DNA from: Coriobacteriia bacterium
Lineage (GTDB): Bacteria > Actinomycetota > Coriobacteriia > Anaerosomatales > JAAXUF01
Direction of reading: 5' to 3'
Length of the DNA stretch: 64,000 bases
Assembly (NCBI GenBank): GCA_013336165.1
Contig: JAAXUF010000004.1
Coordinates: forward strand, 1 to 64,000
Part shown: positions 1-64,000 of the stretch, piece after piece
Numbering within the stretch: the first letter of the stretch is position 1
How the letters are laid out: every line of letters begins with the position of its first letter
The notes under the pieces: generated by a model
Told to the model about the DNA's origin: nothing
The model's database searches: none
The model's input: the letters and a program-made list of their open reading frames with translations, nothing else
Position numbers and translations under genes: made by a program

Positions 1-86
1 GCTACTGGAACACCAAGAGGTACCAGCCGAAACTGAAAGGGCTGAGCCCGGAACAATTCCGGACCCAGTCCGTGGACGCCGCTTGA
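1..86 (+). CDS. IS3-family transposase, C-terminal 27 residues (partial)
   Basis: Reading from base 3, the frame encodes YWNTKRYQPKLKGLSPEQF and ends RTQSVDAA before TGA at 84-86. The block with an aromatic residue, N-x-K-R, then LKGLSP-x-Q-[FY]-R is the conserved end of the DDE integrase domain of IS150/IS3 OrfB transposases. The catalytic DDE residues lie upstream, outside the window, so activity cannot be judged. The terminal repeat immediately downstream supports the assignment. Confidence 0.8.
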   Translation, partial: YWNTKRYQPKLKGLSPEQFRTQSVDAA

Positions 87-125
87 GACCCCTATTAAGC
101 CGTCCAGCTTTTGGGGTCTAGTTCA
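1..125 (+). mobile_element. Right end of an IS3-family (IS150-type) insertion sequence
   Basis: The left edge of the window holds the last codons of a transposase and then a terminal repeat at 101-125 that finishes in GGGGTCTAGTTCA. This has the shape of an IS150-group right end, where a run like GTCCAACTTTTTGGG precedes the tip. The element continues beyond base 1, so its full length, left repeat and target duplication cannot be seen. Sequence after 125 returns to normal chromosomal content, with a ferredoxin gene ending at 161. Confidence 0.75.
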
Positions 126-160
126 ATATCCGGCCCTTCTTGCTGAACAGACTCGTGGGG

Positions 161-337
161 CTAGTTCTGAGAAATAGCACCGTTCGGGCATGCGTCCACG
201 CAGATTCCGCACTCGGTGCAGCCGGCAGGCCGACTCAGGACGGCCGTATCCTCGAGATCGTAACAGCTGTTCGGGCACTCATCGACGCAGATACCGCAAG
301 CTGTGCACACTTCCTTGTCAACTACGGGCACTGACAT
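161..337 (-). CDS. 2[4Fe-4S] ferredoxin
   Basis: A 58-residue clostridial-type ferredoxin, a soluble low-potential electron carrier of anaerobes. Two cluster motifs are visible, CTACGICVDECP near residue 11 and CTECGICVDACP near residue 41, each with the C-x2-C-x2-C-x3-C-P spacing that binds a [4Fe-4S] cluster. The ATG at 337 is chosen because GGAGAGG lies about 8 bases upstream; an earlier in-frame ATG would add seven unrelated residues. It stands alone, 36 bp from the IS end and about 110 bp from the upstream cassette. The redox partner is unknown, though several Fe-S oxidoreductases lie within the window. Confidence 0.92.
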   Translation of the reverse strand: MSVPVVDKEVCTACGICVDECPNSCYDLEDTAVLSRPAGCTECGICVDACPNGAISQN

Positions 338-450
338 TGTCCATCCTCTCCAAAGCAAACAAGTGATTCACGCCGGTTATCGCATGCTAGCGCTCTGCGC
401 CCTGCATGGGCAAGTTTCCCGCTCTCCGTCGCCCGCCAGCCGGATCGCGC

Positions 451-2052
451 TCAAGCACGAACGGCGCCCGCTGACCTGGCTATTTCAGCGATTTCTTCAG
501 GCGTCCACATACAGAAGGGATAGGTCCTGTCTGTGAGAATATCGGCAGCTGCGCGCTGCGATTCAAGCGACGCCAACCCCGCTTCGTACGCCTCGCGCAC
601 AGGCGAAAGCAGGGCTCCCAACTCTGCGGTGACCTCCCGAATTCGCAGTCCCAAAGCCTTCTTGTCTGCGCCGGGTGCCGAGATGAGCGAGAGCAGGCCG
701 GCCTTCTCGGCGGCAAGCGCATGCGCCGCAGAGCGCTGTTCAGCCGAGTCGAACACGATCTCGCCGAGAAGAGCGTCAGGGTTGTGAACGAGCCGATTCA
801 ACCGCTCCCGCGCCGCAGAGAGTTCCTCATCCGCGATCCGGTGAGCACCAACCGGCAACCGCAGAGTCAGCGAGGCGACCACGAAACCCAGAGGTTCGAC
901 ACCGTAGTAGCGCCGACACACGCCGTCGGTGACCACATCATATCGGCCGCCACCCACGCCATGGATGAAGATATCTGCACAGAACACTCGAGCGAACAGG
1001 GTCAGCGCCAGCGCCTTCGGAACGATCACCATCCCCGCCTGCCGCAACACTCCGACGGCGGAAGGGCCGTCGGATGGCAACTCGGCGGCAAGCTGGCCGT
1101 CGGATGTCCGCAAAGCGACGCACCCACCCGCACACGGCTCAGCCCACAGGCCTGTTCTAATCCCGTTTGAGATCAGCCAGAGCGGAAGCTCATAGCGACC
1201 ATCAGCGAATGCGAGATCCGGGAAGGGCTGAGCCCCCGTTCGCACCTTGTTCGCCGCACGGTACTCACCGAGTTCGGAGTTATGCGCATTCGCAAATCGC
1301 TCTGCGGACAGTGCGAGATCCACCACGAACGTCGCAAACGCCTCCGTGCGGGCCAAGCTGGTCAACGGCAGTTCGCGATAGTCGTTCCCTGCAGCCGCCT
1401 CGTAGCGACGGCGCGCAATTGTGACGAGTTCGGCAAGATTATGCGAATCGGCTACCGATTGGCGCAAGAGTTCGCAGAAGTGACCGACATTGCGCCGCAC
1501 CTTCGTCGCGGGGAGATCTGCAACCATCGCTTCGACCGCCGAGCAGAACTCACCCAGAGCTTGTTCACTCGGCACCGGCGCACAAGCGAAATAGGAACCG
1601 GGCGTCCCGATAGCAAGGTCGACTTTGCAGCGATGTACTTCCGGAGTGAAACACGGTGCGCTTATGCCTACAGACTCGAATCCGTCCGAATCGACAACGA
1701 CATCGATAGCCGTTGCGCCCATATCCTCGGCCAGACGCTGCAGAAGGAAGGCCTTGATCCACACGCCGGGATGGTAGATCTCCGGCTGGTGCCCGGCCAT
1801 GACGATAGGGGCCTCGGGATCGCCCGAGCCGCCCAGAACCACTCCAAGTCTGACGGAGAGATCGGCACCGGCTGCGACCGCTTCCTCGCGAGCCAGCTTT
1901 CGCATCGATTGGGCATCCCGACCGGCGATCGTGAACTGCCACTGTGAAGCTGCAGCGCGATTTGCCGAGGCAAGCGCGGCCCAATCGCTATACGGCGGAA
2001 CCGCGATGAGTTCGTCGTCCCCTGTCGGCAGAGCCGGTTTCGGACGCGTCAT
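451..2052 (-). CDS. BshC-like protein of unknown function, third gene of a GT2/PIG-L cassette
   Basis: A 533-residue soluble protein. Near residue 85 it has AGHQPEIYHPGVWIKAF followed by a VVVDSDG strand. This resembles the N-terminal GQQPGLFGGP...HDF region of the bacillithiol cysteine-adding enzyme BshC. A later FIHGVGGGRYDVV segment fits the BshC second Rossmann-like half, and the C-terminal third looks helical (residues 440-510). The ATG at 2052 follows the PIG-L stop by 4 bases, so the two are translationally coupled. The resemblance is distant and no catalytic residue is established. It may join an amine to another group in a pathway built with the upstream deacetylase, but a wholly different role is possible. 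Confidence 0.6.
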   Translation of the reverse strand: MTRPKPALPTGDDELIAVPPYSDWAALASANRAAASQWQFTIAGRDAQSMRKLAREEAVAAGADLSVRLGVVLGGSGDPEAPIVMAGHQPEIYHPGVWIKAFLLQRLAEDMGATAIDVVVDSDGFESVGISAPCFTPEVHRCKVDLAIGTPGSYFACAPVPSEQALGEFCSAVEAMVADLPATKVRRNVGHFCELLRQSVADSHNLAELVTIARRRYEAAAGNDYRELPLTSLARTEAFATFVVDLALSAERFANAHNSELGEYRAANKVRTGAQPFPDLAFADGRYELPLWLISNGIRTGLWAEPCAGGCVALRTSDGQLAAELPSDGPSAVGVLRQAGMVIVPKALALTLFARVFCADIFIHGVGGGRYDVVTDGVCRRYYGVEPLGFVVASLTLRLPVGAHRIADEELSAARERLNRLVHNPDALLGEIVFDSAEQRSAAHALAAEKAGLLSLISAPGADKKALGLRIREVTAELGALLSPVREAYEAGLASLESQRAAADILTDRTYPFCMWTPEEIAEIARSAGAVRA

Positions 2053-2056
2053 CAGC

Positions 2057-2752
2057 CTATACCAGATCCGTAATGGATCGAAGACAGATCGGCTCAAGTG
2101 CGAAGAACGGCTCCCCATATCGAACGCGCGCCATCGCACCCCATGCGGCGGCCTGCTGCTCGACGAACTCGAGCATCCCGTTGTTCGCGGGGTTCTCGGC
2201 AAATTGCGATTCGTATGCCCCGAGCGCTGCGATCTTGTCCGACAGGTGCTCGGAGACGTCGACGATGAATGACGGTTCGGCGACAAGACGCATGTGCACA
2301 GCCATATACCGGTAGACACGCTCGGGAAAGTACGGCTCGCCCGACATCTTGGTCTTGGTGAGCTTCGCGTAGAAACGTGCCGCCAGTGCGATCTGAGAAG
2401 CCGCAAGATGGTCAGGATGCGCGTCCTGAGGAAACGGCACAAACAGCGTCTGTGGCCGCAACTCCCTGATCACCTCGGCCAACTCCATGCGGGCTTCTAC
2501 AGTATCGAAGAGATAGCGGTTGCTTTGCGTCAAGGTCCGTCGGGTCGCGCCGAGAACCCGTGCGGCCTCCGATGCCTCCGCTGCTCGCCTCTCAGGGGTG
2601 CCGTGCGGGGTAGGTTCACCGTTGGTCAGATCGACCAATCCGACACGCATCCCTTGGCCCACCATCTTGGCAACCGTAGCGCCCATGCCAATCTCGACGT
2701 CGTCAGGATGGGCACCAATGCACAGTACATCGCACAGCGATTCGGTCGTCAT
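2057..2752 (-). CDS. PIG-L family N-deacetylase (BshB1-like)
   Basis: A 231-residue LmbE/PIG-L zinc hydrolase. The metal-binding motif AHPDDVEIGMG is at residues 14-24, and HPDH, the second metal-binding site, is near residue 112. The C-terminal YGEPFFALEP segment matches the BshB1 type of the family. These enzymes remove an N-acetyl group from GlcNAc conjugates such as GlcNAc-malate (BshB), mycothiol precursors or GlcNAc-inositol. The ATG start overlaps the stop of the upstream GT2 gene by 4 bases (ATGA), and the stop is 4 bases before the BshC-like gene, so the three form one transcription unit. The substrate is probably the product of the GT2 enzyme. Confidence 0.88.
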   Translation of the reverse strand: MTTESLCDVLCIGAHPDDVEIGMGATVAKMVGQGMRVGLVDLTNGEPTPHGTPERRAAEASEAARVLGATRRTLTQSNRYLFDTVEARMELAEVIRELRPQTLFVPFPQDAHPDHLAASQIALAARFYAKLTKTKMSGEPYFPERVYRYMAVHMRLVAEPSFIVDVSEHLSDKIAALGAYESQFAENPANNGMLEFVEQQAAAWGAMARVRYGEPFFALEPICLRSITDLV

Positions 2753-3450
2753 CGCTCATCCTCTTCCAAAGCTTGGCTCCACACTGCCATATAGTAAGCC
2801 AGCCGGCGTTCGGGATCATCCAGGAGTTCGCCGAAGGAACGGTCCTGCCCACAATAGATGCGCTCCACCGAAATCTCGCGCACGCTCAGACCGCAACGCC
2901 ACGCCTTAGCCCACAACTCAAGCGGCATTGCGTATCCGCTTTCGCGCAGCCGAATACACTCGATCGCATGGAGTCGGTACGCCTTGAAACCGCAGAATGC
3001 GTCTGTCAGCCCCCAGCCGGTGACACGATTGATCTCACTCGTGACCGTGGCATTGATGCTGCGCCTGTCGTTTGGCGCCACTCCAACCGACGCAGAACCC
3101 GGTAGGTACCGGCTACCTGAAATGATGTCTCCGCCGCTGGCCAGAGCGTCAAGGAACTGCGGTATGTGCGCAGGCTCATGCTGGCCATCGCAATCCATGG
3201 TGATCAGATGCGACACACCCATGTCCGCTGCCAAGCCAAATCCGACCTTCAGAGCGCAGCCATACCCGCAATTGCGGTCGAGGTGCACCGTCGTGATGTC
3301 ACTGCGGGCAGCCAGCACGCGTGGAGTCTCATCCGTCGACCCGTCGTCTACAACTATGATTTCTCCCCTGAAATACCGCCGAACCGCATCTAAGACGGTG
3401 GCGACTGTCGGGGCTTCGTTATAGACGGGCATCAACACTGCGTCGGGCAA
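2749..3450 (-). CDS. Family 2 glycosyltransferase (DPM1/polyprenyl-phosphate mannosyltransferase-like)
   Basis: A 233-residue GT-A fold enzyme with no membrane segment. MPVYNEAPTV at residue 7, EIIVVDDGSTDETP at about residue 31, the metal-binding MDCDGQHEP near residue 88 and GSRYLPG near residue 112 are the classic GT2 motifs. The length suits the soluble DPM1/DolP-mannose synthase subgroup. A TTG start at 3450 is chosen because GAGG lies 8 bases upstream and the NTP-binding strand begins at residue 4. It heads a cassette with PIG-L and a BshC-like gene and would supply the sugar conjugate that PIG-L deacetylates. Acceptor and donor are unknown. Confidence 0.85.
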   Translation of the reverse strand: MPDAVLMPVYNEAPTVATVLDAVRRYFRGEIIVVDDGSTDETPRVLAARSDITTVHLDRNCGYGCALKVGFGLAADMGVSHLITMDCDGQHEPAHIPQFLDALASGGDIISGSRYLPGSASVGVAPNDRRSINATVTSEINRVTGWGLTDAFCGFKAYRLHAIECIRLRESGYAMPLELWAKAWRCGLSVREISVERIYCGQDRSFGELLDDPERRLAYYMAVWSQALEEDER

Positions 3451-3539
3451 GTGGGTATCCTCTTTTTCGTCGGCAAGTCAGTGACAATACCTGTCATGCC
3501 CGGACACGGCAAGCCGCAAACGGTGCGTCGCCCCAGTCC

Positions 3540-3965
3540 TTAGGCCTCAATCCGGTAACTGGTCATGATCTCGACTTGAGGCCCAAACATCCCACGAACC
3601 GAGCAATACTTGTCGTGCGAAAGCTCGATGGCCCGCTCAACCGACTTTGGTTTCACGTCGGAACCCTTCACGACGTAGACGAGCTCGATCCTCGTGTAAA
3701 TCTTTGGGAACTCGTCCTCACGTTGGGTGGCCTCTACCTCCATCTCCAAGCCGGTGAAGGGCTCACGCTTCTTCTCCAGTACCGAAACGACATCCATCGC
3801 CGTGCAACCAGCCAGAGCATAGAGCACGAGTTCAATGGGGCGGGGACCGGTGCTCTCGCCTCCATATTCGGGTGTGGCGTCCAGGACGATCCCGTGGCCG
3901 GCGCTGTCCCACGCCGAGAACTGCCTATTGGCGGACCAACGAACCCTAACCTTATCCAACGCCAT
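3540..3965 (-). CDS. OsmC family peroxiredoxin-like protein
   Basis: A 141-residue OsmC/Ohr-type protein, a family that reduces organic peroxides with a pair of cysteines. GPRPIELVLYALAGCTAMDV near residues 43-62 carries the first conserved Cys, and HDKYCSVRGMF near residue 117 carries the second. The ATG at 3965 has GGAGG 5 bases upstream; a longer in-frame start 11 codons earlier lacks a site. It lies about 90 bp from the GT2 gene and 68 bp after the PilT gene on the same strand. The subgroup is YhfA-like rather than Ohr, whose physiological substrate is uncertain. Confidence 0.9.
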   Translation of the reverse strand: MALDKVRVRWSANRQFSAWDSAGHGIVLDATPEYGGESTGPRPIELVLYALAGCTAMDVVSVLEKKREPFTGLEMEVEATQREDEFPKIYTRIELVYVVKGSDVKPKSVERAIELSHDKYCSVRGMFGPQVEIMTSYRIEA

Positions 3966-4032
3966 GATTACCTCCAAAACAGTAGTGGCGAGCCACAACT
4001 GCGGCCCGCCACATGAGTTCGCGGCCTTGCTC

Positions 4033-5613
4033 CTAGAGCTTGCGACCCACCATGGCTGCCAGTTCTTTGGGATTGCGAGCCTTGCTGATCGCCTCCTGGA
4101 ATGTGATCTTCCCTGCAGTCAGCAGGTTCTTCAGGCTCTGATCGAGCGTCTGCATTCCTTGAGAACCGCCACCTTGGATGATTGTCTCCATTTGGTGCGT
4201 TTTTCCCTCACGGATCAGATTCTGGATCGCCGGAACGCCGAGCATGATCTCCATCGCCATGACTCGTGTCTTGCCGTCGGTACACGGCAGAAGGGTCTGC
4301 GACAGCACACCTTCAAGGCACGTCGAGAGCTGCATCCTTACCTGCGCCTGCTGATGAGGCGGGAATACATCAATGATGCGGTCGATTGTCTCAGGGCCAC
4401 CGGTCGTGTGCAGAGTCGCGAAGACGAGGTGTCCCGTTTCTGCCGCCGTCAACGCCGCAGAAATCGTCTCCAGATCGCGCATTTCGCCGACGAGGATGAC
4501 ATCCGGGTCTTGACGCAACACTCGTTTGAGCGCAGATGCGAACGAAAGAGTGTCCTCGCCCACCTCACGCTGATTGACAAAGCACCTCTTGTTGCGATGC
4601 ATGAACTCGATCGGGTCCTCCATGGTTACGATGTGCAGGGCCTTTGTCGTGTTCACGTGATCGATCATGGCGGCAAGCGTCGTCGACTTGCCCGAGCCAG
4701 TCGGGCCCGTCACGAGTACGAGGCCCCGGGGACGGTCGGCCAAGAATCGGCACACCGGAGGCAGACCGAGTTGTTCCAGCGTCGGGATATCGATCGGGAT
4801 CGCACGGAAGACCGCGCCCATCGAATTACGCTGCTGAAAGACATTGGCCCTGAAACGGGAGACCCCCGGAATGCTGTAGGCGAAGTCCAGTTCGAGTTCG
4901 GTCTCGAACCGTTTGCGCTGCTCTTCAGACAGCAGTCCGAGAATCATCTCCGTCGTGTCTCGGGGAGTCAGCGGATTCATATTCTCGATGCGGATGAGTT
5001 CACCCCGCTGGCGAATGCCGGGAGGGCTACCTGCGGTGATGTGCAGGTCGGAACCACCTCTGTCAAGCATAATATGCAAGAGATCGTCGATGTGGGGAAG
5101 CCCGGATGTGCGCCCATCAGTTTGCGGCGCAGCAGTCCCCCGAGAGCCGACAGCAGTGCTCATTGGCACGTCACCTTCACTCCCCGTGGTACGAGGCACG
5201 GCACGTAGGGATTCGTCTTCGCAGAGAGCTATGGAGGGCTTGTAGCCCGCAAGAACCGCGATCCTCTCGGCGATCGGTTCCACAGAGCCGACCGAGGACA
5301 GTTCGTCAACCGCACCTGCTCGGTGCGCTCTCGCCGATGACTCCACTCCCGTCTCCGGATTGATGATCACAACGGGAACGTCGCGCGTGGCCGCGTCCGA
5401 CTTCACCCGCTCGGCGAAGGCGAAACCGTCCATGCCGGGCAGCTTCGCCTCGACTACCAACACATCCGGCACGTTCTGCTCGAGAATGCCAAAGGCCCGC
5501 GGCGCCGAAATGGCACTGGTCACTTCGAGGCCGGGCGCCCTTTCGAGCAGAGCCGTCTTCACGCTCAACACGAAACGGGCGTCATCATGGACTATCAGCG
5601 CCGTCTTGGACAC
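4033..5613 (-). CDS. pilT: PilT-type ATPase with an N-terminal degenerate receiver domain
   Basis: A 526-residue fusion. Residues 4-118 are a CheY-like receiver, but the phosphorylation strand reads VLVVEAKLPGMDGF, with Glu where the phosphoacceptor Asp normally stands, and the C-terminal Lys is missing. A Pro/Thr/Ser linker follows to about residue 175. The rest is a PilT/PilU hexameric retraction ATPase: Walker A GPTGSGKSTT, Asp box TMEDPIEF, QREVG, Walker B VILVGEMRD, and a His box with ATLHTT. It would drive type IV pilus retraction or a similar motor, with output set by the pseudo-receiver. The GTG at 5613 has AAGAGGAG 9 bases upstream; ATGs at 5619 and 5622 are alternatives. No other pilus gene is in the window. 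Confidence 0.88.
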   Translation of the reverse strand: MSKTALIVHDDARFVLSVKTALLERAPGLEVTSAISAPRAFGILEQNVPDVLVVEAKLPGMDGFAFAERVKSDAATRDVPVVIINPETGVESSARAHRAGAVDELSSVGSVEPIAERIAVLAGYKPSIALCEDESLRAVPRTTGSEGDVPMSTAVGSRGTAAPQTDGRTSGLPHIDDLLHIMLDRGGSDLHITAGSPPGIRQRGELIRIENMNPLTPRDTTEMILGLLSEEQRKRFETELELDFAYSIPGVSRFRANVFQQRNSMGAVFRAIPIDIPTLEQLGLPPVCRFLADRPRGLVLVTGPTGSGKSTTLAAMIDHVNTTKALHIVTMEDPIEFMHRNKRCFVNQREVGEDTLSFASALKRVLRQDPDVILVGEMRDLETISAALTAAETGHLVFATLHTTGGPETIDRIIDVFPPHQQAQVRMQLSTCLEGVLSQTLLPCTDGKTRVMAMEIMLGVPAIQNLIREGKTHQMETIIQGGGSQGMQTLDQSLKNLLTAGKITFQEAISKARNPKELAAMVGRKL

Positions 5614-5751
5614 GAACATCATCTCCTCTTGGGGTCGAAGAGCGAGCAATCCACCCATCTCACCCATCCCCCGTCGGCCTATCAAGACAATGTATCGGCT
5701 ATGCGCGCTCGATTCTAAACACAATTTTGAGCACTACTTCGGGTAGGATGT

Positions 5752-7104
5752 TTGGAAACCGCCCCCAACTCGGCCAAACAGAGAGTCGGAGACAACTTGA
5801 TTCGTGTCAATATTGAAAGTCTTGCATACGGTGGTGACTCCATCGCACGCTTGGAAGATGGCCGGACTGCGTTCGTCCGAGGAGGTTGCCCCGGCGACAC
5901 CGTCCTCGCCACGATCGTCGAAGATCGCGATCGTTTCGTTCGAGCGCAGGTCGACGAAATTGTCGTTGCCTCGCCTGATCGTGTCGAACCCCCATGCCCC
6001 TACTTCGGGATCTGCGGTGGCTGCAACTGGCAGCATGTTTCCTATTCAGCACAGCTTGCCGCCAAGCGCAGAATCATCGTCGACGCCTTCCAGCGAATAG
6101 GCCGCTTCGCCAATGCCGAGGAATTCGTCGCCGAGACCGTTCCCTCGGCGACAGAATACGGATACCGCAACAAGATCGAACTCGTCACCGGAAGGTCGGG
6201 TGGCCGACTACAGCTCGGTTATCACAAGGCCGGCTCAGACGAGATAGTGGAGATCGAGTCGTGCCTGCTGCTGCCTCGCAAGCAGCAGACAGCCCCCAAA
6301 GCACTTGCAGGCGCGCTCCGTTATCTGTCCGGCAGGCAGGAACTCGGCATACAGAGAGTCGCCCTCAGGGTGGCCGCGAACACGCAGGACGTCGAGATCG
6401 CCCTGTGGACCGTCCCGGGCCCGTTCCCCCGAAGGCCAGCCGGAACCACGCTTGGACAGGCTCTCAACACCTCAAGCATTGTACGAGTGCTCACCAAAGG
6501 CCCGTCCAACGAACGCAGAGTCTCCGGAGTCGAGGTACTGGCCGGCAACGGCTTCTGGAGAGAGCGTCTCCTCGGCCGCATGATGACCATCTCGGCGCCA
6601 AGCTTCTTCCAAGTGAACACCCAATCCGCCGAGTCCCTGATTCGGGTGGCATTGGCAGGCTTGGCACCCGATGGCTCCGACCGCGCTCTCGACCTCTACG
6701 CGGGCGCAGGGACGTTCACGGCACCTCTGGCCGATGCCGCAGGTGAAGTCATCGCTGTGGAATCGTCATCCAGCGCCATACGCGATCTTCGCCGCAACCT
6801 CGATACCCTTCGCCTTGACGCCGATGTGATCGGCGGCGATGCCGCTCGCGAACTCCCGGACATCGGCTACACCGACGTCGCCCTTGTCGACCCCCCGCGC
6901 GCCGGTCTGCACCCTGAGGTCCTGTCTGCGCTCACCGAGACGGGCGCGAGAGCGATCGCGTACGTGTCCTGCGATCCATCCACACTCGCACGTGATGCGG
7001 CCGCACTCGCTGAGCACGGTTACGCCGTTGCATCGGTTACGCCCGTCGACATGTTCCCTCAGACTTACCACGTGGAAGCCGTCGCACTATTCACACGCGC
7101 ATAG
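5752..7104 (+). CDS. rlmD: RlmD/TrmA-family uracil-C5 RNA methyltransferase with TRAM domain
   Basis: A 450-residue protein. A TRAM RNA-binding domain spans residues 14-72. The [4Fe-4S] ligands follow in CPYFGICGGC near residue 83 with the fourth Cys in EIESC near residue 170. The class I SAM-binding motif LDLYAGAGTF is near residue 313, and the catalytic Cys sits in YVSCDPSTLARD near residue 415. These enzymes make m5U in 23S rRNA (position 1939 or 747) or related sites; the exact target cannot be told from sequence. The TTG start at 5752 is the only start near the TRAM domain. It is divergent from the pilT-like gene across about 138 bp. Confidence 0.9.
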   Translation: METAPNSAKQRVGDNLIRVNIESLAYGGDSIARLEDGRTAFVRGGCPGDTVLATIVEDRDRFVRAQVDEIVVASPDRVEPPCPYFGICGGCNWQHVSYSAQLAAKRRIIVDAFQRIGRFANAEEFVAETVPSATEYGYRNKIELVTGRSGGRLQLGYHKAGSDEIVEIESCLLLPRKQQTAPKALAGALRYLSGRQELGIQRVALRVAANTQDVEIALWTVPGPFPRRPAGTTLGQALNTSSIVRVLTKGPSNERRVSGVEVLAGNGFWRERLLGRMMTISAPSFFQVNTQSAESLIRVALAGLAPDGSDRALDLYAGAGTFTAPLADAAGEVIAVESSSSAIRDLRRNLDTLRLDADVIGGDAARELPDIGYTDVALVDPPRAGLHPEVLSALTETGARAIAYVSCDPSTLARDAAALAEHGYAVASVTPVDMFPQTYHVEAVALFTRA

Positions 7105-7138
7105 TTCAGGGCCGGCTCCTCGAAGCCGACCCTGAACT
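7103..7138. terminator. Bidirectional hairpin terminator
   Basis: AGTTCAGGGCCGGCT at 7103-7117 pairs with AGCCGACCCTGAACT at 7124-7138, a 15-bp stem with one mismatch and a 6-nt loop. It overlaps the stop codon of the methyltransferase gene and lies 36 bp beyond the end of the convergent cytochrome b5-like gene, so it can serve both strands. Confidence 0.75.
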
Positions 7139-7173
7139 TATCTCATCAGCAACAATGCGAAAGTAGCCTCTGG

Positions 7174-7401
7174 CTATACGATCTTCCCGACCTCAGGAAA
7201 ATCTGTGATGTACACGTCGTGAGGCGCCATCGCATGATCCTCGGTCAGATCGGCTCCCGCAGAATGCATGTCGCCGTGCGAGCCCTCATCCCACATGGCG
7301 CTTTCGGAGACGTCGTAGACAATCCCTTCATAAGCGACATATGCGGGCCTGCCGTCTTTGCCATCGAAATCTGCAAGGTCATCGAGCGTGAACTCTTTCA
7401 T
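7174..7401 (-). CDS. Cytochrome b5-like heme-binding domain protein
   Basis: A 75-residue single-domain protein. It starts MKEFTLDDLADFDGKDG, continues PAYVAYEGIVYDVSES and has DMHSAG-x-DLTEDHAMAPHD in the region where cytochrome b5 domains place their two axial His ligands. This short bacterial form is common in anaerobic Gram-positives. GGGAGG lies 5 bases before the ATG. It follows the large flavin/Fe-S oxidoreductase gene on the same strand after 92 bp with no strong terminator between, so the two may be co-transcribed and the b5 protein may be an electron partner. That link is inference. Confidence 0.85.
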   Translation of the reverse strand: MKEFTLDDLADFDGKDGRPAYVAYEGIVYDVSESAMWDEGSHGDMHSAGADLTEDHAMAPHDVYITDFPEVGKIV

Positions 7402-7493
7402 CTATTCCTCCCTGGAGTCCTAGAACGTTGTATTCGTATCTCTCCAGTTGTCGGACACGCATAACAGGCCGCGGCACGCATTTCTCAAGACAA

Positions 7494-10400
7494 CTACGTG
7501 TCGTTGCGAACGAAGTCGATAAACTTCGGCACCAGATACGGAATCAGCTGCGGCAGGTACGTCGGCATGAGCGCATCCATCGTCTTAGGCAGCAAGTCAG
7601 GCATGAGCGCTTCCATATCCTCCGGCATCGGTCCAATGAATTCCTGGACTGCGGCGATCAGATCGGGCATCACCTTACCGAGTATCCCGGGTGCCAACAT
7701 CGGGAACAACGCAGGCATCATCTTCTCCATCAAGGAAAGTCCGCCTGGCACGTGCTTCATTGCAAGCATCATCGGTTTCATGCCTGCAGGCATCGAGTCC
7801 AGCATCTGCGGGAAGACCCTCGTCATCAGCTGGGCCATTTCCTTGGGCGCCATCAACCTGATGAACTTGTCGAAGAAACTCCACATGTAGGTCGCATTGG
7901 ATGAACTGGATGCGATGTCATAACCCGCCGCCTGCGCCACGATCCGCGCAAGATCGTCAACCTTCAGATCCAGCCCGCGCTTGTCGACGCTGTCCCGAAG
8001 CTGGACTTGGCAGCACGGACATGCGGCGATAACGGTGTCGGCACCGGCATCGATCGCCTCCTGGAGCCGGTCGCCGCCGATGATGGGAGCCACATCGATT
8101 TCACCGATGAGAGTCATAACCGACCCACAGCACTTGCCGTCTTCACGGTTGTGTTCCATCTCGACGTAATCGACACCCGGAATAGCGGCAAGCATCGTCC
8201 TTGGAGGTTCGTAGATGCCCTGAGCACGCCCGAGATGGCAGGAGTCGTGGAAGGTGAGGGTACCCGGAACGGCATTCTTCAACTCGAGACGGCCATCCGC
8301 AACAGCTTCAGCAACGAGCTCGGAGTAGTGCTTCACTTCGAAGTCATACTCATCGCCGCGCTCCGCGGCCAAGTTTGCATAGAACTCCTTCCAAACAAGC
8401 CCGCACGCAGGACACGATGTGACAATCGTCTTTGCACCGCGCTTCTTGGCCTCGCCGGTGTTGTGGCGGTATATCTCCTCAAACAGGTCCCATTTGCCGG
8501 CCATTTTCATCGGAATGCCACAGCACGCCTCGTCGGTACCCATGTACGCGATGTCGTATCCCGAGTCTGTGAGCAGTCGTATCGACGCCTCGGCGATGTC
8601 CTTCTCAACGAAGCTTGCGGTACAACCTGCGAAGTAGAGGATCGGTCCCTTGTCTTTCAGCTTGGGCTTCATGTCCTCAGGAACCCAGTCGGCACGGTGC
8701 TCGGCCTTTCCGGCCCAGATATCGCGCTCTCCCCGTAACGAAGCAGCCATCATTTCGAAGGGCGGGAACGTTCCCCTCTTCTCCTCGTTGATGAGCTTGC
8801 CACGCAGTTCCATCCAGTTGTGCTCGATCGGCAACTGCACCTGGCAGCGCGTGTTGCAGACCTCGCACGTGGTGCACACCAGAATCGTGTCGATCGCCTT
8901 TCGATCCCACTTCTGCCGACCCTCGATCACCTCACGGATGAACGCGTACTTGCCGCGCGGTGACTGTGACTCCCAGCCTCGGCTTGAATACTGATCGCAT
9001 GTTGAGACGCAGTAGCCGCACCGCGCGCACGCATACGCCATGAACGCCACATCACCGGGTATTCCGTTCATCTCCTTCGCGAGATCACCGGGACCGGCGG
9101 GGGCCTTCGCGGCGTTCGCGATCGGCCGTATGATCGGCTCCAATGCACTCGCTGCGCCCATCAGCACATCAAGTGCGCCAAACCCAAACACCTTGCCTGG
9201 GTTCATGAGATTGCGCGGATCGATCTTCCGCTTGTAGTCGCGCAGTGCGCGAACCTTCTTCTCTCCCAAGACGTCTTCGGCCTCAAACCGGAAGTACAGG
9301 CCTGTTGAGTACGCCGACCCTCCGTGGGCCTTTGCGATCCGGATGACCGACAAGGACAGCGCGAAGGCCATGTTGAAGTTGAATGTCCGCTCGTCATGCG
9401 GGATGAAGCCGAGAAGGACGACGTGGTCACCTTTCGCAACCATGCCTTCCAGTACGAACGGTTGCTTGATCTTGTCGGCGATCTCTCCGAGCACGGCAGA
9501 GAGCTGGTCGACCGGCACGACGACTTCGGTCGGGATGATCGATGGTCCGATGCGCTTGAGTCGCATGGGAGCGAAGCGCTGGTCCCATTCATGCTCGGCG
9601 ATTGCAGTGTCAAGTTCGGTGCCGCCCACAGTTGCCACGATCGCATGCAGCGCTGCATCGATCGCCGAGTGCCGAGACACAGGATACGCGACCAGGAGCA
9701 AATAGGTCTCAGGAAGCTCCGGCTCGAAGAGCTGATGCTGCAACTCGTATGGATGCCCGTGACGATGCGGCAGCCGCTTCTTGAGGCGAGACGACTCCGG
9801 ATTCAGGAAGGTGATCGACCAGATCGGAACGTTCTTCGCCGAGATCTGCGCGACCCCTCGTGCAAGCGAGTCCGCGTCAGGAAACGCTATCAGGCGATGA
9901 ACCTCGTCCTCAAGCGGCCTGACCTTGAAGGTGACCTCGGTGATGATCCCGGTGATACCCTCGGCATCAGCGATGTAGTCCAACAACTCCCCGCCTGCGA
10001 ACTCCTTGACTTCGCCACTAGGCAGCACGACTCTCGCACTCACGACGTTGTCCTTGAAAGCTCCGTACTCATAGCTCCCAAAGCCGCTACCACCCTGCGC
10101 AAGCCATCCAGCGACAGAGGAACTTGAGTGGGAAGACGGGTAGAGCCTCAGCGCGAGCCCGCGCTTGGCGATCTCGGCTTCGACCCGTTCCCAGATTGCG
10201 CCTGCCTGCACTCGAACGGTAGACGCGGAAACGTCGACCTCGAGTACCTGCTGCATGCTCGCCAAGGAGACGACGATTGCGCCTCTCCGGGGAAGTGCGC
10301 CGCCATAGCCGCTCGTGGACCAGCCACGGGGAGTCAGCTGCCACCCCTCGTTCACCGCAGCTTGTGCCAACTTCACGATCTGCGTTTCGTCCTTCGGCCG

Positions 10401-10565
10401 CACAACAGCGCCGGCGATTCCGGCCGGGACGAGGGGTTTGACCAACCTCGGCATGGCCCCTATGTCGAATGAATACATAGACCGCTCGCGCAGGTCAGTT
10501 CGGACTCGCTTGTCGCCGAAGATCGATTTCAACGACTCCTCAACGCGCTTGGGCACTGCTGCCAT
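7494..10565 (-). CDS. FAD-linked oxidase / Fe-S / double CCG-domain oxidoreductase
   Basis: A 1,023-residue fusion. Residues 30-200 form a FAD_binding_4 (GlcD/VAO) domain with PRGWSTSGYGGALP and GWLAQGGSGFGSYEYG. Residues to about 480 form the FAD oxidase C-terminal domain ending in DPRNLMNPGKVFGFG. Two [4Fe-4S] motifs follow, CARCGYCVSTC and CTTCEVCNTRC. Two CCG (HdrB/GlpC-type) domains follow, the first with CCGIP and CPACG, the second with CCGS and CPCC. The last 120 residues are Met/Pro-rich. The plan matches D-lactate/glycolate dehydrogenases joined to their Fe-S subunit; the substrate is unknown. The ATG at 10565 replaces a longer frame with no ribosome-binding site. See the operator at 10649-10679 for regulation. 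Confidence 0.88.
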   Translation of the reverse strand: MAAVPKRVEESLKSIFGDKRVRTDLRERSMYSFDIGAMPRLVKPLVPAGIAGAVVRPKDETQIVKLAQAAVNEGWQLTPRGWSTSGYGGALPRRGAIVVSLASMQQVLEVDVSASTVRVQAGAIWERVEAEIAKRGLALRLYPSSHSSSSVAGWLAQGGSGFGSYEYGAFKDNVVSARVVLPSGEVKEFAGGELLDYIADAEGITGIITEVTFKVRPLEDEVHRLIAFPDADSLARGVAQISAKNVPIWSITFLNPESSRLKKRLPHRHGHPYELQHQLFEPELPETYLLLVAYPVSRHSAIDAALHAIVATVGGTELDTAIAEHEWDQRFAPMRLKRIGPSIIPTEVVVPVDQLSAVLGEIADKIKQPFVLEGMVAKGDHVVLLGFIPHDERTFNFNMAFALSLSVIRIAKAHGGSAYSTGLYFRFEAEDVLGEKKVRALRDYKRKIDPRNLMNPGKVFGFGALDVLMGAASALEPIIRPIANAAKAPAGPGDLAKEMNGIPGDVAFMAYACARCGYCVSTCDQYSSRGWESQSPRGKYAFIREVIEGRQKWDRKAIDTILVCTTCEVCNTRCQVQLPIEHNWMELRGKLINEEKRGTFPPFEMMAASLRGERDIWAGKAEHRADWVPEDMKPKLKDKGPILYFAGCTASFVEKDIAEASIRLLTDSGYDIAYMGTDEACCGIPMKMAGKWDLFEEIYRHNTGEAKKRGAKTIVTSCPACGLVWKEFYANLAAERGDEYDFEVKHYSELVAEAVADGRLELKNAVPGTLTFHDSCHLGRAQGIYEPPRTMLAAIPGVDYVEMEHNREDGKCCGSVMTLIGEIDVAPIIGGDRLQEAIDAGADTVIAACPCCQVQLRDSVDKRGLDLKVDDLARIVAQAAGYDIASSSSNATYMWSFFDKFIRLMAPKEMAQLMTRVFPQMLDSMPAGMKPMMLAMKHVPGGLSLMEKMMPALFPMLAPGILGKVMPDLIAAVQEFIGPMPEDMEALMPDLLPKTMDALMPTYLPQLIPYLVPKFIDFVRNDT

Positions 10566-10648
10566 CCCTGTCGCTTCCTCTCGTCTATTCTGATCCGACC
10601 GGCCGCAGCTGCGAACACGATCGAAACGCACACTGCTCCATAGCAAAC

Positions 10649-10679
10649 ATTATACCCCTATGGGTATTTCTGATGTCAA
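10649..10679 (-). promoter_or_regulatory. Sigma-70 promoter with CsoR/MerR-like dyad inside a 19-bp spacer
   Basis: On the minus strand TTGACA (10679-10674) and TATAAT (10654-10649), both perfect consensus hexamers, are separated by 19 bp instead of 17. The spacer holds the dyad ATACCC-CTAT-GGGTAT (10652-10667), which overlaps the -10 box. It lies 84 bp upstream of the flavin/Fe-S oxidoreductase start. The dyad resembles the G/C-tract operators of CsoR-type repressors and the one at 41997-42015; over-long spacers are also typical of MerR-type activation. Confidence 0.75.
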
Positions 10680-10832
10680 CGAGATTCTCCTTTGCCAAAC
10701 CTCTGGAGCCCCACCGAAGATGTCACAAAGGAACGTTCCCAATATCGCTGTTCCACAGAACGCGGTAGGCGGCATCGGCCGGCATGCTAGTATTCGACGG
10801 TATTCGCTCTCCTCGCCCGAAAGGCAGTGGCC

Positions 10833-11549
10833 GTGTTATCCGGCATTCTCTTTGATCTCGACAGTACGTTGCTCGATATCCAACTCGAGCCATTCCTTCG
10901 CAACTACTTCGCGGCCCTGACGCCGGCCCTCGCAGAGATTCTCCACGACGAGGCAGAATCCCGAAAAGGACTCGACGCCCTCATGGTGTCGACCCAAGCC
11001 ATGATGCAGGCACATCCCGGCCGCACGAACCGACAGATCTTCAACGAGTCCTTTGCGAAGATCACGGGCGCAGATCTCTCCCTCGATCACCACGCAGAGA
11101 TATTGGGTCGGTTCTATGCGGAAGCATTCCCGAGGCTTCAAGGGACAATCGGCCCCCATGCAGGCGCCCGGAACGTCGTCGAAACCGCTCTCGCCCTTGG
11201 GCTGAAGGTCGCCGTCGCGACCAATCCCATCTTTCCCCGCGCCGCGGTTCTGGAACGTCTGAGGTGGGCAGGGCTGGAACACGTCGCGTTTCACGCGATA
11301 ACGTCCTACGAGTCACTGCATTCGACCAAGCCTCAAGCCGACTACTTCATCGAGACAGCCGACATGCTGGGCGTCGACCCGGCGCACTGCATCATGGTCG
11401 GCGACGATCCGTTGTTGGACATGCCAGCAGCCGATGTCGGAATGAAGACGTACTACGTCGGCCAGCCGCCTCTTCCCGCAGCAACTTGGCACGGAACCCT
11501 GAACGACCTGGCCGCTATCCTCCCGCAGCTGATGGAGCACCATGACTGA
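10833..11549 (+). CDS. HAD-superfamily phosphatase
   Basis: A 238-residue HAD hydrolase. Motif I is FDLDSTLLD near residue 7, motif II AVATNP near residue 129, the motif III Lys is in STKPQADYF near residue 168, and motif IV is GDDPLLDMPAA near residue 189. A helical C1 cap lies between motifs I and II. The GTG at 10833 is preferred since AAAGG stands 8 bases upstream; the GTG two codons earlier is too close to it. Its 3' end overlaps the next gene by 8 bases, so it is coupled to a maturation peptidase. The substrate is not evident, though the C1 cap and size fit small phosphate esters such as phosphoglycolate. Confidence 0.88.
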   Translation: MLSGILFDLDSTLLDIQLEPFLRNYFAALTPALAEILHDEAESRKGLDALMVSTQAMMQAHPGRTNRQIFNESFAKITGADLSLDHHAEILGRFYAEAFPRLQGTIGPHAGARNVVETALALGLKVAVATNPIFPRAAVLERLRWAGLEHVAFHAITSYESLHSTKPQADYFIETADMLGVDPAHCIMVGDDPLLDMPAADVGMKTYYVGQPPLPAATWHGTLNDLAAILPQLMEHHD

Positions 11550-12117
11550 CAGCGCAGAACAGCAAATCCTCGTCATCGGCGTGGGAAACCCATTGATGCT
11601 TGACGACGGCCTTGGCCCGCGAGTAATCGAGTTGCTGCGAGCCGGCTACGAGTTTCCGGAGAATGTCGAGGTCCTCGACGCCGGGACGATGGGCTTCATG
11701 ATCCTGAATCTCATCCATTCAGCCGATCAGCTGATCGTGGTCGATGCGATCAAGGACACCAACCTGCCGCCCGGCACCGTTCTTCGCCTGACTCCTGAGC
11801 AGATGGCGACCAATCACGTACGCCATTCGGGTCACGATATCAAGCTGATCGACGTGCTTCAGGCAGCGACGATGATGGGCGGTGCGCCGGAGACGATCGC
11901 CATCGGCGTCCAAATCGAGAAGATAAGTGATTTCGTCCTCGAACTGACTCCCATGGTCGAGGCGGCGGTTCCCATCGCCGCAGCTGCCGTCATCGATGAG
12001 TTGCGTCGACTCGGCGTCGAGCCAAAGCCCAGCGCAGGCGCCCCCGACGTGGCAGCTCGCATCATCGAAGCCATGCGCACGTATCGGCCGATGCCCGATG
12101 CAACCAAGGAAAGATAG
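11542..12117 (+). CDS. HyaD/HycI-family hydrogenase maturation peptidase (M52)
   Basis: A 191-residue protein of the endopeptidase family that clips the C-terminus of [NiFe]-hydrogenase large subunits after nickel insertion. VIGVGNPLMLDDGLG near residue 10 includes the Glu/Asp-type metal site, VLDAGTMGF follows near residue 45, LIVVDAI near residue 63 and the metal-binding His in RHSGHD near residue 94. The C-terminal 30 residues extend past the usual 150-165. GGAG lies 5 bases before the ATG. No hydrogenase subunit or hyp gene is in the window. It is coupled to a HAD phosphatase, so a structural-gene partner must be elsewhere or the substrate differs. Confidence 0.85.
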   Translation: MTDSAEQQILVIGVGNPLMLDDGLGPRVIELLRAGYEFPENVEVLDAGTMGFMILNLIHSADQLIVVDAIKDTNLPPGTVLRLTPEQMATNHVRHSGHDIKLIDVLQAATMMGGAPETIAIGVQIEKISDFVLELTPMVEAAVPIAAAAVIDELRRLGVEPKPSAGAPDVAARIIEAMRTYRPMPDATKER

Positions 12118-12126
12118 ACGCCGCGC

Positions 12127-14046
12127 TTAGCCCTTCTCGATTTCTTTTCGGATCGTCGTGGCGATCCCTGATGCATCGAGGCCAACGCGAGCAAAGAGGT
12201 CCTTGGCGGTGCCCGAAGACTGGTAGCCGTCTACGCCGAGCTTCACCAAGCGCGTTGGGCTTCCATGAGCGGCGAGCCACTCTGCAACGGATGCCCCAAG
12301 GCCTGAATGGATGCTGTGGTCCTCGACAGTGAAGAGCAACGGGGCTGCAGCGGCGTAGTCGAGCGCGGGGTCGTCCAAATCCAGCGGGCACGCAACGATT
12401 CCGACCTCGACTTCGATGCCTTCCTCGCGCAGAAAGTCCGCCGCCGCGACGGCCGCACCAGCCAGCGTGCCCATCGCCAGCACAACGGCGTCGTTTCCTT
12501 CCCGCGCCCAGACGATCTCGCCGAGAGCAAACTCATAGCCCTCACCGAAGAGCGGCAGGCCACTCTCGGCCAGCACCGTCGGAAGCTTGCTTCGCCCCAT
12601 GGCCACGACCACGTTACCGGGCAGCCCCACTGCGGCTCTGACGGCACGGTCCGTTTGATTGGGATCGGCCGGAACGATGACCGTCCAGCCGAACATGGTG
12701 CGAAACGCTCCGACATAGTCCAGACACTGATGAGTCCTGCCGTCCTCGCCCACGTCCAACCCACAGTGCGTCACCACGAGTTTGAGTCCCGTGGCGTTGA
12801 TATCATTCAGGCGCTGCTGGTTGTAGACCTCGTCAATTCCAAACACCCCAAAATCGCTCCAGAGCGCCAGCACACCCGGCACGATCGACAGTGCTCCTGC
12901 AACCGTCGCGGCGTTGTGCTCGCCCACACCGCACTCGATGAAGCCGGTGGGGCGGATCTTGGCGAAGCCGTCAGTCTTCACGGATCCGGCCAGATCGCAA
13001 TCGAGCACTGCGATAGGCAGATCGGGGTTAGCCGATGCGAGGTCTGTGAGAGCCGCCCCCCACGCGGAGCGGTTGTCGGTAGACACCGCCGGACCGTAGG
13101 TTCGCGGCGTGCCCGGATCGACGGCGACGGTCTGCGGCGCATGGGGGGACGCCGCGACCGAGCAGGGCTTCGCACGACGCTCTCGTGCCGTCTCAAGCTC
13201 GCCGGTGTCCAAGCCGAGCTCAGCCATCGCACGGCCGTACTCCTCGGGAGTCAGACCGCGGCCATGATACTCGGGGTCGTCCTCCATGAACGACACGCCT
13301 TTGCCGATCAGGGTGCGGGCAAAAACCGCTGTGGGCACACCGTCATCAATGCCGTCTGCGATCGCCGCGTGAAGAGCGCTCAGATCGTGCCCGTCGCACT
13401 GGATCACACGCCAGCCGTCGGCCTCCCAGTCGGCAACAATCGGCACCGGCATCACCGTGTCGGTGTGTCCCGAGATCTGCACGCGATTCCAGTCGACCAC
13501 CACCGTCAGTGCGCCGAGTCGCTCTTTGACCGCAAGCCGCCGTGCCTCGGCCACTTGGCCCTTGTGCTGCTCGGCGTCGCTCATCAGCACGAACGTGTGC
13601 CAGTCGGCGCCTTTGAGACGTGCGCCCAGAGCGAAACCCACACCCGCCGAGAGACCCTGCCCGAGGTTACCGCTCGACCACTCCACGCCCGGTACCGACC
13701 GCTCAACGTGGCCTTCGAAGATGCTGCCCGCCTGACGGAAATGCGCCGTGAACTCCTCGGCCGGAAAGAAGCCGGCGGCTGCCAGTGCAGAGTACACGCC
13801 GGGCGAAGTGTGGCCATGAGAGACCACGATGCAGTCGCGGTCAGCCCAGCTCGGGTCGGCAGGACGCAGGCGCGCCAAGGAATACAGCAGCGTGTATATC
13901 TCCATTGAGGAAAAAGAACCGCCGGGATGCCCCGACGCAGCCAGCGTCGTCGCCGTGAGCACGTGGCCGCGCGAAAGGAGAGCCCGGCGCGAAAGCTCGG
14001 CCAGCACCTCATCGGACAGTGGAGATGCGAATCCTGATTCATGCAT
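12127..14046 (-). CDS. tkt: Transketolase
   Basis: A 639-residue single-chain transketolase, which moves two-carbon units between sugar phosphates in the pentose phosphate pathway with thiamine diphosphate. AASGHPGGSFSS is near residue 34 and VSHGHTSPGVY near residue 71. The ThDP/metal motif, usually GDGELQEGQ...DxN, reads SDAEQHKGQ...VVVDWNRVQISG, so both glycines are replaced although Asp and the later DWN are kept. The catalytic Glu is in FIECGVGEHNAATVAGA, and VGEDGRTHQCLDYV follows. The ATG at 14046 is the last before the helical N-terminus. Full length and the acidic/His residues argue for an active enzyme. It is convergent with the peptidase gene, 9 bp apart. Confidence 0.92.
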   Translation of the reverse strand: MHESGFASPLSDEVLAELSRRALLSRGHVLTATTLAASGHPGGSFSSMEIYTLLYSLARLRPADPSWADRDCIVVSHGHTSPGVYSALAAAGFFPAEEFTAHFRQAGSIFEGHVERSVPGVEWSSGNLGQGLSAGVGFALGARLKGADWHTFVLMSDAEQHKGQVAEARRLAVKERLGALTVVVDWNRVQISGHTDTVMPVPIVADWEADGWRVIQCDGHDLSALHAAIADGIDDGVPTAVFARTLIGKGVSFMEDDPEYHGRGLTPEEYGRAMAELGLDTGELETARERRAKPCSVAASPHAPQTVAVDPGTPRTYGPAVSTDNRSAWGAALTDLASANPDLPIAVLDCDLAGSVKTDGFAKIRPTGFIECGVGEHNAATVAGALSIVPGVLALWSDFGVFGIDEVYNQQRLNDINATGLKLVVTHCGLDVGEDGRTHQCLDYVGAFRTMFGWTVIVPADPNQTDRAVRAAVGLPGNVVVAMGRSKLPTVLAESGLPLFGEGYEFALGEIVWAREGNDAVVLAMGTLAGAAVAAADFLREEGIEVEVGIVACPLDLDDPALDYAAAAPLLFTVEDHSIHSGLGASVAEWLAAHGSPTRLVKLGVDGYQSSGTAKDLFARVGLDASGIATTIRKEIEKG

Positions 14047-14159
14047 AAGATCCCCAATACGCGAAAGTGCTATTGATTCGAGACAAGCCTGCCTTGCTCC
14101 CCTCTTCAGGGTACACTTGAGTGCGATCATATTCGATTATCCCCGAGGAGGCGGCCAAC

Positions 14160-14969
14160 GTGCGTGCGCTACTCGAAACAGCCGAAATCGCGGCTCGGGC
14201 CGGTGGACGTGTCCTCGAGACATCGCGCGGCGAGCTTGGTGCCGTACGCTCGAAAGCGTGGGCGCATGACTTCGTGACAGACGTCGACGTCGCCTCCGGC
14301 GTGGCTGTCGTTCGCGCGATTCAGGAGCGGATCACCGACGCACGATTTGTGATCGAGGAGGACGAGGTACACGGCTTGGCAGGCGTCAAGCGCGGGAGAC
14401 TCGACGACACCGAGGTCTGGGTCATCGATCCGCTCGACGGAACCACTTCCTTCGTTCACGGATACCCCACGTACTCCGTCTCCGTCGCGGTATTGCGCGA
14501 CGGACAGCCTGTTGCCGGCGCCGTGTACAACGCCGCTGCCGGCGAAATGAACTCGGCCGCACTCGGACTGGGTGCCCGGCGTGACGGTGCGGCAATCCAT
14601 GCATCAGATACGGCCAGCGTGCAGGAATCGCTTCTCATCACCGGCTTTCCCTACGACCGAGGCGCAGCGCTCGACCGGCAACTCGCCGTTCTCGGCGCGT
14701 TCTTGCGCGCACCTGTGCACGGAATCCGCCGCGATGGCTCGGCTGCCGTCGACTGCTGCCATGTGGCCGGGGGACGTGCAGACGGCTTCTGGGAGTACAC
14801 ACTAAGGGCTTGGGACATGGCCGCCGGTGTGGTCATTCTGCGCGAAGCGGGTGCGACTGTCAGCGACGTCTCAGGCAACCCGTGGACTGCCGAAAGCGAC
14901 AGCATCTGTACGGCCTCGCCCGAACTTCACGCGCGCATGCTCGAAGTGATCGCAAGCGCATCGCTCTGA
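14160..14969 (+). CDS. Inositol monophosphatase family protein
   Basis: A 269-residue Mg-dependent sugar-phosphate phosphatase. DFVTDVD near residue 38, the metal-binding Glu in IEEDEVHG near residue 65, WVIDPLDGTTSFVHGYP near residue 87 and the C-terminal RAWDMAAGVVILREAG near residue 210 are the full set of IMPase motifs. The GTG at 14160 has GAGGAGG 9 bases upstream. An in-frame GTG at 14121 reads through that site and is less likely. It is divergent from transketolase across 113 bp and convergent with cgoX. The substrate could be inositol-1-phosphate, fructose-1,6-bisphosphate or a related ester. Confidence 0.9.
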   Translation: MRALLETAEIAARAGGRVLETSRGELGAVRSKAWAHDFVTDVDVASGVAVVRAIQERITDARFVIEEDEVHGLAGVKRGRLDDTEVWVIDPLDGTTSFVHGYPTYSVSVAVLRDGQPVAGAVYNAAAGEMNSAALGLGARRDGAAIHASDTASVQESLLITGFPYDRGAALDRQLAVLGAFLRAPVHGIRRDGSAAVDCCHVAGGRADGFWEYTLRAWDMAAGVVILREAGATVSDVSGNPWTAESDSICTASPELHARMLEVIASASL

Positions 14970-14986
14970 AGCCAACGGCCACTCGA

Positions 14987-16453
14987 CTAGGCGAAGTCGA
15001 TGCCCAGATCGGCAAGCACCTTGGCGGCTGCCCGCTCGCCGGACTCGATGCAGTTCGGTATCCCGACCCCACGATAGCCGCCTCCGGCAAGCGCGAGTCC
15101 AGGAATCGCCGAGGCGCGCTCCTCGATAAGAGCCACACGGTTCAGGTGGCCGATCGTGTACTGCGGCATCCCGCCATTCCAGCGGAAAACACGAGAGAAT
15201 ATCGGCTTTGCTGCGGGTTTGACTCCAAGCAGTGACCGAAACTCCGACAGGACCGTCTGGACGAGTTGCTCGTCGCTCTCCTCCATGATGACCTGGTTGT
15301 GAGGCCCGCCGACGAACCCGCGCAGCAGAACCCACCCTTTCGGTGCACGTCCCGGCCACTTGGTCGATGAGTACGTCGCCGCCATGAGCGCCCTCTCTTC
15401 GACAAGCGGGCATAAGACGCCGAACGCGTTCAGATCGATCCCGATCTCATCTTCGCGAAAGGCCACCGAGACGGTCGCCGAGGAGCTCGTGGGGATCTGC
15501 GCAAGCGCACCAGCGAGCCGGGCGTCGAACTCGCGCACAAGATCTTCCGCCGCCCACACCTCGGTGGCGATGATCACGGCGTCTGCAGTCTCCATGCTGC
15601 CGTCGGATAGCATAGCGGTCCACACACCGTTGGCATCCCGAGCAAGCCCCGTGACCTTTACGCCCATGCGGATGCGCCCGCGACCGGCTTCATCGGTGAG
15701 GGCATCGGTGAACTGCTGCATGCCTTCGTTGAAGGACATGAAGAACGTCTTGGGTTTCGCACCAGGCACCGGCGGGTGTTCTCGGCGCATCTGCTCGGCT
15801 GTTTTGCGCTGCGCCAAGAAGCCGCGGATCATGCAGCCGTACTTCTGCTCCATCTCCAGCAAGCTCGGAAACGTAGCGGCGAGAGACATGACCGCTGGAT
15901 CCGATGCGTGCACACCGCCTACGATCGGCTCAGCGAGCCGGTCGAGGATCTCTTTGCCCATACGGCGGTGGATGAAATGTTCCAGCGTTTCGTCGTTGAG
16001 TTCACCGATAGGAACGGCCTTCCTAGGAATGAAGAGATCCATTCCGGCACGCAGTTTTCCGCGCCAAGAGAAGAGGCCTGTGGTGGCGAAAGGCCAGAAC
16101 TTGGTGGGAGCGAACTGCATCACGCCATCCGGCATGGAGTAGAGACGGCCGCGCTTGACGATAAGAGTCTTCTTGCGGGAATCGTCTGTGGGAAGCTCTT
16201 CGTCAAAGACGCCGATCTCACGCGCGAGGCGGTGTACGGCAGGCTTACTCGAAAGGAACGTGTCCGAGCCGCCGTCGACAATGAACGTTCCGGCGGCGGT
16301 CTCAACCTTCTCAGTGACGATTTTGCCGCCGATTCGGTGATCCTTCTCAAGGACGATGAACTCCAAATCGCACCCCGCCTCGACGGCTCGACGCATCTTC
16401 AGCGCCGCGCCCAGCCCTGCGGCACCTGCGCCAATCACGATTACTCTCTTCAT
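14987..16453 (-). CDS. cgoX: Coproporphyrinogen III / protoporphyrinogen oxidase (HemY/CgoX type)
   Basis: A 488-residue flavoprotein of the Gram-positive HemY family. VIVIGAGAAGLGAALKM at residues 4-20 is the FAD GxGxxG fold, EKDHRIGGK follows near residue 36, and GGYRGVGIPNCIESG near residue 460 is the C-terminal FAD motif. It oxidises the porphyrinogen ring with O2 in Gram-positives. It is the last gene of hemE-hemH-cgoX and overlaps hemH by 4 bases. Whether it works on copro- or protoporphyrinogen depends on whether HemQ is present, which is not in the window. Oxygen-dependent activity in an otherwise anaerobic-looking genome is notable. Confidence 0.92.
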   Translation of the reverse strand: MKRVIVIGAGAAGLGAALKMRRAVEAGCDLEFIVLEKDHRIGGKIVTEKVETAAGTFIVDGGSDTFLSSKPAVHRLAREIGVFDEELPTDDSRKKTLIVKRGRLYSMPDGVMQFAPTKFWPFATTGLFSWRGKLRAGMDLFIPRKAVPIGELNDETLEHFIHRRMGKEILDRLAEPIVGGVHASDPAVMSLAATFPSLLEMEQKYGCMIRGFLAQRKTAEQMRREHPPVPGAKPKTFFMSFNEGMQQFTDALTDEAGRGRIRMGVKVTGLARDANGVWTAMLSDGSMETADAVIIATEVWAAEDLVREFDARLAGALAQIPTSSSATVSVAFREDEIGIDLNAFGVLCPLVEERALMAATYSSTKWPGRAPKGWVLLRGFVGGPHNQVIMEESDEQLVQTVLSEFRSLLGVKPAAKPIFSRVFRWNGGMPQYTIGHLNRVALIEERASAIPGLALAGGGYRGVGIPNCIESGERAAAKVLADLGIDFA

Positions 16454-17373
16454 GAGCGGCTACACCTTTCTTGAAGCAGAACCTCGATTTGCCTCGCCAT
16501 CGCCAGCGTGACGCGCGGGTCGTCGTTGGGCACTGCGCATCGTGCGAACTTCAGCCCCAGGTCTCTCGCCTTGTTCGCGACGACGATATCGAGATCGAAC
16601 AGCGTCTCCATGTGGTCGGTAAGAAAGCCAATCGGGCAGACAATGACACCGTCCATAGTGCCGTCCGCCGACGCTGCCTCCATCACTGCATCCAAGCTAG
16701 GCGCAAGCCACTCCCCGGGGCGCTGGCCCTTCGACTGGTACGCGACCAGCCAAGGAACTGCTCCCAGCTTCTCGGCAACCGCCTCTGCGGTGCCGCGCAG
16801 CCCGGCGATATAGGGATCGGGTTCGGCGAGGTCTGCAACCGGCAGGCTATGCGCCGAGAAGACGATCAGTACCCGGTCGGCGGGCCCGAACGACATCAGA
16901 GTCGAGCGAGCCTCGTTTGCGAAGAACTCAGCGAACTCGCGTGTCGCCGAGACGAGCGGCGCCTCGACCACTGCGATCCCGCACTCACGCGCGGCCTCAC
17001 CCAGTGCATGCCGATACGCACCAGAAGCCGCCCGAGACTCGAACGGAGACAGCGACACGGCGATTACGCGGTCACACCCCGCTACGCTGAGTTCGGCGAC
17101 AGCCTCGCCGATGAAAGGATGCCAGTACGCCATCCCCACGCGAACCAGCATGTCGTGTCCGCTTTCACGCAACGTCCGCTCGAGCGCAGAGGCGATTTGT
17201 CGCGCGATTCCGGCGAGGGGCGACGCTCCGCCGATGGCTGCATAGTTCGCGGTAACACGCTTCACCAGCTCCGGCGAAGGCTTTCTGCCGGTAAGGTTTC
17301 GCATGAACGGCGCAATCGCATCGAGACAGTCAGGACCGCCGAAACCCATAAGCACAACACCCGTACGAGGCAT
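16450..17373 (-). CDS. hemH: Ferrochelatase (coproporphyrin-type)
   Basis: A 307-residue ferrochelatase, inserting Fe2+ into a porphyrin. The signature FSAHSLP near residue 170 carries the catalytic His, and IGFLTDHMETLFDLDI near residue 252 carries the conserved Glu. The length and lack of a C-terminal membrane anchor or Fe-S cysteines suit the soluble Gram-positive CpfC form. The ATG shares one base with the hemE stop (TGATG), and its stop overlaps cgoX by 4 bases, so all three are coupled. A diverged, membrane-bound paralogue occurs at 42392-43627. Confidence 0.93.
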   Translation of the reverse strand: MPRTGVVLMGFGGPDCLDAIAPFMRNLTGRKPSPELVKRVTANYAAIGGASPLAGIARQIASALERTLRESGHDMLVRVGMAYWHPFIGEAVAELSVAGCDRVIAVSLSPFESRAASGAYRHALGEAARECGIAVVEAPLVSATREFAEFFANEARSTLMSFGPADRVLIVFSAHSLPVADLAEPDPYIAGLRGTAEAVAEKLGAVPWLVAYQSKGQRPGEWLAPSLDAVMEAASADGTMDGVIVCPIGFLTDHMETLFDLDIVVANKARDLGLKFARCAVPNDDPRVTLAMARQIEVLLQERCSRS

Positions 17374-18449
17374 CAGGAACGCTCCGCGCCTGTCCGAATG
17401 CGTTGAGAGTGCTCATGCACCAGCTGGACGAACGTCCTGGCCTTCTCGGGATCGCTGGTCTTGTGGATACCGTGGCCGAGATTGAAGATGTGACCCGGTC
17501 GGGTGCCAACGGCATCAAGGATCTCGACAACCATCCCCTCCAGCGCCATGTCCGAAGCGAAGAGTGCCACCGGGTCGATGTTGCCCTGAATGGCGAACTT
17601 CGGATCAATCACTTCGACCGCGCGGGCCATATCAAGCCGCCAGTCAACACCCAAGACGTCACCGCCCGCACGCTGCACGAGATCCAGCATGGAAGTGGCA
17701 CCGTTTGCGAAGTGAATGAACGGAACGCTCTCCACGCGATCCGCGTTATACGCGGAGACCTCGGCTATTACTCGCTGCGTGTGCGGCAGCACGAATCGAT
17801 CGTAGTCGCGCGGCGCAAGATAGCCTACCCAACTGTCGAACAGCTGGACCGCCTGTGCGCCGGCATCGATCTGAGCCTGGAGGTAGGCGATCACCGTGTC
17901 CGAGATCTTGGTCATCAGCTGATCCCATGCGTGCGGCTCATTCCACATGAACGCCTTGCAGCGCTCGTATTCACGGCTGCTGCCGCCTTCGATCATGTAG
18001 CTTGCAAGCGTAAATGGCGCACCCGAGAATCCGATGAGTGGAACTTTGTCCACGAGTTCACGTCGCACTATCCGTATGGTATCCATCACAAAGCCGGTGT
18101 CCTCGACGGGATCGGCGACGTGCAGCTTGTCGACATCCGCCGGCGTGCGGACAGGATTGTGGATCACAGGGCCGTCGCCTTGGACAAACTCAAGATCCAG
18201 ACCCATTCCCGGAAACGGTAGCAATATGTCTGCGAAAAGGATTGCCGCATCCACGCCGACAAGATCTACGGGCTGGAGGGTAACCTCGGCGGCAAGCTCG
18301 GGCGTGCGACACATCTCCAGAAAACCGTGCTTGGACCTGATAGCGCGATACTCCGCGAGATACCGGCCTGCTTGCCTCATCATCCACACGGGTGTGCGCT
18401 CCGTACTCTCGCAACGCGCTGCCCGCAGGAAGAGATCGCTGTATGCCAT
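17373..18449 (-). CDS. hemE: Uroporphyrinogen decarboxylase
   Basis: A 358-residue HemE that decarboxylates the four acetate side chains of uroporphyrinogen III to give coproporphyrinogen III. TPVWMMRQAGRYLAEYR near residues 18-34 is the family signature, GVDAAILFADILLP near residue 60 carries the catalytic Asp, GFSGAPFTLASYMIEGG follows near residue 125 and the C-terminal NLGHGIHK near residue 325. AAAGG stands 9 bases before the ATG at 18449. It begins the heme operon and lies about 150 bp after acsA, separated by a hairpin. Confidence 0.94.
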   Translation of the reverse strand: MAYSDLFLRAARCESTERTPVWMMRQAGRYLAEYRAIRSKHGFLEMCRTPELAAEVTLQPVDLVGVDAAILFADILLPFPGMGLDLEFVQGDGPVIHNPVRTPADVDKLHVADPVEDTGFVMDTIRIVRRELVDKVPLIGFSGAPFTLASYMIEGGSSREYERCKAFMWNEPHAWDQLMTKISDTVIAYLQAQIDAGAQAVQLFDSWVGYLAPRDYDRFVLPHTQRVIAEVSAYNADRVESVPFIHFANGATSMLDLVQRAGGDVLGVDWRLDMARAVEVIDPKFAIQGNIDPVALFASDMALEGMVVEILDAVGTRPGHIFNLGHGIHKTSDPEKARTFVQLVHEHSQRIRTGAERS

Positions 18450-18527
18450 GGTGGATGTCCTTTTCACGAGTCTGATGCGCCCATAGTAAGGACGATCGCC
18501 AAGGGGGGATTTTACCACTTCGCGGGA

Positions 18528-18565
18528 ATAGGTCCCGGCCGATTATCCATCGGACCGGGACCTAT
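18528..18565 (-). terminator. Hairpin downstream of acsA
   Basis: ATAGGTCCCGG (18528-18538) and CCGGGACCTAT (18555-18565) form a perfect 11-bp stem with a 16-nt loop between the acsA stop (18599) and the hemE start (18449). There is no clear T-run on the minus strand after the stem, so it may act as a weak or factor-assisted terminator. Confidence 0.6.
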
Positions 18566-18598
18566 CTGTCATTGACTTTCTTTGCAGGCGCCGTTTCG

Positions 18599-20593
18599 CT
18601 ACGAGATGTCCGGTGCTCCCTCGATGATCTTCTTGACCACGCTCGGATCCGCAAGTGTAGACACGTCGCCAAATGTGGAGATGTCACGCTCCCCGGCGGC
18701 TATCTTGCGCAAGATGCGACGCATGATCTTACCTGAACGCGTCTTGGGCAGGTCTGGAACGATCTGGATGTGGTCGGGGGTAGCGATCGGCCCGATCTCC
18801 TTGCGGACGTGCCCACGCAGGATCGATGCAATATCCCCATCCACTACGCCCTCGCCCTTCAGGATCACATAGGCGTAAATGCCCTCGCCCTTGATGTCAT
18901 GAGGGAATCCGACAACTGCAGCCTCTGCAACCGCAAGATGGGAAACCAGCGCCGACTCAACCTCTGCCGTGCCCATGCGGTGCCCCGAGACGTTCACAAC
19001 ATCGTCCACGCGGCCGAGCAACCAATAGTAGCCGTCTTCGTCCATCCGGCAACCGTCACCGGTGAAGTAGTAGCCCGGAAACGCGGAGAAATACACGTCC
19101 TTCATTCGCGTGTTCTCTGGGTCGCCCCATGTCCCGCGGAGCATACCGGGCCACGGGAACTTGATGCATAGACGACCCCCTTCACCCACCGGAGTCTCAG
19201 TCCTATCCTCGTTGAGGATGATCGGCTGGATGCCAAAGAACGGCTTGGTTGCCGAGCCCGGCTTCATCGGAGTCGCACCGGGCATGTTCGCGATCATGTG
19301 ACCGCCGGTCTCGGTCTGCCACCACGTGTCGACGATCGGAACCCGCTCCCGGCCGATGTTCCGGTAGTACCACATCCAAGCCTCGGGGTTGATCGGTTCA
19401 CCGACGGTTCCTAAGACGCGCAACGTGGACAGGTCATACTTCGCCGGCCAATCGTCCCCGGACTTCATGAGAGCTCGGATCGCGGTTGGCGCAGTGTAGA
19501 ACTGGTTCACGCCGTGCTTGTCGATGATTTCCCAGAACCGACCGGGATTCGGATAGCTGGGGATTCCTTCGAACATCAGCGACGTCGCCCCGATGCACAT
19601 CGGGCCGTAGACCACGTAGCTGTGGCCGGTGATCCAGCCACAGTCCGCCGTGCAGAAGAAGACGTCATCATCGTGATAGTCGAAGAAATACTTGAATGTC
19701 GAAGCGGCGTGGACCAGGTAACCGCCAGTCGTGTGGAGAACGCCCTTCGGAGTACCCGTCGAGCCGGACGTGTAGAGGATGAACAAGGGATCTTCGGCGT
19801 CCATCCATTCGATGTCGCAGTGGCGGCTGATATCGGCAGCCCGGACCTCCTCGTGGTACCAGAAGTCACGACCTGGCTCCATGTCGACGCGCGTCTGAGC
19901 GCGCGAAACGACGATCACCGATTCAATGGTAGGAGTCTCGTTGAGCGCCTCGTCAGCCATGGCCTTGAGAGGCACCGTGCGGCCTCCACGAAAGCCCTCA
20001 TCGGCGGTGATCAGCATCTTCGCGCCACAATCTTGGATGCGGTCGCGCAGGGAGTTCGATGAGAAGCCTGCGAACACGATGCTGTGAATCGCCCCGATGC
20101 GGGCACAGGCGAGCATCGCAATCGCAATCTCCGGGATCATCGGCAGGTAGATCGCCACACGATCGCCCTTGCTGACGCCATGCTTCTTGAGAACGTTGGC
20201 AAATTTGCAGACCTTGAAGTAGAGCGACTGGTATGTATATATCCTAGAACGTCCCTCGTCGGACTCCCAAATGAGCGCAGCCTTGTTGCGGCGCCCGTCG
20301 GTAAGGTGGCGATCGAGGCAGTTGTACGCGACGTTGGTCTTGCCGCCTTTGAACCACTCGACTCGAGGAGTCTCGAACTCCCACTCGAGGACTTTGTCCC
20401 ACGGCTTCTCCCAGTGAAGAAGGTCAGCGGCCATGTCGGCCCAGAAGCCCTCAGGATCCGCAACCGATCGTTCATAGATCTGCTGATACTGCTCCATGGA
20501 ACTGATCCACGCGTTGTCCTTGACCCATTGTGCCGGTTCAATCACGCGCGTTTCATGCATCATTGAATCGTATGACGTCGACTCGCTGGTCAT
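18599..20593 (-). CDS. acsA: Acetyl-CoA synthetase (AMP-forming)
   Basis: A 664-residue Acs, forming acetyl-CoA from acetate, ATP and CoA. The adenylation P-loop [20 protein letters not shown] is near residue 265, [10 protein letters not shown] near residue 415, the hinge region [13 protein letters not shown] near residue 525, and the C-terminal acylatable Lys in [13 protein letters not shown] near residue 620. AAGGAGG lies 5 bases upstream of the ATG at 20593. It is monocistronic: a long non-coding leader precedes it and a hairpin follows it. The 20594-21047 leader may hold its regulation. Confidence 0.95.
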
Positions 20594-21047
20594 CTCGACC
20601 TCCTTGTCCTTTGTAATCGTCCGGGACAAGAGAGAACACCCCTGCCCTGGTAGACAAACGACCCGCTTAGGGTCGCAACTCATACTAGCGAGCCTGAGCG
20701 GAGGGCCAGATGCGAAGTCAGGCAGACGGCGGGAACTCTCGGCTAACGGTGCGGCGTGTGTAGGTGAACGGAACCGATGGTCCTATTGCATGACGTGAGC
20801 ATTTTCTTGTCCTTCCGCCGCCCAATTTCCACCGCTCGCACGCCTAGCTTGTAACAAATGTTGCAGAGTTGGGTCAACGTGCGGTAACGTCGTGACAATT
20901 CAAGTTTCCTTCCCTACAAAGCGCCGTTCACGGAGAATCCGAAGCGGCAACCGGCAGGGCGAAGCACGACCGGCATCGTGAGTACGAGGCTTTCGACACA
21001 CCTCACGCCCGACAGAGACTCAGGGGTAACACCAGGGAAGGCTTAAA
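20594..21047 (-). other. Non-coding stretch upstream of acsA with candidate RNA structure
   Basis: No convincing gene is seen in this 454-bp stretch. It holds several inverted repeats: CGACCC-GCTTA-GGGTCG at 20659-20675, CGTGAG (20977-20982) with CTCACG (21002-21007), and a long-range pair CCTTCCC (20908-20914) with GGGAAGG (21035-21041) that would close a structure of about 134 nt. On the minus strand a candidate -35 TTGACC is followed 17 bp later by TTACAA near 20850-20880, a weak promoter for acsA. No known riboswitch class could be recognised. Confidence 0.45.
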
Positions 21048-21075
21048 GGAGACCCGGCCCGAAGGCTGGGTCTCC
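21048..21075 (-). terminator. Rho-independent terminator of the ASKHA gene
   Basis: GGAGACCC-GGC (21048-21058) pairs with GCT-GGGTCTCC (21065-21075) around a CCGAAG loop. On the minus strand the stem is followed by TTTAAG. It lies 31 bp after the stop of the ASKHA-family gene. Confidence 0.7.
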
Positions 21076-21106
21076 GCATTTGTCGGCTTGCTCGATCTCT
21101 CGAGAT

Positions 21107-22675
21107 CTAGACAGAGAACGGCTCGAGCGCGGTCGCCGCGATGAGCGCGACACCGAATCCCGATGTTGTCGCCAAGTCGATATGACGCAGTTCGCGCGCG
21201 GTCGCTCGAGCGTTGTCCAATACGTCCGGATCCAACGCGATAGCGGCGGCGCCATCCAGTGCCGCATTGCCAACCTGCCGGACACGGCCGCGAAAGTTCG
21301 TGGGAAGAACGCCCAAGTTCAGGAGATCTTCTGGCCAGAGCGCCTTTCCGAACGCTCCGGCGACCAACACTTCATCGATGCGGGCAGCAGGAATTCCTGA
21401 AGCCGACACAACCGCCTCCACACCGACGCGGACGGCGGCTTTCGCAAGCTGCAACGCTCGAATATCCAGCTGACTGATCACAATGCCGGTTTCGCGCTCA
21501 CCCAGGCAGACCCCGGCCACGCCTTGGCCGAGAATGGTCATCCGCCGCCCCAGCGGACCACCTTCAACGAAAGCTCCCTGGTGGTTGACGGCACCGATCC
21601 GAACGAGCTCGGCGACCGCCGAAATGAGTCCCGCCCCCGAGAGCCACCGGGCGTCCCCACCTCCGATCACAGTCAGTTCCACAGAACCAGCCTCGTCTAT
21701 GACTACCCGCTCAACAGCTCCGTCAACAGCCGGGCCGCCACAGAACAGTCCCACACCCTCGAACGCCGAGCCAGCTGCCGTCGAAGCGCCGCTCAGCGTC
21801 CCATTACCCGAGAGAAGAATCTCTGCGTTTGTGCCCAAGTCGACCAGTAGACGCGAATGCGATAAGTCCGTCAGCCCTCCGGAGACCACCGCCGCCAGCG
21901 CATCACCCCCGATGAAGCCCGCCATTGGAGGAAGAAGCGTCACACGCACACCCTCGGCGAGAAGGGATCTCACCGCCGAGTCAATAGGCAGTTCGGAATC
22001 AAGATCGGGAGGAGTGAAAGGGTATGCGGCCAGTGAAGTGACGTCGGCACCTATCAGCAGGGACGCCATGACCGTGTTACCTGCGATAACCACCCTCCGC
22101 ACGTTCGAGAGCGGCACAGCTGCCGCCCGAGCCGCGCTTAGAAGCGCATCGCACACGGACTCCTCGGCGAGTCCGCGAAGCTCCTGAGCCCCACCATCGA
22201 GGGCCGCGGCGATTCGCGATACGACGTCGGCACCATATGACTGCTGACGATTCGCGACCGAGGCGCGGCCTCTCTCGCGGCCGCTGCCCTCCTCAATCAA
22301 AACGGCCGCAACCGACGTGGTGCCGAGATCGACCCCAGCAACGAGATCGGCTCCCTCCCCGCCGTACTCTGAGCGTGAGACGGATCGCGCGGCAACCATG
22401 ACGGGGCGCAACACAGCCGGCGCGGTAACGCGCGCCCGGCAAGCCAACCGCACGCCTTCAGGCGCACGAACGAGACCTGCGACCTCGGCGTCGTCGGGCG
22501 GGACAAGATGCCCCGAGAGCACTCGCACACCGCACTCTCCGCACACACCACGCCCGCCACATGCGGCCGAAAGCCCGACCCCGGCCTTTCGCGCAGCCTC
22601 GAGCACTGTGGATCCAAGGGGCACCCACACAGTGATGCCCGGCGGAAGAAACGTGATGGCTGCGCGGGGGCTCAG
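21107..22675 (-). CDS. ASKHA-domain [2Fe-2S] protein (RACo-like corrinoid activator, DUF4445)
   Basis: From the proposed CTG start, 522 residues. An N-terminal plant-type [2Fe-2S] domain has ACGGRGVCGECGVRV and a further Cys in RLACRARV. The ASKHA ATPase fold begins at GVDLGTTSVAAVL and continues VVIAGNTVMASLL, LLVDLGTNAEILL and VLVAGAFGKALW. Relatives (RACo, RamA-like) use ATP to reductively re-activate Co(II) corrinoid proteins of methyl-transfer pathways. The first ATG/GTG/TTG start (GTG 22630) would cut into the ferredoxin fold and lacks a ribosome site. CTG at 22675 has GGGGGAG 6 bases upstream and restores a normal N-terminus, ITFLPPGITVWVP. No corrinoid protein lies in the window. Confidence 0.85.
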   Translation of the reverse strand: MSPRAAITFLPPGITVWVPLGSTVLEAARKAGVGLSAACGGRGVCGECGVRVLSGHLVPPDDAEVAGLVRAPEGVRLACRARVTAPAVLRPVMVAARSVSRSEYGGEGADLVAGVDLGTTSVAAVLIEEGSGRERGRASVANRQQSYGADVVSRIAAALDGGAQELRGLAEESVCDALLSAARAAAVPLSNVRRVVIAGNTVMASLLIGADVTSLAAYPFTPPDLDSELPIDSAVRSLLAEGVRVTLLPPMAGFIGGDALAAVVSGGLTDLSHSRLLVDLGTNAEILLSGNGTLSGASTAAGSAFEGVGLFCGGPAVDGAVERVVIDEAGSVELTVIGGGDARWLSGAGLISAVAELVRIGAVNHQGAFVEGGPLGRRMTILGQGVAGVCLGERETGIVISQLDIRALQLAKAAVRVGVEAVVSASGIPAARIDEVLVAGAFGKALWPEDLLNLGVLPTNFRGRVRQVGNAALDGAAAIALDPDVLDNARATARELRHIDLATTSGFGVALIAATALEPFSV

Positions 22676-22678
22676 CGC

Positions 22679-23032
22679 CTACTCCCCCGCCGACTGGATC
22701 ATCCGGTGCCCCATCGGAAAGCCACCGATCACGTGTACGTGCAGGTGGTTCACGGTCTGCATCGCATCCGGCCCGCTGTTCACTATCACCCGGTAGCCGG
22801 ACTCGCCAATCCCTTTCACGTCCGCGACTGCAGGTACGGCGCTGAACAACGCACAAATGACGTCAGAAGGCACATCCGCAGACAGGTTGCTGTAGTGAAT
22901 GCGAGGAATAACCAGAGTGTGCACCGGAGCCTGCGGTTGTATGTCATCAAAGGCGATCACAGACTCGTCTTCGTAGACGATCTTCGCAGAAATCTCGCCA
23001 CTCGCTATCTTGCAGAACAGACAGTCGTCCAT
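22679..23032 (-). CDS. HIT family (HINT-type) nucleotide hydrolase
   Basis: A 117-residue histidine-triad protein. CLFCKIASGEISAKIVYED at the N-terminus, PVHTLVIPRIHYSNLS near residue 37 and the catalytic HLHVHVIGG near residue 96 are present, together with the zinc-site cysteines in CLFC. HINT proteins hydrolyse purine nucleotide phosphoramidates such as AMP-NH2. It lies 3 bp after xseB and is in the same frame as the ASKHA gene that follows its stop codon, so it is the middle member of an xseA-xseB-hit-ASKHA unit. Confidence 0.93.
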   Translation of the reverse strand: MDDCLFCKIASGEISAKIVYEDESVIAFDDIQPQAPVHTLVIPRIHYSNLSADVPSDVICALFSAVPAVADVKGIGESGYRVIVNSGPDAMQTVNHLHVHVIGGFPMGHRMIQSAGE

Positions 23033-23035
23033 CCG

Positions 23036-23281
23036 TCACTCCTCCCGTCCGGTAATCTCGTCGGAGTTCTCAAGCTCCCCAACAAGCATAGTCACTTTCT
23101 GCTGCGCATCGGTGAGTTTGCCCTGAAGCACCCGCAGGAGGCCGACTCCACGCTCATAGCGAGCGAGGCTCTCCTCAAGCTCAAGTTGCCCGCCCTCAAG
23201 AGCAACGACAATCCTGTCGAGCTCGGCGAGAGCCTCTCCGAACGACATGTCTTCCTGTAGTGTTGAAAGAGACTCGCTCAT
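23036..23281 (-). CDS. xseB: Exodeoxyribonuclease VII small subunit
   Basis: An 81-residue XseB. The core MSFGEALAELDRIVVALEGG through LEESLARYERGVGLL is the family motif and folds as a short coiled coil. It binds in several copies to XseA to form exonuclease VII, which degrades single-stranded DNA from both ends. Its ATG overlaps the xseA stop by 4 bases (ATGA), the usual arrangement for the pair. Confidence 0.95.
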   Translation of the reverse strand: MSESLSTLQEDMSFGEALAELDRIVVALEGGQLELEESLARYERGVGLLRVLQGKLTDAQQKVTMLVGELENSDEITGREE

Positions 23282-24552
23282 CGTTCCTCCAAAGTATCGA
23301 TCACCTCAACGGCCGCACCAATCCGGCCGTCATACAGACGCACAGACAGCACATCACCAAAACTCACCTGTTTCACGCTCTTGACTACGGTGTGGCCGTC
23401 CGCAGCAAAACAGGCTGCGTATCCGCGGCTCAGTATGCCAAGGGGCGATAGATCCTCAAGCCGGGCGGCGGCCAGCAAGAACGCGGACTCATGGGGTTCC
23501 ATGATGCGTGGCCCATGCCGCACAAGTCTCTCGTGCGCATACGTGAGACGCTGAGCGTCCCGCTCGAGACGGCCTGGAATTGCCTGCATCAACCTCATGC
23601 CCGCTAGGTCAACGGCCTGCACCGCGGCCCCCAAAACTACGAAGGGATCGCGCAAGACAGGACGCTCGGCCAATCGCGTAACACTGTGAGTCGCGAGACG
23701 CACACGGTTCTCCAGCGCTCGACCGAGCGCCCGCGCCTCGCGAACGAGGGCCATACCTACCTCCGAGAGCGACGGCGCCACGGCTTCGGCAGCCGCGGTG
23801 GGAGTGGAAGCGCGTAAGTCGGCGACCATGTCGGCAATCGAGGTGTCAGGCTCATGCCCGATACCTGTCACGACTGGCACAGGGCACTCCACGATCGCAC
23901 GTGCAACAGACTCGGCGTTAAACGGCATCAGGTCCTCGTACGAACCGCCGCCGCGCACAAGGAGTATGACGTCAGCTCCACAGTCGGACGCGTATCTGAG
24001 CCCCTCGACAATCGCATCGAGTGCCGTTTCTCCTTCAACGGTAACGCCGGCAACGAGCACCTCAGCAAGTGGATACCGTCGCCGCAGCGTACGGAGAACG
24101 TCATGGATCGCCTTCCCGCGTGGTGACGTGACGACGGCGATCCGTTCCGGGTATCTCGGCAGAATGCGCTTGCGATCCGACCGCATGAGCCCTTCGGTTT
24201 CGAGCTTCCGCGCGAGGGCCGCTACCCGAAGGCGCAGATCGCCCTCGCCCGCCAGCGCCAGCGAACGAACCTGGAACTGCATCCTGCCCTTCGGCACATA
24301 AGCCGAGAAGGATCCCGTGATCTCGACAAGCATCCCACAGCGAAGGGTGACGTCGCCCGCATCGTAAGCGTCGCGCCACATCAGGCATGGCATCGCCGCG
24401 CCACCGTCTGAGACTGTGAAGTAGGTCGCCTTGTAGCCTGGTTTGTCGTTGAACTCCGACACCTCGCCGACCACCGTGAGACGCACTCGCTCAAGGGCGT
24501 CTTTTGCTACAAGCATCGCCTCTGTCACGCTGACTGCGCGGTTCTCGATCAC
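23278..24552 (-). CDS. xseA: Exodeoxyribonuclease VII large subunit
   Basis: A 424-residue XseA. An N-terminal OB fold occupies residues 1-100 (VSVTEAMLVAKDALERVRL; YFTVSDGGAAMPCLMW). The catalytic region has VVTSPRGKAIHDVLRTLRRR near residue 137, RGGGSYEDLMPFN near residue 198 and GHEPDTSIADMVADLRASTP near residue 227. A long helical region follows, then a C-terminal LSRGYA segment that binds XseB. The GTG start at 24552 has GGGGGTGAGAC upstream. It begins the unit with xseB, hit and the ASKHA gene. Confidence 0.95.
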   Translation of the reverse strand: MIENRAVSVTEAMLVAKDALERVRLTVVGEVSEFNDKPGYKATYFTVSDGGAAMPCLMWRDAYDAGDVTLRCGMLVEITGSFSAYVPKGRMQFQVRSLALAGEGDLRLRVAALARKLETEGLMRSDRKRILPRYPERIAVVTSPRGKAIHDVLRTLRRRYPLAEVLVAGVTVEGETALDAIVEGLRYASDCGADVILLVRGGGSYEDLMPFNAESVARAIVECPVPVVTGIGHEPDTSIADMVADLRASTPTAAAEAVAPSLSEVGMALVREARALGRALENRVRLATHSVTRLAERPVLRDPFVVLGAAVQAVDLAGMRLMQAIPGRLERDAQRLTYAHERLVRHGPRIMEPHESAFLLAAARLEDLSPLGILSRGYAACFAADGHTVVKSVKQVSFGDVLSVRLYDGRIGAAVEVIDTLEER

Positions 24553-24609
24553 GTCTCACCCCCTCGTCATCAGCCATCCTACCAACAAGATCCGACATGC
24601 AGACGTCAG

Positions 24610-25356
24610 CTAGTCCCTGCGGAGCAGACCCATAAGATAGAGCAGCTGAAGCACTGCAATCAGTGCAGCAGCGACGTAGGTGAGAGCGGCAGCCGTGAGC
24701 ACTTGGCGTGCTCCACCCAGCTGGGCCGGCTGAAGCACGCCGGTCGATTCGAGGGCAACCATGGCCCGCTTAGAAGCGTTGATCTCAACCGGCAGCGTCA
24801 CTATTTGAAAGAGCACGGCGAAGGCGTAAAACGCGATGCCCAGCAGGACGATCGCCTGCCCAAATGCTGAGCCTAACCCGAAGAACAGCCCAAAGAAGAT
24901 CATGACCCATGCCGCACTCGATCCGAAGTTCGCGACAGGGACGAGCGCGGTCCGTACACGGTTCCAGACATAGCCTTGCGCATCCTGCACCGCATGTCCC
25001 GCCTCGTGGGCGGCGACTCCTGCCGCCGCGACGCTTGAGACTCCATAGATGCCTTCGGAAAGACTGATGACTTTTGTTCTCGGGTCGTAGTGGTCCGAGA
25101 GGTTGCCACCGATCGGCTGAATACGAACGCCGCGTGTCCTGCCCTCCACCATACCCGATACCGTGGGGCCGCCCATACCTCCACTGATGCCGTTTGCGGC
25201 CAGCACACGCTCAGCGACTTCCGCCCCGGTCAGGCCGTTTGAAAGCGGCACTCCGCTCCATCGGCGATATGCCGAGTTGATGTAGCCCCGTGTGATCAAT
25301 CCTAGGACGAGCGATACCACCATGAGCAAGATCCAGCTTGAGTTGATTCCGAACAT
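24610..25356 (-). CDS. YugP-family membrane zinc metallopeptidase
   Basis: A 248-residue integral membrane protein. An N-terminal helix (residues 6-22) is followed by a soluble stretch, the zinc motif AAHEAGHAVQDA near residue 122, and then three hydrophobic segments near 155-180, 182-205 and 225-243. This is the YugP/DUF zinc metallopeptidase layout with HExxH. The ATG at 25356 is preferred; GGGAGG lies 12 bases upstream, a little far. It follows the RNase D gene after 31 bp on the same strand. The substrate of the family is poorly known. Confidence 0.87.
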   Translation of the reverse strand: MFGINSSWILLMVVSLVLGLITRGYINSAYRRWSGVPLSNGLTGAEVAERVLAANGISGGMGGPTVSGMVEGRTRGVRIQPIGGNLSDHYDPRTKVISLSEGIYGVSSVAAAGVAAHEAGHAVQDAQGYVWNRVRTALVPVANFGSSAAWVMIFFGLFFGLGSAFGQAIVLLGIAFYAFAVLFQIVTLPVEINASKRAMVALESTGVLQPAQLGGARQVLTAAALTYVAAALIAVLQLLYLMGLLRRD

Positions 25357-25387
25357 GAGCGTCAATGCCTCCCTATCGTGAAACCGG

Positions 25388-26560
25388 CTACTCTGAAAGA
25401 TCCGTTTGGCCATCTGTATGCAAAGGCTCTACCACAAGAGTTCCGGCCGACAAACGCATCGATATCTCACCGTCGAGAAGTCTCCGGAGCTCGTCGCCGA
25501 CCATCTCCTTCCGCCAGCCTTCAAGCAGCGGACTTGTTTCCCGCTCGCCGGCGGCCAAGTGCTCAAGGTCATCACGCGATGCCAAGAGAGGCATCGCCAC
25601 GTCTCGTTCGCGAGCGCGAAGTCGCACGATTGCGACCATCAGATCGACTGCGGCATCGATGTCGCCGAGGGGTTTGCGCCGCTTCTTGAGCGCAGGCAAC
25701 TCGTCGTCGGGGACCGCAAGTCCGCGTGCCACCGATTCGATCACGCTCTTTTGCGCGACGGCACCGATCTTGTCGGCGACTCCCCGGATTGCCATGAGCT
25801 CCGGAACCGTCTTGGGAACCCTGCGCGCTATCTCAATGATGCTTTCGTCGCCGATCAGCCACCGCTTGGGAATATCTCGACGTTGAGCTTCGAGCTCCCT
25901 CCACGCCGCAACCTCTCTAGCCACAGCAAGTTGTCGGCGGTTGAGCGAAGACACCCGTTTCACTCGGCGCCACTGCTCGAGGGGGTCAGCCATATACGTC
26001 GCCGGATTCTCCAGATGCGCGAAGTTGGAGGCAAGCCAGTCCAATCTTCCGTCTCGCTTGAGGGTGGTGCACAGGCGTCTGTACATCTCAGGAAGATAGC
26101 GCACATCATTCAGCGCGTATTCAACCTGCGTCTCGGAAAGCGGGCGTTTGGCCCAGTCGGTGTAGGTATCAGACTTGTCGAGCGTTACGTCCATCATTTC
26201 CTTGACCAACGCTCCGTATCCCACCTGCTGCGGGAACCCGGCGAGTGTGGCCGCAATTTGAGTGTCAAACACCGGCATCGTGGCCTCACCGCACAGCCGA
26301 TAGAAGATCTCAAGATCCTGTGAACCCGAGTGGAACACCTTCACCACTGCCGGATCGGCAAGAAGGGCGCCCAGCGGCGACAGATCATCGATCACAAGCG
26401 GGTCGATGATCGCTGCCACGTCATCAGATGCAACCTGGATCAAACACAGCTTCGCGTAGTAGGTCCGCTCCCGCATGAACTCCGTGTCGATCGCAACAAT
26501 GGGAGCCTTTCGGAGCTGCGCCACCAACTCGCACAGTGTTCCGGTGTCAGTAACGTACAA
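25388..26560 (-). CDS. rnd: Ribonuclease D
   Basis: A 390-residue 3'-5' exoribonuclease of the DEDD family. VAIDTEFMRERTYYAKLCLI near residue 22 supplies the first D and E, FHSGSQDLEIFYRL near residue 77 the second D, and YALNDVRYLPEMYRRL near residue 147 the Tyr and final D. An HRDC domain covers about residues 205-285. The family trims tRNA and small stable RNA 3' ends. The TTG start at 26560 has GAGGAG 9 bases upstream. It is divergent from a membrane-protein gene across 210 bp. Confidence 0.92.
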   Translation of the reverse strand: MYVTDTGTLCELVAQLRKAPIVAIDTEFMRERTYYAKLCLIQVASDDVAAIIDPLVIDDLSPLGALLADPAVVKVFHSGSQDLEIFYRLCGEATMPVFDTQIAATLAGFPQQVGYGALVKEMMDVTLDKSDTYTDWAKRPLSETQVEYALNDVRYLPEMYRRLCTTLKRDGRLDWLASNFAHLENPATYMADPLEQWRRVKRVSSLNRRQLAVAREVAAWRELEAQRRDIPKRWLIGDESIIEIARRVPKTVPELMAIRGVADKIGAVAQKSVIESVARGLAVPDDELPALKKRRKPLGDIDAAVDLMVAIVRLRARERDVAMPLLASRDDLEHLAAGERETSPLLEGWRKEMVGDELRRLLDGEISMRLSAGTLVVEPLHTDGQTDLSE

Positions 26561-26704
26561 GTCCGGTGGCTCCTCTCCTCCGAAAACTCGCGGTCCATAC
26601 TCAGTAGGCCGGCCACAAGTTCCTTTCGGGGTCTGCAGAATGCGCTATCGGGCGGACATAACAGTATACCTGAGCCGCAGATACAGTTACGCCGTCCCTG
26701 CCGG

Positions 26705-26743
26705 TCCTAGGGCATCTGAGGGTATCCTAGGGTTAGACTAGGA
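26705..26743 (+). promoter_or_regulatory. CTAG-rich direct repeats with a -10-like TAGACT
   Basis: TCCTAGGG occurs at 26705-26712 and again at 26725-26732, exactly 20 bp apart, followed by TAGACT (26734-26739) and ACTAGGA. The two-helical-turn spacing upstream of the membrane-protein gene at 26771 suggests a regulator site overlapping a promoter. No matching -35 box is seen. The same TAGACT hexamer serves tRNA-Gly at 29766-29771. Confidence 0.4.
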
Positions 26744-26770
26744 ATTTCACCCTTTGCATCGGAGGCAGGA

Positions 26771-27523
26771 ATGGGTTCCCGCCGCTCTGAAGTGCTCCTT
26801 GTTGCCGCACTGTTCGTCTTCGGCACAGCGCTCTATGCGCTGCGCTGGCTGCTCTTCCCCGGCGAAGTGCCCCACAGTGAGATGTGGCGCTTCCTCATCG
26901 GCGATGTCGCGTTTCTGTTTCTGCAGGTCGCATTCGTGACATTCTTCATCGACCGGTTGCTCAGGGAGAGGGAACGACGCGCACTGCTGCAGAAGCTCAA
27001 CATGGTCATCGGCGCCTTCTTTTCCGAGATTGGCGGCGAGCTGCTCGGCCGGATTGCAGGTGCCGATCGAAACCTGGCTTCCGTACGTGATGACCTCATC
27101 CCGAGGTCCACTTGGACCCCGACCCACTATGCCCTGGCAAGACAAGCGCTTGCCCGTCACAAGCCAAGCATCGACGTCACAGCCTGTGACCTCCACGAAC
27201 TCAAGGAGATGCTCGTCCGCCACAGACAGTTCGTGTTAGGGCTGCTCGGCAACCAGGCCCTGCTTGATCATCAGGCGTTCACGGAACTCCTGTGGGCGAT
27301 AACCCACCTCGCCGAGGAACTTCAAGCCCGTCAGAGCCTGGAGAACCTGCCTGAAGCCGACGCCGCTCATATCGCAGTCGACATCCGGCGTGCGTACAAC
27401 CTGCTCACCTCACAGTGGCTTGACTATATGAGCCATCTGCAAGCCCAGTATCCGTTCCTGTTCTCTCTCGCCGTCCGCTTGAATCCATTCGATCCAGAGG
27501 CACATCCCGAGATTTCAGCCTGA
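26771..27523 (+). CDS. Membrane-anchored protein of unknown function
   Basis: A 250-residue protein I do not recognise. Two hydrophobic segments, residues 8-29 (VLLVAALFVFGTALYALRWL) and about 41-62 (GDVAFLFLQVAFVTFFIDRL), form a hairpin that leaves both ends on the same side, followed by a largely helical, Leu-rich soluble region from residue 65 to 235 rich in Arg/His/Glu. There is no recognisable catalytic motif. GGAGG is 6 bases before the ATG. It may belong to a small unit with the GlsB-like gene 68 bp downstream. The helical domain could be a sensor or scaffold, but nothing in the sequence proves it. Confidence 0.75.
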   Translation: MGSRRSEVLLVAALFVFGTALYALRWLLFPGEVPHSEMWRFLIGDVAFLFLQVAFVTFFIDRLLRERERRALLQKLNMVIGAFFSEIGGELLGRIAGADRNLASVRDDLIPRSTWTPTHYALARQALARHKPSIDVTACDLHELKEMLVRHRQFVLGLLGNQALLDHQAFTELLWAITHLAEELQARQSLENLPEADAAHIAVDIRRAYNLLTSQWLDYMSHLQAQYPFLFSLAVRLNPFDPEAHPEISA

Positions 27524-27591
27524 CTCTGCCGAGGAAGGGGAAAGAAGATGGTGGGTTCCGGACGTAACCCGCAGACGGAACGGAGACCGAA

Positions 27592-27846
27592 ATGGAATTT
27601 CTGACATGGGTTCTGGTTGGTCTAGTGGCTGGCATCATTGCGAAACTGCTGATGCCGAGACTCGGCCCCAACGGCTGGATTATGACCATCGTCCTCGGTA
27701 TTCTCGGCGCCTACATCGGGGGCTGGGTTTCGGGAAAGCTCGGTGGCCCGGCTGTCGTCGGATTCGACGTGCCGTCAATAGCAATAGCGGCCGCCGGCGC
27801 CATAGTGGTGCTGCTGGCATATGGGCTTATCTCGCGACGCCGCTAG
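27592..27846 (+). CDS. GlsB/YeaQ/YmgE family membrane protein
   Basis: An 84-residue transglycosylase-associated-type protein with three hydrophobic segments and glycine-zipper content. TWVLVGLVAGIIAKLLMPR at the N-terminus, GWIMTIVLGILGAYIGGWV near residue 28 and a final IAAAGAIVVLLAYGLISRRR. Members are small, stress-associated membrane proteins found in most bacteria, with no established biochemical role. The ATG is preceded by GGAGACCGAA. A short hairpin overlaps its stop codon. Confidence 0.88.
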   Translation: MEFLTWVLVGLVAGIIAKLLMPRLGPNGWIMTIVLGILGAYIGGWVSGKLGGPAVVGFDVPSIAIAAAGAIVVLLAYGLISRRR

Positions 27847-27858
27847 ACTATCGGCGTC
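27836..27858. terminator. Small hairpin between convergent genes
   Basis: GACGCCG (27836-27842) and CGGCGTC (27852-27858) form a 7-bp stem around the stop codon of the GlsB-like gene and 6 bp from the end of the convergent diguanylate cyclase gene. It has no T-run, so termination is only suggested by position. Confidence 0.35.
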
Positions 27859-27864
27859 AAGCGG

Positions 27865-29475
27865 CTACCGGATCTCGGCAACAACCACTCTGTTGCGACC
27901 TTCCCTCTTGGCAGCGTAGACCGCACTGTCCGCAGCAGCCACCACACTGGCGACGGTTGCATCATTGGGTGGATAGGTGGCGACCCCAAGTGACAGCGTA
28001 GGTGCCAACTTGTGGTCCACCCAAGCGGGACTCGCTTCCTCAAATGAGCTTCTCCACTGCTCGGCACGCAACGCAGCGTCATCTGCGGAGGCGAATGGCA
28101 AAACGACGAGGAACTCCTCACCGCCATACCGGTAGATCAAATCTCCCGGTCGCGTCTGCTCGCGGAGCTGCGAGGCTAGGCGCTGCAGAACCGCATCGCC
28201 CGTTGCGTGGCCGCAGGTATCGTTTACTTGCTTGAAGTGATCAACATCCAGCATCACCAGGCTGACGGGATAGGACTCCCGAGCAGCCCGGCTGAATTCA
28301 CGTTCCAAGGTCAACGTGAGGTACCGTCTGTTGAAGAGCTGAGTCAACGGATCTCGAACCGCCTGCTCCCGCAACTCGGTATGGAGAGACTCGATCTCCG
28401 AAAGCCGGGACTGCAGATCCTGGTTTGATTTACTCAGCGCTTCCTCGGCAAGTTTCTGCATCGTGATATCCCGAAGAATACACAGACTCCCCGTGCGCCC
28501 GCCATGCTTGTCGGTCAACAAGGAAACGCTGACGCTGAGAGTGCGTCCCTCAGGCGATGCCAGAACGAACTCCTCGTCTACCGGTGTGGCACTCGCGAGA
28601 CGGCTAACCAGGCCGGGCCAGCTCGGCAGGAGGTCTTCGACAGCCGTCCCGATCAGGCTCCCGTCGCCGATATGCAGCAGGCGTCTCGCGGCAGGGTTCA
28701 CGTCGACTATTCGCCCGACCTCATCGACAACGAGGAGACCCTCGACCATCCGCTCGATGAGGGCATCTCGCGCGACCGGAATCAGGTCAAGCAGCTTGAA
28801 TCTCACAAGTCCGAACGTAAGCAAAATGCCCGTGAGCGCTAGGAACACACCAGGATCCAGACCGGGCCATGCACCTGGGAGAAAGTCGTACGCGATGATA
28901 GCCACCCACGGAATAAGAGTTGCAATCACGATCCCAAAGCTCTGCCGACGGTAGAGCCCCTTGTTGCGAACTGCGAAGTCGATGAGGACCGCCGTTGCCA
29001 CGGCCACAACCGCGAAACCGTAGACCGTGATCACCCAGTAGAGCAGACCGTGATGGTACGTAAGAATGTTATGCCCCGGTGCGTCGAACGAGAAGCGCGT
29101 CCATATGAGGTGATGCCAGTCGTTCGTAAACACCGCTACGATGCTGAGCGCAGGCACAACAAAGAGTCCTGCGATTCGCTTCCGAGTAAGCAACCTACCC
29201 GTCCCGGCGAACTCAACCGCGAAAAGCAACAGGAATACGCCCACTGTCGTTGCGCCGAAATATGCAATCTTGCTCCACAGCACATGTCCTGCAACCTCAA
29301 GAACCGATATCTCCATCGCATCGGCCAGCGCCAGTTCGACGACCGCCAAGAGTATGCAGAGCAACCAGAGTCCCCCGGGAGCCGACCGGCGACGCCAAGC
29401 AAGGGGAACCGCTGCCGCACAACACAGAGCCGCAACTAGGTATAGGGCTGTGTATGAAGTGAAATCGTAGGTCAC
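27865..29475 (-). CDS. 7TM-PAS-GGDEF diguanylate cyclase
   Basis: A 536-residue membrane enzyme making c-di-GMP. Seven hydrophobic segments fill residues 5-225, matching the 7TM sensor module often found at the N-terminus of Gram-positive kinases (NDWHHLIWTRFS lies between helices). A PAS domain covers about 235-350, a short helix with Ser/Leu/Glu heptads follows, and the GGDEF domain covers 370-530. The active loop is RYGGEEF, preceded five residues earlier by RPGD, an RxxD inhibitory I-site. So the enzyme should be active and product-inhibited. The GTG at 29475 has AAAGGGG 6 bases upstream. The signal is unknown. Confidence 0.92.
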   Translation of the reverse strand: MTYDFTSYTALYLVAALCCAAAVPLAWRRRSAPGGLWLLCILLAVVELALADAMEISVLEVAGHVLWSKIAYFGATTVGVFLLLFAVEFAGTGRLLTRKRIAGLFVVPALSIVAVFTNDWHHLIWTRFSFDAPGHNILTYHHGLLYWVITVYGFAVVAVATAVLIDFAVRNKGLYRRQSFGIVIATLIPWVAIIAYDFLPGAWPGLDPGVFLALTGILLTFGLVRFKLLDLIPVARDALIERMVEGLLVVDEVGRIVDVNPAARRLLHIGDGSLIGTAVEDLLPSWPGLVSRLASATPVDEEFVLASPEGRTLSVSVSLLTDKHGGRTGSLCILRDITMQKLAEEALSKSNQDLQSRLSEIESLHTELREQAVRDPLTQLFNRRYLTLTLEREFSRAARESYPVSLVMLDVDHFKQVNDTCGHATGDAVLQRLASQLREQTRPGDLIYRYGGEEFLVVLPFASADDAALRAEQWRSSFEEASPAWVDHKLAPTLSLGVATYPPNDATVASVVAAADSAVYAAKREGRNRVVVAEIR

Positions 29476-29569
29476 TGAATGCCCCTTTGCCCGGCGCCTA
29501 TGGCGCAAATGGCAAGAACGCCCCTCCATTCTCTCTTTGCGAGACTCTGAAGGGGCGCGTCGTCATCAA

Positions 29570-29644
29570 TGGTGGGCACTGTAGGATTTGAACCTACGAC
29601 CCCTTCCGTGTCAAGGAAGTGCTCTCCCCCTGAGCTAAGCGCCC
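29570..29644 (-). tRNA. tRNA-Val (GAC)
   Basis: A complete 75-nt cloverleaf with encoded CCA. The acceptor stem GGGCGCT/AGTGCCC, D arm with TAGCTCAGGGGGAGAGC, anticodon arm CTTCC-TTGACAC-GGAAG and the T loop GTTCAAATC are all present. Anticodon GAC reads Val codons GUC/GUU. Confidence 0.96.
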
Positions 29645-29742
29645 ATTGATTGCCCGAAAGCAACGAACGATAGTGTAGCAAAGTACCGGCGGATGGGAAG
29701 AGCCAACCCGCCGCAACCTACCCTTTCTCGAAAAAATGACCC

Positions 29743-29771
29743 TTGCGCCGTCCAACTCGTCCCGCTAGACT
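29743..29771 (+). promoter_or_regulatory. Sigma-70 promoter for the tRNA-Gly/tRNA-Cys pair
   Basis: TTGCGC (29743-29748) and TAGACT (29766-29771) are separated by exactly 17 bp and end 9 bp before the tRNA-Gly acceptor stem at 29781, the expected distance for a tRNA promoter. Confidence 0.65.
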
Positions 29772-29780
29772 AGCCCCTGC

Positions 29781-29856
29781 GCGGACGTGGCTCAGCTGGT
29801 AGAGCACAACCTTGCCAAGGTTGGGGTCGCGGGTTCGAATCCCGTCGTCCGCTCCA
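29781..29856 (+). tRNA. tRNA-Gly (GCC)
   Basis: A 76-nt cloverleaf including encoded CCA. Acceptor GCGGACG/CGTCCGC, D arm GCTCAGCTGGTAGAGC, anticodon arm CAACC-TTGCCAA-GGTTG and T loop GTTCGAATC. Anticodon GCC reads Gly GGC/GGU. The 88 bp to the next tRNA hold a TTTTTT tract near 29913 but no further gene. Confidence 0.97.
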
Positions 29857-29944
29857 TCGTTTTTTCGAAGGTCGGCCGGAGGGTCCCACACCGAGGGCCT
29901 GATTGGTCGACTTTTTTGATTCGGCGCAGTAGGCGCCTTCATAC

Positions 29945-30018
29945 GGCGACGTGGCCAAGTGGCAAGGCAGGGGCCTGCAAAGCCCTTATCCCCAGTTCGA
30001 ATCTGGGCGTCGCCTCCA
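29945..30018 (+). tRNA. tRNA-Cys (GCA)
   Basis: A 74-nt cloverleaf including encoded CCA. Acceptor GGCGACG/CGTCGCC, short D loop with GGCCAAGTGGCAAGGC, anticodon loop CTGCAAA and T loop GTTCGAATC. Anticodon GCA reads Cys codons. It is followed by a hairpin terminator. Confidence 0.96.
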
Positions 30019-30028
30019 AGTACATACT

Positions 30029-30059
30029 GACAACCGGCAGGTACATTCTGCTGGTTGTC
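30029..30059 (+). terminator. Hairpin after tRNA-Cys
   Basis: GACAACC-x-GCAG (30029-30040) pairs with CTGC-x-GGTTGTC (30048-30059) around a short loop, starting 11 bp after the tRNA-Cys CCA end and followed by TGCGTTTCTC. This fits termination of the tRNA transcript before the glycosyltransferase gene. Confidence 0.65.
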
Positions 30060-30152
30060 TGCGTTTCTCAAGGGTGCTCCCATGCTGGTAAACTACCGAA
30101 GGGCCATCAGCCCGATAGCTAGGGGACAGCTACTGAAAGCAGATCGCGCCAT

Positions 30153-31403
30153 ATGCGTATCGGATTCTTTACTGACACGTACACCCCGCAGATCAATGGG
30201 GTAGTTACGTCAATTCGCCTCTTCAAAACGGCTCTCGAGGCTCGGGGGCATCAGGTCTATGTGTTCGCGCCCGAGCCCGGAGCTCCAGACGACACCGAAG
30301 ACATCGTGCGCTTCCTGTCTATCCCATTCGTCTTCCAGCCGGAGATGCGTTTCGCCTCCCCCATCTCTTTCGAGGCGCTGAGGTTGCTGGACCATATTGA
30401 TCTTGACATCGTCCACGCCCACGACCCATTCAGCATCGGTCTCTTCGGCCTCAACATCGCTCGGCGACAGAAGATCCCGTACGTGCATACGTACCACACT
30501 ATGTATCCGGAGTATGTTCACTACGTCTGGGAGACGAAACTGACAAAGCGCCTCGCCGAGAGACTCTCCCGGGACTACTGTGACGCGTGCGACTCTGTGG
30601 TCGCTCCGTCGACGAAGGTCGAGGAGTATCTACTTGGTTGGGGCGTCTCGGCACCGATCGAAATCATCGCAACCGGCGTCGACATCGACAAGTATGCCGC
30701 AGAGGATCCTGACCGTGTCGACGTATTGCGCAAACGGCTCGGACTGGCGCCCGAGGACCGAATCGCATTGTTTGTCGGACGCCTGGGCCGTGAGAAGAAC
30801 GTCGAAACACTGGTGCGCGCCATATGGCACTGCGAATGCCCGGCTGTGAAACTGCTGATCGTAGGTGATGGCCCCCACCGCCGGGAGCTCGAGGAGCTCA
30901 CTGATGAACTGGATCTGAGGGGTCGCGTTGTCTTTGCGGGCTATCTTGAGCGCGATGACACAATCGCTGCGTACCACCTCGCACACATCTTTGCCTTCGC
31001 ATCGACGAGCGAGACACAGGGCCTCGTCGTGGGTGAAGCGATGGCTGCCGGGCTACCCGTTGTAGCCGCCGAGGACAAGGCCGTGGAAGACTTCGTGATC
31101 GACGGTACGTGCGGGCTCGTAGTGCCTGGGATACCTGACAGACTCGCGGCCGCTATGGACGCGCTTCTCTTGGACGAGCCGCGACGGCTCGAGTATGCGG
31201 CGGCGGCGACACTGCGCGCACAGGAGTTCTCTATCGCTCGCGAAGCTGCGCGCCTCGAAGCGCACTATCTCCGGGCGATAGAGAACTATCACCCGAGATC
31301 GTTCCTGCCCACCCTGCCCGAGTTGCGACGCGCACTGAAGCCGATGCCGAAGCACAAGAAGACGGCTGAAGGGTCTACGAAACCCCCTAGGACGCGTACT
31401 TGA
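30153..31403 (+). CDS. GT4 glycosyltransferase (diacylglycerol glucosyltransferase-like)
   Basis: A 416-residue GT-B enzyme. FTDTYTPQINGVVTSI at residue 6, HAHDPFSIGLFG near residue 88 and HTYHTMYPEYVHY near residue 111 match the N-terminal half of Gram-positive 1,2-diacylglycerol 3-glucosyltransferases. LFVGRLGREKNVETLV near residue 207 and ETQGLVVGEAMAAGLPVVA near residue 288 (E-x7-E donor site) are the C-terminal GT4 motifs. It probably builds a glycolipid such as a lipoteichoic-acid anchor. The C-terminal 30 residues are basic and Pro/Lys-rich, suited to contact with acidic membrane. The ATG has a weak ribosome site. Confidence 0.88.
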   Translation: MRIGFFTDTYTPQINGVVTSIRLFKTALEARGHQVYVFAPEPGAPDDTEDIVRFLSIPFVFQPEMRFASPISFEALRLLDHIDLDIVHAHDPFSIGLFGLNIARRQKIPYVHTYHTMYPEYVHYVWETKLTKRLAERLSRDYCDACDSVVAPSTKVEEYLLGWGVSAPIEIIATGVDIDKYAAEDPDRVDVLRKRLGLAPEDRIALFVGRLGREKNVETLVRAIWHCECPAVKLLIVGDGPHRRELEELTDELDLRGRVVFAGYLERDDTIAAYHLAHIFAFASTSETQGLVVGEAMAAGLPVVAAEDKAVEDFVIDGTCGLVVPGIPDRLAAAMDALLLDEPRRLEYAAAATLRAQEFSIAREAARLEAHYLRAIENYHPRSFLPTLPELRRALKPMPKHKKTAEGSTKPPRTRT

Positions 31404-31539
31404 GTAGGACTCGCTTCGACTGTTCGATACGGGAGAGGCCCCGTTCGATCTCGCGCGGGTCGGCGATGTTCTCAATCGCCCACTTCACGATCTCCAAGGG
31501 AACGTTCGGATAGCGCTTCCGCGCCTGCAACTGGGTCAT
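31387..31539 (-). CDS. Small basic protein of unknown function (50 residues)
   Basis: A 51-codon frame begins ATG at 31539 with GAGGAG 5 bases upstream, a strong site, and ends TAG at 31387. The product starts MTQLQARKRYPNVPLEIVKW, continues AIENIADPREIERGLS and ends SKRVLLKYAS. It is mostly helical and basic with no membrane segment or Cys motif. The last 17 bp overlap the 3' end of the convergent GT4 gene. I do not recognise the family. The strong ribosome site and lack of rare codons support it as real. Confidence 0.6.
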   Translation of the reverse strand: MTQLQARKRYPNVPLEIVKWAIENIADPREIERGLSRIEQSKRVLLKYAS

Positions 31540-31553
31540 TGCTACTCCTCTTA

Positions 31554-31583
31554 CTGCGACTGCTGCTGCGACTACTGCTGCTG
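31554..31583. repeat. Short 12-bp tandem repeat
   Basis: CTGCGACTGCTG (31554-31565) is followed directly by CTGCGACTACTG (31566-31577) and CTGCTG. It lies 14 bp upstream of the 50-residue gene on its leader side. The stretch 31540-31665 otherwise holds nothing recognisable. Confidence 0.5.
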
Positions 31584-31665
31584 TGATGACCCTACCTGTT
31601 GAAGTGTGCTACCGAAACGCCACTACCGTCAACCAAGCCAGGCCGATCGAGTGTCGTGTCTCCTA

Positions 31666-32259
31666 TCAACCGAGCAGATCATGCTTCATGCCGAGGACGT
31701 CCAGCACCTTGCCGACAACGAATCCGATCAGATCATCGACGGATGTGGGGCGATGATAGAACGCCGGCATGGCCGGAACCACAATTGCGCCCGCCTCGGC
31801 AGCGGCGGTCAGATTGCGCAAATGTATCAGCGAGAGAGGAGTCTCGAGCGGAACCAGGACCAGCGGACGGCGCTCCTTGAGCATGAAATCCGCAGCGCGC
31901 TCTGACAAGTCGCCGACAAGCCCGTGTGCCACTCCCGCAACGAATCCCATTGAGCACGGCGCGACGATCATTGCGTCCAAGCGATATGTGTCCGAGACGA
32001 TTCTGTCGGACCTGTACTCCGGCCCCACCACTCGCAGGTTCGCAGCACTCGGCAACTCCAGAAACGCCGCCAGCGCAACCGCCGCGACACCCGGGCCGCC
32101 GATCGGCAACTCGAATCCGAGCTCCGAAGCGGCAACGTCCCGTCCCGCATCCGAGAAGATGATGGTGGTCTCATGGCCCTTGAGCGCAAGTTGCTCGATA
32201 AGGCGCATACCATATGCGCTTCCGGACGCCCCAGTGATCACAACAGCGTACTTACCCAC
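31666..32259 (-). CDS. ubiX: UbiX flavin prenyltransferase
   Basis: A 197-residue UbiX/Pad1 protein, which prenylates FMN to make the cofactor prFMN used by UbiD-type decarboxylases. YAVVITGASGSAYGMRLIEQ at the N-terminus, MIVAPCSMGFVAGVAHGL near residue 85 and a C-terminal PAFYHRPTSVDDLIGFVVG are family motifs. The GTG at 32259 has AGGGGAG 8 bases upstream, better than the GTG three codons earlier. No UbiD is in the window, so the decarboxylase that uses prFMN lies elsewhere. It follows the HAD gene after about 65 bp. Confidence 0.93.
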   Translation of the reverse strand: MGKYAVVITGASGSAYGMRLIEQLALKGHETTIIFSDAGRDVAASELGFELPIGGPGVAAVALAAFLELPSAANLRVVGPEYRSDRIVSDTYRLDAMIVAPCSMGFVAGVAHGLVGDLSERAADFMLKERRPLVLVPLETPLSLIHLRNLTAAAEAGAIVVPAMPAFYHRPTSVDDLIGFVVGKVLDVLGMKHDLLG

Positions 32260-32323
32260 CGAATTCACTCCCCTGATGTCTGTAAACGATCAGCACTGGC
32301 GTCTGCGCTGACTCCTGTGACGG

Positions 32324-33049
32324 TCACAATCCAAGTGTGCGTTCGATGTCGTCCAGAGTGCACATGACGCGCTCTTCTCGGCTGCTCGACAAGGCCCGGC
32401 GGTCAATGAGCACAGGTCGCATCCCCGCCGCCCGCGCGCCGATGATGTCCGCATACTGGTGATCGCCCACGTGCGCCGCATCTGCAGGGACAACGCCCAT
32501 GCGTGCGCAGGCGAGTTCGAATATGCGCGGATCCGGCTTGCGCAACCCCACTTCCGCCGAAGAAACCACCTCCTCGACGAATTGGTCGAGACCCAGGCCG
32601 TTAATGATTGTCTTGAGCCTGCGATCCCAGTTGGAGATCAGACCAATCCGCAGACCACGCGCTTTCAGCCGCCCAAGAGCAGGCCGCACATCGTCATAGG
32701 CCCTCCAGCGCGACGGATCCCCAAACTCATCGTAGACGCGGCGAGCGATGCGCTCAGGGCTGTCCTGAATGCCGAGGTTGCGGCACAAAAACGAGTACAT
32801 CCCCACCCATACTTGCGACGTTTCCTCTTCGCTGGTCCAGAACGTGTCATCCGAGCGGTATCGATCCTCGTAGTACTCGTCAACCAGCGGCATCAGCGCA
32901 TCGATCGCCGAGAGATCGTGAATGTGACCGTCCTCGGCAAGAACTTGTCGGCATACCTCCGCAACACTCGGATGAGGGTAGAGCAACGTGTTGCCTACGT
33001 CGAAAAACACGACCTCGAGAGGATGGCCACCCAGCTCAGGACTCGCCAT
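32324..33049 (-). CDS. HAD-superfamily hydrolase
   Basis: A 241-residue HAD phosphatase. Motif I is VVFFDVGNTLLYPHP near residue 13, with the second Asp of DxD replaced by Gly-Asn (DVGNT), as in several eukaryote-like HDHD3-type HADs. Motif II is GLISNWDRR near residue 137, the Lys is in LRKPDPRIFELA near residue 169, and motif IV reads HVGDHQYADIIGARAAGM. Length and cap suit the HDHD3/YjjG group acting on small phosphates. Its start overlaps the STAS-HATPase gene by 14 bases. An ATG four codons earlier is possible. The substrate is unknown. Confidence 0.85.
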   Translation of the reverse strand: MASPELGGHPLEVVFFDVGNTLLYPHPSVAEVCRQVLAEDGHIHDLSAIDALMPLVDEYYEDRYRSDDTFWTSEEETSQVWVGMYSFLCRNLGIQDSPERIARRVYDEFGDPSRWRAYDDVRPALGRLKARGLRIGLISNWDRRLKTIINGLGLDQFVEEVVSSAEVGLRKPDPRIFELACARMGVVPADAAHVGDHQYADIIGARAAGMRPVLIDRRALSSSREERVMCTLDDIERTLGL

Positions 33050-33836
33050 CACTGTGTCCATCTTGTCGATGCTTCTCAAGCCGAACCAGCGTTCCGCCGT
33101 CTCTTGGGCACTCGAAGTCGACCCGATCCATCAATGCTCTCATGAACATGACGCCTCGGCCACTCGATGCATACAAGTCATCACAGGGTGTCTGTGCGGC
33201 GCCGTCGAAACCCCGTCCGTTGTCGAGGACTTCAAGCACCACCCGATCTCCATAGGCCAAGATGCGAACCGCCACACTCGGAACTCCGTCAATGGGCTTG
33301 CCGTGCCGCACTGCGTTGGCGAGAGCCTCGCCCAAGGCCACCTTGATGTCGAAGATTGCTGAGTCCGGAAAACCCAGAGTTTTTACTATCCCGCTGACTT
33401 CTTCTCGTGCTTCCGCCAGCCGGTTCACATCCGAGGCGACGAACAGCTCCCTAGTCCATAGTGGCTCGCTCGTGACTTCGGAAAGCTCAAGTCCACTGAT
33501 CGCCTCGCTGACATCCGGGCTCATTGTGATCGAAACGGCTACGTGTATCAGTCCGGACAACTCGAGAATGCGCGCTATATCCGAGTTCGCCCCAGCAAGC
33601 ACCAGACGTCCACCCCGTGGTTTCAGTTGGTGATCCAGCCACACCAGGAGTCCGAGGGCCGAACTGTCCGCATAGACCACATCAGTCAGGTCGAGTACGA
33701 GATCGGAACAACCACCATCGAGCACGCTCGCCAGATCAGCCCGCAACTCGGGCACCACCGCCGTGTCGATATCGCCCGACAAGCCCACCACGCAGACACG
33801 TGTGTCATTGTGTAGCCTAACGTCGAACGGGGCCAT
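33036..33836 (-). CDS. Fused STAS antagonist and HATPase_c anti-sigma kinase
   Basis: A 266-residue two-domain switch protein. Residues 1-110 are an anti-sigma-factor antagonist STAS domain with the phosphorylatable Ser in VVYADSSALGLLVWLD. Residues 125-255 are an RsbW/SpoIIAB-type serine kinase with N box GEALANAVRHG, G1 DNGRGFD and G2 SSGRGVMFMRALMD. These two usually sit on separate proteins and switch partners; here they are one chain. AAGGAGG precedes the ATG, and the start overlaps the upstream SpoIIE phosphatase gene by 20 bases, which supplies the matching phosphatase. No sigma-B-type factor is in the window. Confidence 0.88.
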   Translation of the reverse strand: MAPFDVRLHNDTRVCVVGLSGDIDTAVVPELRADLASVLDGGCSDLVLDLTDVVYADSSALGLLVWLDHQLKPRGGRLVLAGANSDIARILELSGLIHVAVSITMSPDVSEAISGLELSEVTSEPLWTRELFVASDVNRLAEAREEVSGIVKTLGFPDSAIFDIKVALGEALANAVRHGKPIDGVPSVAVRILAYGDRVVLEVLDNGRGFDGAAQTPCDDLYASSGRGVMFMRALMDRVDFECPRDGGTLVRLEKHRQDGHSDGES

Positions 33837-36399
33837 TGCTATCTCCTCCTTCGTGAGCGCCCCTTGGGACAATCGATCTGCCCCGCATTGCGATCGCAAG
33901 CACCGCTATGTCGTCTCGAAGCTCACCGTGCGAAAACCTTCGAACCGCCGAAAGAATCCCCGAAACCACGTCCTCCGGAGTGCACTGCGTATCGAGAACC
34001 TCTCTGATCCGCATCTCGCCGAAGAATGCCGTATTCCGTCTGGCCTCGGTGACTCCGTCAGTGTAAAGCAGCACAACGTCTCCAGGTAGCACTCCTACGC
34101 TGTATTCCCCATATTGCGACTCCATCCCCGCCCCAAGCAACGGCCCCGTCGACGAAAGCGATTCGATGCCGCCGGCCTTTCGGCCGATCAGCCCCGGAGG
34201 ATGTCCGCCATTCGCCCACGTGAGCCTCCCGGTTGCGGGATCGAGTCTGCCAAGCCACAGAGTCACAATGTCACTGGGCTCCCCAGACTCGGTCACCAGA
34301 CGGTTAACGCGTTCAACGACCGCTGAAACGCTCAGGCCTGCGCTGACCAGCGCCCTGACCGAGTACTTGATCATAGATGTCTTGGTCGCCGCATGCACCC
34401 CCTTGCCGCATACGTCTGCGATCGCGAACCACAGTTGTCCGTCAGGCGCGCGAAAGAGATCGTAGTAGTCACCGCCGATCTCAGCCTCGGTGCCCGCCGG
34501 CTGATAGGCTGCCGCAAAATCGAACTCCGGATCGGGCGGTAGTGTGCCTGGCAGAATGGACCTCTGGAGTACCTCCGCGACATCGTGCTCACGGCTGTAG
34601 AGTCGCGCCGTATCCAACGCAAGCGCAGCCTGCGAGGCGAATGTCTGCAGCATGCTGTGGTCTTCCTCGGCAAATGCGGCGGGTTCCCTCGACAAGACGA
34701 CGAGCACGCCAATCGAGCGGCCTCGGGCCAGCAGCGGGACGGCGAGGAGAGAGTGCAGGCCATGAGCGGCAGCAGTCCCCGCGATGCCGTCGAGCGTCTC
34801 GTGCAGATCCCAGAATGAGACCGGCTCACCGGTGGAGATAACGTATCCGGGCACGTCCTCCCCCGGCGACAGTCTCAGGTCGACGAATTCGGGCGGGACC
34901 GCGCCGCGCGCCATCGCTGTGGTGATTACGCGGGTCCTCGCGTCATACGTCATGAGCGCAACGGCATCGGCCGAGAGAATCCTCTGAACCACGTCCAACA
35001 CGCGGTTCAAGACGACGTTCACCTGAAGCGACGATCCGACTGCCTGGCTGATGTTGAAGATAGTCTCCAGTTTGTCTGCCCTCGCGACTGCCCGTTCGTA
35101 GAGGTATGCGTTGTCGAGGGCCAAGACAAGTTCGTTGGACAGGGCCTGGGCAAGTTCGACGTCGCGCTGTCCAACCACCTGACCCGCGCGCTCTATCGCC
35201 AGAACCGCGCCGCGTGTGCTCTCAAAATCAACAGGAACCAAGAGTAGTTCCCTGACGTCTGACCGCTCAAAGACGGTGTTCTCGTCCCCGTCGACAGCTT
35301 GGTGAACCACCGCAGGTCTGCCTGTTCCGAGCCGCCCAAACGCGGTTCGCGCCATCTCGAGCAGCGCCTGCTCTGAACTGCAGTCCTCAGCAGGTTCAAG
35401 TCCGAGGACGGCACGGTCGTTGAAGGCGAACCGAACCTTCTCGGCGCAGAAGAGATCAGCGATGACCCCGCCCACCTCAGTCAGAGCCGGTCCCAGACCT
35501 CCCGGGCGCGCCAGACTCTCAGCCGCCATCCGAAGACCCTCAGAAACACGGCACATCTCCTCTTCAGTGGCCAGACGCCTCGAATTCCCTATGACGACAC
35601 CAGCCTGTGCGCAGAAGAGTCCCACCAGCTCGCGTTCAGCCTCGGAGAAAGGTCTACCGATGCCCCGTGCAACGACGACAACTCCAAGCACCTCGTGAGC
35701 GTTCGTGAGCGGCGTCACGAGAACAGCCGAGGGCAAGAGGAGATCCCATCCCGGCAACTCCTCAGCGATGGTGCCTTCGCCGGCCGCATACGCCGCCGAG
35801 CATGCGCTTGTCTGAGCCTTCGCCAGCCAGCTATCGCCAAGAGCGTCAATCAGAGGAGTCCCTGTCACGCCGATCCCGTGATCGCTGGAAAGCACCAGCC
35901 ATCGCCCGCCTCCGTCTGCCAGATAGGCAGCCGAGGCCGAGACGGGTCCGGCCATCTCGTCCACCGCTTCGAGGACTGCATCCAAGGCCTGATCTGCCCG
36001 CTCCGCAGCGCCAAGGGTACGTGACAAGTTGCGCAAAGCGCTCAGCTTGGTCGCGACGGCACCGAAAGCGTCGACAAGCGGCTTGAGCCTGGTTCCTGCA
36101 TCATCTGGAAGGGACCCACCGTGTGAACCTTCAACGAGGTGTCGAGCGATTCGCGTCAGAAGGAAGAGCAGCCGGATATCTCGTCGAAAGACCAGCCACA
36201 GGACAACAGCAACAGTCAATGCGCCGAAAGTCACGCAGGCACCGCCCAGCATCGCTATGGCGTCTGCCGACAGTGGAGTGCGCCATGCACCCACCAACAC
36301 GACCGCAGCGACTCCACCCGCCGCAAGGGCCACTACCGCGCACAAGAGCACGATGATGCGTGCGACGGGCATCGCAGAGCCTCTGCGGCGCTCATTCAT
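33817..36399 (-). CDS. Membrane GAF-SpoIIE (PP2C) phosphatase
   Basis: An 860-residue signalling phosphatase. Two membrane helices (residues 12-37 and 48-68) precede three GAF-type sensor domains at about 120-265, 280-430 and 440-600. A SpoIIE/RsbU PP2C domain covers about 620-845, with EIGGDYYDLF, ADVCGKGVHAA, WANGGHPPGLI, VLLYTDGVTEA and DDIAVLAI as the metal and core motifs. It should dephosphorylate the STAS domain encoded just downstream, with 20 bases of overlap. The ATG at 36399 lies 9 bases from the CopZ-like stop; an ATG at 36372 with AGAGG 7 bases upstream is an equally good start. Confidence 0.9.
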   Translation of the reverse strand: MNERRRGSAMPVARIIVLLCAVVALAAGGVAAVVLVGAWRTPLSADAIAMLGGACVTFGALTVAVVLWLVFRRDIRLLFLLTRIARHLVEGSHGGSLPDDAGTRLKPLVDAFGAVATKLSALRNLSRTLGAAERADQALDAVLEAVDEMAGPVSASAAYLADGGGRWLVLSSDHGIGVTGTPLIDALGDSWLAKAQTSACSAAYAAGEGTIAEELPGWDLLLPSAVLVTPLTNAHEVLGVVVVARGIGRPFSEAERELVGLFCAQAGVVIGNSRRLATEEEMCRVSEGLRMAAESLARPGGLGPALTEVGGVIADLFCAEKVRFAFNDRAVLGLEPAEDCSSEQALLEMARTAFGRLGTGRPAVVHQAVDGDENTVFERSDVRELLLVPVDFESTRGAVLAIERAGQVVGQRDVELAQALSNELVLALDNAYLYERAVARADKLETIFNISQAVGSSLQVNVVLNRVLDVVQRILSADAVALMTYDARTRVITTAMARGAVPPEFVDLRLSPGEDVPGYVISTGEPVSFWDLHETLDGIAGTAAAHGLHSLLAVPLLARGRSIGVLVVLSREPAAFAEEDHSMLQTFASQAALALDTARLYSREHDVAEVLQRSILPGTLPPDPEFDFAAAYQPAGTEAEIGGDYYDLFRAPDGQLWFAIADVCGKGVHAATKTSMIKYSVRALVSAGLSVSAVVERVNRLVTESGEPSDIVTLWLGRLDPATGRLTWANGGHPPGLIGRKAGGIESLSSTGPLLGAGMESQYGEYSVGVLPGDVVLLYTDGVTEARRNTAFFGEMRIREVLDTQCTPEDVVSGILSAVRRFSHGELRDDIAVLAIAMRGRSIVPRGAHEGGDSNGPVRR

Positions 36400-36408
36400 G
36401 ACGAAGCG

Positions 36409-36630
36409 CTAGTCCACAAGCTCGGCGTCGTAGCCGGCACCCCGTATCGCCAGAATGATCTCGTTTTCGGTGACGATATCGGGGTCGAAGCGCACGACCG
36501 TCTCGGCGGACGCGAGATCTGTCGAGACATCGGCAACGCCTTCAAGTTCGCCGACAGTCATGTCGACCAGCTTCGAACATGATGCACAGTGCAACCCCGA
36601 TGTCTTGAAGTACTTCGTGGTTTCACTCAT
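36409..36630 (-). CDS. Heavy-metal-associated (CopZ/HMA-like) domain protein
   Basis: A 73-residue ferredoxin-fold metal-binding protein. The CxxC site lies in SGLHCASCSKLVD near residues 11-23 and the fold ends AIRGAGYDAELVD, as in copper chaperones. The usual Met two before the first Cys (M-x-C-x-x-C) is replaced by His-adjacent LHC, so metal preference may differ from CopZ. It sits between the NtrC-like gene (35 bp upstream) and the SpoIIE gene (9 bp downstream) with no P-type ATPase nearby. Confidence 0.87.
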   Translation of the reverse strand: MSETTKYFKTSGLHCASCSKLVDMTVGELEGVADVSTDLASAETVVRFDPDIVTENEIILAIRGAGYDAELVD

Positions 36631-36665
36631 GACTCTCTCCTCTTCGTAAGCTCGGGGCCGGTTCG

Positions 36666-38015
36666 CTACAGGCCAAGCCGTTGCATACGCACTTCCAGCG
36701 TCTTGCTGGTCAGGCCCAGGAGTTTTGCCGCTTTGGGTATGCTTGCTCCCGAGCGGTCGATGGCCTGCCTGACAAGATCCAGTTCGACTTCCTCCAAATC
36801 AACTCCCTCTTCAGGCAACACGAAGCCGGTCTGCACTCGGCTGGTCGGCGAGACACCGGCCCGTACCTCGGCAGGCAAGTCGGACACGTCTATCTCGTCA
36901 CCGCGCGAGAGGATGACGATGCGTTCGATGGTATTCTCAAGTTCTCGGATGTTTCCAGGCCACTGATACCGGACAAGAGCCTCCATCGACTCGGGACTAA
37001 GCTTCTTGGTACCAGCCTTGAACTTGTCGAGAAAATGCGCAACCAAGAGGGGGATATCGCCAGAGCGCTGGCGGAGTGTGGGCAACTGAATGGGAACAAC
37101 ATTGAGGCGGTAGAACAGGTCCTCACGAAACTCGCCATCGGCGATCATCTGTTGGAGATCGCGGTTCGTGGCCGCAATGACGCGCACATCCACCTCAACG
37201 CCACGGGTGGCTCCAAGTCGCTCGACACGGCGCTCCTGCAAGACGCGGAGTAACTTGACCTGGGTCGCCGGAGATATGTCGCCTATCTCATCCAGAAACA
37301 GGGTACCCCCATTCGCCATCTCGAACCGGCCCGGCTTGCCCATGACGGCGCCGGTGAACGCGCCCTTCTCATAACCGAACAGCTCGCTTTCGAGCAGGGT
37401 CTCCGGGAGCGCCCCGGCACTCACCGCCACGAAAGGCCTCGATGCCCGATCGGAGAGATTGTGCAATGCATGCGCAATCAGCTCCTTGCCCGTACCGGAC
37501 TCCCCATAGATCACAACGGTCGCGGTTGTCGGAGCGACGCGCTCGATGGTGCTCAGAACGTCGAGCATTGTCTGATCAGATGCCACAATCCCATGAACAT
37601 CGTATTCTCGATTCAGCTCACCCCGGAGCCGCTCGACTTCGGCCGCAAGGCCAGAGTATTTCAGGGCCTTGCCGATGGCCAGCTTCAGCTCTTCCAGATC
37701 AAATGGCTTCGTCAGATATTCGGTCGCCCCGGCCTTCATGGCCTCCACAGCGGTGGCCACATTGCCGTGCGCCGTCAGCATGATGATCGGGAAGCTCAAT
37801 CCCTTCGCACGCACCGTGCGCAAGACCTCCATCCCATCCTTTCCGGGCATGCGGTGATCCAGCACCATCACGTCGGGCTCACGCTCGGCGATCAGATCCA
37901 ACGCCTTGGCGCCATCTGCCGCCTCAATGATCTCGAACCCATCAGCCGCGAGCGCCTGACCGAGAACCCATCGCATATTCTTCTCATCGTCAACAATGAG
38001 CACTCTTTTGATCAT
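36666..38015 (-). CDS. NtrC-family sigma-54-dependent response regulator
   Basis: A 449-residue activator. Residues 3-115 are a receiver with phosphoacceptor Asp in VMVLDHRMPGKDG. The AAA+ domain (about 140-370) has Walker A GESGTGKELIA, the sigma-54 contact loop KGAFTGAV and Walker B GTLFLDEIGDI. A Fis-type HTH ends the protein (GASIPKAAKLLGLTSKTLEV). It activates transcription from -24/-12 promoters when phosphorylated. The ATG at 38015 has GAGGGAAG upstream. The kinase gene lies 10 bp upstream and rpoN before it, so the sensor, activator and sigma factor are one unit. No target promoter was found in the window. Confidence 0.94.
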   Translation of the reverse strand: MIKRVLIVDDEKNMRWVLGQALAADGFEIIEAADGAKALDLIAEREPDVMVLDHRMPGKDGMEVLRTVRAKGLSFPIIMLTAHGNVATAVEAMKAGATEYLTKPFDLEELKLAIGKALKYSGLAAEVERLRGELNREYDVHGIVASDQTMLDVLSTIERVAPTTATVVIYGESGTGKELIAHALHNLSDRASRPFVAVSAGALPETLLESELFGYEKGAFTGAVMGKPGRFEMANGGTLFLDEIGDISPATQVKLLRVLQERRVERLGATRGVEVDVRVIAATNRDLQQMIADGEFREDLFYRLNVVPIQLPTLRQRSGDIPLLVAHFLDKFKAGTKKLSPESMEALVRYQWPGNIRELENTIERIVILSRGDEIDVSDLPAEVRAGVSPTSRVQTGFVLPEEGVDLEEVELDLVRQAIDRSGASIPKAAKLLGLTSKTLEVRMQRLGL

Positions 38016-38025
38016 CGTTCTTCCC

Positions 38026-39489
38026 TCAATCTGTCGACGCGACGTGGAGCCTGATTGTGAACACTGTCCCGCCGGGCCCGCTTTCAACTTCCACCTGACC
38101 GTCGTGATCCTCAATAATCCGGTGCACGACCGTGAGTCCTAGGCCGGTGCCATCGGCCCGCTTGGTGAAGAACGGGTCGAAGATCTTGGCTAAGTCGGCG
38201 GGATCTATACCCGGCCCGGTGTCGGCAACAGATACCTCCACAAAGTACTCATCACTTCGCGCCTCTATGGTTATGATGCCGCCAATGTCACCCATCGCCT
38301 GTACCGCGTTTGTCACCAGATTCAGAAATACCTGCTCGAGTTGATCGGGGTCACCGCTCACGGCCGGCAGGTCCTCCGGGACCTTCTGCACGATCCGGAC
38401 ACCGGACTGCAGTGCGAATCGGCTCGCAAACGACACGATGTGGGCGATCGTTTCGCGCAGGTCCGTCCGCACGAGAGTGGGCGTGCTCGGCCTGCCAAAG
38501 TCCAGGAGGGCCTTGATGACACGGTTGAGCCGATCGATCTCCTGCTTGATGACCCCAGCGATCTCCTTGATGCGGGCCGCATCACCGTGAGCATCTTCCA
38601 GCAGCTGAACGCTCGCACGGATCACCCCCAGCGGATTGCGCACCTCGTGAGCAACGCCTGCGGTCAGCTGTCCCAACGCGGCAAGCCTATCTGCCCGGAT
38701 GAGCTGATCCGTCAGGGCTTTCACGTCAGAGACGTCCTCCAGCGTGATGACTGCCCCAAGGTTGTCCCCATCTACATCGCGCATGCATGACGTGGACGCC
38801 TGCACGTGCAGCATGCGCCCACCGACCGTCTGAATGGTCGTCTCTCTCATGGCGAGAGGCAATCGGCCGGCCAACACCTTCGCGACATCGCCGCCGAGAC
38901 CGCCGTCCGACCGGAACAGCGATCCGATCGGCTTGGGAACCATCTCGAACTCCGAGACCCCGAGCATACGTTCCGCTGCCGCATTGGCCGTCGCGACCGA
39001 TCCATCAGGACCTACCGTGAGCACCGCCGAAGTGATCGAGCGCAGAATCGACTGTGTGTAGTCTTGGATGTTGATGAGCTGAATCGCCCTGTCTTCAAGC
39101 TTCTTGTAGGCGCCTTCCAACTGTAGAGACATGCGTTTGAGATCCGCGTTCTTCGTCTGTTCCGTATCGCGCATGGTGCCCAGTATCGCACCCACCGCAA
39201 TCAGCGATCCCACCTCAAGCCAGGTGTCGAATCCGAGGACTGCCGATTCCCCGACCGGCAGCCACGAGTGCAACACCACGATCGCACACGCCACGACTAC
39301 TGCAACGATTCCTCCCCGCCTGCCGAACAGATACGCGGCATAGCCCACCGGAATGTAGTACAGCCGCTGGTGAAGACTCCACAATGGCACGCCTCCGACC
39401 GTGGCACCCGCGAAGAGATACAGTACGGTTATCAGCAGGAACATCAGGAAGATGATGATGACTGCTGGAGCAGCTTTCTTGCCGCTCAT
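38026..39489 (-). CDS. NtrB-like membrane sensor histidine kinase
   Basis: A 487-residue kinase. Three to four hydrophobic segments occupy residues 8-105 with almost no extracellular loop, followed by a helical linker, a PAS domain at about 140-260, a HisKA domain with the phosphorylated His in TAGVAHEVRNPLGVIRAS near residue 287, and an HATPase_c domain with FLNLVTNAVQAMGD, DTGPGIDP and GTGLGLTVV. The pattern H-E-V-R-N-P-L is typical of NtrB/ZraS-type partners of NtrC regulators. Its ATG overlaps the rpoN stop by 4 bases. The signal is unknown; a membrane-embedded sensor is suggested by the lack of a large outer loop. Confidence 0.92.
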   Translation of the reverse strand: MSGKKAAPAVIIIFLMFLLITVLYLFAGATVGGVPLWSLHQRLYYIPVGYAAYLFGRRGGIVAVVVACAIVVLHSWLPVGESAVLGFDTWLEVGSLIAVGAILGTMRDTEQTKNADLKRMSLQLEGAYKKLEDRAIQLINIQDYTQSILRSITSAVLTVGPDGSVATANAAAERMLGVSEFEMVPKPIGSLFRSDGGLGGDVAKVLAGRLPLAMRETTIQTVGGRMLHVQASTSCMRDVDGDNLGAVITLEDVSDVKALTDQLIRADRLAALGQLTAGVAHEVRNPLGVIRASVQLLEDAHGDAARIKEIAGVIKQEIDRLNRVIKALLDFGRPSTPTLVRTDLRETIAHIVSFASRFALQSGVRIVQKVPEDLPAVSGDPDQLEQVFLNLVTNAVQAMGDIGGIITIEARSDEYFVEVSVADTGPGIDPADLAKIFDPFFTKRADGTGLGLTVVHRIIEDHDGQVEVESGPGGTVFTIRLHVASTD

Positions 39490-40874
39490 CTGCGCCGCCT
39501 TGCCCAGCTCGGCTCGATGTGTAATTCTTCCCGGTACTTTGCCACCGTCCTCCTCGCAACGGTAACGCCCTCCTTGGAGAGCATCTCGGCGAGACTTTGG
39601 TCCGATAGCGGCTTTGCCGCATCTTCTTCTTGTACGAACTCTTTGAGACGCCGCTTGATGCTTGTGGCCGCGACATCCATTCCGGATGTCGTCCGATATC
39701 CTCCGCTGAAGAAATGCTTCAACTCAAACAGCCCATACGGCGTCGCAATGTACTTGCCCGTCACACCGCGTGACACCGTTGACAGGTGCACTCCGATCTC
39801 GACCGCCACATCCTCAAGGCGAAGCGGACGCAACATCCCCTTGCCGTTTTCGAAGAAATCCTGCTGCACATCCAAGATGATCTCGGCAATGCGCGACACT
39901 GTGTCCTTGCGCCTGTCCACATTCTTTATGAAGCTCTCCGCCGAGCGGATCTTGTCCTTCAGATATCGGCGCGTGTCACCATCGGCAGAAGAGTCGCTAC
40001 GCAGCATCGACCGGTAGCGCGGGGACACGCGAAGCGAAGGAAGCGCTTCGTTGTTCGGAGTAATCGTCCAGTCGTCTCCGAGTCTGCGGACCGTGACATC
40101 CGGCACGATGTAGCCGGGAGAGGGACCGGGCGAGAACGCTCCGGCGGGACGAGGGTTCAGAAGGCGCAGGATCTCGACCAGTCGGCGCACTTCATCTTCG
40201 TCAGTCTTGAGCGAGCGCGCGATCTTGCGATACCGGTTGGCCGCAACGTCATCAAGGTACTCGCGGACGATGCGCATAAGCAGCGGCTCCTCGATGCCGA
40301 GCGAACGCATCTGCAAACACATCGCCTCCGGCAGATCGCGTGCCGCCACACCCGCAGGATCGAGCTGTTGAACGGCTTCCAGCCCTGCCTGAGCGGCGCG
40401 CCGAGAAACCCCGGCCATGCGTGCGATCTCGTCGAGCGAACCGACAAAGAAGCCGTCATCATCAAGCGACCCGACAATGGCACGCCCGGCTCGTGCGACG
40501 CCTTCAGAAAGATCGAGAAGGCCCAGCTGCTCGAGCAGGTAGTCGATGAACGACTGGACTCCGCCGACAAAATCCTCGGTGTTCGTCTGATCGGCGTTCG
40601 GATCTCGCGGCGCAGACTGATCGATCGATTCGAGGTCTTCATACATGTCGAGCCAGTCGTCCCAAGAACGCTCGTCGTCTTCCGCGGGCGGCTCTTCGCC
40701 CTCCACAGGCTCAGATTCGGATTCGTCCACTTCAAGGACGGGGTTCTCAAGCATCTCGACTTCGATAAGCTGCTGAAGGTCGGCGACAGGCATCGCCAGT
40801 ATGCTGAGCCCCTGATACACCTGTGGCGACAGCGTCACTTTGTGGTGCAATTCGGGGCGGTGCGAAAGCTCCAT
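39486..40874 (-). CDS. rpoN: RNA polymerase sigma-54 factor
   Basis: A 462-residue RpoN. Region I has KVTLSPQVYQGLSILAMPVA near residues 12-31 and LIEVEMLENPVLEVDESE. An acidic linker occupies residues 50-90. The core-binding region and the HTH (VAVEIGVHLSTVSRGVTGKY) follow, and the RpoN box ARRTVAKYREEL is at the end. GGGAGGG lies 4 bases before the ATG at 40874. The ATGA overlap with the kinase gene links it to a two-component system. Sigma-54 is rare in Actinobacteria, so its local two-component partners suggest a dedicated or acquired circuit. Confidence 0.96.
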   Translation of the reverse strand: MELSHRPELHHKVTLSPQVYQGLSILAMPVADLQQLIEVEMLENPVLEVDESESEPVEGEEPPAEDDERSWDDWLDMYEDLESIDQSAPRDPNADQTNTEDFVGGVQSFIDYLLEQLGLLDLSEGVARAGRAIVGSLDDDGFFVGSLDEIARMAGVSRRAAQAGLEAVQQLDPAGVAARDLPEAMCLQMRSLGIEEPLLMRIVREYLDDVAANRYRKIARSLKTDEDEVRRLVEILRLLNPRPAGAFSPGPSPGYIVPDVTVRRLGDDWTITPNNEALPSLRVSPRYRSMLRSDSSADGDTRRYLKDKIRSAESFIKNVDRRKDTVSRIAEIILDVQQDFFENGKGMLRPLRLEDVAVEIGVHLSTVSRGVTGKYIATPYGLFELKHFFSGGYRTTSGMDVAATSIKRRLKEFVQEEDAAKPLSDQSLAEMLSKEGVTVARRTVAKYREELHIEPSWARRRR

Positions 40875-40990
40875 CGACCCTCCCTCGATGCGCAAACGGG
40901 AACCAGAAAGCGCCCGCCATTGCAAAAAGTATACCACCGCGGAACCGGACTCAGACTTGGCCGACGGTGGCGAGCTCCTGCGTGATCGGC

Positions 40991-41950
40991 CTAATCCCGC
41001 GGAGGAAGGATTGGAGATTGCGTGCGCGCCGGAAGCTGAACCACGATTATCGCTGCGATCACCAGCAGCCCACCCGCAATTTGCAGCAATGTCAGCGTTT
41101 CGCCGAAGAGCAGAAACGCGCCGAAGCCGGCGATCACCGGCTCGACAGTCGAAGTGACCGTGGCGTTTGTCGGCGCAATGTACTTGAGCGCGGCGAGAAA
41201 GGCTGTGAACGGGATGATCGTGCTGAATACCGCCATGAACAACACGGCGCTCATCGTCTTGGGGTCGGCGAATACGCCGAGAACTGCGCGCGGACCGAGT
41301 ACGACAAGCCAGAAGATCGATGCGAATCCGAGCCCCCAAACGAGAGTCGTATACGGGCTGAAGCGACTGGCGGCAACGGCACCCATCAGCGAGTAGATCG
41401 CGAAGAACACCGCCGAGAGCAGCCCCCACATCAGTCCCGCCTGCGACACCACGGGCCCGCCTTTATCGAGTGCCCCTACAACGAGAGCGCTCCCGCCCAC
41501 AGAAAGGGCAACGCCGATGGGCAGCGTCCATGTGAATCGGTGGCGCATGAAGGCAACCCCTATCACCAGCACGAGCACCGGTGCTAGGTACTCAAGAAGA
41601 ACTGCCGTGGCTACGTTGGCCAAGGACAGTGTCTTGAAGTATGTGAAGTGAACCATGGCGAGACCGACCACCCCAAAGATGGCCAAGAACGGAACGTCAT
41701 GCGGCGTGATCCTGAGTTCGTCCCTTTTCCAGAATGCGAGCACAACAGCCATGAGGAGGAAAGCGGAGAGGGCACGGGCCCCCGCCAGAGCGGTCGGCTC
41801 GATCGCGATACCCAGCGGCGGCACCGGCCAGGAAGCCGTGGCAGCCGAGGATTGTGTGAACAGCCACTTGGCCGTAAGGCCTCCGGTCGCCCAAAACGTA
41901 GCAGCCAGCAGAGCGAGAGAGTAGCCCTGCAGGCGGTGTGAACCAGACAA
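40991..41950 (-). CDS. EamA/DMT-family transporter
   Basis: A 319-residue membrane protein with ten hydrophobic segments in two EamA repeats, the first beginning SLALLAATFWATGGLTAKWL and the second GLMWGLLSAVFFAIYSLMGA. The C-terminus ends in a short basic tail. These are drug/metabolite exporters with varied substrates. The TTG start at 41950 has GGAG 6 bases upstream. It is divergent from the CsoR-family repressor gene with the operator dyad between them, so it may be under that repressor's control. A promoter on its side of the dyad is not clear. Confidence 0.87.
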   Translation of the reverse strand: MSGSHRLQGYSLALLAATFWATGGLTAKWLFTQSSAATASWPVPPLGIAIEPTALAGARALSAFLLMAVVLAFWKRDELRITPHDVPFLAIFGVVGLAMVHFTYFKTLSLANVATAVLLEYLAPVLVLVIGVAFMRHRFTWTLPIGVALSVGGSALVVGALDKGGPVVSQAGLMWGLLSAVFFAIYSLMGAVAASRFSPYTTLVWGLGFASIFWLVVLGPRAVLGVFADPKTMSAVLFMAVFSTIIPFTAFLAALKYIAPTNATVTSTVEPVIAGFGAFLLFGETLTLLQIAGGLLVIAAIIVVQLPARTQSPILPPRD

Positions 41951-41991
41951 ATCCGTCTCCTTGGCAGTAGCGTGTAGCGCGCGGCGTCTTG

Positions 41992-42020
41992 TTGCTGATA
42001 CCCCTAGGGGGTATCATTAT
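41992..42020 (+). promoter_or_regulatory. CsoR/CstR-type operator inside the repressor promoter
   Basis: GATACCCC-TAG-GGGGTATC (41997-42015) is a perfect 8-bp inverted repeat. It occupies the spacer between a candidate -35 TTGCTG (41992-41997) and -10 CATTAT (42015-42020), 17 bp apart, upstream of the CsoR-family gene at 42065. Such C/G-tract dyads are the known operator form of this family, so autoregulation is likely. The dyad at 10652-10667 has the same ATACCC core. Confidence 0.75.
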
Positions 42021-42064
42021 CGGTAATCGATTCAGCATACCGCAATGAAAGGGCACGGGGAGTC

Positions 42065-42370
42065 ATGGCTGACAACGTATCGGACCATCCCAACGTCGTC
42101 ACGAGCGAAATCGAGCGCAAGAAGATCATCAACCGGCTGCGCCGACTCGAGGGACAGATCAGGGGTCTTCAGACGATGGTTGAATCCGAGAAGGACTGCG
42201 CCTCTGTTCTAACGCAGGTCATGGCAGCGAAATCTGCTTTGAATCAGGTTGGCGTACACATCATCAGCCACAGTATGCGGGAATGCCTCACCGAAGCCGA
42301 AGTGGGGACCGCCTCCCACGACGAAGCCATCGATCGGGCCATATCCGTGTTTCTCAAGTACTCCTCCTAA
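42065..42370 (+). CDS. CsoR/FrmR-family metal- or persulfide-sensing repressor
   Basis: A 101-residue DUF156 all-helical tetrameric repressor. INRLRRLEGQIRGLQTMVES is the DNA-contact helix, the first Cys is in KDCASVLTQVMA and the second in SHSMRECLTEA. Cu-type CsoR proteins place His four residues before the second Cys; here that position is Ser and the nearest His is five before, so copper ligation may be altered. Persulfide-sensing CstR proteins keep only the two Cys. GGGG precedes the ATG. It sits divergent from EamA and 21 bp upstream of the ferrochelatase-like gene, with which it is likely co-transcribed. Confidence 0.9.
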   Translation: MADNVSDHPNVVTSEIERKKIINRLRRLEGQIRGLQTMVESEKDCASVLTQVMAAKSALNQVGVHIISHSMRECLTEAEVGTASHDEAIDRAISVFLKYSS

Positions 42371-42391
42371 GGGATCGGAGCGCACGAGCTT

Positions 42392-43627
42392 ATGCCACAT
42401 GCCGAACTCCTATGGATCGTGCTCGCCGCAGGCGCCATCGTCTCAGGCGGCTCGCTTGTAGGACTTCTTGCCGCACGATCGGTCTCAGAGCGCGTGTTTG
42501 CCGTAGCTGGCGTCACCGGCCTCGGGATAAGCCTGTGGGCTTTTGTATCCATCATCGCCAGCTACGATCGGCTCGATGCCGTCGCGTATGCGGCAATCTT
42601 TGGTGCGGCGGGTCTTGTCGGCGGCTACGCCCTGGCATCCGCCGTCCTCGAGGGGCTGGCAACTCGTCCCAGTCGACCTCCGCTCCCGGCTGAGGTGCCC
42701 GCAGGTATCGGAAAAGGCGCTGTCATTGTGCTTGGCGAAGTCGAGCCCCCCGGCTACAGCGCCCGAATCGTCGCCGGAGCCCTGAGGGATTTGGCGAAAC
42801 AGGGTACCCTCGACCCATCCATAGCACTCCTCCCCTTCATCTTCATGGCCCAGAAGATGAGATACCGGGCACGCGGCGGCACCAGTCCCTCGGCCCACGA
42901 GCTCGATCTGCTAGCAGAACGTCTTGCCGTCACCCTCGAGCGGCACAAGAATGTCGGGTGCGTCGAATCCGCGTGGTGCCGAGGAGAGCGGGCGCTTGCA
43001 ACCGTGATTCTCAAAGCCGTCGCACAGGGCTTCCGTACGTTCACCATCGCGGAGGCTTTCATTGCCGAATCACCACAGGTAGACGCTGCGAAGCGCGAGG
43101 TCGACGCACTGCGCCTCGAATCTCTCGGCGTCACGGTCTCCTACGCACAACCCCTGTGGCATGCCGATCGCATCGCCCGGCTTGTCGCGACACGCGCAAT
43201 GGCGGCGGCCACAAACCCTTCGACCACCGGTGTCGCCCTTGTCGGTCGAGCTCAGCCGGAGAGTCTCGCTCAGGAACGTGGCGAGTTCGACACGCAGGAG
43301 ACGGCGTTTCTGCAACGCGTCCGGCTGCTGTTGACCGGCTTCGGGATCCCCGAGGCCAACATACGCATCGCTTGGATGGATTGGCGTTCCCCCGACATCA
43401 CCGGCACTCTGCGACATCTGGAGGCAATAGGGTGCGAGCGCATTGTGGTGTCCCCCGCTTGCTTCCCCTTGGACTCACTCGAGACTGCACTCGACATCCC
43501 GTTGGCCGGAAACCGGGCGCGCGTGGCTGAGACTGTGTCGATAGTCACGCTGCCTGCATGGCACGATGATCCGGGGTTCGTTGAGGCCCTGAGATCGGAT
43601 GTCGCCGACATGCTGGGATCCTCCTAG
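42392..43627 (+). CDS. Membrane-anchored ferrochelatase-like protein lacking the signature His
   Basis: A 411-residue protein. Three hydrophobic segments fill residues 5-82 (LLWIVLAAGAIVSGGSLVGL and two more). The soluble rest has a class II chelatase fold: GAVIVLGEVEPPGYSARIV near residue 110, ALVGRAQPESLAQERGEFDT near residue 285 and ACFPLDSLETALDIPL near residue 365. The last matches the hemH motif GFLTDHMETLFDLDI, keeping Glu-Thr and Asp-Ile. The signature FSAHSLP is replaced by VGRAQP, so the catalytic His is gone. Insertion of iron into a porphyrin is therefore unlikely; metal or tetrapyrrole binding is possible. It follows the CsoR-family gene by 21 bp. Confidence 0.7.
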   Translation: MPHAELLWIVLAAGAIVSGGSLVGLLAARSVSERVFAVAGVTGLGISLWAFVSIIASYDRLDAVAYAAIFGAAGLVGGYALASAVLEGLATRPSRPPLPAEVPAGIGKGAVIVLGEVEPPGYSARIVAGALRDLAKQGTLDPSIALLPFIFMAQKMRYRARGGTSPSAHELDLLAERLAVTLERHKNVGCVESAWCRGERALATVILKAVAQGFRTFTIAEAFIAESPQVDAAKREVDALRLESLGVTVSYAQPLWHADRIARLVATRAMAAATNPSTTGVALVGRAQPESLAQERGEFDTQETAFLQRVRLLLTGFGIPEANIRIAWMDWRSPDITGTLRHLEAIGCERIVVSPACFPLDSLETALDIPLAGNRARVAETVSIVTLPAWHDDPGFVEALRSDVADMLGSS

Positions 43628-43661
43628 GCGGACAATCCGGCCGATGCCGCCCGCCCAGAGG

Positions 43662-44381
43662 TTAGTGCGCCTTGCAGCGTTCCCAGTTGCGCGCCTGCAT
43701 CCGGCGAATCTGCGGGTAGCGAAACGCATAGCGCAGTGCAATGGAGAGACCTCCGCGTTCGGCCTGAGCGCGTGTCTCGAGATTGTCGATGCTGAGGTGC
43801 AGGTCTTCTGCGCTCGAACCCCGAAACAGCGTATAGCCCTTGCCGATCGCCTTGCACACATGAGCATCGCTACCGCCGGTTGCGGCGATTCCCTGCCCGT
43901 GCACGAACGTCTTGGCGGCAAGACGGTTGGCGTAGATGAGATACGGTGAGGAGTTGTAGACCTCAAGAGCCTTGTAGGCCAAGTCGTTGATGGCATTGCC
44001 TACACTCTTGAGCCCAAAGGGCCCGAAGGCCCGGTTCGCAAACGGGTGAGCGATTACGGCGATTCCGCCCTGCTCCTCGATTGCGCGGATCGTGTCGGTC
44101 GCCGACATCCCGGCCTGGATGTCCTCTTCGATGAATAGGCCGAGAATATGCCCCGCGCTCGAAGTGATCTCCGATCCGACCACAACGTCGAAATCGTAGG
44201 CCTCGGCAAGCGACTTGGCGACGAGCGCGCCTTCGATGGTGTTGTGATCGGTGATCGCTATCACACTCAGGTCTGTCTTGTGCTGAACGTAATCCATGAT
44301 CTCGGAGATCTTCGAAAGACCATCACTGTGATCAGAATGAATATGCAGATCGGCCTTGCTCCACACGTCAGTATCAGTCAC
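43662..44381 (-). CDS. PHP-domain phosphoesterase
   Basis: A 239-residue PHP protein. ADLHIHSDHSDG near residue 10, AITDHNTIEG near residue 42, AHPFANRAFG near residue 110 and GGSDAHVCKAIG near residue 167 are the four metal-binding motifs, with nearly all His/Asp ligands kept. The closest type is the TrpH/RNase AM or YciV group, which acts on nucleotide 3',5'-bisphosphates and 5'-ends of RNA. The GTG start at 44381 has GGGAG about 12 bases upstream. It is convergent with the ferrochelatase-like gene and 108 bp downstream of the aminotransferase. Confidence 0.88.
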   Translation of the reverse strand: MTDTDVWSKADLHIHSDHSDGLSKISEIMDYVQHKTDLSVIAITDHNTIEGALVAKSLAEAYDFDVVVGSEITSSAGHILGLFIEEDIQAGMSATDTIRAIEEQGGIAVIAHPFANRAFGPFGLKSVGNAINDLAYKALEVYNSSPYLIYANRLAAKTFVHGQGIAATGGSDAHVCKAIGKGYTLFRGSSAEDLHLSIDNLETRAQAERGGLSIALRYAFRYPQIRRMQARNWERCKAH

Positions 44382-44489
44382 TCGCTAACCAGTCTCCCTC
44401 ACATTTGGACCCGAAGAGCGGCCGGCGAGACATGCTGCTGCGATAGAGTGAGCAAAGGGCGAACCAACAGGCATGTCGGCTTTTTCCAA

Positions 44490-45650
44490 CTAGGTGTTTT
44501 CCGTCGCCCAAACACCCAAGCGCGCGACCCCTTCCTGCAGTCGATCGAGCGATGTCGCATAACTCAACCTGAGGAACCCTTCTCCCCCAGGTCCGAAGTC
44601 GACGCCCGGCGCAGTAGCGACACCTGCCTCTTCGAGAAGCCGGTATGAGAGGGCCAAGGAGTCTTCGCCCCATGCCCTTGCATCGGCAAAGACGTAGAAC
44701 GCACCGCAAGGTGGACTCGCAATGATCAGACCCGCGCTTTCGAGCGCAGGAACAAGATAACGGCGCCTTTCGTCGTAGAGGGCGCGCATCATCGCGACGT
44801 CGCCTTGCGCCTGCGTCAACGCGACTACCCCCGCCTGCTGAACGAACGCGTTTGCGGCGAGGAAAAAATTCTGCTGGATCTTCTCGGCAGGGCGAATGAA
44901 CTCCGGGGGCGTGATCAGGTAGCCGAGACGCCATCCTGTCATCGCATACGCCTTCGAGAATCCGTTCAGGACAAAGGCGCGGTCAGTGTAGGACAGAATC
45001 GTCCGGTCGGGACCGCAGAAGTCCAGGCCGTGATAGATTTCGTCGCTCGCTATGTGGACGCCTGTGTCCACGGCGATTTGAGCAAGCGCACGAAGATCCT
45101 CGTCGCCCAGCACGGCTCCGGTGGGGTTACCGGGAGAGTTGATCATGATTGCCTTGGTGCGCGGGCCGATCGCGGCGCGGACCTCTTCCGGCCGATAGCG
45201 GAAACCGTCCTCGGCGCGCACCCGCACGAACTTGGGGATCCCGCCGAGAAACGTCACATAGTTCGGATAGGCGGGGTAGCAGGGATCGGGCATGATGACC
45301 TCGTCACCCGGGTCCAACAACGCGCCAAAGAGGAGCAGCATGGCCGGCGAAGTGCCCTGCGTAACGACGATGTTGGCCGGATCGACCGTCGCGCCGTAGT
45401 GATCGCGATAGTGTGCCGAGAGCGCATCACGCAGGTCGAGAAGTCCCAATGACGGCGTATAGTGCGTGCTCCCGGACTGCATCGCCGCCTCCGCGGCATC
45501 CGAGATCACCTTTGGTGTCGGGAAATCCGGGTCCCCGATCTCAAGCCGAACAATGTCTCTGCCTTGCGCCTCGAGCTCTGTCGCACACGCAACGATGTCC
45601 ATGACCACAAACGGGCGAATGCCCTCCGATCGGCGCGATACCTCAGACAT
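44490..45650 (-). CDS. Class I/II PLP-dependent aminotransferase
   Basis: A 386-residue fold-type I aminotransferase. MINSPGNPTGAVL near residue 168, ASDEIYHGLDF near residue 198 and the PLP Lys in NGFSKAYAMTGWRLGY near residue 230 are the core motifs, and the C-terminal FLRLSYATSLDRL has the carboxylate-binding Arg. This is the aspartate/alanine or MalY-PatB-like subgroup; substrate cannot be fixed from sequence. AAGGAGG precedes the ATG at 45650. The SpoIIE gene ends 43 bp upstream on the same strand. The 108 bp to the PHP gene hold no further gene. Confidence 0.93.
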   Translation of the reverse strand: MSEVSRRSEGIRPFVVMDIVACATELEAQGRDIVRLEIGDPDFPTPKVISDAAEAAMQSGSTHYTPSLGLLDLRDALSAHYRDHYGATVDPANIVVTQGTSPAMLLLFGALLDPGDEVIMPDPCYPAYPNYVTFLGGIPKFVRVRAEDGFRYRPEEVRAAIGPRTKAIMINSPGNPTGAVLGDEDLRALAQIAVDTGVHIASDEIYHGLDFCGPDRTILSYTDRAFVLNGFSKAYAMTGWRLGYLITPPEFIRPAEKIQQNFFLAANAFVQQAGVVALTQAQGDVAMMRALYDERRRYLVPALESAGLIIASPPCGAFYVFADARAWGEDSLALSYRLLEEAGVATAPGVDFGPGGEGFLRLSYATSLDRLQEGVARLGVWATENT

Positions 45651-45693
45651 GGAGCACCTCCTCCTTGAAGACAGGGAGCAACCAGCTCCTTTG

Positions 45694-47907
45694 TCAGGCC
45701 AAGCGCAGCGACACGATCGCGATATCGTCGGAGAGCCGGCCGTCTGCGAATCTGGTGACGTCATCCATGAGCACGGACGGCAGCTCGTTGGCCCCGGAAG
45801 AAACCGCAGCCTCCAGCGAGAATATCAGTCCATCCTCGCCAAAGAAACGCCCGTCTCCGTCTCGGGATTCGGTCACCCCGTCAGTGTAGAGCACCACCGT
45901 TTCATCCCTGCCCAGCACAAGCCGCTGGTCCTTGTACTCCATATCGTCAGACACGCCAATGATGGGAGAAGCCCCCGGCAGAAGCCTAGCCGACCCGTCC
46001 TTGCCGAGCACGACCGCCGGAGGGTGGCCCGCACTGCAGTACGTCATCTCTCCGTCACGCGTATTGATAACCGCGAAGAAGGCGCTCGCGAATTCCGGCA
46101 GCCGCGCTGCACGCCCCAGGGCGTGATTCACCCGCTTCATCACAACCGCAGGAGAGGACGTCTCGTGCGCATAAGCACGAATCGTGTCCTTGATGACGGA
46201 AGTCAGAATAGCAGCCTCCAGACCCTTCCCCGAGACATCTCCTATAACGAGCCCAACGCGCCCGCGAGCAAGTTCGAACCAATCATAGAAGTCGCCACCG
46301 ACGCGGGTGTTGACAGTCGCCGAGCGATACAGATGCTCGAACGCGACCCCTCGAACCGATGCCGGGACCGTAAGCAACGCCTCCTGCAGGGTCTCGGCGA
46401 TACGATGCTCGCTCGCGAAGTCCTCTGAGTTGGCGAGGGCTTGCGCTATGACGTCGGCGAAGCGCTTCGCGTATTCGAGAGTCAACTCATCAAGACGCCT
46501 TTCTTCGGAGTCTCCGAGCAACATCACGCCGAAACGCTCGCCTCTTGCCTCAACGGGCACTGCGAGCATCTTGCGAGGCCTTGGGTGGGCCGAGCCGTCC
46601 TCGAAACCCGGGATGTCGACCCAACCACCGGTCGCAAGCGCTGAGTCTCCGAGTTCCAGTGCCTTCACCGCCTCAAGAGTGAGCAGCACTGAAGAACGAC
46701 GCCTGTCCAACCCATGCGAATACGTGATCGTGAGGGTGGCCTCGTCCACGGTCCCGAACGCCACCGACTCGCAGTCGAGCCCTTCGGCGACGATGGCGAG
46801 CACCGCAGGCACGTTCAACATGTCCGTCAGGTGCAGTGAACCGTTCACGAGCACATTAAGCTCGTTCAGTGCGGTACTCATGACCTGTACCTTGCGCGAG
46901 CGCTCGAAGAGCCGAGCATTTGCCACAGCCAGAGTGATGCGACTGGCGGCCAGCTGGATCATGGTGCTCTGTGCGACGCTCACCTCGTGCTGACTCCACC
47001 AAGCGAGTTCCAGCACGCCGAAGAGAGAGCCGCCCAGAAACATCGGCACGCCAAATACGGAGCGAATGCCCGCCGACTGCAGGATGTCCATGCGCCATGG
47101 ACTTTCAGAGAGGCTGGCGACATAGATCGGCTTCCCGGCCTCAGCAATTCTGGCGGCAAAGCCCTGCTCCTCCGGGACCCGAAGCCCGGTCGGCGCCCAC
47201 GAGGAAGCACCTCGCTGGTACGTGACAACCAAAGCATCCTGATCCCGTTCCAGAAGGACCACCGCGTCCGCATCGACAACTTCCGCAAGCGTCTCGAGCG
47301 TCTCGGCGAGAAGGCGCTCCTGCCCAGCATGGTCGAGCGCGCCTGAGACGATTCGCAGTAGTCCCTCAAGGTGCTGATTCGAGGTTGCCAGCTCCGAAAT
47401 GAGTCGCTCGCGCTCGGCCTCATTGTGCCGACGGCGGGTGATGTCGCGGATCACACTCACGACCCCTCGGCCATGCGCGAGATCGACTCCGCGCGAACTC
47501 ACCTCTACGGGGAATGTCGAACCGTCGCTGCGCAGGTGTGCAGCCTCGAAGAGGATGCCGCCCTGAAGGGCTGCGCCAAGCTGTTCCTGCATTCCCGTAC
47601 GCGTCTCACGGGTTCTCAGATCGCTGATCGACATGCCGATCAACACATGTAGTGGATATCCGTAGATTTCCCCAGCCGAGGAGTTCGCGTCAAGGATGGT
47701 TCCGCTTGCGTCGACGATAAGCACCGCATCTCGGGCGCAATCCAAGACGTCACGGCTTCGGGCATCCATCGGGAGCGAACTTACCCGAGATGATCTCGCT
47801 TCGAGATCCGACTCCACGCGACCCCCTATGTCAGCGACCGATTGCCTCGCTTCGGCAGTACTGAGTGTAGCGCAAGATGCGGCATTCAAGATGGATGACG
47901 TTTCCAT
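45694..47907 (-). CDS. PAS-GAF-SpoIIE (PP2C) phosphatase, second copy
   Basis: A 737-residue cytoplasmic phosphatase with no membrane helix. A PAS domain covers about 50-165 (DAVLIVDASGTILDANSSAG; IRDITRRR), two GAF domains about 185-345 and 355-515, and the SpoIIE domain 520-735 with VGGDFYDWFELARG, IGDVSGKGLEAAI, CSAGHPPAVVL, VVLYTDGVTES and DDIAIVSLRL. The layout is like the phosphatase at 33817-36399 but with a PAS domain in place of the transmembrane part. Its STAS target is not adjacent. GGGGA lies 7 bases before the ATG at 47907. Confidence 0.91.
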   Translation of the reverse strand: METSSILNAASCATLSTAEARQSVADIGGRVESDLEARSSRVSSLPMDARSRDVLDCARDAVLIVDASGTILDANSSAGEIYGYPLHVLIGMSISDLRTRETRTGMQEQLGAALQGGILFEAAHLRSDGSTFPVEVSSRGVDLAHGRGVVSVIRDITRRRHNEAERERLISELATSNQHLEGLLRIVSGALDHAGQERLLAETLETLAEVVDADAVVLLERDQDALVVTYQRGASSWAPTGLRVPEEQGFAARIAEAGKPIYVASLSESPWRMDILQSAGIRSVFGVPMFLGGSLFGVLELAWWSQHEVSVAQSTMIQLAASRITLAVANARLFERSRKVQVMSTALNELNVLVNGSLHLTDMLNVPAVLAIVAEGLDCESVAFGTVDEATLTITYSHGLDRRRSSVLLTLEAVKALELGDSALATGGWVDIPGFEDGSAHPRPRKMLAVPVEARGERFGVMLLGDSEERRLDELTLEYAKRFADVIAQALANSEDFASEHRIAETLQEALLTVPASVRGVAFEHLYRSATVNTRVGGDFYDWFELARGRVGLVIGDVSGKGLEAAILTSVIKDTIRAYAHETSSPAVVMKRVNHALGRAARLPEFASAFFAVINTRDGEMTYCSAGHPPAVVLGKDGSARLLPGASPIIGVSDDMEYKDQRLVLGRDETVVLYTDGVTESRDGDGRFFGEDGLIFSLEAAVSSGANELPSVLMDDVTRFADGRLSDDIAIVSLRLA

Positions 47908-47928
47908 AGCGGTTTCCCCACAACGCAA

Positions 47929-47957
47929 GCGGCCCTCCCCGTATCCGGGAGGGCCGC
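47929..47957 (-). terminator. Hairpin after the ABC permease gene
   Basis: GCGGCCCTCCC (47929-47939) and GGGAGGGCCGC (47947-47957) form a perfect 11-bp stem with a 7-nt loop, 29 bp downstream of the permease stop on the minus strand. It closely matches a second hairpin at 50324-50353. Confidence 0.7.
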
Positions 47958-47986
47958 AGTCAAGCATGGCGGCGCAAGCTCTTGGT

Positions 47987-49264
47987 CTACTCGTACCTGA
48001 GTGCGTCGATTGGATTGAGCAGAGCCGCTTTGGCCGCCGGATAGATACCAAAGATCAATCCGACTGCGCTGGAAACCCCTACTGCTAGTGCGATCGCGCT
48101 CATTGTCACGATGGGGGTGAACCCTAAGAACCCCGAGAGAACCTTGCCGACCAAGAATCCAAGGAAGATGCCGATGACTCCGCCGGCAAGAGTCAGCAGG
48201 AAAGCCTCGACGATGAACTGCAACAGAATGTCAGACGTCTTGGCTCCCACTGCCTTGCGCAGACCGATCTCGCGGGTACGCTCAGTCACCGAGACCAGCA
48301 TGATGTTCATGATTCCGATGCCGCCAACGACAAGCGATATGGCAGCAATCCCCGCGAGAAGCGATGTCAGAACACCGGTAATGCTACTTACCGTGGAAAG
48401 CAGGTCCTTTGACGACAAGATCGAGAAATCGGCCTTCTTCGGATCCGTGATGCCGTGGTTGGCCAGAAGCGTTGCTTGGACTTCAGCTTTGGCTTCCTCC
48501 ACTGAGGCCTCATCAACGGCTTGAGCGATCATCGTGCTGAAATTGCCGTTCTTGAACGTCACCATTGCCGCAGAATATGGTGTGAACATCTGTGTATTCG
48601 GATTGCTGAAGCCGGATTCGGCCTTCTCCGAGAGCACGCCGATGATCTCGTACACATCGCCATCGATAGTGATCTCCCGACCAATCGGACTGGTGGTTCC
48701 GTAGACATCGACGGCGACTTTGCTGCCTAAGACCAGTACCTTGTTCTTCGCCGTGACGTCAGCATTGTCGAACAACTTCCCGTCCTCTACGGAAAGCAAG
48801 TTGATGTCGAATGCGGCAGGAGCAACGCCTGCGACCGTGATACGTCGCTGATCCGCGCCCACGGTGACAAGAACCGATCCTGAGACCGTGCCGGTTACGG
48901 CCTTTATCTTCGGGTTCTTGGTGGTATCGGCGAGTGATTTCAGGTCCTTCTCGCTGAGTGTCGAAGTGCTCCCACCAAAGCCTCCCCCTGAGGCGCTGCC
49001 CGAACCCATGCCTGAGCTTTGCCCGCTGCTTTGACTGGTCGCGCTGGACATGGCCCCGAGACCTCCCCCCGGTGTGATAGTCAGGTTCGTGGTGCCGAGT
49101 TTCCCGATCTGAGAGTTTATGTTCGCTTGCACGCCATTACCCATGGAAATGAGTGCGATCACCGAACCGATGCCGATGATGATGCCGAGGACCGTCAAGA
49201 AGCTGCGTCCCTTGTTGGCGAAGATCGCCCGTATCGACTGCTTGGAAATAATCCAGTATTTCAT
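47987..49264 (-). CDS. MacB-like ABC transporter permease (FtsX family)
   Basis: A 425-residue permease. The first helix begins RAIFANKGRSFLTVLGIIIG, a large periplasm-like (extracellular) domain spans residues 45-290, and three more helices follow near 300-325, 350-375 and 390-415 with GGIGIMNIMLVSVTERTREIG and RKAVGAKTSDILLQF. An unusual Ser/Gly-rich stretch (AMSSATSQSSGQSSGMGSGS near residue 71) lies in the outer domain. This class exports peptides, lipids or antibiotics, or acts as a mechanotransmission unit with a partner. Its ATG directly follows the ATPase stop. Confidence 0.92.
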   Translation of the reverse strand: MKYWIISKQSIRAIFANKGRSFLTVLGIIIGIGSVIALISMGNGVQANINSQIGKLGTTNLTITPGGGLGAMSSATSQSSGQSSGMGSGSASGGGFGGSTSTLSEKDLKSLADTTKNPKIKAVTGTVSGSVLVTVGADQRRITVAGVAPAAFDINLLSVEDGKLFDNADVTAKNKVLVLGSKVAVDVYGTTSPIGREITIDGDVYEIIGVLSEKAESGFSNPNTQMFTPYSAAMVTFKNGNFSTMIAQAVDEASVEEAKAEVQATLLANHGITDPKKADFSILSSKDLLSTVSSITGVLTSLLAGIAAISLVVGGIGIMNIMLVSVTERTREIGLRKAVGAKTSDILLQFIVEAFLLTLAGGVIGIFLGFLVGKVLSGFLGFTPIVTMSAIALAVGVSSAVGLIFGIYPAAKAALLNPIDALRYE

Positions 49265-49936
49265 TTACTTTTCCTTCACAATCTTGCCGTCGCGCAGGTA
49301 GATGATCCTGTCGGCAAATGCAGCGATGTCCGCCTCATGAGTGATCAGAACGATGGTTGCGCCCTTCTTGTTGATCTCTTGGAACAGAGCCATGATCTCG
49401 TTGGAGGTCCTCGTATCCAAGTTTCCTGTCGGCTCGTCGGCGAGGATGATTGAAGGATCCATCACCAGTGCCCTGGCAACAGCGACTCGTTGTATCTGGC
49501 CGCCCGAAAGCTGATTGCTCTTGTTTTTCTTCTTGTCGCCGAGCCCCACTTCTTCAGCAAGGTCGTTTGCTCGTTTGTCGGGGTTGTCGATCTTGCCATA
49601 GATGGTCGGCAACAGAATGTTGTCCAAGACCGAGGTACGCGGAAGCAGATTGAACTGTTGAAACACAAACCCTATCTCCTGATTGCGAATCTCCGATTGC
49701 TTGCCCTTTCCAAGCTGACTCACGTCCGTGCCATCGAGGCAGTACTTGCCTCTTGTTGCTGTGTCCAGCAATCCGATGATGTGCATCAGGCTGGACTTGC
49801 CTGAGCCGGACGGACCCATGATGGCAACAAACTCACCTTGCTCAATCGACAAGCTGATGCCGTCCAAGGCAACGGTATCTTCGTCGCCGGTTCTATAGAT
49901 CTTGGTGACATCCGTTATTTCGATTACTTTATTCAT
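49265..49936 (-). CDS. MacB/LolD-type ABC transporter ATPase
   Basis: A 223-residue ATPase. Walker [16 protein letters not shown] near residue 40, Q loop [11 protein letters not shown] near residue 87, signature [15 protein letters not shown] near residue 142, Walker [16 protein letters not shown] near residue 160 and H loop LITHEAD near residue 198 are all present. It energises the permease that follows; both are read in one frame-coupled unit with the AbrB-like gene (8-base overlap). Codon use is Lys/Asn-rich relative to neighbouring genes ([11 protein letters not shown]), which hints at a different origin. Confidence 0.94.
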
Positions 49937-50174
49937 TACTTTGTCCCTTTGTTTCCTTGACCATTTGACCTAGCATCATCGTCTTCTCAGACATCTCAGC
50001 AATCATCTTCTCGATACTGTCCGCCTTGACGAGCATGATTGCCTGGTCGTTCATGCCCATGACGATCAACGTGTCACCTTTTTCGAGGCCCAGTGCCTTC
50101 CGCGCTTTATTGGGGATCACTACTTGACCTCTATCACTTATTACGGTGGAACCAAAGAACTCCGGACTGAACAC
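49929..50174 (-). CDS. AbrB/SpoVT-type swapped-hairpin DNA-binding protein
   Basis: An 81-residue protein. STVISDRGQVVIPNKARKAL near residues 9-28 and LEKGDTLIVMGMNDQAIMLV are the AbrB/MazE swapped-hairpin DNA-binding fold; the C-terminal 30 residues form a helix (EKMIAEMSEKTMMLGQMV). It precedes the ABC genes and probably regulates them. GGAGG stands 8 bases before the GTG start at 50174. The upstream AT-rich stretch near 50240-50280 may hold the promoter. Confidence 0.9.
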   Translation of the reverse strand: MFSPEFFGSTVISDRGQVVIPNKARKALGLEKGDTLIVMGMNDQAIMLVKADSIEKMIAEMSEKTMMLGQMVKETKGQSNE

Positions 50175-50323
50175 GTGATCAACCTCCTAATGGCGTGTCG
50201 GCCACACAGCAGAATCGCGACTCGCAGTTCTGCGTCGAATCTTACTTTTCTTACTTGTTGTACTTTTCCATACGAGCGCATTCGCGTCAACTCGATGGCG
50301 ACCACAGACAGCTGACAAACAAA

Positions 50324-50353
50324 GCGGCCCTCCCCGTGTCCGGAGAGAGCCGC
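50324..50353 (-). terminator. Hairpin downstream of tRNA-Leu
   Basis: GCGGCCCTC (50324-50332) pairs with GAGAGCCGC (50345-50353) with one mismatch. It lies 11 bp beyond the 3' end of tRNA-Leu on the minus strand and copies the hairpin at 47929-47957 almost base for base in its first 14 nt. Confidence 0.6.
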
Positions 50354-50363
50354 AGGTTGATCA

Positions 50364-50449
50364 TGGTGTCGAAGAAGGGATTTGAACCCTCACGAGGTTG
50401 CCCTCACTAGGCCCTCAACCTAGCGCGTCTGCCGTTCCGCCACTTCGAC
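50364..50449 (-). tRNA. tRNA-Leu (GAG)
   Basis: An 86-nt class II tRNA with encoded CCA. Acceptor GTCGAAG/CTTCGAC, anticodon arm GCTAGG-TTGAGGG-CCTAG, a long variable arm, and T loop GTTCAAATC. Anticodon GAG reads Leu CUC/CUU. Confidence 0.96.
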
Positions 50450-50553
50450 TCGAACACCGCCCCTAGAGGACAGCGAGGGAGAGTATACCAACACCGATTA
50501 CGGGGTACCAGTCCCCTTTCGATCCTTCTTGATACTCCTCGCACACCGACAAG

Positions 50554-51603
50554 CTAAAGCGCATCCCCTACAACGACTTCGAGCAACTCCTCGTCGATGA
50601 TCGGCGCCGACTCGCCCACGATCGGGAACGGCTTCGCAAAATGACACGCAACCCGATGCCCCGGCTCGATCTCCCTCAACTCCGGTTCGCAATCCGCGCA
50701 CACCGGGAACTGCGCGATCGGACAACGCGTGTGGAATCGGCAACCCGACGGCGGATCGATCGGGCTCGGCGGGTCCCCCGGCAGCAGAATACGCCTGCGT
50801 TCGCGCTGGGCCTTGGGATCCGGAAGAGGAACCGCCGAGAGCAGCGACTGCGTGTACGGGTGGTTTGGCTCGGAATAGAGCTGTTTCCAGTCCGCGATCT
50901 CCACAATCTTGCCGAGGTACATGACGGCCACGCGGTCGGAGATGTGCTGAACGACTGACAGGTCGTGCGCGATGAATATGTACGTGAGGTTGAACTGGTC
51001 CTGGAGCTGATCGAGCAGGTTCAGGACCTGCGCCTGGATGGAGACGTCAAGCGCCGACACGGGTTCATCGGCAACGATGAGTTTGGGGTTGAGCGCAAGC
51101 GCCCGTGCGATCCCGATACGCTGTCTCTGGCCGCCAGAGAACTCGTGCGGATAGCGATTCGAGTGCTCAGGGTTCAGTCCCACGACGTCAAGCAAGTCCT
51201 TGACGCGGCTCGTCCTCTCGGCGCGAGTACCGATGCTGTGAATGGCCAGCGGCTCACCGACGATTTCCCCCACCGTCATTCGGGGGTTCAATGAGGCATA
51301 GGGATCCTGAAAGATGAACTGCACCTGTCGGCGATAGGCCTGCAGGTCGCGGCCCTTGAGCGCCAAGGCATCCTTGCCTTCGAAGATGACCTTGCCACTG
51401 GTCGGTTCCGTCAGGCGGATGATCATTCGGCCGGTCGTCGACTTACCGCTCCCCGACTCGCCGACAAGCCCGAGCGTCTGTCCCTGCTCGACGTCGAACG
51501 CGACGTCGTCAACGGCGTGGACGACGCCTTTGTTACGCGAAAACACGCCATCGCTCACCTTGAAGTGTTTTGTCAGCCCTTCGACCCTGATCAGTTCACT
51601 CAT
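50554..51603 (-). CDS. oppF: Oligopeptide ABC transporter ATPase OppF
   Basis: A 349-residue ATPase. Walker [15 protein letters not shown] near residue 43, Q loop [14 protein letters not shown] near residue 91, signature [15 protein letters not shown] near residue 152, Walker [16 protein letters not shown] loop [11 protein letters not shown], and the OppF/DppF C-terminal Cys-rich block with [11 protein letters not shown] near residue 297, which binds a [4Fe-4S] cluster in the family. The ATG at 51603 follows the oppD stop by one base; a GTG three codons earlier overlaps it. It is the last gene of oppABCDF. Confidence 0.93.
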
Positions 51604-51604
51604 G

Positions 51605-52627
51605 CTATGCACTCACCCCCGCGCAAGCCATCTCTGTCCGCGTAAAACCAGAGTCGCCCGCAAAGTGACAGGCGGCCTGATGGCTTCCGATAACCGCACG
51701 CAACGTTGGTGACTCCAGTCGGCACCGCTCCTGGGCGTACGGGCACCGCGGATGAAATGTGCAACCGCCCGGCAGATGGATGAGGCTGGGCGGCTGCCCC
51801 TTGATCGGGCACAGCTCCCCTTTTTCGGTGAGGTCATGCCGGGGCAACGAGTCCATGAGACCCCACGTATATGGATGCATGGGGCTGTAGAAGACGTCGT
51901 CGACCGTGCCGTACTCGACCGCACGGCCCGCATACATGACGAGGATACGGTCGGCCATATCGGCGACGACACCGAGGTCGTGCGTAATCATGATGATCGC
52001 CGTGCCGGTTCGTTTCTGAAGCTCTTGCATGATCTCGATGATCTGCGCCTGGATGGTGACATCGAGCGCGGTCGTCGGCTCATCGGCGATGAGGATGTCC
52101 GGGTCGTTGGCGAGCGCCATCGCAATCATGACACGCTGCCTCATGCCGCCCGAAAACTGGTGCGGATAGTCTCGTACGCGCTGCGATGCATGCGGGATTC
52201 CCACGAGTTCCAGAAGCTTCACGGCCCTCGCCTCGGCATCTTTGGCGTGAACGCCCTTGTGAATGCGCAGCGGCTCGGCAAGTTGCTTGCCGACGCGATA
52301 GACAGGGTTGAGCGACGTCATCGGATCTTGAAAGATCATCGCGATCTCATTGCCGCGAACACGGCGCATGTCGGCGTCGCTCATCGTGAGCAGCGATTTG
52401 CCCTTGAAGAGCGCTTCGCCCCCCTCGATCTTGCCGGGAGGCATCGGCACAAGCCGCATGAGCGTCATCGCCGAGACGGACTTGCCCGAGCCAGACTCTC
52501 CCACCACGCCGATCGTCTCGCCGCGGTTCAGTTCGAATGTGACTCCATCGACCGCCTTGACGACGCCGTCACGGGTATGAAAATGCATCTTGAGGTCAGT
52601 GACCTGAAGCAAAGGCTGATCTGTCAT
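51605..52627 (-). CDS. oppD: Oligopeptide ABC transporter ATPase OppD
   Basis: A 340-residue ATPase. Walker [17 protein letters not shown] near residue 43, [14 protein letters not shown] near residue 96, signature [17 protein letters not shown] near residue 153, Walker [15 protein letters not shown], and the C-terminal [15 protein letters not shown] block. Partner of OppF; both hydrolyse ATP to drive peptide uptake through OppBC. It starts 2 bp after the oppC stop. Confidence 0.94.
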
Positions 52628-52629
52628 CG

Positions 52630-53589
52630 CTAGTCCTTCATCTTCACGTCGAGGGCGTCACGGATTCCGTCACCAAGCAGCGTGAACGCCAACACCGTGG
52701 ACAGAATCGCTATACCGGGCCAGATGATGAGCCCCGGATTCGATATGAGATAGTTCTGCCCGTCGCTGATCATGCGGCCCCACGACACCACGTTCGGGCT
52801 GCGTGAGGGATCGAACTGGACCCCGAGACCCAAGAATGAAAGTGCCGCCTCGGTCAGAATCGCTCCTCCTACCGACATGGTGGCGTAGACCACGATGGGT
52901 GCAACGGCGTTAGGCAGAATGTGCCGGAGAACGAGTCTCAAGTCACTTGCGCCCAGAGCTCGAGCAGCGTCGATGTAGTCGCTTTCCTTGACCGATAAGA
53001 TCGAAGAACGGAACACCCGGGCGATCGAGGGCCAGCCGAGTACACCGATTGTCACCACGACCGGTAACAAGCCGCGCTGGCTGGGCGGTAACACCGAGAG
53101 CAGCAGGATCGCGAAGAGAATATAGGGAAACGCGAGAAACACGTCGGCGATACGCATGACCGTGGCGTCCACAAGGCCGCCATAGAAGCCCGAGAGCGCT
53201 CCCATCAACAAGCCGATGAACACCGAGACCAGTACTGCGGCCAGACCGACGGTCAAAGAAACCCGAGATCCGTACACGACTCTGGAGAAGACGTCGCGCC
53301 CCAGATCGTCGGTTCCCATTGGATGGGTCATAGAAGGCGGCAGGAGGCGGTTTGCCATGGCGGTCTGCGTGTTGATGGCGTTCGGGTAGCCATAGTGCTG
53401 AGGCACCCAGAGGTCTGCCGTAACCGCTCCGATAACGATGATGAGCAGCCACGCCAGTGCCGCAACCGCCAGCTTGTTTCGCCGCAGCCTGAACCAGGCA
53501 TCGCCCCATAAGGTGCGGGCCTTCTCGGAGTACTGAGCATCGGCGATTGGTCCTTCGGGAGCTACAGGTGCCGAACTGGTGTCCGTCAT
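52630..53589 (-). CDS. oppC: Oligopeptide ABC transporter permease OppC
   Basis: A 319-residue inner-membrane permease with an extended N-terminus. After the cytoplasmic first 30 residues, the first helix is LAVAALAWLLIIVIGAVTAD, followed by the extracellular PMGTDDLGRDVFSRVVYGSR loop and five more helices. The EAA-type loop ARALGASDLRLVLRHILPN near residue 220 contacts the ATPases. The ATG at 53589 is one base after the oppB stop; it has GGGTGAG upstream. Longer in-frame starts would overlap oppB heavily. Confidence 0.91.
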   Translation of the reverse strand: MTDTSSAPVAPEGPIADAQYSEKARTLWGDAWFRLRRNKLAVAALAWLLIIVIGAVTADLWVPQHYGYPNAINTQTAMANRLLPPSMTHPMGTDDLGRDVFSRVVYGSRVSLTVGLAAVLVSVFIGLLMGALSGFYGGLVDATVMRIADVFLAFPYILFAILLLSVLPPSQRGLLPVVVTIGVLGWPSIARVFRSSILSVKESDYIDAARALGASDLRLVLRHILPNAVAPIVVYATMSVGGAILTEAALSFLGLGVQFDPSRSPNVVSWGRMISDGQNYLISNPGLIIWPGIAILSTVLAFTLLGDGIRDALDVKMKD

Positions 53590-53590
53590 C

Positions 53591-54571
53591 TCACTCACCC
53601 GCCGATCCGCCATAGCGGATTCTCGGGTCAAGAAACGCATAGCTGATATCGACGAGGAGGTTCACGATCATGACCGCAAACAGGATGACGACCGTGCAGC
53701 CAAAGATGGTGGGATAGTCCAGCTGAAAGGCGGCTCTGGAGATCGTGAAGCCGATTCCGGGCCAGTTGAAGACCGTCTCGGTCAGGACAGCACCAGAAAG
53801 CATTGCCCCCAGATCCAGACCGATGAACGTCACAACCGGGATCAATGCGTTCTTCAGTGCGTGCTTGCGGAGCACGGCTCCGGGGGCGAGGCCTTTGGCA
53901 TGCGCGGTGCGAATGTAGTCCTGACCGTTCACCTCAAGAAGTTGGCTGCGCATGATCCGCGCCGCATAGGCGGTCGAAACCGAGGCAAGCGTGATCGCGG
54001 GTAGCACCAAGTGCACCCACGCCGGGAACCCATCGGCACCTCCCCCGGCGCCTGTGACTGGAAGATAGAACATGCCGCCTGTCTGTTTCTGTAACCAGAT
54101 CCCAAAGACGTACTGGAGCATGATGCCGAGCCAGAAGACGGGCAGTGCGACCAGAACCGATGTCGACAGAGTCGCTAAGATATCCCAGATACTGTACCGC
54201 TTCACCGCCGCAATTATACCGACTCCGATGCCAACGATGATCTCGACAACGATCGCTGAGAGGGCAAGCTTGACGGTGTAGGGATAGGTGGTCTTGATGA
54301 TATCGGCAACCGGCCGTCCTGTGGCGATGGAGACGCCCAAGTCGCCGTGGGCAAGCGCATTCAGGTAGTTCCCATACTGCACGTACCATGGCTTGTCGAA
54401 CCCGTACTGGGCGCGCAATGCGGCTTCGACTGCTGGTGACATCGACTTCTCCCCCGCACGCAAGCGCACCGGATCGCCCGGCAGGACTGTCGTGATGAGG
54501 AACAGCACTAGGGTCACTCCGAAAAACACAGGAACGAACTGCAATAACCTCCGGAAGATATATCGGAACAT
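53591..54571 (-). CDS. oppB: Oligopeptide ABC transporter permease OppB
   Basis: A 326-residue permease. The start helix RRLLQFVPVFFGVTLVLFLI, the following PGDPVRLRAGEKSMSP segment, and the EAA loop YIRTAHAKGLAPGAVLRKHA near residue 215 are OppB/DppB hallmarks, with six helices in all. It heads the BCDF part of the operon after a hairpin that follows oppA. The ATG at 54571 directly begins the first helix; ATGs 4 and 8 codons earlier are alternatives. Confidence 0.9.
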   Translation of the reverse strand: MFRYIFRRLLQFVPVFFGVTLVLFLITTVLPGDPVRLRAGEKSMSPAVEAALRAQYGFDKPWYVQYGNYLNALAHGDLGVSIATGRPVADIIKTTYPYTVKLALSAIVVEIIVGIGVGIIAAVKRYSIWDILATLSTSVLVALPVFWLGIMLQYVFGIWLQKQTGGMFYLPVTGAGGGADGFPAWVHLVLPAITLASVSTAYAARIMRSQLLEVNGQDYIRTAHAKGLAPGAVLRKHALKNALIPVVTFIGLDLGAMLSGAVLTETVFNWPGIGFTISRAAFQLDYPTIFGCTVVILFAVMIVNLLVDISYAFLDPRIRYGGSAGE

Positions 54572-54602
54572 TGTTCCATCCATCTCGCTGATCACGAAGT
54601 GT

Positions 54603-54634
54603 GGGGGTGGTGGGTCACTTGCCCCACCACCCCC
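54603..54634 (-). terminator. Intercistronic GC hairpin between oppA and oppB
   Basis: GGGGGTGGTGGG (54603-54614) and CCCACCACCCCC (54623-54634) form a 12-bp stem with an 8-nt loop between the oppA stop (54672) and the oppB start (54571). With no T-run, partial termination or mRNA processing is the likely effect, which would raise binding protein over permease levels. Confidence 0.6.
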
Positions 54635-54671
54635 ATGATGCTTTCACGCAGATATGCTCCGACCCTTCCAG

Positions 54672-56372
54672 CTACTTGCCGCCGTTGGTCAGCCAGACTG
54701 CGGTGAAGTCTGCTAACCCTTGCGCGCTGTACTGGAGATTGTTCACGCGATTTGACGTAACATTGTTGTGACGTAGGAAGAGGAGTGGAATAGCGGGGTT
54801 TGCGGCCTGGATGGTGTTATTGACCGCCTGATACTTCGCGATTCTATCGGCGCCGATCACCGTTGCGCGCGCCTTATTGATCCCAGTGTCCACTGATGCA
54901 TCAGAGTACTGAGGCATGTTGGTGTCGGAATCAGAGAAGAACAGTGGGAAGAGAAAATTGTCCATGATCGGATAGTCCGAGCTCCAAGCCAGACGACCGA
55001 TCTGGAACTTGCCAGCACCAAGCCCTTTGAGATACGTTGGGTAGTCTGCAGACTCGAACGTGGTGTTGATCCCAATGACCTTCAAATCAGCCTGAATGAG
55101 CTGCATGACCTTCTCGTGGTCGGCACCAGTATTGAATGACAGCGTGATCGTTGACAGGCCCTTGCCGTCAGGATAGCCTGCTGCCGTCAACGCCGCCTTG
55201 GCTGCGGCAACATCGTAGTGCGAATCCTTCCAAGCCCCAGTCTGATATCCCGCTATGCCCGGCGGCACGATGTTGTCAGCAGGAGCACAGGTACCTTCAA
55301 AAACGGTGTCGCAGATCGCTTGACGGTTAATTGCAAGGCTGATGGCCTTGCGGAGGTTCGCGTTGCCGACAACACTGTCCTTCATGTTCAAGACAAGGAA
55401 GTAGGTTGAGTTCTCTGCACCAAGAAGCACCTGCTTGCCAGGATTGGCTGTGTAGCCATCCACTGAGGTGCCATACTGGGCTTGGGAGGCCTTGATCTGG
55501 CCTTCGGTAATCTGCGTGAAGTCAAGGTTGCCAGCTTTGAACTCAGTGAACGCTGCCGCAGGATCCTTGAAGATCGCGAAGTTGACACCGTCGATATTGG
55601 CCATGGTCCCGTAGTAGTCGTTGTTCCTGACCAGTTTGATGCTCTGGTCGTGAGTCCAAGGCTCCGACATCTTGAACGGACCGTTGCCGACCGGCATCTC
55701 GCCGAAGGGCACTGTCTTACCGTTGTACGGGACGCCACCCTCAACGTATCTCTTGAGCACCGGCGCTAGGGCCGGATGGGAAACCATGTAGTTGAAATCG
55801 GCAAATGTCTCCGACAAGGTCACCTGAAGAGTATGACTGTCAATCGCCTTGAGGCCACTTAGCTCTGTGGCCTTGCCGTCCTGCATCTCCTCATATCCCT
55901 TGATCGGAGCCAGAGAGACGCTGGAACTATCAACCTTGCCAGTGGAGGTATTGATCGTCTCTGGATTGGCGATGCGGTTCCATGCGTAGATGAAATCTGC
56001 AGCCGTAACGGACGTGCCATCATGGAACTTGGCTTTCGGATCCAGCTTGAAGGTCCACACCGTCGCATCGGCGTTGACCGTCCACGTAGTGGCCGCAGCT
56101 GGGTTGACCTTGGTGGGATCAAGGGAATCGATTGCCGTGAGACTGTCGAACAGAGCCTGTGCAACCTGTATGTTGTTAGACTCGATAGCGTTGTAGGGAT
56201 CGATATATGAAGGCTCTCCGATGTAGTAGGAGAGCGTGCCCCCCTTTGCCACACCCGCGCCGTCGCCCGTCGTGATCGTCTTCTTCGGAGTACACCCGAC
56301 GGTCATGATTAGGGATGCGGTCACTGCGATTGCCAAGGGCACCACGATGAACCGTTTGAGACTACGCCGCAT
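54672..56372 (-). CDS. oppA: Peptide-binding lipoprotein OppA
   Basis: A 566-residue extracytoplasmic solute-binding protein. A type II signal peptide ends in the lipobox TVGC near residue 27, so the protein is lipid-anchored. YIGEPSYIDPYNAIESN near residue 50, KFHDGTSVTAADFIYAWNRI near residue 115 (the SBP family 5 signature) and LRKAISLAINRQAICD near residue 335 are diagnostic. It binds oligopeptides and hands them to OppBC. GGGAGG lies 6 bases before the ATG. The 280 bp upstream to secG hold the operon promoter region and the secG terminator. Confidence 0.93.
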   Translation of the reverse strand: MRRSLKRFIVVPLAIAVTASLIMTVGCTPKKTITTGDGAGVAKGGTLSYYIGEPSYIDPYNAIESNNIQVAQALFDSLTAIDSLDPTKVNPAAATTWTVNADATVWTFKLDPKAKFHDGTSVTAADFIYAWNRIANPETINTSTGKVDSSSVSLAPIKGYEEMQDGKATELSGLKAIDSHTLQVTLSETFADFNYMVSHPALAPVLKRYVEGGVPYNGKTVPFGEMPVGNGPFKMSEPWTHDQSIKLVRNNDYYGTMANIDGVNFAIFKDPAAAFTEFKAGNLDFTQITEGQIKASQAQYGTSVDGYTANPGKQVLLGAENSTYFLVLNMKDSVVGNANLRKAISLAINRQAICDTVFEGTCAPADNIVPPGIAGYQTGAWKDSHYDVAAAKAALTAAGYPDGKGLSTITLSFNTGADHEKVMQLIQADLKVIGINTTFESADYPTYLKGLGAGKFQIGRLAWSSDYPIMDNFLFPLFFSDSDTNMPQYSDASVDTGINKARATVIGADRIAKYQAVNNTIQAANPAIPLLFLRHNNVTSNRVNNLQYSAQGLADFTAVWLTNGGK

Positions 56373-56594
56373 TTGCTGCCTCCCTTTCTCTCCCGAACAG
56401 AACTGTGTCGTTGTGGCAGATGGTTAATTTTGTCGCACGAGAATACAGTCCCCCTATGAAACGCATGCCAACTTTGGCACAACCTACGCATGAATGTCCC
56501 ACGTAAGGCGCCGAATGGCAAGTTATGTGACGAAATCGGTCTTCGTGGGTGCGGATAGACACGGGCTTCCTCCGCATTCACGAGACAAACAGAA

Positions 56595-56616
56595 GAGCGG
56601 CGCACAGGCGCCGCTC
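56595..56616 (-). terminator. Terminator downstream of secG
   Basis: GAGCGGCGC (56595-56603) and GCGCCGCTC (56608-56616) form a perfect 9-bp stem with a 4-nt loop. On the minus strand it is followed by TTCTGTTTGT, a T-rich tail. It marks the end of the glycolysis-secG transcript. Confidence 0.8.
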
Positions 56617-56651
56617 GAGGGTGCAAGACTCTCTGAATACCCGCTAGAGCC

Positions 56652-56894
56652 TTACGCGGGATAGATCACCATAAGCACCAGAAGACTGACGCCAAACGCT
56701 ATCGCAAAACCCACAGTGATGCGATCGAGATTCTTTTCGATGATGCTCGTCCCACTTGATGTGGGCGAGATCGCTCCGCTGAGCATGTCGGACAGACCCA
56801 TGCCCTTCCCTGAATGCAGGAGCACGAATGCGATCAGACCGATAGCCGAGACGCCCCAGATAACGAGAGTTGTGATGAACAGTACATTCTGCAC
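56652..56894 (-). CDS. secG: Preprotein translocase subunit SecG
   Basis: An 80-residue SecG with two membrane helices (VLFITTLVIWGVSAIGLIAF and VGFAIAFGVSLLVLMVIYPA) and the central GKGMGLSDMLSGA loop. It assists SecYE in protein export. The GTG start at 56894 has GAGGAG 6 bases upstream. It follows gpmI by about 58 bp, the usual Gram-positive order. Confidence 0.93.
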   Translation of the reverse strand: MQNVLFITTLVIWGVSAIGLIAFVLLHSGKGMGLSDMLSGAISPTSSGTSIIEKNLDRITVGFAIAFGVSLLVLMVIYPA

Positions 56895-56952
56895 GCGGGA
56901 CTCCTCGGCGATTGTTCGACTAGACGCTACAAAATAACATCAAATGGGTGTT

Positions 56953-58473
56953 TCAGTATACCAGCAGGCTGCGACCGGTCCACTCCACGGGCCTTTCCAT
57001 GCCGAGCAGGTCGATCAATGTCGGCGCCACATCGGCAAGAATGCCTCCGTCAGCCAGTGAACGAACGGCATCGGCAACCACCACAAGCGGAACGCGGGAC
57101 AACGTGTGTGCGGTAAACGGGGTAACGCCATCGACATCGAGCATCTGTTCTGCGTTGCCGTGGTCGGCCGTGATGACGGCCACTCCGCCGGCTTCCCGAA
57201 TGGCCGCAACGACAGCCCCCACCCCCGCGTCGACCGTCTCAACCGCCCGCACGGCGGCGTCGAACAACCCTGTGTGGCCGACCATGTCGCAGTTCGCGAA
57301 GTTGACGATGTAGACGTCGGCCGCGCCTTCGTGGATTGCCGCCACTAGGCGCTCGGTGACCTCAGGCGCGCTCATCTCAGGCTTCAAGTCATACGTCGCG
57401 ACCTTGGGGCTGGGCACGAGCACTCTCGTCTCCCCTGCCTTTTCCGCCTCATCGCCGCCGTTCAGAAAGAACGTGACGTGCGCGTACTTCTCGGTCTCCG
57501 CGATATGGAGTTGCCTCAACCCCGCTGCCGAGAGCACATCGGCCAGAACATTGATCGGGAACTCCTTCGGGTACGCGACCTCGGCAGGAATTAAGGGATC
57601 GTACTCAGTGAGGCACACGAAACGGACTTGCGGCGTGACCGGACGTGCGAAGCCCTCGAATGCCGGATCCGTGAAAGCCCTCGTGATCTCCCGCGCACGG
57701 TCAGGACGGAAGTTGAAGAACACGACCGCATCGCCATCGTGCACCGGTGCGGCCTCGACAATGACGGGCACCACGAACTCGTCGCTGACGTCTGCTTCGT
57801 ACGACGACCGCACAGCCTCGACGGCACCGTCGGCCGGAACCCCCTCGCCCAGCACGATCGCCTGCCAGGCTTTCATTACGCGATCCCATCGGTTGTCACG
57901 GTCCATCGCGTAGTAGCGGCCCATGACCGTCGCAATGCGCCCCACGCCAAGTTCGCCGAGAAACCGCTCGGCGTCTGCGACGAAGTCGAGGCCACTGCGT
58001 GGCGGCACGTCCCGGCCGTCGAGGAACGCGTGCACGAAGACTCGCTCGGCGCCGCACGCTTTGGCCATCTCCAGCAGCGCGTAGAGGTGATCCCGATGGC
58101 TGTGTACTCCACCGTCAGAGAGCAGGCCCATGAGGTGTACCGCGCCACCGCCGGCTGCGGCCGCCTTCATCGCACCCGAGAGCACAGGGTTTGCGAAGAT
58201 CGAACGGTCCGCAACCGCGAGGTTAATGCGCGTGAGTTCCTGGTAGACGACCCTTCCGGCACCGATGTTGAGATGTCCGACTTCCGAGTTGCCCATCTGC
58301 CCCTCAGGCAGGCCGACAGCGAGACCGGATGCGTCGAGGGTGGTGACGGGCCATCTGCTGAAGATCGCGTCGAGGTTCGGCTTACGTGCGGCGGCTATGG
58401 CGTTGCCGGTATTCTCGGCTGACACGCCGTAGCCGTCCATGATCACGAGCAATGCTGGGAGATTCCTCGTCAC
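56953..58473 (-). CDS. gpmI: 2,3-bisphosphoglycerate-independent phosphoglycerate mutase
   Basis: A 506-residue alkaline-phosphatase-fold enzyme converting 3-phosphoglycerate to 2-phosphoglycerate with Mn2+. MDGYG at residue 12, the nucleophile Ser in GNSEVGHLNIGAGRVVYQ near residue 62, NFANCDMVGHTG near residue 390 and ITADHGNAEQM near residue 430 carry the metal-binding residues. The GTG start overlaps the tpiA stop by 4 bases (GTGA). Confidence 0.96.
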   Translation of the reverse strand: MTRNLPALLVIMDGYGVSAENTGNAIAAARKPNLDAIFSRWPVTTLDASGLAVGLPEGQMGNSEVGHLNIGAGRVVYQELTRINLAVADRSIFANPVLSGAMKAAAAGGGAVHLMGLLSDGGVHSHRDHLYALLEMAKACGAERVFVHAFLDGRDVPPRSGLDFVADAERFLGELGVGRIATVMGRYYAMDRDNRWDRVMKAWQAIVLGEGVPADGAVEAVRSSYEADVSDEFVVPVIVEAAPVHDGDAVVFFNFRPDRAREITRAFTDPAFEGFARPVTPQVRFVCLTEYDPLIPAEVAYPKEFPINVLADVLSAAGLRQLHIAETEKYAHVTFFLNGGDEAEKAGETRVLVPSPKVATYDLKPEMSAPEVTERLVAAIHEGAADVYIVNFANCDMVGHTGLFDAAVRAVETVDAGVGAVVAAIREAGGVAVITADHGNAEQMLDVDGVTPFTAHTLSRVPLVVVADAVRSLADGGILADVAPTLIDLLGMERPVEWTGRSLLVY

Positions 58474-59258
58474 TTGGCGAAGTCCACAGCAGTGCGCACC
58501 ATCGCCACGAATGACTCCGCGACAAGCGAAGCCCCACCAACGAGCGCGCCATCGATGTCGGGCTCGGGCATGAAGAACGCGATGTTCTCGGGCTTGGCCG
58601 AGCCTCCATAGAGCACGCGGACGCCGAGTGCCGCCTGCGGCCCGAAGAGTGCCCCGACGGTCGCGCGGATGGACCGAGCCACATCGTTGGCAGCCTCAGG
58701 CGTGGGCGTGCGCCCGGTGCCGATCGCCCAGATGGGCTCGTAGGCGATGACCAGCCTCTCAGCCTGCTCGGCGGTCAGACCCTGAAGCGCAGCGCGAACC
58801 TGTGCGCGCACGAATTCATCCGTGTTGCCCGCGTCGCGCACCTCGAGTGACTCTCCGCAGCACACGATCGGCGTGATGCCGATGGCAAACAGCGCCAGAG
58901 CCTTGCGATTGACATCGGCGTCGGTCTCGCCGAAGTACTCGCGGCGCTCCGAATGGCCGACGATGCAGTAGCTGCACTGCACGCTGGCAAGCATCTGAGG
59001 CGAAATCTCACCGGTATAGGCGCCTTCGGATTCCCAGTACACGTTCTGTGCACCGAGTCGAAGCTTCGAGGCGTCGAACTCGATGACAGACGCAACGGAC
59101 TTCAAGTCGATCGACGGCGGGCACACAACGGCTTCGGCGCGTTCGGTGAGCTCCTTGTCATCGCCGAGAAGATAGTCAATCGCCTGCGCAAGAACGACGG
59201 CTTCGCCTGGGTTCTTGTACATCTTCCAGTTGCCCGCGATCATCGGCATTCTGCCCAT
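58470..59258 (-). CDS. tpiA: Triosephosphate isomerase
   Basis: A 262-residue TIM barrel interconverting dihydroxyacetone phosphate and glyceraldehyde 3-phosphate. GNWKMYKN near residue 8 carries the catalytic Lys, IVGHSERREYFGE near residue 95 the catalytic His, AYEPIWAIGTGR near residue 171 the catalytic Glu, and LYGGSAKPENI near residue 228 binds phosphate. GAGGAGG lies 8 bases before the ATG at 59258. It is 65 bp after pgk. Confidence 0.96.
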   Translation of the reverse strand: MGRMPMIAGNWKMYKNPGEAVVLAQAIDYLLGDDKELTERAEAVVCPPSIDLKSVASVIEFDASKLRLGAQNVYWESEGAYTGEISPQMLASVQCSYCIVGHSERREYFGETDADVNRKALALFAIGITPIVCCGESLEVRDAGNTDEFVRAQVRAALQGLTAEQAERLVIAYEPIWAIGTGRTPTPEAANDVARSIRATVGALFGPQAALGVRVLYGGSAKPENIAFFMPEPDIDGALVGGASLVAESFVAMVRTAVDFAK

Positions 59259-59323
59259 GGTTCGCGCCTCCTCTTTCGGTTTAGCGGACAAGCCAAGAAC
59301 CTGTCCGGTGCCTGTATGTTCCC

Positions 59324-60511
59324 CTATTTGTCGAGCAACGCCTCGACGCCCGGAAGCGGCGCACCTTCCAGCAGCTTCATGCTGGCGCCGCCACCGGTGG
59401 AAACGAACGTCACCCGCTCTTCAACGCCGAACTTGCGCAGTGCTGCCACAGAATCGCCGCCGCCGATGATCGATACGGCGCGATTGTTGCGCCCGACCGC
59501 GATCGCGACCTCCCTGGTACCGGATTCATAGGGCTTCATTTCGAAGACGCCCATCGGCCCATTCCAGAAGATGGTCTTCGCATCCGAGATAGCACCCTTG
59601 AACAACTCCACCGACGTCGGGCCGATATCGAGGCCCATCATGCCGACGGGAATCTCCTCGCGGCCCACAATGCGGATCTCGGCGTCTTCGGCAAACGCAT
59701 CCGCAACGATGAAGTCCACAGGCAGAACGATATCGACGCCACGATCGCGCGCCTTCGCAAGCATCTTCTTCGCGGGCTCGACCCACTCCGGCTCGACGAT
59801 CGACGTGCCGATCTCAAGGCCCTTCGCGGCGAGGAACGTGAACGCCATACCCCCGCCGACAATAAGCGTATCAACGCACTCCAAGAACCGGTCAATCACT
59901 CCGAACTTGTCGGAAACCTTGCTGCCGCCGAGAATCGCGACGAACGGGTGCTCGGGATTTGAGAGCATGGTCGTGAGCGTCTCGACTTCGCGTGCGAGCA
60001 GGAGGCCGGCGTAGGCAGGCAGGAACTCGGCCACTCCCGCAGTCGAAGCATGCGCACGGTGCGCTGCCCCGAACGCATCGTTTACGTAGATGTCGCCAAG
60101 CGCAGCGAGTTTCTTGGCAAAGGCCGGGTCGTTGGCCTTCTCGCCCGGATAGAACCGTGCGTTTTCGAGCATCAGAACTTCGCCGTCGACCATGCGCTCG
60201 GTTGCCTCGAGAGCCTCTGGGCCGACCGTGGAATCGATGAAGACGACGTTGCGGCCAAGCAGGCGTGCAAGCGAGCGGCGCACAGGCCGCAGCGAGTACT
60301 GCGGGTCGGGCTTTCCGTTGGGCCGCCCGAGATGGCTCACGATGATGACGCGCGCGCCGTGGTCCATCAGGTAGCGAAGCGTCGGAAGCGCCGCGCGAAT
60401 ACGCGTGTCGTCGGCTACGGCACCTTCAGAAAGGGGCACGTTGAAGTCGACACGCACGAGGACCCGCTTTCCCCGTACATCGACGTCTTTGACGGTCTTT
60501 TTTGCGAACAT
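59324..60511 (-). CDS. pgk: Phosphoglycerate kinase
   Basis: A 395-residue two-lobed kinase forming ATP from 1,3-bisphosphoglycerate. VLVRVDFNVPL near residue 18, LGRPNGK near residue 60, AILGGSKVSDKFGVI near residue 200, GPMGVFE near residue 320 and GGGDSVAALRKFG near residue 355 are the substrate and nucleotide sites. GGAGG lies 4 bases before the ATG. A perfect hairpin (60540-60572) separates it from gap. Confidence 0.97.
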   Translation of the reverse strand: MFAKKTVKDVDVRGKRVLVRVDFNVPLSEGAVADDTRIRAALPTLRYLMDHGARVIIVSHLGRPNGKPDPQYSLRPVRRSLARLLGRNVVFIDSTVGPEALEATERMVDGEVLMLENARFYPGEKANDPAFAKKLAALGDIYVNDAFGAAHRAHASTAGVAEFLPAYAGLLLAREVETLTTMLSNPEHPFVAILGGSKVSDKFGVIDRFLECVDTLIVGGGMAFTFLAAKGLEIGTSIVEPEWVEPAKKMLAKARDRGVDIVLPVDFIVADAFAEDAEIRIVGREEIPVGMMGLDIGPTSVELFKGAISDAKTIFWNGPMGVFEMKPYESGTREVAIAVGRNNRAVSIIGGGDSVAALRKFGVEERVTFVSTGGGASMKLLEGAPLPGVEALLDK

Positions 60512-60539
60512 GATTCCTCCGAGACTGACAAGTGAGATC

Positions 60540-60572
60540 AGCGAGGCTCCGAAGCATCTTCGGAGCCTCGCT
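60540..60572 (-). other. Perfect 15-bp hairpin in the gap-pgk gap
   Basis: AGCGAGGCTCCGAAG (60540-60554) and CTTCGGAGCCTCGCT (60558-60572) pair fully around a 3-nt loop, 17 bp after the gap stop and 28 bp before the pgk start. There is no T-run after the stem. It may be a processing or stabilising element that sets gap above pgk, or a partial terminator. Confidence 0.75.
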
Positions 60573-60589
60573 ATAGACCTGATGTGGTA

Positions 60590-61624
60590 TTACCCGATCT
60601 TCTTAACGAGATCTTTGACGCGGTTCGAATATCCCCACTCATTGTCATACCAAGACAGGCACTTCACAAATGTCCCCTCGCCGCCCATGACCATCGTCTG
60701 CAACGAATCGAACACGGAACTCGCGGGGTTGCCGACAACATCCACCGAGACGATCGGATCGGTGCAATACTCCAGAATGCCCTTCATGGGGCCTTCCGCT
60801 GCAGCCTTCATCGCGGCGTTGATCTGCTCTTTCGTGACCGGCGTCTCAAGCTCGGCGACGAGGTCGACCACAGAACCGTCCGGAGTGGGAACGCGTACCG
60901 ACATGCCGTCGAGCTTGCCCTTCATGTCCGGCAGCACGAGGCCGATGGCCTTGGCGGCACCCGTCGAAGTCGGGATCATCGACATCGCGGCGGCACGGGC
61001 ACGACGCAGGTCCTTGTGCGGCTGATCAAGGATGCTCTGGTCGTTGGTGTAGCTGTGAATCGTGTTCATGAAGCCCTGCTTAAGGCCGAAGGAGTCACGC
61101 AGGACCTTCGCGAACGGGGCAAGGCAGTTGGTCGTGCACGATGCATTGGAGATGATGAAGTGCTTCTCGGGATCGAACTGATCATCGTTGACGCCCATGA
61201 CGATCGTGATGTCCTCATTGCTCGCAGGAGCTGAGATCACGACGCGCTTCGCGCCGGCGTCAAGGTGTGCCTTGGCTTTGGTGCCGTCGGTGAAGAAGCC
61301 AGTCGACTCAACGACCACGTCGATGTCCAGATCGCGCCACGGCAGATCGGCAGGATTGCGCTGTGCGAAGACCTTGATGGTGTGCGAGACGCCCATAAGC
61401 TCTCCGAGCGGATTTTTCGAGTGGATGACGATGCCGTCATCGGTAGCCTCAACATCGTGGTCAAAGCGCTTGTGAATCGAGTCGTACTTGAGAAGATGTG
61501 CGAGCGTTTTGGCGTCCGTCAGGTCGTTGACCGCGACGACTTCGATGGCTGGATCATTCGCCATCGCCCGAAACGTCAAGCGCCCTATGCGTCCGAAACC
61601 GTTGATTGCAACTCTGATAGCCAA
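60590..61624 (-). CDS. gap: Glyceraldehyde-3-phosphate dehydrogenase
   Basis: A 344-residue NAD-dependent GAPDH. INGFGRIGRLTFRA near residue 8 binds the cofactor, the catalytic Cys is in SNASCTTNCLAP near residue 158, and the C-terminal WYDNEWGYSNRV near residue 325 is the signature. The start codon is TTG, with GGGAGG 7 bases upstream. It is the first glycolytic gene of the run; an 84-bp gap to whiA holds GGCCGC/GCGGCC (61646-61663). Confidence 0.97.
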   Translation of the reverse strand: MAIRVAINGFGRIGRLTFRAMANDPAIEVVAVNDLTDAKTLAHLLKYDSIHKRFDHDVEATDDGIVIHSKNPLGELMGVSHTIKVFAQRNPADLPWRDLDIDVVVESTGFFTDGTKAKAHLDAGAKRVVISAPASNEDITIVMGVNDDQFDPEKHFIISNASCTTNCLAPFAKVLRDSFGLKQGFMNTIHSYTNDQSILDQPHKDLRRARAAAMSMIPTSTGAAKAIGLVLPDMKGKLDGMSVRVPTPDGSVVDLVAELETPVTKEQINAAMKAAAEGPMKGILEYCTDPIVSVDVVGNPASSVFDSLQTMVMGGEGTFVKCLSWYDNEWGYSNRVKDLVKKIG

Positions 61625-61708
61625 GGTGGTGCCTCCCTTACGTTCGGCCGCTCCATTGCGGCCACTGCCGGTGGACGAACGCCTTCAGCGTCTTCGCCGA
61701 ATGCGTCC

Positions 61709-62659
61709 CTAGTTCTCGGCGGCCGGCTCCTGACGGAGCATCTCAGCCGCAAGTTCCTCAATACGACGAACCCTATGATACACAGCCGACTTGCTCAGTG
61801 GCGGGTCAGCTAGTTCGCCAAGTTCTCTCAAAGAGAGATCTATATTGGCGAGCCGCAATTCGGCAAGCTCCTGAAGAGCCGGCGGAAGGCTGTCGAGGCC
61901 CTTCGACTTGGCCAGCGCATGGATCGCCTCGATCTGCAGGATAGCCGCCTCGGCGGTCTTCTGCTGGTTGGCGATCTCGGCGTTGACCAGCCGGTTTACG
62001 TCGTTGCGCATCGACTTGATGATCCGGACGTCCTCAGTGCGCAGAAGCGCGCGGTGCGCGCCGGCCAGCGCGAGGAACGTGACGATGGGCTCGGCGCCCT
62101 TGAGATAGACGGCGAACGTCCCTCGCCGCTGTGCCAAGCGCGCCTCGATGTGAAAACGCGCCATCAGGCCGACAAGGTCGTGGGCGAGCTGCTCGGTCTC
62201 GGCGGTCAACTCAAAGTGGAAGTCGCCGTGCGGGTCGGCCACGAATCCGCCGCCGAGAAACGCTCCCCGCAGGTACGCGATCGCGCAGCAGTCGCGCTTG
62301 ACCAGCTTGGGGTCGATCCCGATCGAGAACCCCTCTTCTCCCAGAATCCCCAGTTCGGACAGCGCTGGGCCGAGAGCGGGCTGCGAAGGGACGGTGATCA
62401 GATAGTTGTTCGTCTTGTGCAGAACACTGCGACGCACAGTCAGTTCGGTCTTCAGTCCGTACATGTTGTGAAGCAACTTGACCACAACGCGGGCGACCGG
62501 GGCGGTTTCCGTGGCGACTTCCAGCCGGTAGCGGCCCGGTCCGGTGATGTGCAGAGTTCCTTCGATGCGCACGAGAGCAGCCAGCTCTGCCTTGAGGCAG
62601 CACTGGCGCTTGGGCTCAATACGCGAGAGCTCGTCTTTCACCTCTGCGGTGAAGGACAT
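61709..62659 (-). CDS. whiA: WhiA sporulation/division regulator homologue
   Basis: A 316-residue WhiA. The N-terminal half is a LAGLIDADG-like homing-endonuclease fold without catalytic residues (CAIAYLRGAFLGGGFVADPH near residue 127), and the C-terminal HTH is LRELGELADPPLSKSAVYHR. WhiA binds DNA and controls sporulation in Streptomyces and division and chromosome segregation in Bacillus. The ATG lies one base after the yvcK stop. Confidence 0.96.
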   Translation of the reverse strand: MSFTAEVKDELSRIEPKRQCCLKAELAALVRIEGTLHITGPGRYRLEVATETAPVARVVVKLLHNMYGLKTELTVRRSVLHKTNNYLITVPSQPALGPALSELGILGEEGFSIGIDPKLVKRDCCAIAYLRGAFLGGGFVADPHGDFHFELTAETEQLAHDLVGLMARFHIEARLAQRRGTFAVYLKGAEPIVTFLALAGAHRALLRTEDVRIIKSMRNDVNRLVNAEIANQQKTAEAAILQIEAIHALAKSKGLDSLPPALQELAELRLANIDLSLRELGELADPPLSKSAVYHRVRRIEELAAEMLRQEPAAEN

Positions 62660-62660
62660 C

Positions 62661-63623
62661 CTAGGAAACCACCCCTTCGAGCACGTCTTTGAGAGCAGGA
62701 CGGGAATGCCGCGCCGGGTTGGAAGCGTCTGCTAACCCAGTCCCAACCACACGGATGCCGAGGGCCTCGATCCGGGCCCGGATATCCGGCCCCGAAGCCA
62801 CCGGCTCGACAACAATGTCATCATCGCACACCTGAGCCACCGATACGCTCGGATCGTGCACGATCGCGACATCGATCGCACCTGCGAGCCCGTGCTCCTC
62901 GAGCGCAATGACATGATCAGCGGCGTCAAGGCCGTGTGTTTCGCCTCGCATGTTAGCGACGTTGCACACGTAGACGCGCAACGCAGCCGAGTCGCGCACG
63001 GCCTTCGCAAGGCCGTCCACCAGGAAGTTGGGAATGATGCTCGTGTAGAGCGAGCCCGGCCCGATGACGATCACATCAGCGCGACGTATTGCCTCAAGCG
63101 CCGGGCCATATGGCGCAGGTTCGTTCGGATCGAGCCGGACGTGCGCGAGCGGCCGTGAACTCACTGCCAGCTTTGCCTGGCCGGTAAGTGCGAGGCCGGC
63201 CCGGTCGACACCGGTAAGCCTTACATCGACCAGGGTCGACGGCAGTACCTTTCCGCGTACGGTCAAGTAGCCTTCCACGGTCTCAATCGCCTCTGCAAAC
63301 GAACCCTGCAAGTCCGTGAGTGCGGCGAGAATGAGGTTGCCGAGCGCGTGGCCCGCGAGCCCCTCTCCGTGCGGGAAGCGGTACTGAAGCAGGCGCGCCT
63401 CTAGACCGTCCTCCTCGGCGGCCATCGCCACGAGGCAGTTGCGGATGTCGCCCGGAGGCAGCATTCCCAGCTGCTCGCGAAGAAGTCCCGAAGAGCCTCC
63501 GTCGTCGGCCATGCTGACTACCGCGGCCGTCTCGAATCCCAAGCCGAGAAGGGCCTGCAGGACGGCGGGCAGCCCCGTACCACCGCCGATGGCGACGGCG
63601 CGCCTACCTTCACCCACGCTCAA
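62661..63623 (-). CDS. yvcK: YvcK/CofD-like gluconeogenesis factor
   Basis: A 320-residue YvcK. GGGTGLPAVLQAL near residue 14, VSMADDGGSSGLLREQLG near residue 38, PPGDIRNCLVAMA near residue 57 and VIGPGSLYTSIIPN near residue 180 are the UDP-sugar/nucleotide-binding motifs of the family. It links cell shape and carbon flux in Gram-positives. A TTG start overlaps the rapZ stop (TTGA), with GGAGG 4 bases upstream. Confidence 0.95.
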   Translation of the reverse strand: MSVGEGRRAVAIGGGTGLPAVLQALLGLGFETAAVVSMADDGGSSGLLREQLGMLPPGDIRNCLVAMAAEEDGLEARLLQYRFPHGEGLAGHALGNLILAALTDLQGSFAEAIETVEGYLTVRGKVLPSTLVDVRLTGVDRAGLALTGQAKLAVSSRPLAHVRLDPNEPAPYGPALEAIRRADVIVIGPGSLYTSIIPNFLVDGLAKAVRDSAALRVYVCNVANMRGETHGLDAADHVIALEEHGLAGAIDVAIVHDPSVSVAQVCDDDIVVEPVASGPDIRARIEALGIRVVGTGLADASNPARHSRPALKDVLEGVVS

Positions 63624-64000
63624 CGGGCCTCCTCATCTCGGCCGCTGTCGCGGTGACTGACGAAGACTCGATAGCCCTGCTCCCGAAGATGCTCGGCGGT
63701 GACCTCGGCCAGTGCAACCGAGCGGTGCATGCCGCCCGTGCATCCTAATGCAACGGTGAGGTGATGCTTGCCTTCCATCACGTAGCCGGGCATGACGTCG
63801 TCGAGCAGGGGCAGCCAGCGTTTCAGGAACGTCTGCGTCGCCGGCTTCTCCAACACGAAGTCCCGGACAGCATCCGCAAGGCCGGTCAGTGACCTCAACT
63901 CCGACTCGTAGTACGGATTCGGAAGAAACCGCACATCCATGACGATATCGGCATCCGACGGCGTTCCGTACTTGAATCCGAATGACATCACTTCAACCGT
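63620..64000 (-). CDS. rapZ: RapZ family RNase adapter/nucleotide-binding protein (3' part only)
   Basis: The C-terminal 126 residues of RapZ (YvcJ). MSFGFKYGTPSDADIVMDVR, FLPNPYY, PGYV and ALGCTGGMHRSVALAE are the conserved C-terminal-domain motifs, with the Cys-Thr-Gly-Gly phosphate-binding loop. The N-terminal ATPase domain lies beyond the right edge; there is no stop between 63620 and 64000, and residues TVEV precede the first internal Met. It is coupled to yvcK by the TTGA overlap. Confidence 0.93.
   Translation of the reverse strand, partial: TVEVMSFGFKYGTPSDADIVMDVRFLPNPYYESELRSLTGLADAVRDFVLEKPATQTFLKRWLPLLDDVMPGYVMEGKHHLTVALGCTGGMHRSVALAEVTAEHLREQGYRVFVSHRDSGRDEEAR

Follow-up and report, generated by a model that had tools for sequence, protein, structure and literature searches.

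Three adjacent genes on the minus strand of the analysed window, a 64 000-nucleotide stretch of a genome of the order Anaerosomatales (class Coriobacteriia), encode a GT2-family glycosyltransferase (A), a PIG-L deacetylase (B) and a 533-aa protein (C), and together they probably constitute a three-step pathway of the bacillithiol type in place of BshA–BshB–BshC. This reading is based on the order, coupling and conservation of the genes, the co-occurrence of A, B and C, the absence of canonical BshC (with no BshA over the cut-off in the order), the folds of A and C and the BshB1-level similarity of B. We infer the substrates, amide ligation by C, the use of cysteine, a redox role and a thiol as the product.

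In the first step, the soluble GT-A enzyme A would transfer an N-acetylated amino sugar (GlcNAc from UDP-GlcNAc being the likeliest) to a small acidic acceptor bearing a carboxylate or a phosphate. The zinc PIG-L deacetylase B would then strip the acetyl group and free the amine, to which C, with a core like that of class I aminoacyl-tRNA synthetases, would join an amino acid, most likely cysteine. These steps would yield a low-molecular-weight thiol akin to bacillithiol, though not necessarily with malate as its aglycone. The search of the open-access literature gave no earlier description of an A–B–C pathway.

Organization and distribution of the cassette

The genes are translationally coupled: the start of B overlaps the stop of A by 4 bases (ATGA) and a 4-base gap precedes C (table 1). 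The coordinates, strand and spacing given in the initial annotation are all exact, and the motifs that it quoted are present: AHPDDVEIGMG in B, AGHQPEIYHPGVWIKAF at residues 86–102 of C and FIHGVGGG at residues 362–369 of C. Because their residues are conserved across the alignments of relatives, these motifs of B and C are real and not due to chance. For the OsmC-family open reading frame upstream, the ATG start was chosen; a TTG at 3998 is a possible alternative.

Table 1. Genes and sequence motifs of the cassette and its upstream neighbour.
Feature	Position	Strand	Remarks
A, GT2-family glycosyltransferase, first cassette gene	2749..3450	-	TTG start, 233 aa
B, PIG-L deacetylase, BshB1 sister clade	2057..2752	-	231 aa
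C, BshC superfamily, unnamed family, predicted amide ligase	451..2052	-	533 aa
OsmC-family protein, upstream of A	3540..3965	-	same strand; Pfam PF02566, 62.9 bits
DCDGQH, A 86–91	3178..3195	-	DxDxQH donor/metal motif; aligns with DADLQH of PfDPMS
AHPDDVEIGMG, B 14–24	2681..2713	-	zinc/catalytic motif; conserved residues
GEPTPHG loop, B 45–51	2600..2620	-	signature separating B from canonical BshB (GELSSNG/GELSTNG)
GHQPEIYHPGVWIKAF, C 87–102	1747..1794	-	counterpart of BshC GQQAGLLTGPLYTIHK motif (hhalign)
HGVGGGRYD, C 364–372	937..963	-	counterpart of BshC GPGEI(N/A)Y motif (hhalign)

A, B and C are contiguous in every examined member of the order with a long enough contig, at identities of C down to 35 per cent, and also in Armatimonadota, Bacillota, Nitrospinota and Nitrospirota; they overlap or are closely spaced at 24 distant loci. 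Planctomycetes and anammox bacteria also have the genes, though partly or fully unlinked. The carrier lineages comprise Anaerosomatales, Armatimonadota, Limnochordia-type Bacillota, Nitrospinota, Nitrospirota, Planctomycetota and anammox bacteria.

In a sample of 150 genomes of the class, C is found in 65 and A in 64, and these are the same genomes. The sole mismatch is a low-completeness MAG. The family C is near-universal in the order (65 of 68 genomes, against none of the other 82 in the class sample), and a horizontally acquired cassette on a mobile element was dropped as an explanation on this ground. No relatives of C were found in viral contigs or plasmids.

Where C lacks A as a neighbour, A is encoded elsewhere in all four genomes concerned (283–327 bits, other GT2 proteins reaching at most 127). 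A deacetylase of the B clade is likewise found elsewhere, at 270 bits or more, in 11 of the 13 genomes without an adjacent B. Among C-bearing genomes, the MAG G219 is without a clade-B deacetylase and G216 has only the second Planctomycete type. Between A, B and C, pairwise distances show correlations of 0.83–0.88. The initial annotation had proposed a survey for such triplets and would have taken their rarity in other genomes as a refutation; the three genes are together almost everywhere, linked or unlinked.

Of 73 order-level loci, 47 have the OsmC-family gene upstream; the flanks are short at many of the others. It was seen at none of 34 distant loci. The encoded protein is associated with the cassette and is probably not an enzyme of the pathway. 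No conserved neighbours of the cassette were found outside the order; inside it, there are only the OsmC gene and a PilT-like gene.

The glycosyltransferase and the deacetylase

Protein A matches Pfam PF00535 with 84.8 bits, and the first gene is a GT2 and not the GT4 enzyme BshA, as initially annotated. No protein exceeds the cut-off of the BshA model TIGR03999 in 41 genomes of the order. Its orthologues are 41–72 per cent identical across phyla, and residues D86, C87, D88, Q90 and H91 are invariant in 26 members. The AF2 model (pLDDT 94.3) is nearest in fold to DPMS/ArnC and GpgS, PfDPMS (5mlz) being matched at E 5.4e-15. The initial label 'DPM1-like' can be refined: A does resemble dolichyl-phosphate-mannose synthase, but the soluble glucosyl-3-phosphoglycerate synthase fits about equally well in fold, so the label leaves the acceptor unfixed.

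The acceptor bears on a second reading, in which polyprenyl-phosphate-GlcNAc is formed by A, deacetylated by B and aminoacylated by C, giving a lipid-linked aminoacyl sugar for envelope decoration. Among solved enzymes, A is closest in sequence and fold to DPMS and ArnC, both of which are polyprenyl-phosphate enzymes, and the phosphate-binding arginines of PfDPMS include R117 and R131 (PMC5526996), which are kept in A as R114 and R129; a lipid acceptor is therefore conceivable. However, Ser135 of the same site is replaced by the invariant N133 and Lys178 by Ala, Gly or Ser. In addition, A ends soon after its catalytic domain and is without the C-terminal membrane domain of DPMS, ArnC and GtrB, its strongest hydrophobic segments being near the N-terminus. 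Some DPM1 enzymes likewise have no such domain. Since B and C also resemble enzymes of soluble substrates, and no conserved envelope genes adjoin the cassette outside the order, we consider this lipid-linked product quite improbable.

Protein B scores 207.6 bits against the NCBIfam BshB1 model TIGR04001 (cut-off 182.5), and 18 of 20 sampled members reach or exceed about that cut-off score; with the MshB model TIGR03445 it gives 49.5 bits, below the cut-off of 224.35. Residues H15, P16, D17, D18, E20, G24, H112 and H115 are invariant in 20 members. In the loop, G45, E46, P47, T48, P49 and G51 are invariant in 20 linked members, whereas the same loop ends in SSNG or STNG in eight BshB genes from BshC-bearing genomes. 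There are also extra invariant basic residues, R126 and K130, relative to the solved BshB1. The initial annotation called the motifs of B BshB1-type; as a refinement, B is similar to BshB1 at the level of the model cut-off but belongs to a sister clade with the GEPTP loop and not to BshB1 proper.

Protein C and the nature of the product

By sequence, C has no Pfam, NCBIfam or PDB match: a single-sequence phmmer search found no PDB entry even with E values as high as 10, and the matches of a profile search were set aside as helical chance similarities. In a Foldseek comparison with the PDB, its AlphaFold (AF2) model (pLDDT 93.9) is matched best by BshC of B. subtilis (4wbd), over the full length (569 columns) at E 9.6e-13 with a moderate TM-score of 0.54. 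The likeness to BshC noticed in the initial annotation is thus upheld by the structure comparison that it had suggested, and no unrelated family was found by sequence. In the suggested profile search, PF10079 does not match C, but hhalign aligns the C profile with 11 BshC sequences over 332 colinear columns at a score of 39.1. As the BshC set is dominated by one family and this alignment alone is weak (probability 25%, P 7.5e-4), it was checked against 30 column-shuffled profiles (maximum 22.8) and a reversed profile (18.7) and is ranked second to the fold match.

The colinear motifs of BshC (GQQ...GP...K; R-P..Q/D; GPGE..Y) have conserved counterparts in C, matched by reading the alignment: G87/Q89/G96, R299, R355, D360 and G365/G367/Y371. 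In 112 rows of relatives, some of them near-duplicates, residues G87, H88, Q89, P90, H94, G96, K100, D121, R355, D360, H364, G365, G367, G368 and Y371 are 95–100 per cent conserved; H364, G365, G368 and Y371 are invariant and G367 reaches 97 per cent. The mean column identity of the order-level alignment (33 members) is 56 per cent. We predict that C is an amide ligase of the BshC superfamily. In vitro activity of BshC had not been shown by 2015 (PMC4360819), and the mechanism proposed for the third step thus derives from the genetics of a distant relative.

Canonical BshC (PF10079) was found in none of 41 and none of 13 C-bearing genomes, the search controls B. subtilis, Thermus and Deinobacterium being matched. 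With this and the BshA result above, the idea of a canonical pathway whose BshC or BshA had escaped detection was dropped. It is also rather unlikely that the product is bacillithiol itself, with A a GpgS-like, non-orthologous replacement of BshA acting on GlcNAc and L-malate, and with B and C divergent forms of BshB1 and BshC. The score of B, the fold of C and the absence of canonical BshC and, in the order, of BshA above its cut-off would all suit this, as would the resemblance of A to GpgS, whose acceptor 3-phosphoglycerate is, like malate, a small hydroxy acid. Against it are the changed loop and extra basic residues of B, and the fact that too little BshC sequence is left in C for detection by PF10079. 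Bacilliredoxin (PF06491) was not found over the cut-off in 31 genomes, so no bacillithiol-specific redox partner is seen; this counts against bacillithiol itself and also against our preferred reading. Only 17 of 31 genomes have DinB_2 proteins, a mixed pattern that is not decisive as a marker.

After BshC, the fold of C is matched next best by a class I lysyl-tRNA synthetase (1irx, E 1.3e-6), and nothing in the sequence of C fixes the amino acid. The same three steps might then yield a non-thiol aminoacyl-glycoside (osmolyte, signal or cofactor precursor) by addition of an amino acid other than cysteine. We regard this as quite unlikely, given that BshC, the sole characterized relative, serves cysteine addition in vivo, that most members of the order have an OsmC-family gene upstream, and that there is room for another thiol, since these lineages lack BshC and no BshA exceeds the cut-off in the order.

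Our preferred reading remains a thiol related to bacillithiol. More tentatively, it might be an undescribed cysteinyl-glucosamine glycoside with an aglycone other than malate, made by the uncharacterized A–B–C enzymes and serving as the glutathione equivalent of all the carrier lineages listed above. If C makes a cysteine amide, there is a candidate redox buffer, with a set of genes that can be tested, for Planctomycetes, anammox bacteria and other lineages without bacillithiol genes. Surveys of bacterial thiol genes have used BLAST with the Chlorobaculum BshC (PMC6282198, PMC12719100), and C is undetectable by the BshC models tried; an A–B–C pathway would therefore be missed. As the cassette is present in nearly all sampled Anaerosomatales and the order includes cultivated strains (PMC9686372), thiol measurement should be feasible.

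Comparison with known systems

The cassette shares with the bacillithiol system BshA–BshB1–BshC (B. subtilis; PDB 4wbd, 6p2t) the combination of a glycosyltransferase, a PIG-L deacetylase and a BshC-fold protein. It differs in having a GT2 where BshA is a GT4, a deacetylase of the GEPTP sister clade and a third protein invisible to the BshC Pfam model. Its three genes stand together as a single set in most lineages; bshC of B. subtilis, by contrast, is in another operon than bshA–bshB1 (PMC4360819). Mycothiol synthesis (MshA–MshB–MshC) follows the same logic: a sugar is transferred and deacetylated by a PIG-L enzyme, and a class I synthetase-like enzyme then adds cysteine. However, C matches BshC and not the CysRS-like MshC, and the first enzyme of the cassette is a GT2 and not a GT4.

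Among glycosyltransferases, A shares the GT-A fold, the DxDxQH motif and two phosphate-binding arginines with the dolichyl- and undecaprenyl-phosphate enzymes (PfDPMS 5mlz, ArnC, GtrB), but is set apart from these by its position beside BshB- and BshC-like genes. It is similar in fold (TM about 0.75) to GpgS, a soluble enzyme with a small acidic acceptor, although the two are only 17–21 per cent identical in structural alignments. The GpgS family, GT81, is retaining and differs from the family of A. A second, very divergent family of the BshC fold, beside its own deacetylase and glycosyltransferase, would also provide a new means of elucidating the chemistry of BshC.

Cassette layout and identity of the third protein

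The window opens a contig of a 1.99-Mb genome, and near this end lie three minus-strand genes, for a GT2 glycosyltransferase (A), a PIG-L deacetylase (B) and a third protein (C). The coupling described in the initial annotation, a 4-base overlap followed by a 4-base gap, was reproduced with start codons chosen by alignment. At the window start the assembly was probably interrupted by a mobile element. The upstream OsmC gene, possibly co-transcribed with the cassette, is present at 47 of 73 loci of the order Anaerosomatales, many of the remaining loci being short, and in most members with enough flank.

The cassette and neighbouring features in window coordinates
Feature	Position	Strand	Description
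Cassette A-B-C	3450-451	minus	three coupled genes
A		minus	GT2 glycosyltransferase, 233 aa; Pfam PF00535
B		minus	PIG-L deacetylase, 231 aa; PF02585; start overlaps A stop by four bases
C		minus	533 aa; four bases beyond B
OsmC-family protein	3540-3965	minus	PF02566; immediately upstream of the cassette; kept in most of the order
PilT-type ATPase	4033-5724	minus	secretion/twitching ATPase with a response-regulator receiver domain at the N terminus; shares synteny with the cassette across much of the order
Ferredoxin-motif protein	161-337	minus	58 aa; two CxxCxxCxxxC motifs (read by eye); just downstream of C
Transposase-like tail	1-87	plus	end of a reading frame, identified by eye in the first bases of the contig
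Oxidase fusion	7494-10646	minus	1050 aa; FAD-binding oxidase fused to 4Fe-4S and CCG domains; the last 130 or so residues form a tail rich in Met and Pro

Protein C matches no family in Pfam or NCBIfam, and sequence searches of solved structures found nothing. Its AlphaFold2 model (33 orthologs; mean pLDDT 93.9) has as its best PDB match the Bacillus subtilis BshC structure 4wbd (E 9.6e-13, 569 alignment columns, TM 0.54), followed by class I lysyl-tRNA synthetase. Separately, a profile built from 112 rows of C was aligned with 11 BshC sequences; the alignment covers 332 colinear columns and scores 39.1, against at most 22.8 for 30 column-shuffled versions and 18.7 for the reversed profile. 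GQQAGLLTGPLYTIHK and GPGEINY of BshC are the counterparts of the two motifs of C singled out by eye; their order is preserved and their spacing similar. The proposed likeness to BshC held in both the profile comparison and the structure prediction. Because of the fold match, the colinear profile and the motif counterparts, we place C, on its modelled structure, in the BshC superfamily, yet outside the BshC family defined by PF10079, a model that does not detect C.

Glycosyltransferase and deacetylase

The model of A (pLDDT 94.3) matches the dolichyl-P-mannose synthase 5mlz (E 5.4e-15) and ArnC. The earlier description of A as DPM1-like is borne out by this fold, but not exclusively, as soluble glucosyl-3-phosphoglycerate synthase gives similar TM-scores. 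In PfDPMS, the lipid phosphate is held by Arg117, Arg131, Ser135 and Lys178 (PMC5526996). A lipid acceptor for A is possible, since both Arg residues are kept; however, Ser135 is replaced by an invariant Asn and Lys178 by Ala, Gly or Ser, and A has no membrane domain. The simplest reading is that the acceptor would be a small acidic molecule.

Protein B reaches 207.6 bits with the BshB1 equivalog model of NCBIfam (cut-off 182.5); of 20 orthologs sampled, including some from other phyla, 18 have scores of roughly the cut-off or more. Its assignment to the BshB1 type stands by score, but not by phylogeny or loop sequence. Linked and unlinked B proteins group together in the tree, apart from the BshB proteins of f23, a family elsewhere in the same phylum (L016-L023, L154-L161). 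A GEPTP loop is invariant or nearly so in B, where BshB mostly has GEL(S/T)(S/T)NG; the solved BshB1 proteins have ELSSNG or DLSSNG, and GEMGSKG in Thermus. As B, expected to recognize the aglycone, differs at invariant positions, its sequence favours, without proving, an aglycone other than malate. Planctomycetes with A-C (L139, L163-L169) also encode PIG-L proteins of a second clade, which score 190-211 bits with the B profile and likewise have the GEPTP loop.

Under the proposed mechanism, A would glycosylate an acidic acceptor with an N-acetylhexosamine, B would free the amine on the transferred sugar, and C would form an amide between this amine and an amino acid, most likely cysteine by analogy with BshC. 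The predicted product is a bacillithiol-like thiol.

Distribution and co-occurrence

Of 61 relatives in the order, 59 encode C (47 of 48 among good genomes). The genome survey suggested earlier found A-B-C contiguous in all sampled members of the order with enough contig, at C identities to the window down to 35%, and recurring in other phyla. A scan of GTDB contigs found at least 546 loci where a relative is encoded; 79 of them were retrieved. Among these 79, the triplet occurs in Armatimonadota, 'ANGP1', Limnochordia-type Bacillota, Nitrospinota and Nitrospirota; in Planctomycetes, A is paired with C, and C stands alone at three loci of the anammox group (two from Scalindua, one from Anammoxibacter). 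In most of the 24 distant triplets the genes overlap or almost touch. Most relatives are MAGs, and some titles, such as 'Slackia' and 'Aeromicrobium', are doubtful. The MAGs so titled (L078, L080) carry genes of the cassette and probably bear the wrong name; in the survey of the class, C was found within the order alone.

If the three proteins form one pathway, genomes with an unlinked C are expected to encode A and B elsewhere. In all four genomes tested that lack A next to C (two Scalindua, one Anammoxibacter, one Nitrospinia), A is encoded elsewhere and scores 283-327 bits; no other GT2 protein of these genomes exceeds 127. A clade-B deacetylase (at least 270 bits) is encoded in 11 of 13 genomes without an adjacent B; of the other two, one encodes just a weaker relative at 202 bits, and none was found in the MAG titled Slackia. 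In a sample of 150 genomes of the class Coriobacteriia, 65 encode C and 64 encode A, by tallies that match the genomes listed; the two sets differ by one 73%-complete MAG, and neither protein was found in the 82 outside the order. The pairwise distances computed for the three proteins are correlated (0.83-0.88 over 76 loci, 0.90-0.92 over the 24 distant ones), partly through shared genome ancestry.

Relation to the bacillithiol pathway

The initial annotation had proposed a cassette without BshA, and this was confirmed: the first gene is a GT2, and a search confined to the order found no GT4 protein above the BshA cut-off in 41 genomes. Canonical BshC (PF10079) was absent from these 41 genomes and from 13 of other lineages; the search did detect it in its controls (B. 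subtilis, Thermus and Deinobacterium). Bacillithiol genes have been surveyed in two published studies, both of which relied on BLAST with a Chlorobaculum BshC query and strict thresholds (PMC6282198, PMC12719100); we infer that such searches would not reach C. A search of the open-licence literature found no description of the A-B-C set, although such absence is not proof. The lineage bearing the cassette has cultivated strains (PMC9686372).

No protein in 31 genomes exceeds the cut-off for bacilliredoxin (PF06491), which speaks against physiology copied directly from that of bacillithiol. DinB_2 proteins served as a proxy for the superfamily to which the bacillithiol S-transferases belong (PMC5815605); 17 of 31 carriers have them, the window's genome included, a frequency that is not decisive. 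In f23, a PF10079 BshC adjoins a BshB deacetylase, and this family makes a natural comparison group.

Follow-up and report, generated by a model that had tools for sequence, protein, structure and literature searches.

A membrane-anchored pseudo-ferrochelatase in the regulon of a CsoR-family repressor of Coriobacteriia and its possible role in tetrapyrrole binding

The window analyzed here, a 64,000-nucleotide stretch of a Coriobacteriia contig, carries a true ferrochelatase gene and a second, unusual relative of it, and the question raised by the locus is what the second protein does. The true ferrochelatase (HemH, positions 16450-17373), recognized as such in an earlier, sequence-only reading of the window, contains the AHSLP and HMETL motifs and is encoded beside what we take, from their sequences, to be hemE and an oxidase-like gene; a HemE query found clear counterparts of the former. 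The second protein, here called pseudo-ferrochelatase, had been described in the same reading as a ferrochelatase paralogue that lost the catalytic His, gained three N-terminal membrane helices and might serve as a sensor, metallochaperone or tetrapyrrole-binding protein. Features of the locus are listed in Table 1.

Table 1. Position, strand and basis of the features discussed (numbered from the first nucleotide of the window)
Feature	Position	Strand	Basis
Operator ATACCCCTAGGGGGTAT, 5' of the csoR/pseudo-ferrochelatase pair	41998..42014	.	Palindrome match
Second operator ATACCCCTATGGGTAT, 5' of the FAD/CCG iron-sulfur protein gene (7497-10646, -)	10652..10667	.	Palindrome match
CstR-like member of the CsoR repressor family, with two Cys and without the copper-ligand His	42065..42370	+	Pfam Trns_repr_metal, 89.6 bits; alignment to solved CsoR-family chains
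Membrane-anchored pseudo-ferrochelatase, 411 aa	42392..43627	+	ORF; Pfam Ferrochelatase and CbiX above cut-off; structure model; orthologues
N-terminal three-helix part (residues 2-27, 30-58, 61-88), probably transmembrane	42395..42655	+	DSSP of model
Ferrochelatase-fold domain (residues 105-411)	42704..43624	+	VIA-align, hhalign
RYRARGGTSP, aligned with the porphyrin loop R45-Y46-xx-IGG-x-S53 of CpfC	42860..42889	+	HMM alignment to LmCpfC chains
Arg286, position of the ferrochelatase catalytic His	43247..43249	+	Profile alignment; His in 20/57 orthologues
Glu364, position of the ferrochelatase catalytic Glu	43481..43483	+	Profile alignment; Glu in 9/57 orthologues

Fold, anchor and distribution of pseudo-ferrochelatase

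Pseudo-ferrochelatase was matched by the Pfam models Ferrochelatase (PF00762; 34.1 bits against a cut-off of 27, residues 155-404) and CbiX (31 bits against a cut-off of 22, residues 321-401), and was the sole CbiX match in the window's genome; the NCBIfam ferrochelatase equivalogs were far out of reach (hemH equivalog, 15.2 bits against the 124.6 needed). An AlphaFold2 model computed from an alignment of 26 sequences (mean pLDDT 94.4, pTM 0.89) consisted of the three N-terminal helices followed by an alternating alpha/beta domain. When this model was searched with Foldseek, the top solved structures were B. subtilis ferrochelatase and LmCpfC (1doz, E 5.3e-13). VIA-align gave Z scores of 24.8-28.1 across 286-302 residues for ferrochelatases and of ~19-21 for SirB, CbiK, FetB and CbiX, and hhalign of a 27-orthologue profile to the 15 HemH proteins sampled from the order gave a probability of 99.1 (E 4.5e-19, 296 columns). 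The HemH sample comprised 16 stretches, of which L193 gave no ORF by motif search, and L188 was left out of HemH set A5. Together, these comparisons settle the predicted fold as that of a ferrochelatase more than that of CbiX. The structure prediction against HemH and CbiX that the sequence-only reading had proposed thus gave no unrelated fold, and both the paralogy and the added helices were borne out. Mean numbers of Lys plus Arg over 57 orthologues were 1.9 in loop 1, 1.0 in loop 2 and 2.1 past helix 3; because loop 1 and the stretch past helix 3 are the richer in these residues, the soluble chelatase domain probably lies on the cytoplasmic side.

Orthologues conserved as proteins were present in 59 of 61 relatives. 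Excluding G049 and G026, where the gene lies near contig ends, left the 57 orthologues used throughout, with start codons picked by script. A class-wide search of 296 genomes returned, among the matches listed, a long family match in 67 of 69 genomes of the same order; the exceptions were G017, with a HemH-like match only, and G038, with none. No full-length copy was found outside the order in these 296 genomes, only short, weak matches of at most ~31 bits. Among the matches listed for 396 genomes of the phylum, the full-length family was likewise confined to four genomes from the order, all others scoring at most 37.4 bits. Scanning 84,980 species with patterns yielded 29 loci, whose titles named Actinobacteria, Actinomycetes, Actinomycetota, Coriobacteriia and subgroups, including one Anaerosomatales; from these titles, the order is most likely Anaerosomatales (OPB41) of the Coriobacteriia. 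An alignment of 12 closer sequences was used for this wide scan, a single-protein scan of genome contigs having given no matches, and since the scan rests on two short patterns, absence beyond these groups is not proven. A divergent paralogue occurs in four genomes of one family (L087 5992-7245, +; L088 5992-7245, +; L089 5378-6685, +; L090 2524-3828, -), with the same three-helix and chelatase layout, HGEP in its first half, G[HY]GQP in its second, and no csoR or operator nearby. These four copies were kept separate from the orthologues.

Catalytic positions and the tetrapyrrole cleft

Hhalign placed FSAHSLP of HemH on VGRAQP of pseudo-ferrochelatase, so that the catalytic His position corresponds to Arg286, and HMETLFDLD on SLETALDIP. 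GRAQP also replaces the HGS-type motif of CbiX and SirB, whose His we take to be their metal-binding residue. Loss of the catalytic His, as previously described, therefore applies to the window copy, but not to the whole family: at position 286, 20 of the 57 orthologues have His and 12 have Glu, the rest being spread over eleven further residues, and on a tree built minus the catalytic columns His286 was lost or gained at least eight times. Similarly, LETALDI does align as the counterpart of METLFDLDI in the window protein, but its Glu is no family trait, being absent at 364 in 48 of 57. Reading the retained Glu as one half of an active site was accordingly abandoned. Both catalytic residues are invariant (15/15) in HemH of the same order. 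Where LmCpfC has its proximal Tyr (Y12), Cys and Asp each occur in 19 of 57 orthologues, in a register set by eye, the HMM alignment beginning later.

These substitutions bear on whether pseudo-ferrochelatase is still an enzyme, that is, a chelatase inserting iron or another metal into an unknown tetrapyrrole by means of residues other than the His/Glu pair, such as Cys, Asp or Glu at 116 or Glu286. His or Glu at 286 in 32 of 57 orthologues and Cys or Asp at 116 in 38 of 57 would fit such a chemistry, and since 20 orthologues keep His286, these at least may be active. Set against this, His286 is combined with an acid at 364 in only two of the 57, and 13 different residues at one position would be unusual for a catalytic site.

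The sequence-only reading did not include a further HemH motif, RYxxxGGxSP, which is better conserved than either the His or the Glu motif. R157 and Y158 (each 56/57) and S165 (37/57) fall on R45, Y46 and S53 of LmCpfC in the HMM alignment. According to the accessible part of PMC9794026, T14, R29, R45, Y46, S53 and Y124 of LmCpfC hold the four propionates of coproporphyrin, the counterparts of the conserved RY/S residues holding propionates 6 and 4. In the orthologues, the T14 position is occupied by Glu in 44 of 57, and Y124 and R29 are without a conserved counterpart in the alignment as read by eye. With only three of the six contacts kept, the protein may bind porphyrin weakly or no longer at all, and structural demands may be what preserves the loop. 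W331 and P334 (each 56/57) both fall on WLGP of HemH. R341-H342, on the other hand, is without a HemH counterpart and invariant (57/57); H342, the only invariant His and a conceivable substitute for the catalytic one, lies in the second half of the model's helix 336-345, and from this placement the pair would face away from the cleft.

An invariant pair foreign to HemH, together with persistence of the gene in genomes that lack HemE and HemH (described below), could mean that the cleft accommodates a ligand other than a tetrapyrrole, or that the domain serves the membrane part in signaling or scaffolding under thiol or persulfide stress. Considering that W331-xx-P334, RY-xxx-GG-xSP and the entire fold are those of a ferrochelatase, we regard this explanation as rather doubtful, if one to be kept in mind.

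The repressor, its operators and the heme pathway

A CsoR-family gene lies ~20 bp 5' of the pseudo-ferrochelatase gene in the window. Across the orthologous loci, csoR precedes pseudo-ferrochelatase in the same orientation at 54 of 57, a frequency on which chance juxtaposition was rejected; of the other three loci, two are in genomes without csoR anywhere and one (L050) begins at a contig end. To assign residues, the repressor was aligned with S. lividans CsoR (4adz). C45 and C74 were present in 54 of 54 copies, and position 70, the place of the copper-ligand His, was Ser in 46, Ala in eight and His in none. Two chains annotated as CsoR in the PDB, 7mq1 (which we take to be CstR) and 7mq3, have Asn or Ala at this place. 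Since the Cys-His-Cys copper site is absent from all 54 copies, copper sensing was set aside. Of the metal/thiol repressor originally proposed, the thiol type agrees with the two Cys and the metal type is doubtful. CstR-type regulators govern rhodanese, thioredoxin and other sulfur genes (accessible parts of PMC9918477 and PMC10318464), and in view of such targets and the missing His our guess is that a sulfur or thiol effector is likelier than copper.

Each of 59 genomes out of 61 contained between 2 and 10 copies of the palindrome ATACCC-N4/5-GGGTAT; a control pattern was found in 0 of 61. An exact site accompanied 49 of 54 csoR copies within the stretch scanned. Within 250 bp 5' of pseudo-ferrochelatase, exact operators were found at 44 of 57 loci, or 45 when one mismatch was allowed (0 of 1140 shuffled upstream stretches), and once a directly upstream csoR and its operator were included, 51 of 57 loci were covered. 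Regulon genes follow 128 of 134 distinct operator sites in the loci analyzed, namely csoR, cation efflux, pseudo-ferrochelatase, thioredoxin, DUF302-like, CcdA-type (DsbD_TM), rhodanese, SBF transporter, YjgF/RidA and FAD/CCG genes and what is presumably a chemoreceptor-like gene; since the reference proteins came from the same loci as were counted, this figure describes the regulon rather than tests it. At most loci, an oppositely oriented DUF302-like gene (below the Pfam cut-off) and a thioredoxin gene separate csoR from pseudo-ferrochelatase. Both are gone from between the two in the window, where csoR is directly upstream, and the thioredoxin gene of this genome is on another contig (L165 3668-4108, -), with its own operator at 4027, beside a cation-efflux gene. 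Induction of pseudo-ferrochelatase and thioredoxin is probably under the joint control of a repressor that senses sulfur. None of the operator neighbors was recognized as a heme gene, and G013 and G027 keep pseudo-ferrochelatase without csoR and without operators.

Two further operators were observed in the window's genome. One, at 10652-10667, is ~90 bp upstream of the probable start of a FAD-binding/CCG iron-sulfur protein of 1,000 residues, which may therefore belong to the same regulon. A YjgF/RidA-type gene (L164 3446-4012, -) is behind an exact operator at 3988.

The regulon also bears on a metal-binding role, in which pseudo-ferrochelatase would bind Fe, Zn or Co, or act as a metallochaperone, in partnership with the neighboring cation-efflux (CDF) transporter. 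The CDF gene and csoR share 41 of the 134 operator places, and many orthologues have Cys at 116, 196, 348 or 357. Nevertheless, no conserved metal-type residue was present at the cleft positions examined in the 57 orthologues, the CDF gene of the window's genome is located elsewhere, beside thioredoxin, and the repressor does not belong to the metal-ligand type, all of which make this role improbable. Decay into a functionless paralogue, as the drift of the catalytic residues might indicate, is scarcely credible: the 67 of 69 order genomes that keep the gene do so nearly always at full length and without stops, and invariant residues and operators are retained.

To relate pseudo-ferrochelatase to heme synthesis, we compared genomes with and without HemH. 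Ten genomes, all at least 90% complete (G030, G039, G040, G045, G050, G051, G052, G056, G058 and G059), had no PF00762 match other than pseudo-ferrochelatase, less complete genomes with partial HemH matches or none, such as G010, G019, G022 and G023, having been left out; the PF00762 matches were to the family plus the paralogue in G040, and there were none at all in G050. All ten lacked HemE, which was found in each of 11 further genomes examined, and all 21 had cytochrome c assembly proteins (PF01578). Nonetheless, pseudo-ferrochelatase was kept in 10 of 10, with Glu (7), His (2) or Ala (1) at position 286. Pseudo-ferrochelatase is therefore not tied to the HemE-HemH branch, and its retention makes copro- or protoporphyrin itself a less likely ligand. 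Heme would be the simplest tetrapyrrole common to both groups of genomes and is presumably still needed for cytochromes c. Absence of HemE and HemH alongside cytochrome c assembly genes suggests another heme route in the ten. The window's genome (G000) has HemE and HemH, but a search of it for coproheme decarboxylase (ChdC, PF06778) gave no match.

These ten genomes also offer a point in favor of an enzyme, since the family (plus the paralogue in G040) is the only ferrochelatase homologue found in them. Yet replacement of HemH as ferrochelatase was put low, because HemE is missing from the same genomes and the classical substrate is probably absent. Together with the drift at position 286, this leads us to consider retained enzyme activity unlikely.

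Proposed function and comparison with known systems

The stronger finding is that an order-wide pseudo-ferrochelatase unites membrane anchorage and a thiol-type regulon with a cleft that is conserved and a catalytic site that drifts. Tetrapyrrole binding, with heme as the foremost candidate ligand, ranks first against a sensor and a metallochaperone, and we tentatively favor, while stopping short of even odds, a non-catalytic, membrane-tethered binder of a tetrapyrrole, most likely heme, induced by sulfur or thiol stress. In such a scheme, a ferrochelatase domain on a three-helix tether would have given up metal insertion and retained the tetrapyrrole cleft. The CstR-like repressor would occupy the ATACCC-N4/5-GGGTAT operators until its thiols were modified by persulfide or a similar agent; on release, pseudo-ferrochelatase would be made with thioredoxin and other thiol- or sulfur-handling proteins. 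On the inner side of the membrane, it could then bind heme, or a different tetrapyrrole that all these cells share, and buffer it or pass it on, e.g., to cytochrome c assembly. A broader proposal, that the whole order possesses a reactive sulfur-induced family for holding and handing over heme (or coproheme or siroheme), which protects or reroutes heme as sulfide rises whatever the heme pathway, is appreciably less likely.

It is poorly understood how bacteria convey heme from the site of its synthesis to acceptors in the membrane while avoiding toxicity, and, to our knowledge, there are few dedicated bacterial heme carriers. Repeated loss of the catalytic His, near-order-wide retention and a thiol-type repressor single out pseudo-ferrochelatase as a defined candidate for this role, and it might connect sulfide directly with heme handling. 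Multiheme cytochromes, and the use of sulfur, thiosulfate or Fe(III), are documented for cultured members of the order (accessible part of PMC9686372).

Among known systems, the repressor resembles the thiol sensors of the CstR/CsoR group (S. aureus CstR, B. licheniformis YrkD and T. thermophilus TTHA1953) in having two Cys and no copper His, and its regulon resembles theirs in its thioredoxin and rhodanese-type targets; a ferrochelatase homologue, by contrast, is not named among CstR targets in the accessible parts of PMC9918477 and PMC10318464. On ferrochelatase-like proteins of Coriobacteriia, or on such proteins accompanied by CsoR, our search of the openly accessible literature found no relevant publication. 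With HemH/CpfC (LmCpfC and B. subtilis HemH), pseudo-ferrochelatase shares the whole two-domain fold, the RYxxxGGxSP loop, the WxxP turn and the LET...D segment, but it is only 12-18% identical to the solved chains, has three N-terminal helices, mostly lacks the His/Glu pair and belongs to a thiol-type regulon outside the heme operon. SirB, CbiK and CbiX are of the same superfamily, as reflected in the CbiX Pfam match, but are structurally less similar and have the HGSR-type His that is missing here. Ferrochelatase of plants and cyanobacteria has a C-terminal CAB membrane segment and an intact active site; it is thus also a membrane-anchored domain, with the anchor at the opposite end from that of pseudo-ferrochelatase. 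FetB of Porphyromonas gingivalis (PDB 9b86; profile E 0.0013, Z 19.3) is less similar to pseudo-ferrochelatase than HemH is and differs in its regulation, but, by its entry title, it likewise offers a chelatase fold used for heme binding.
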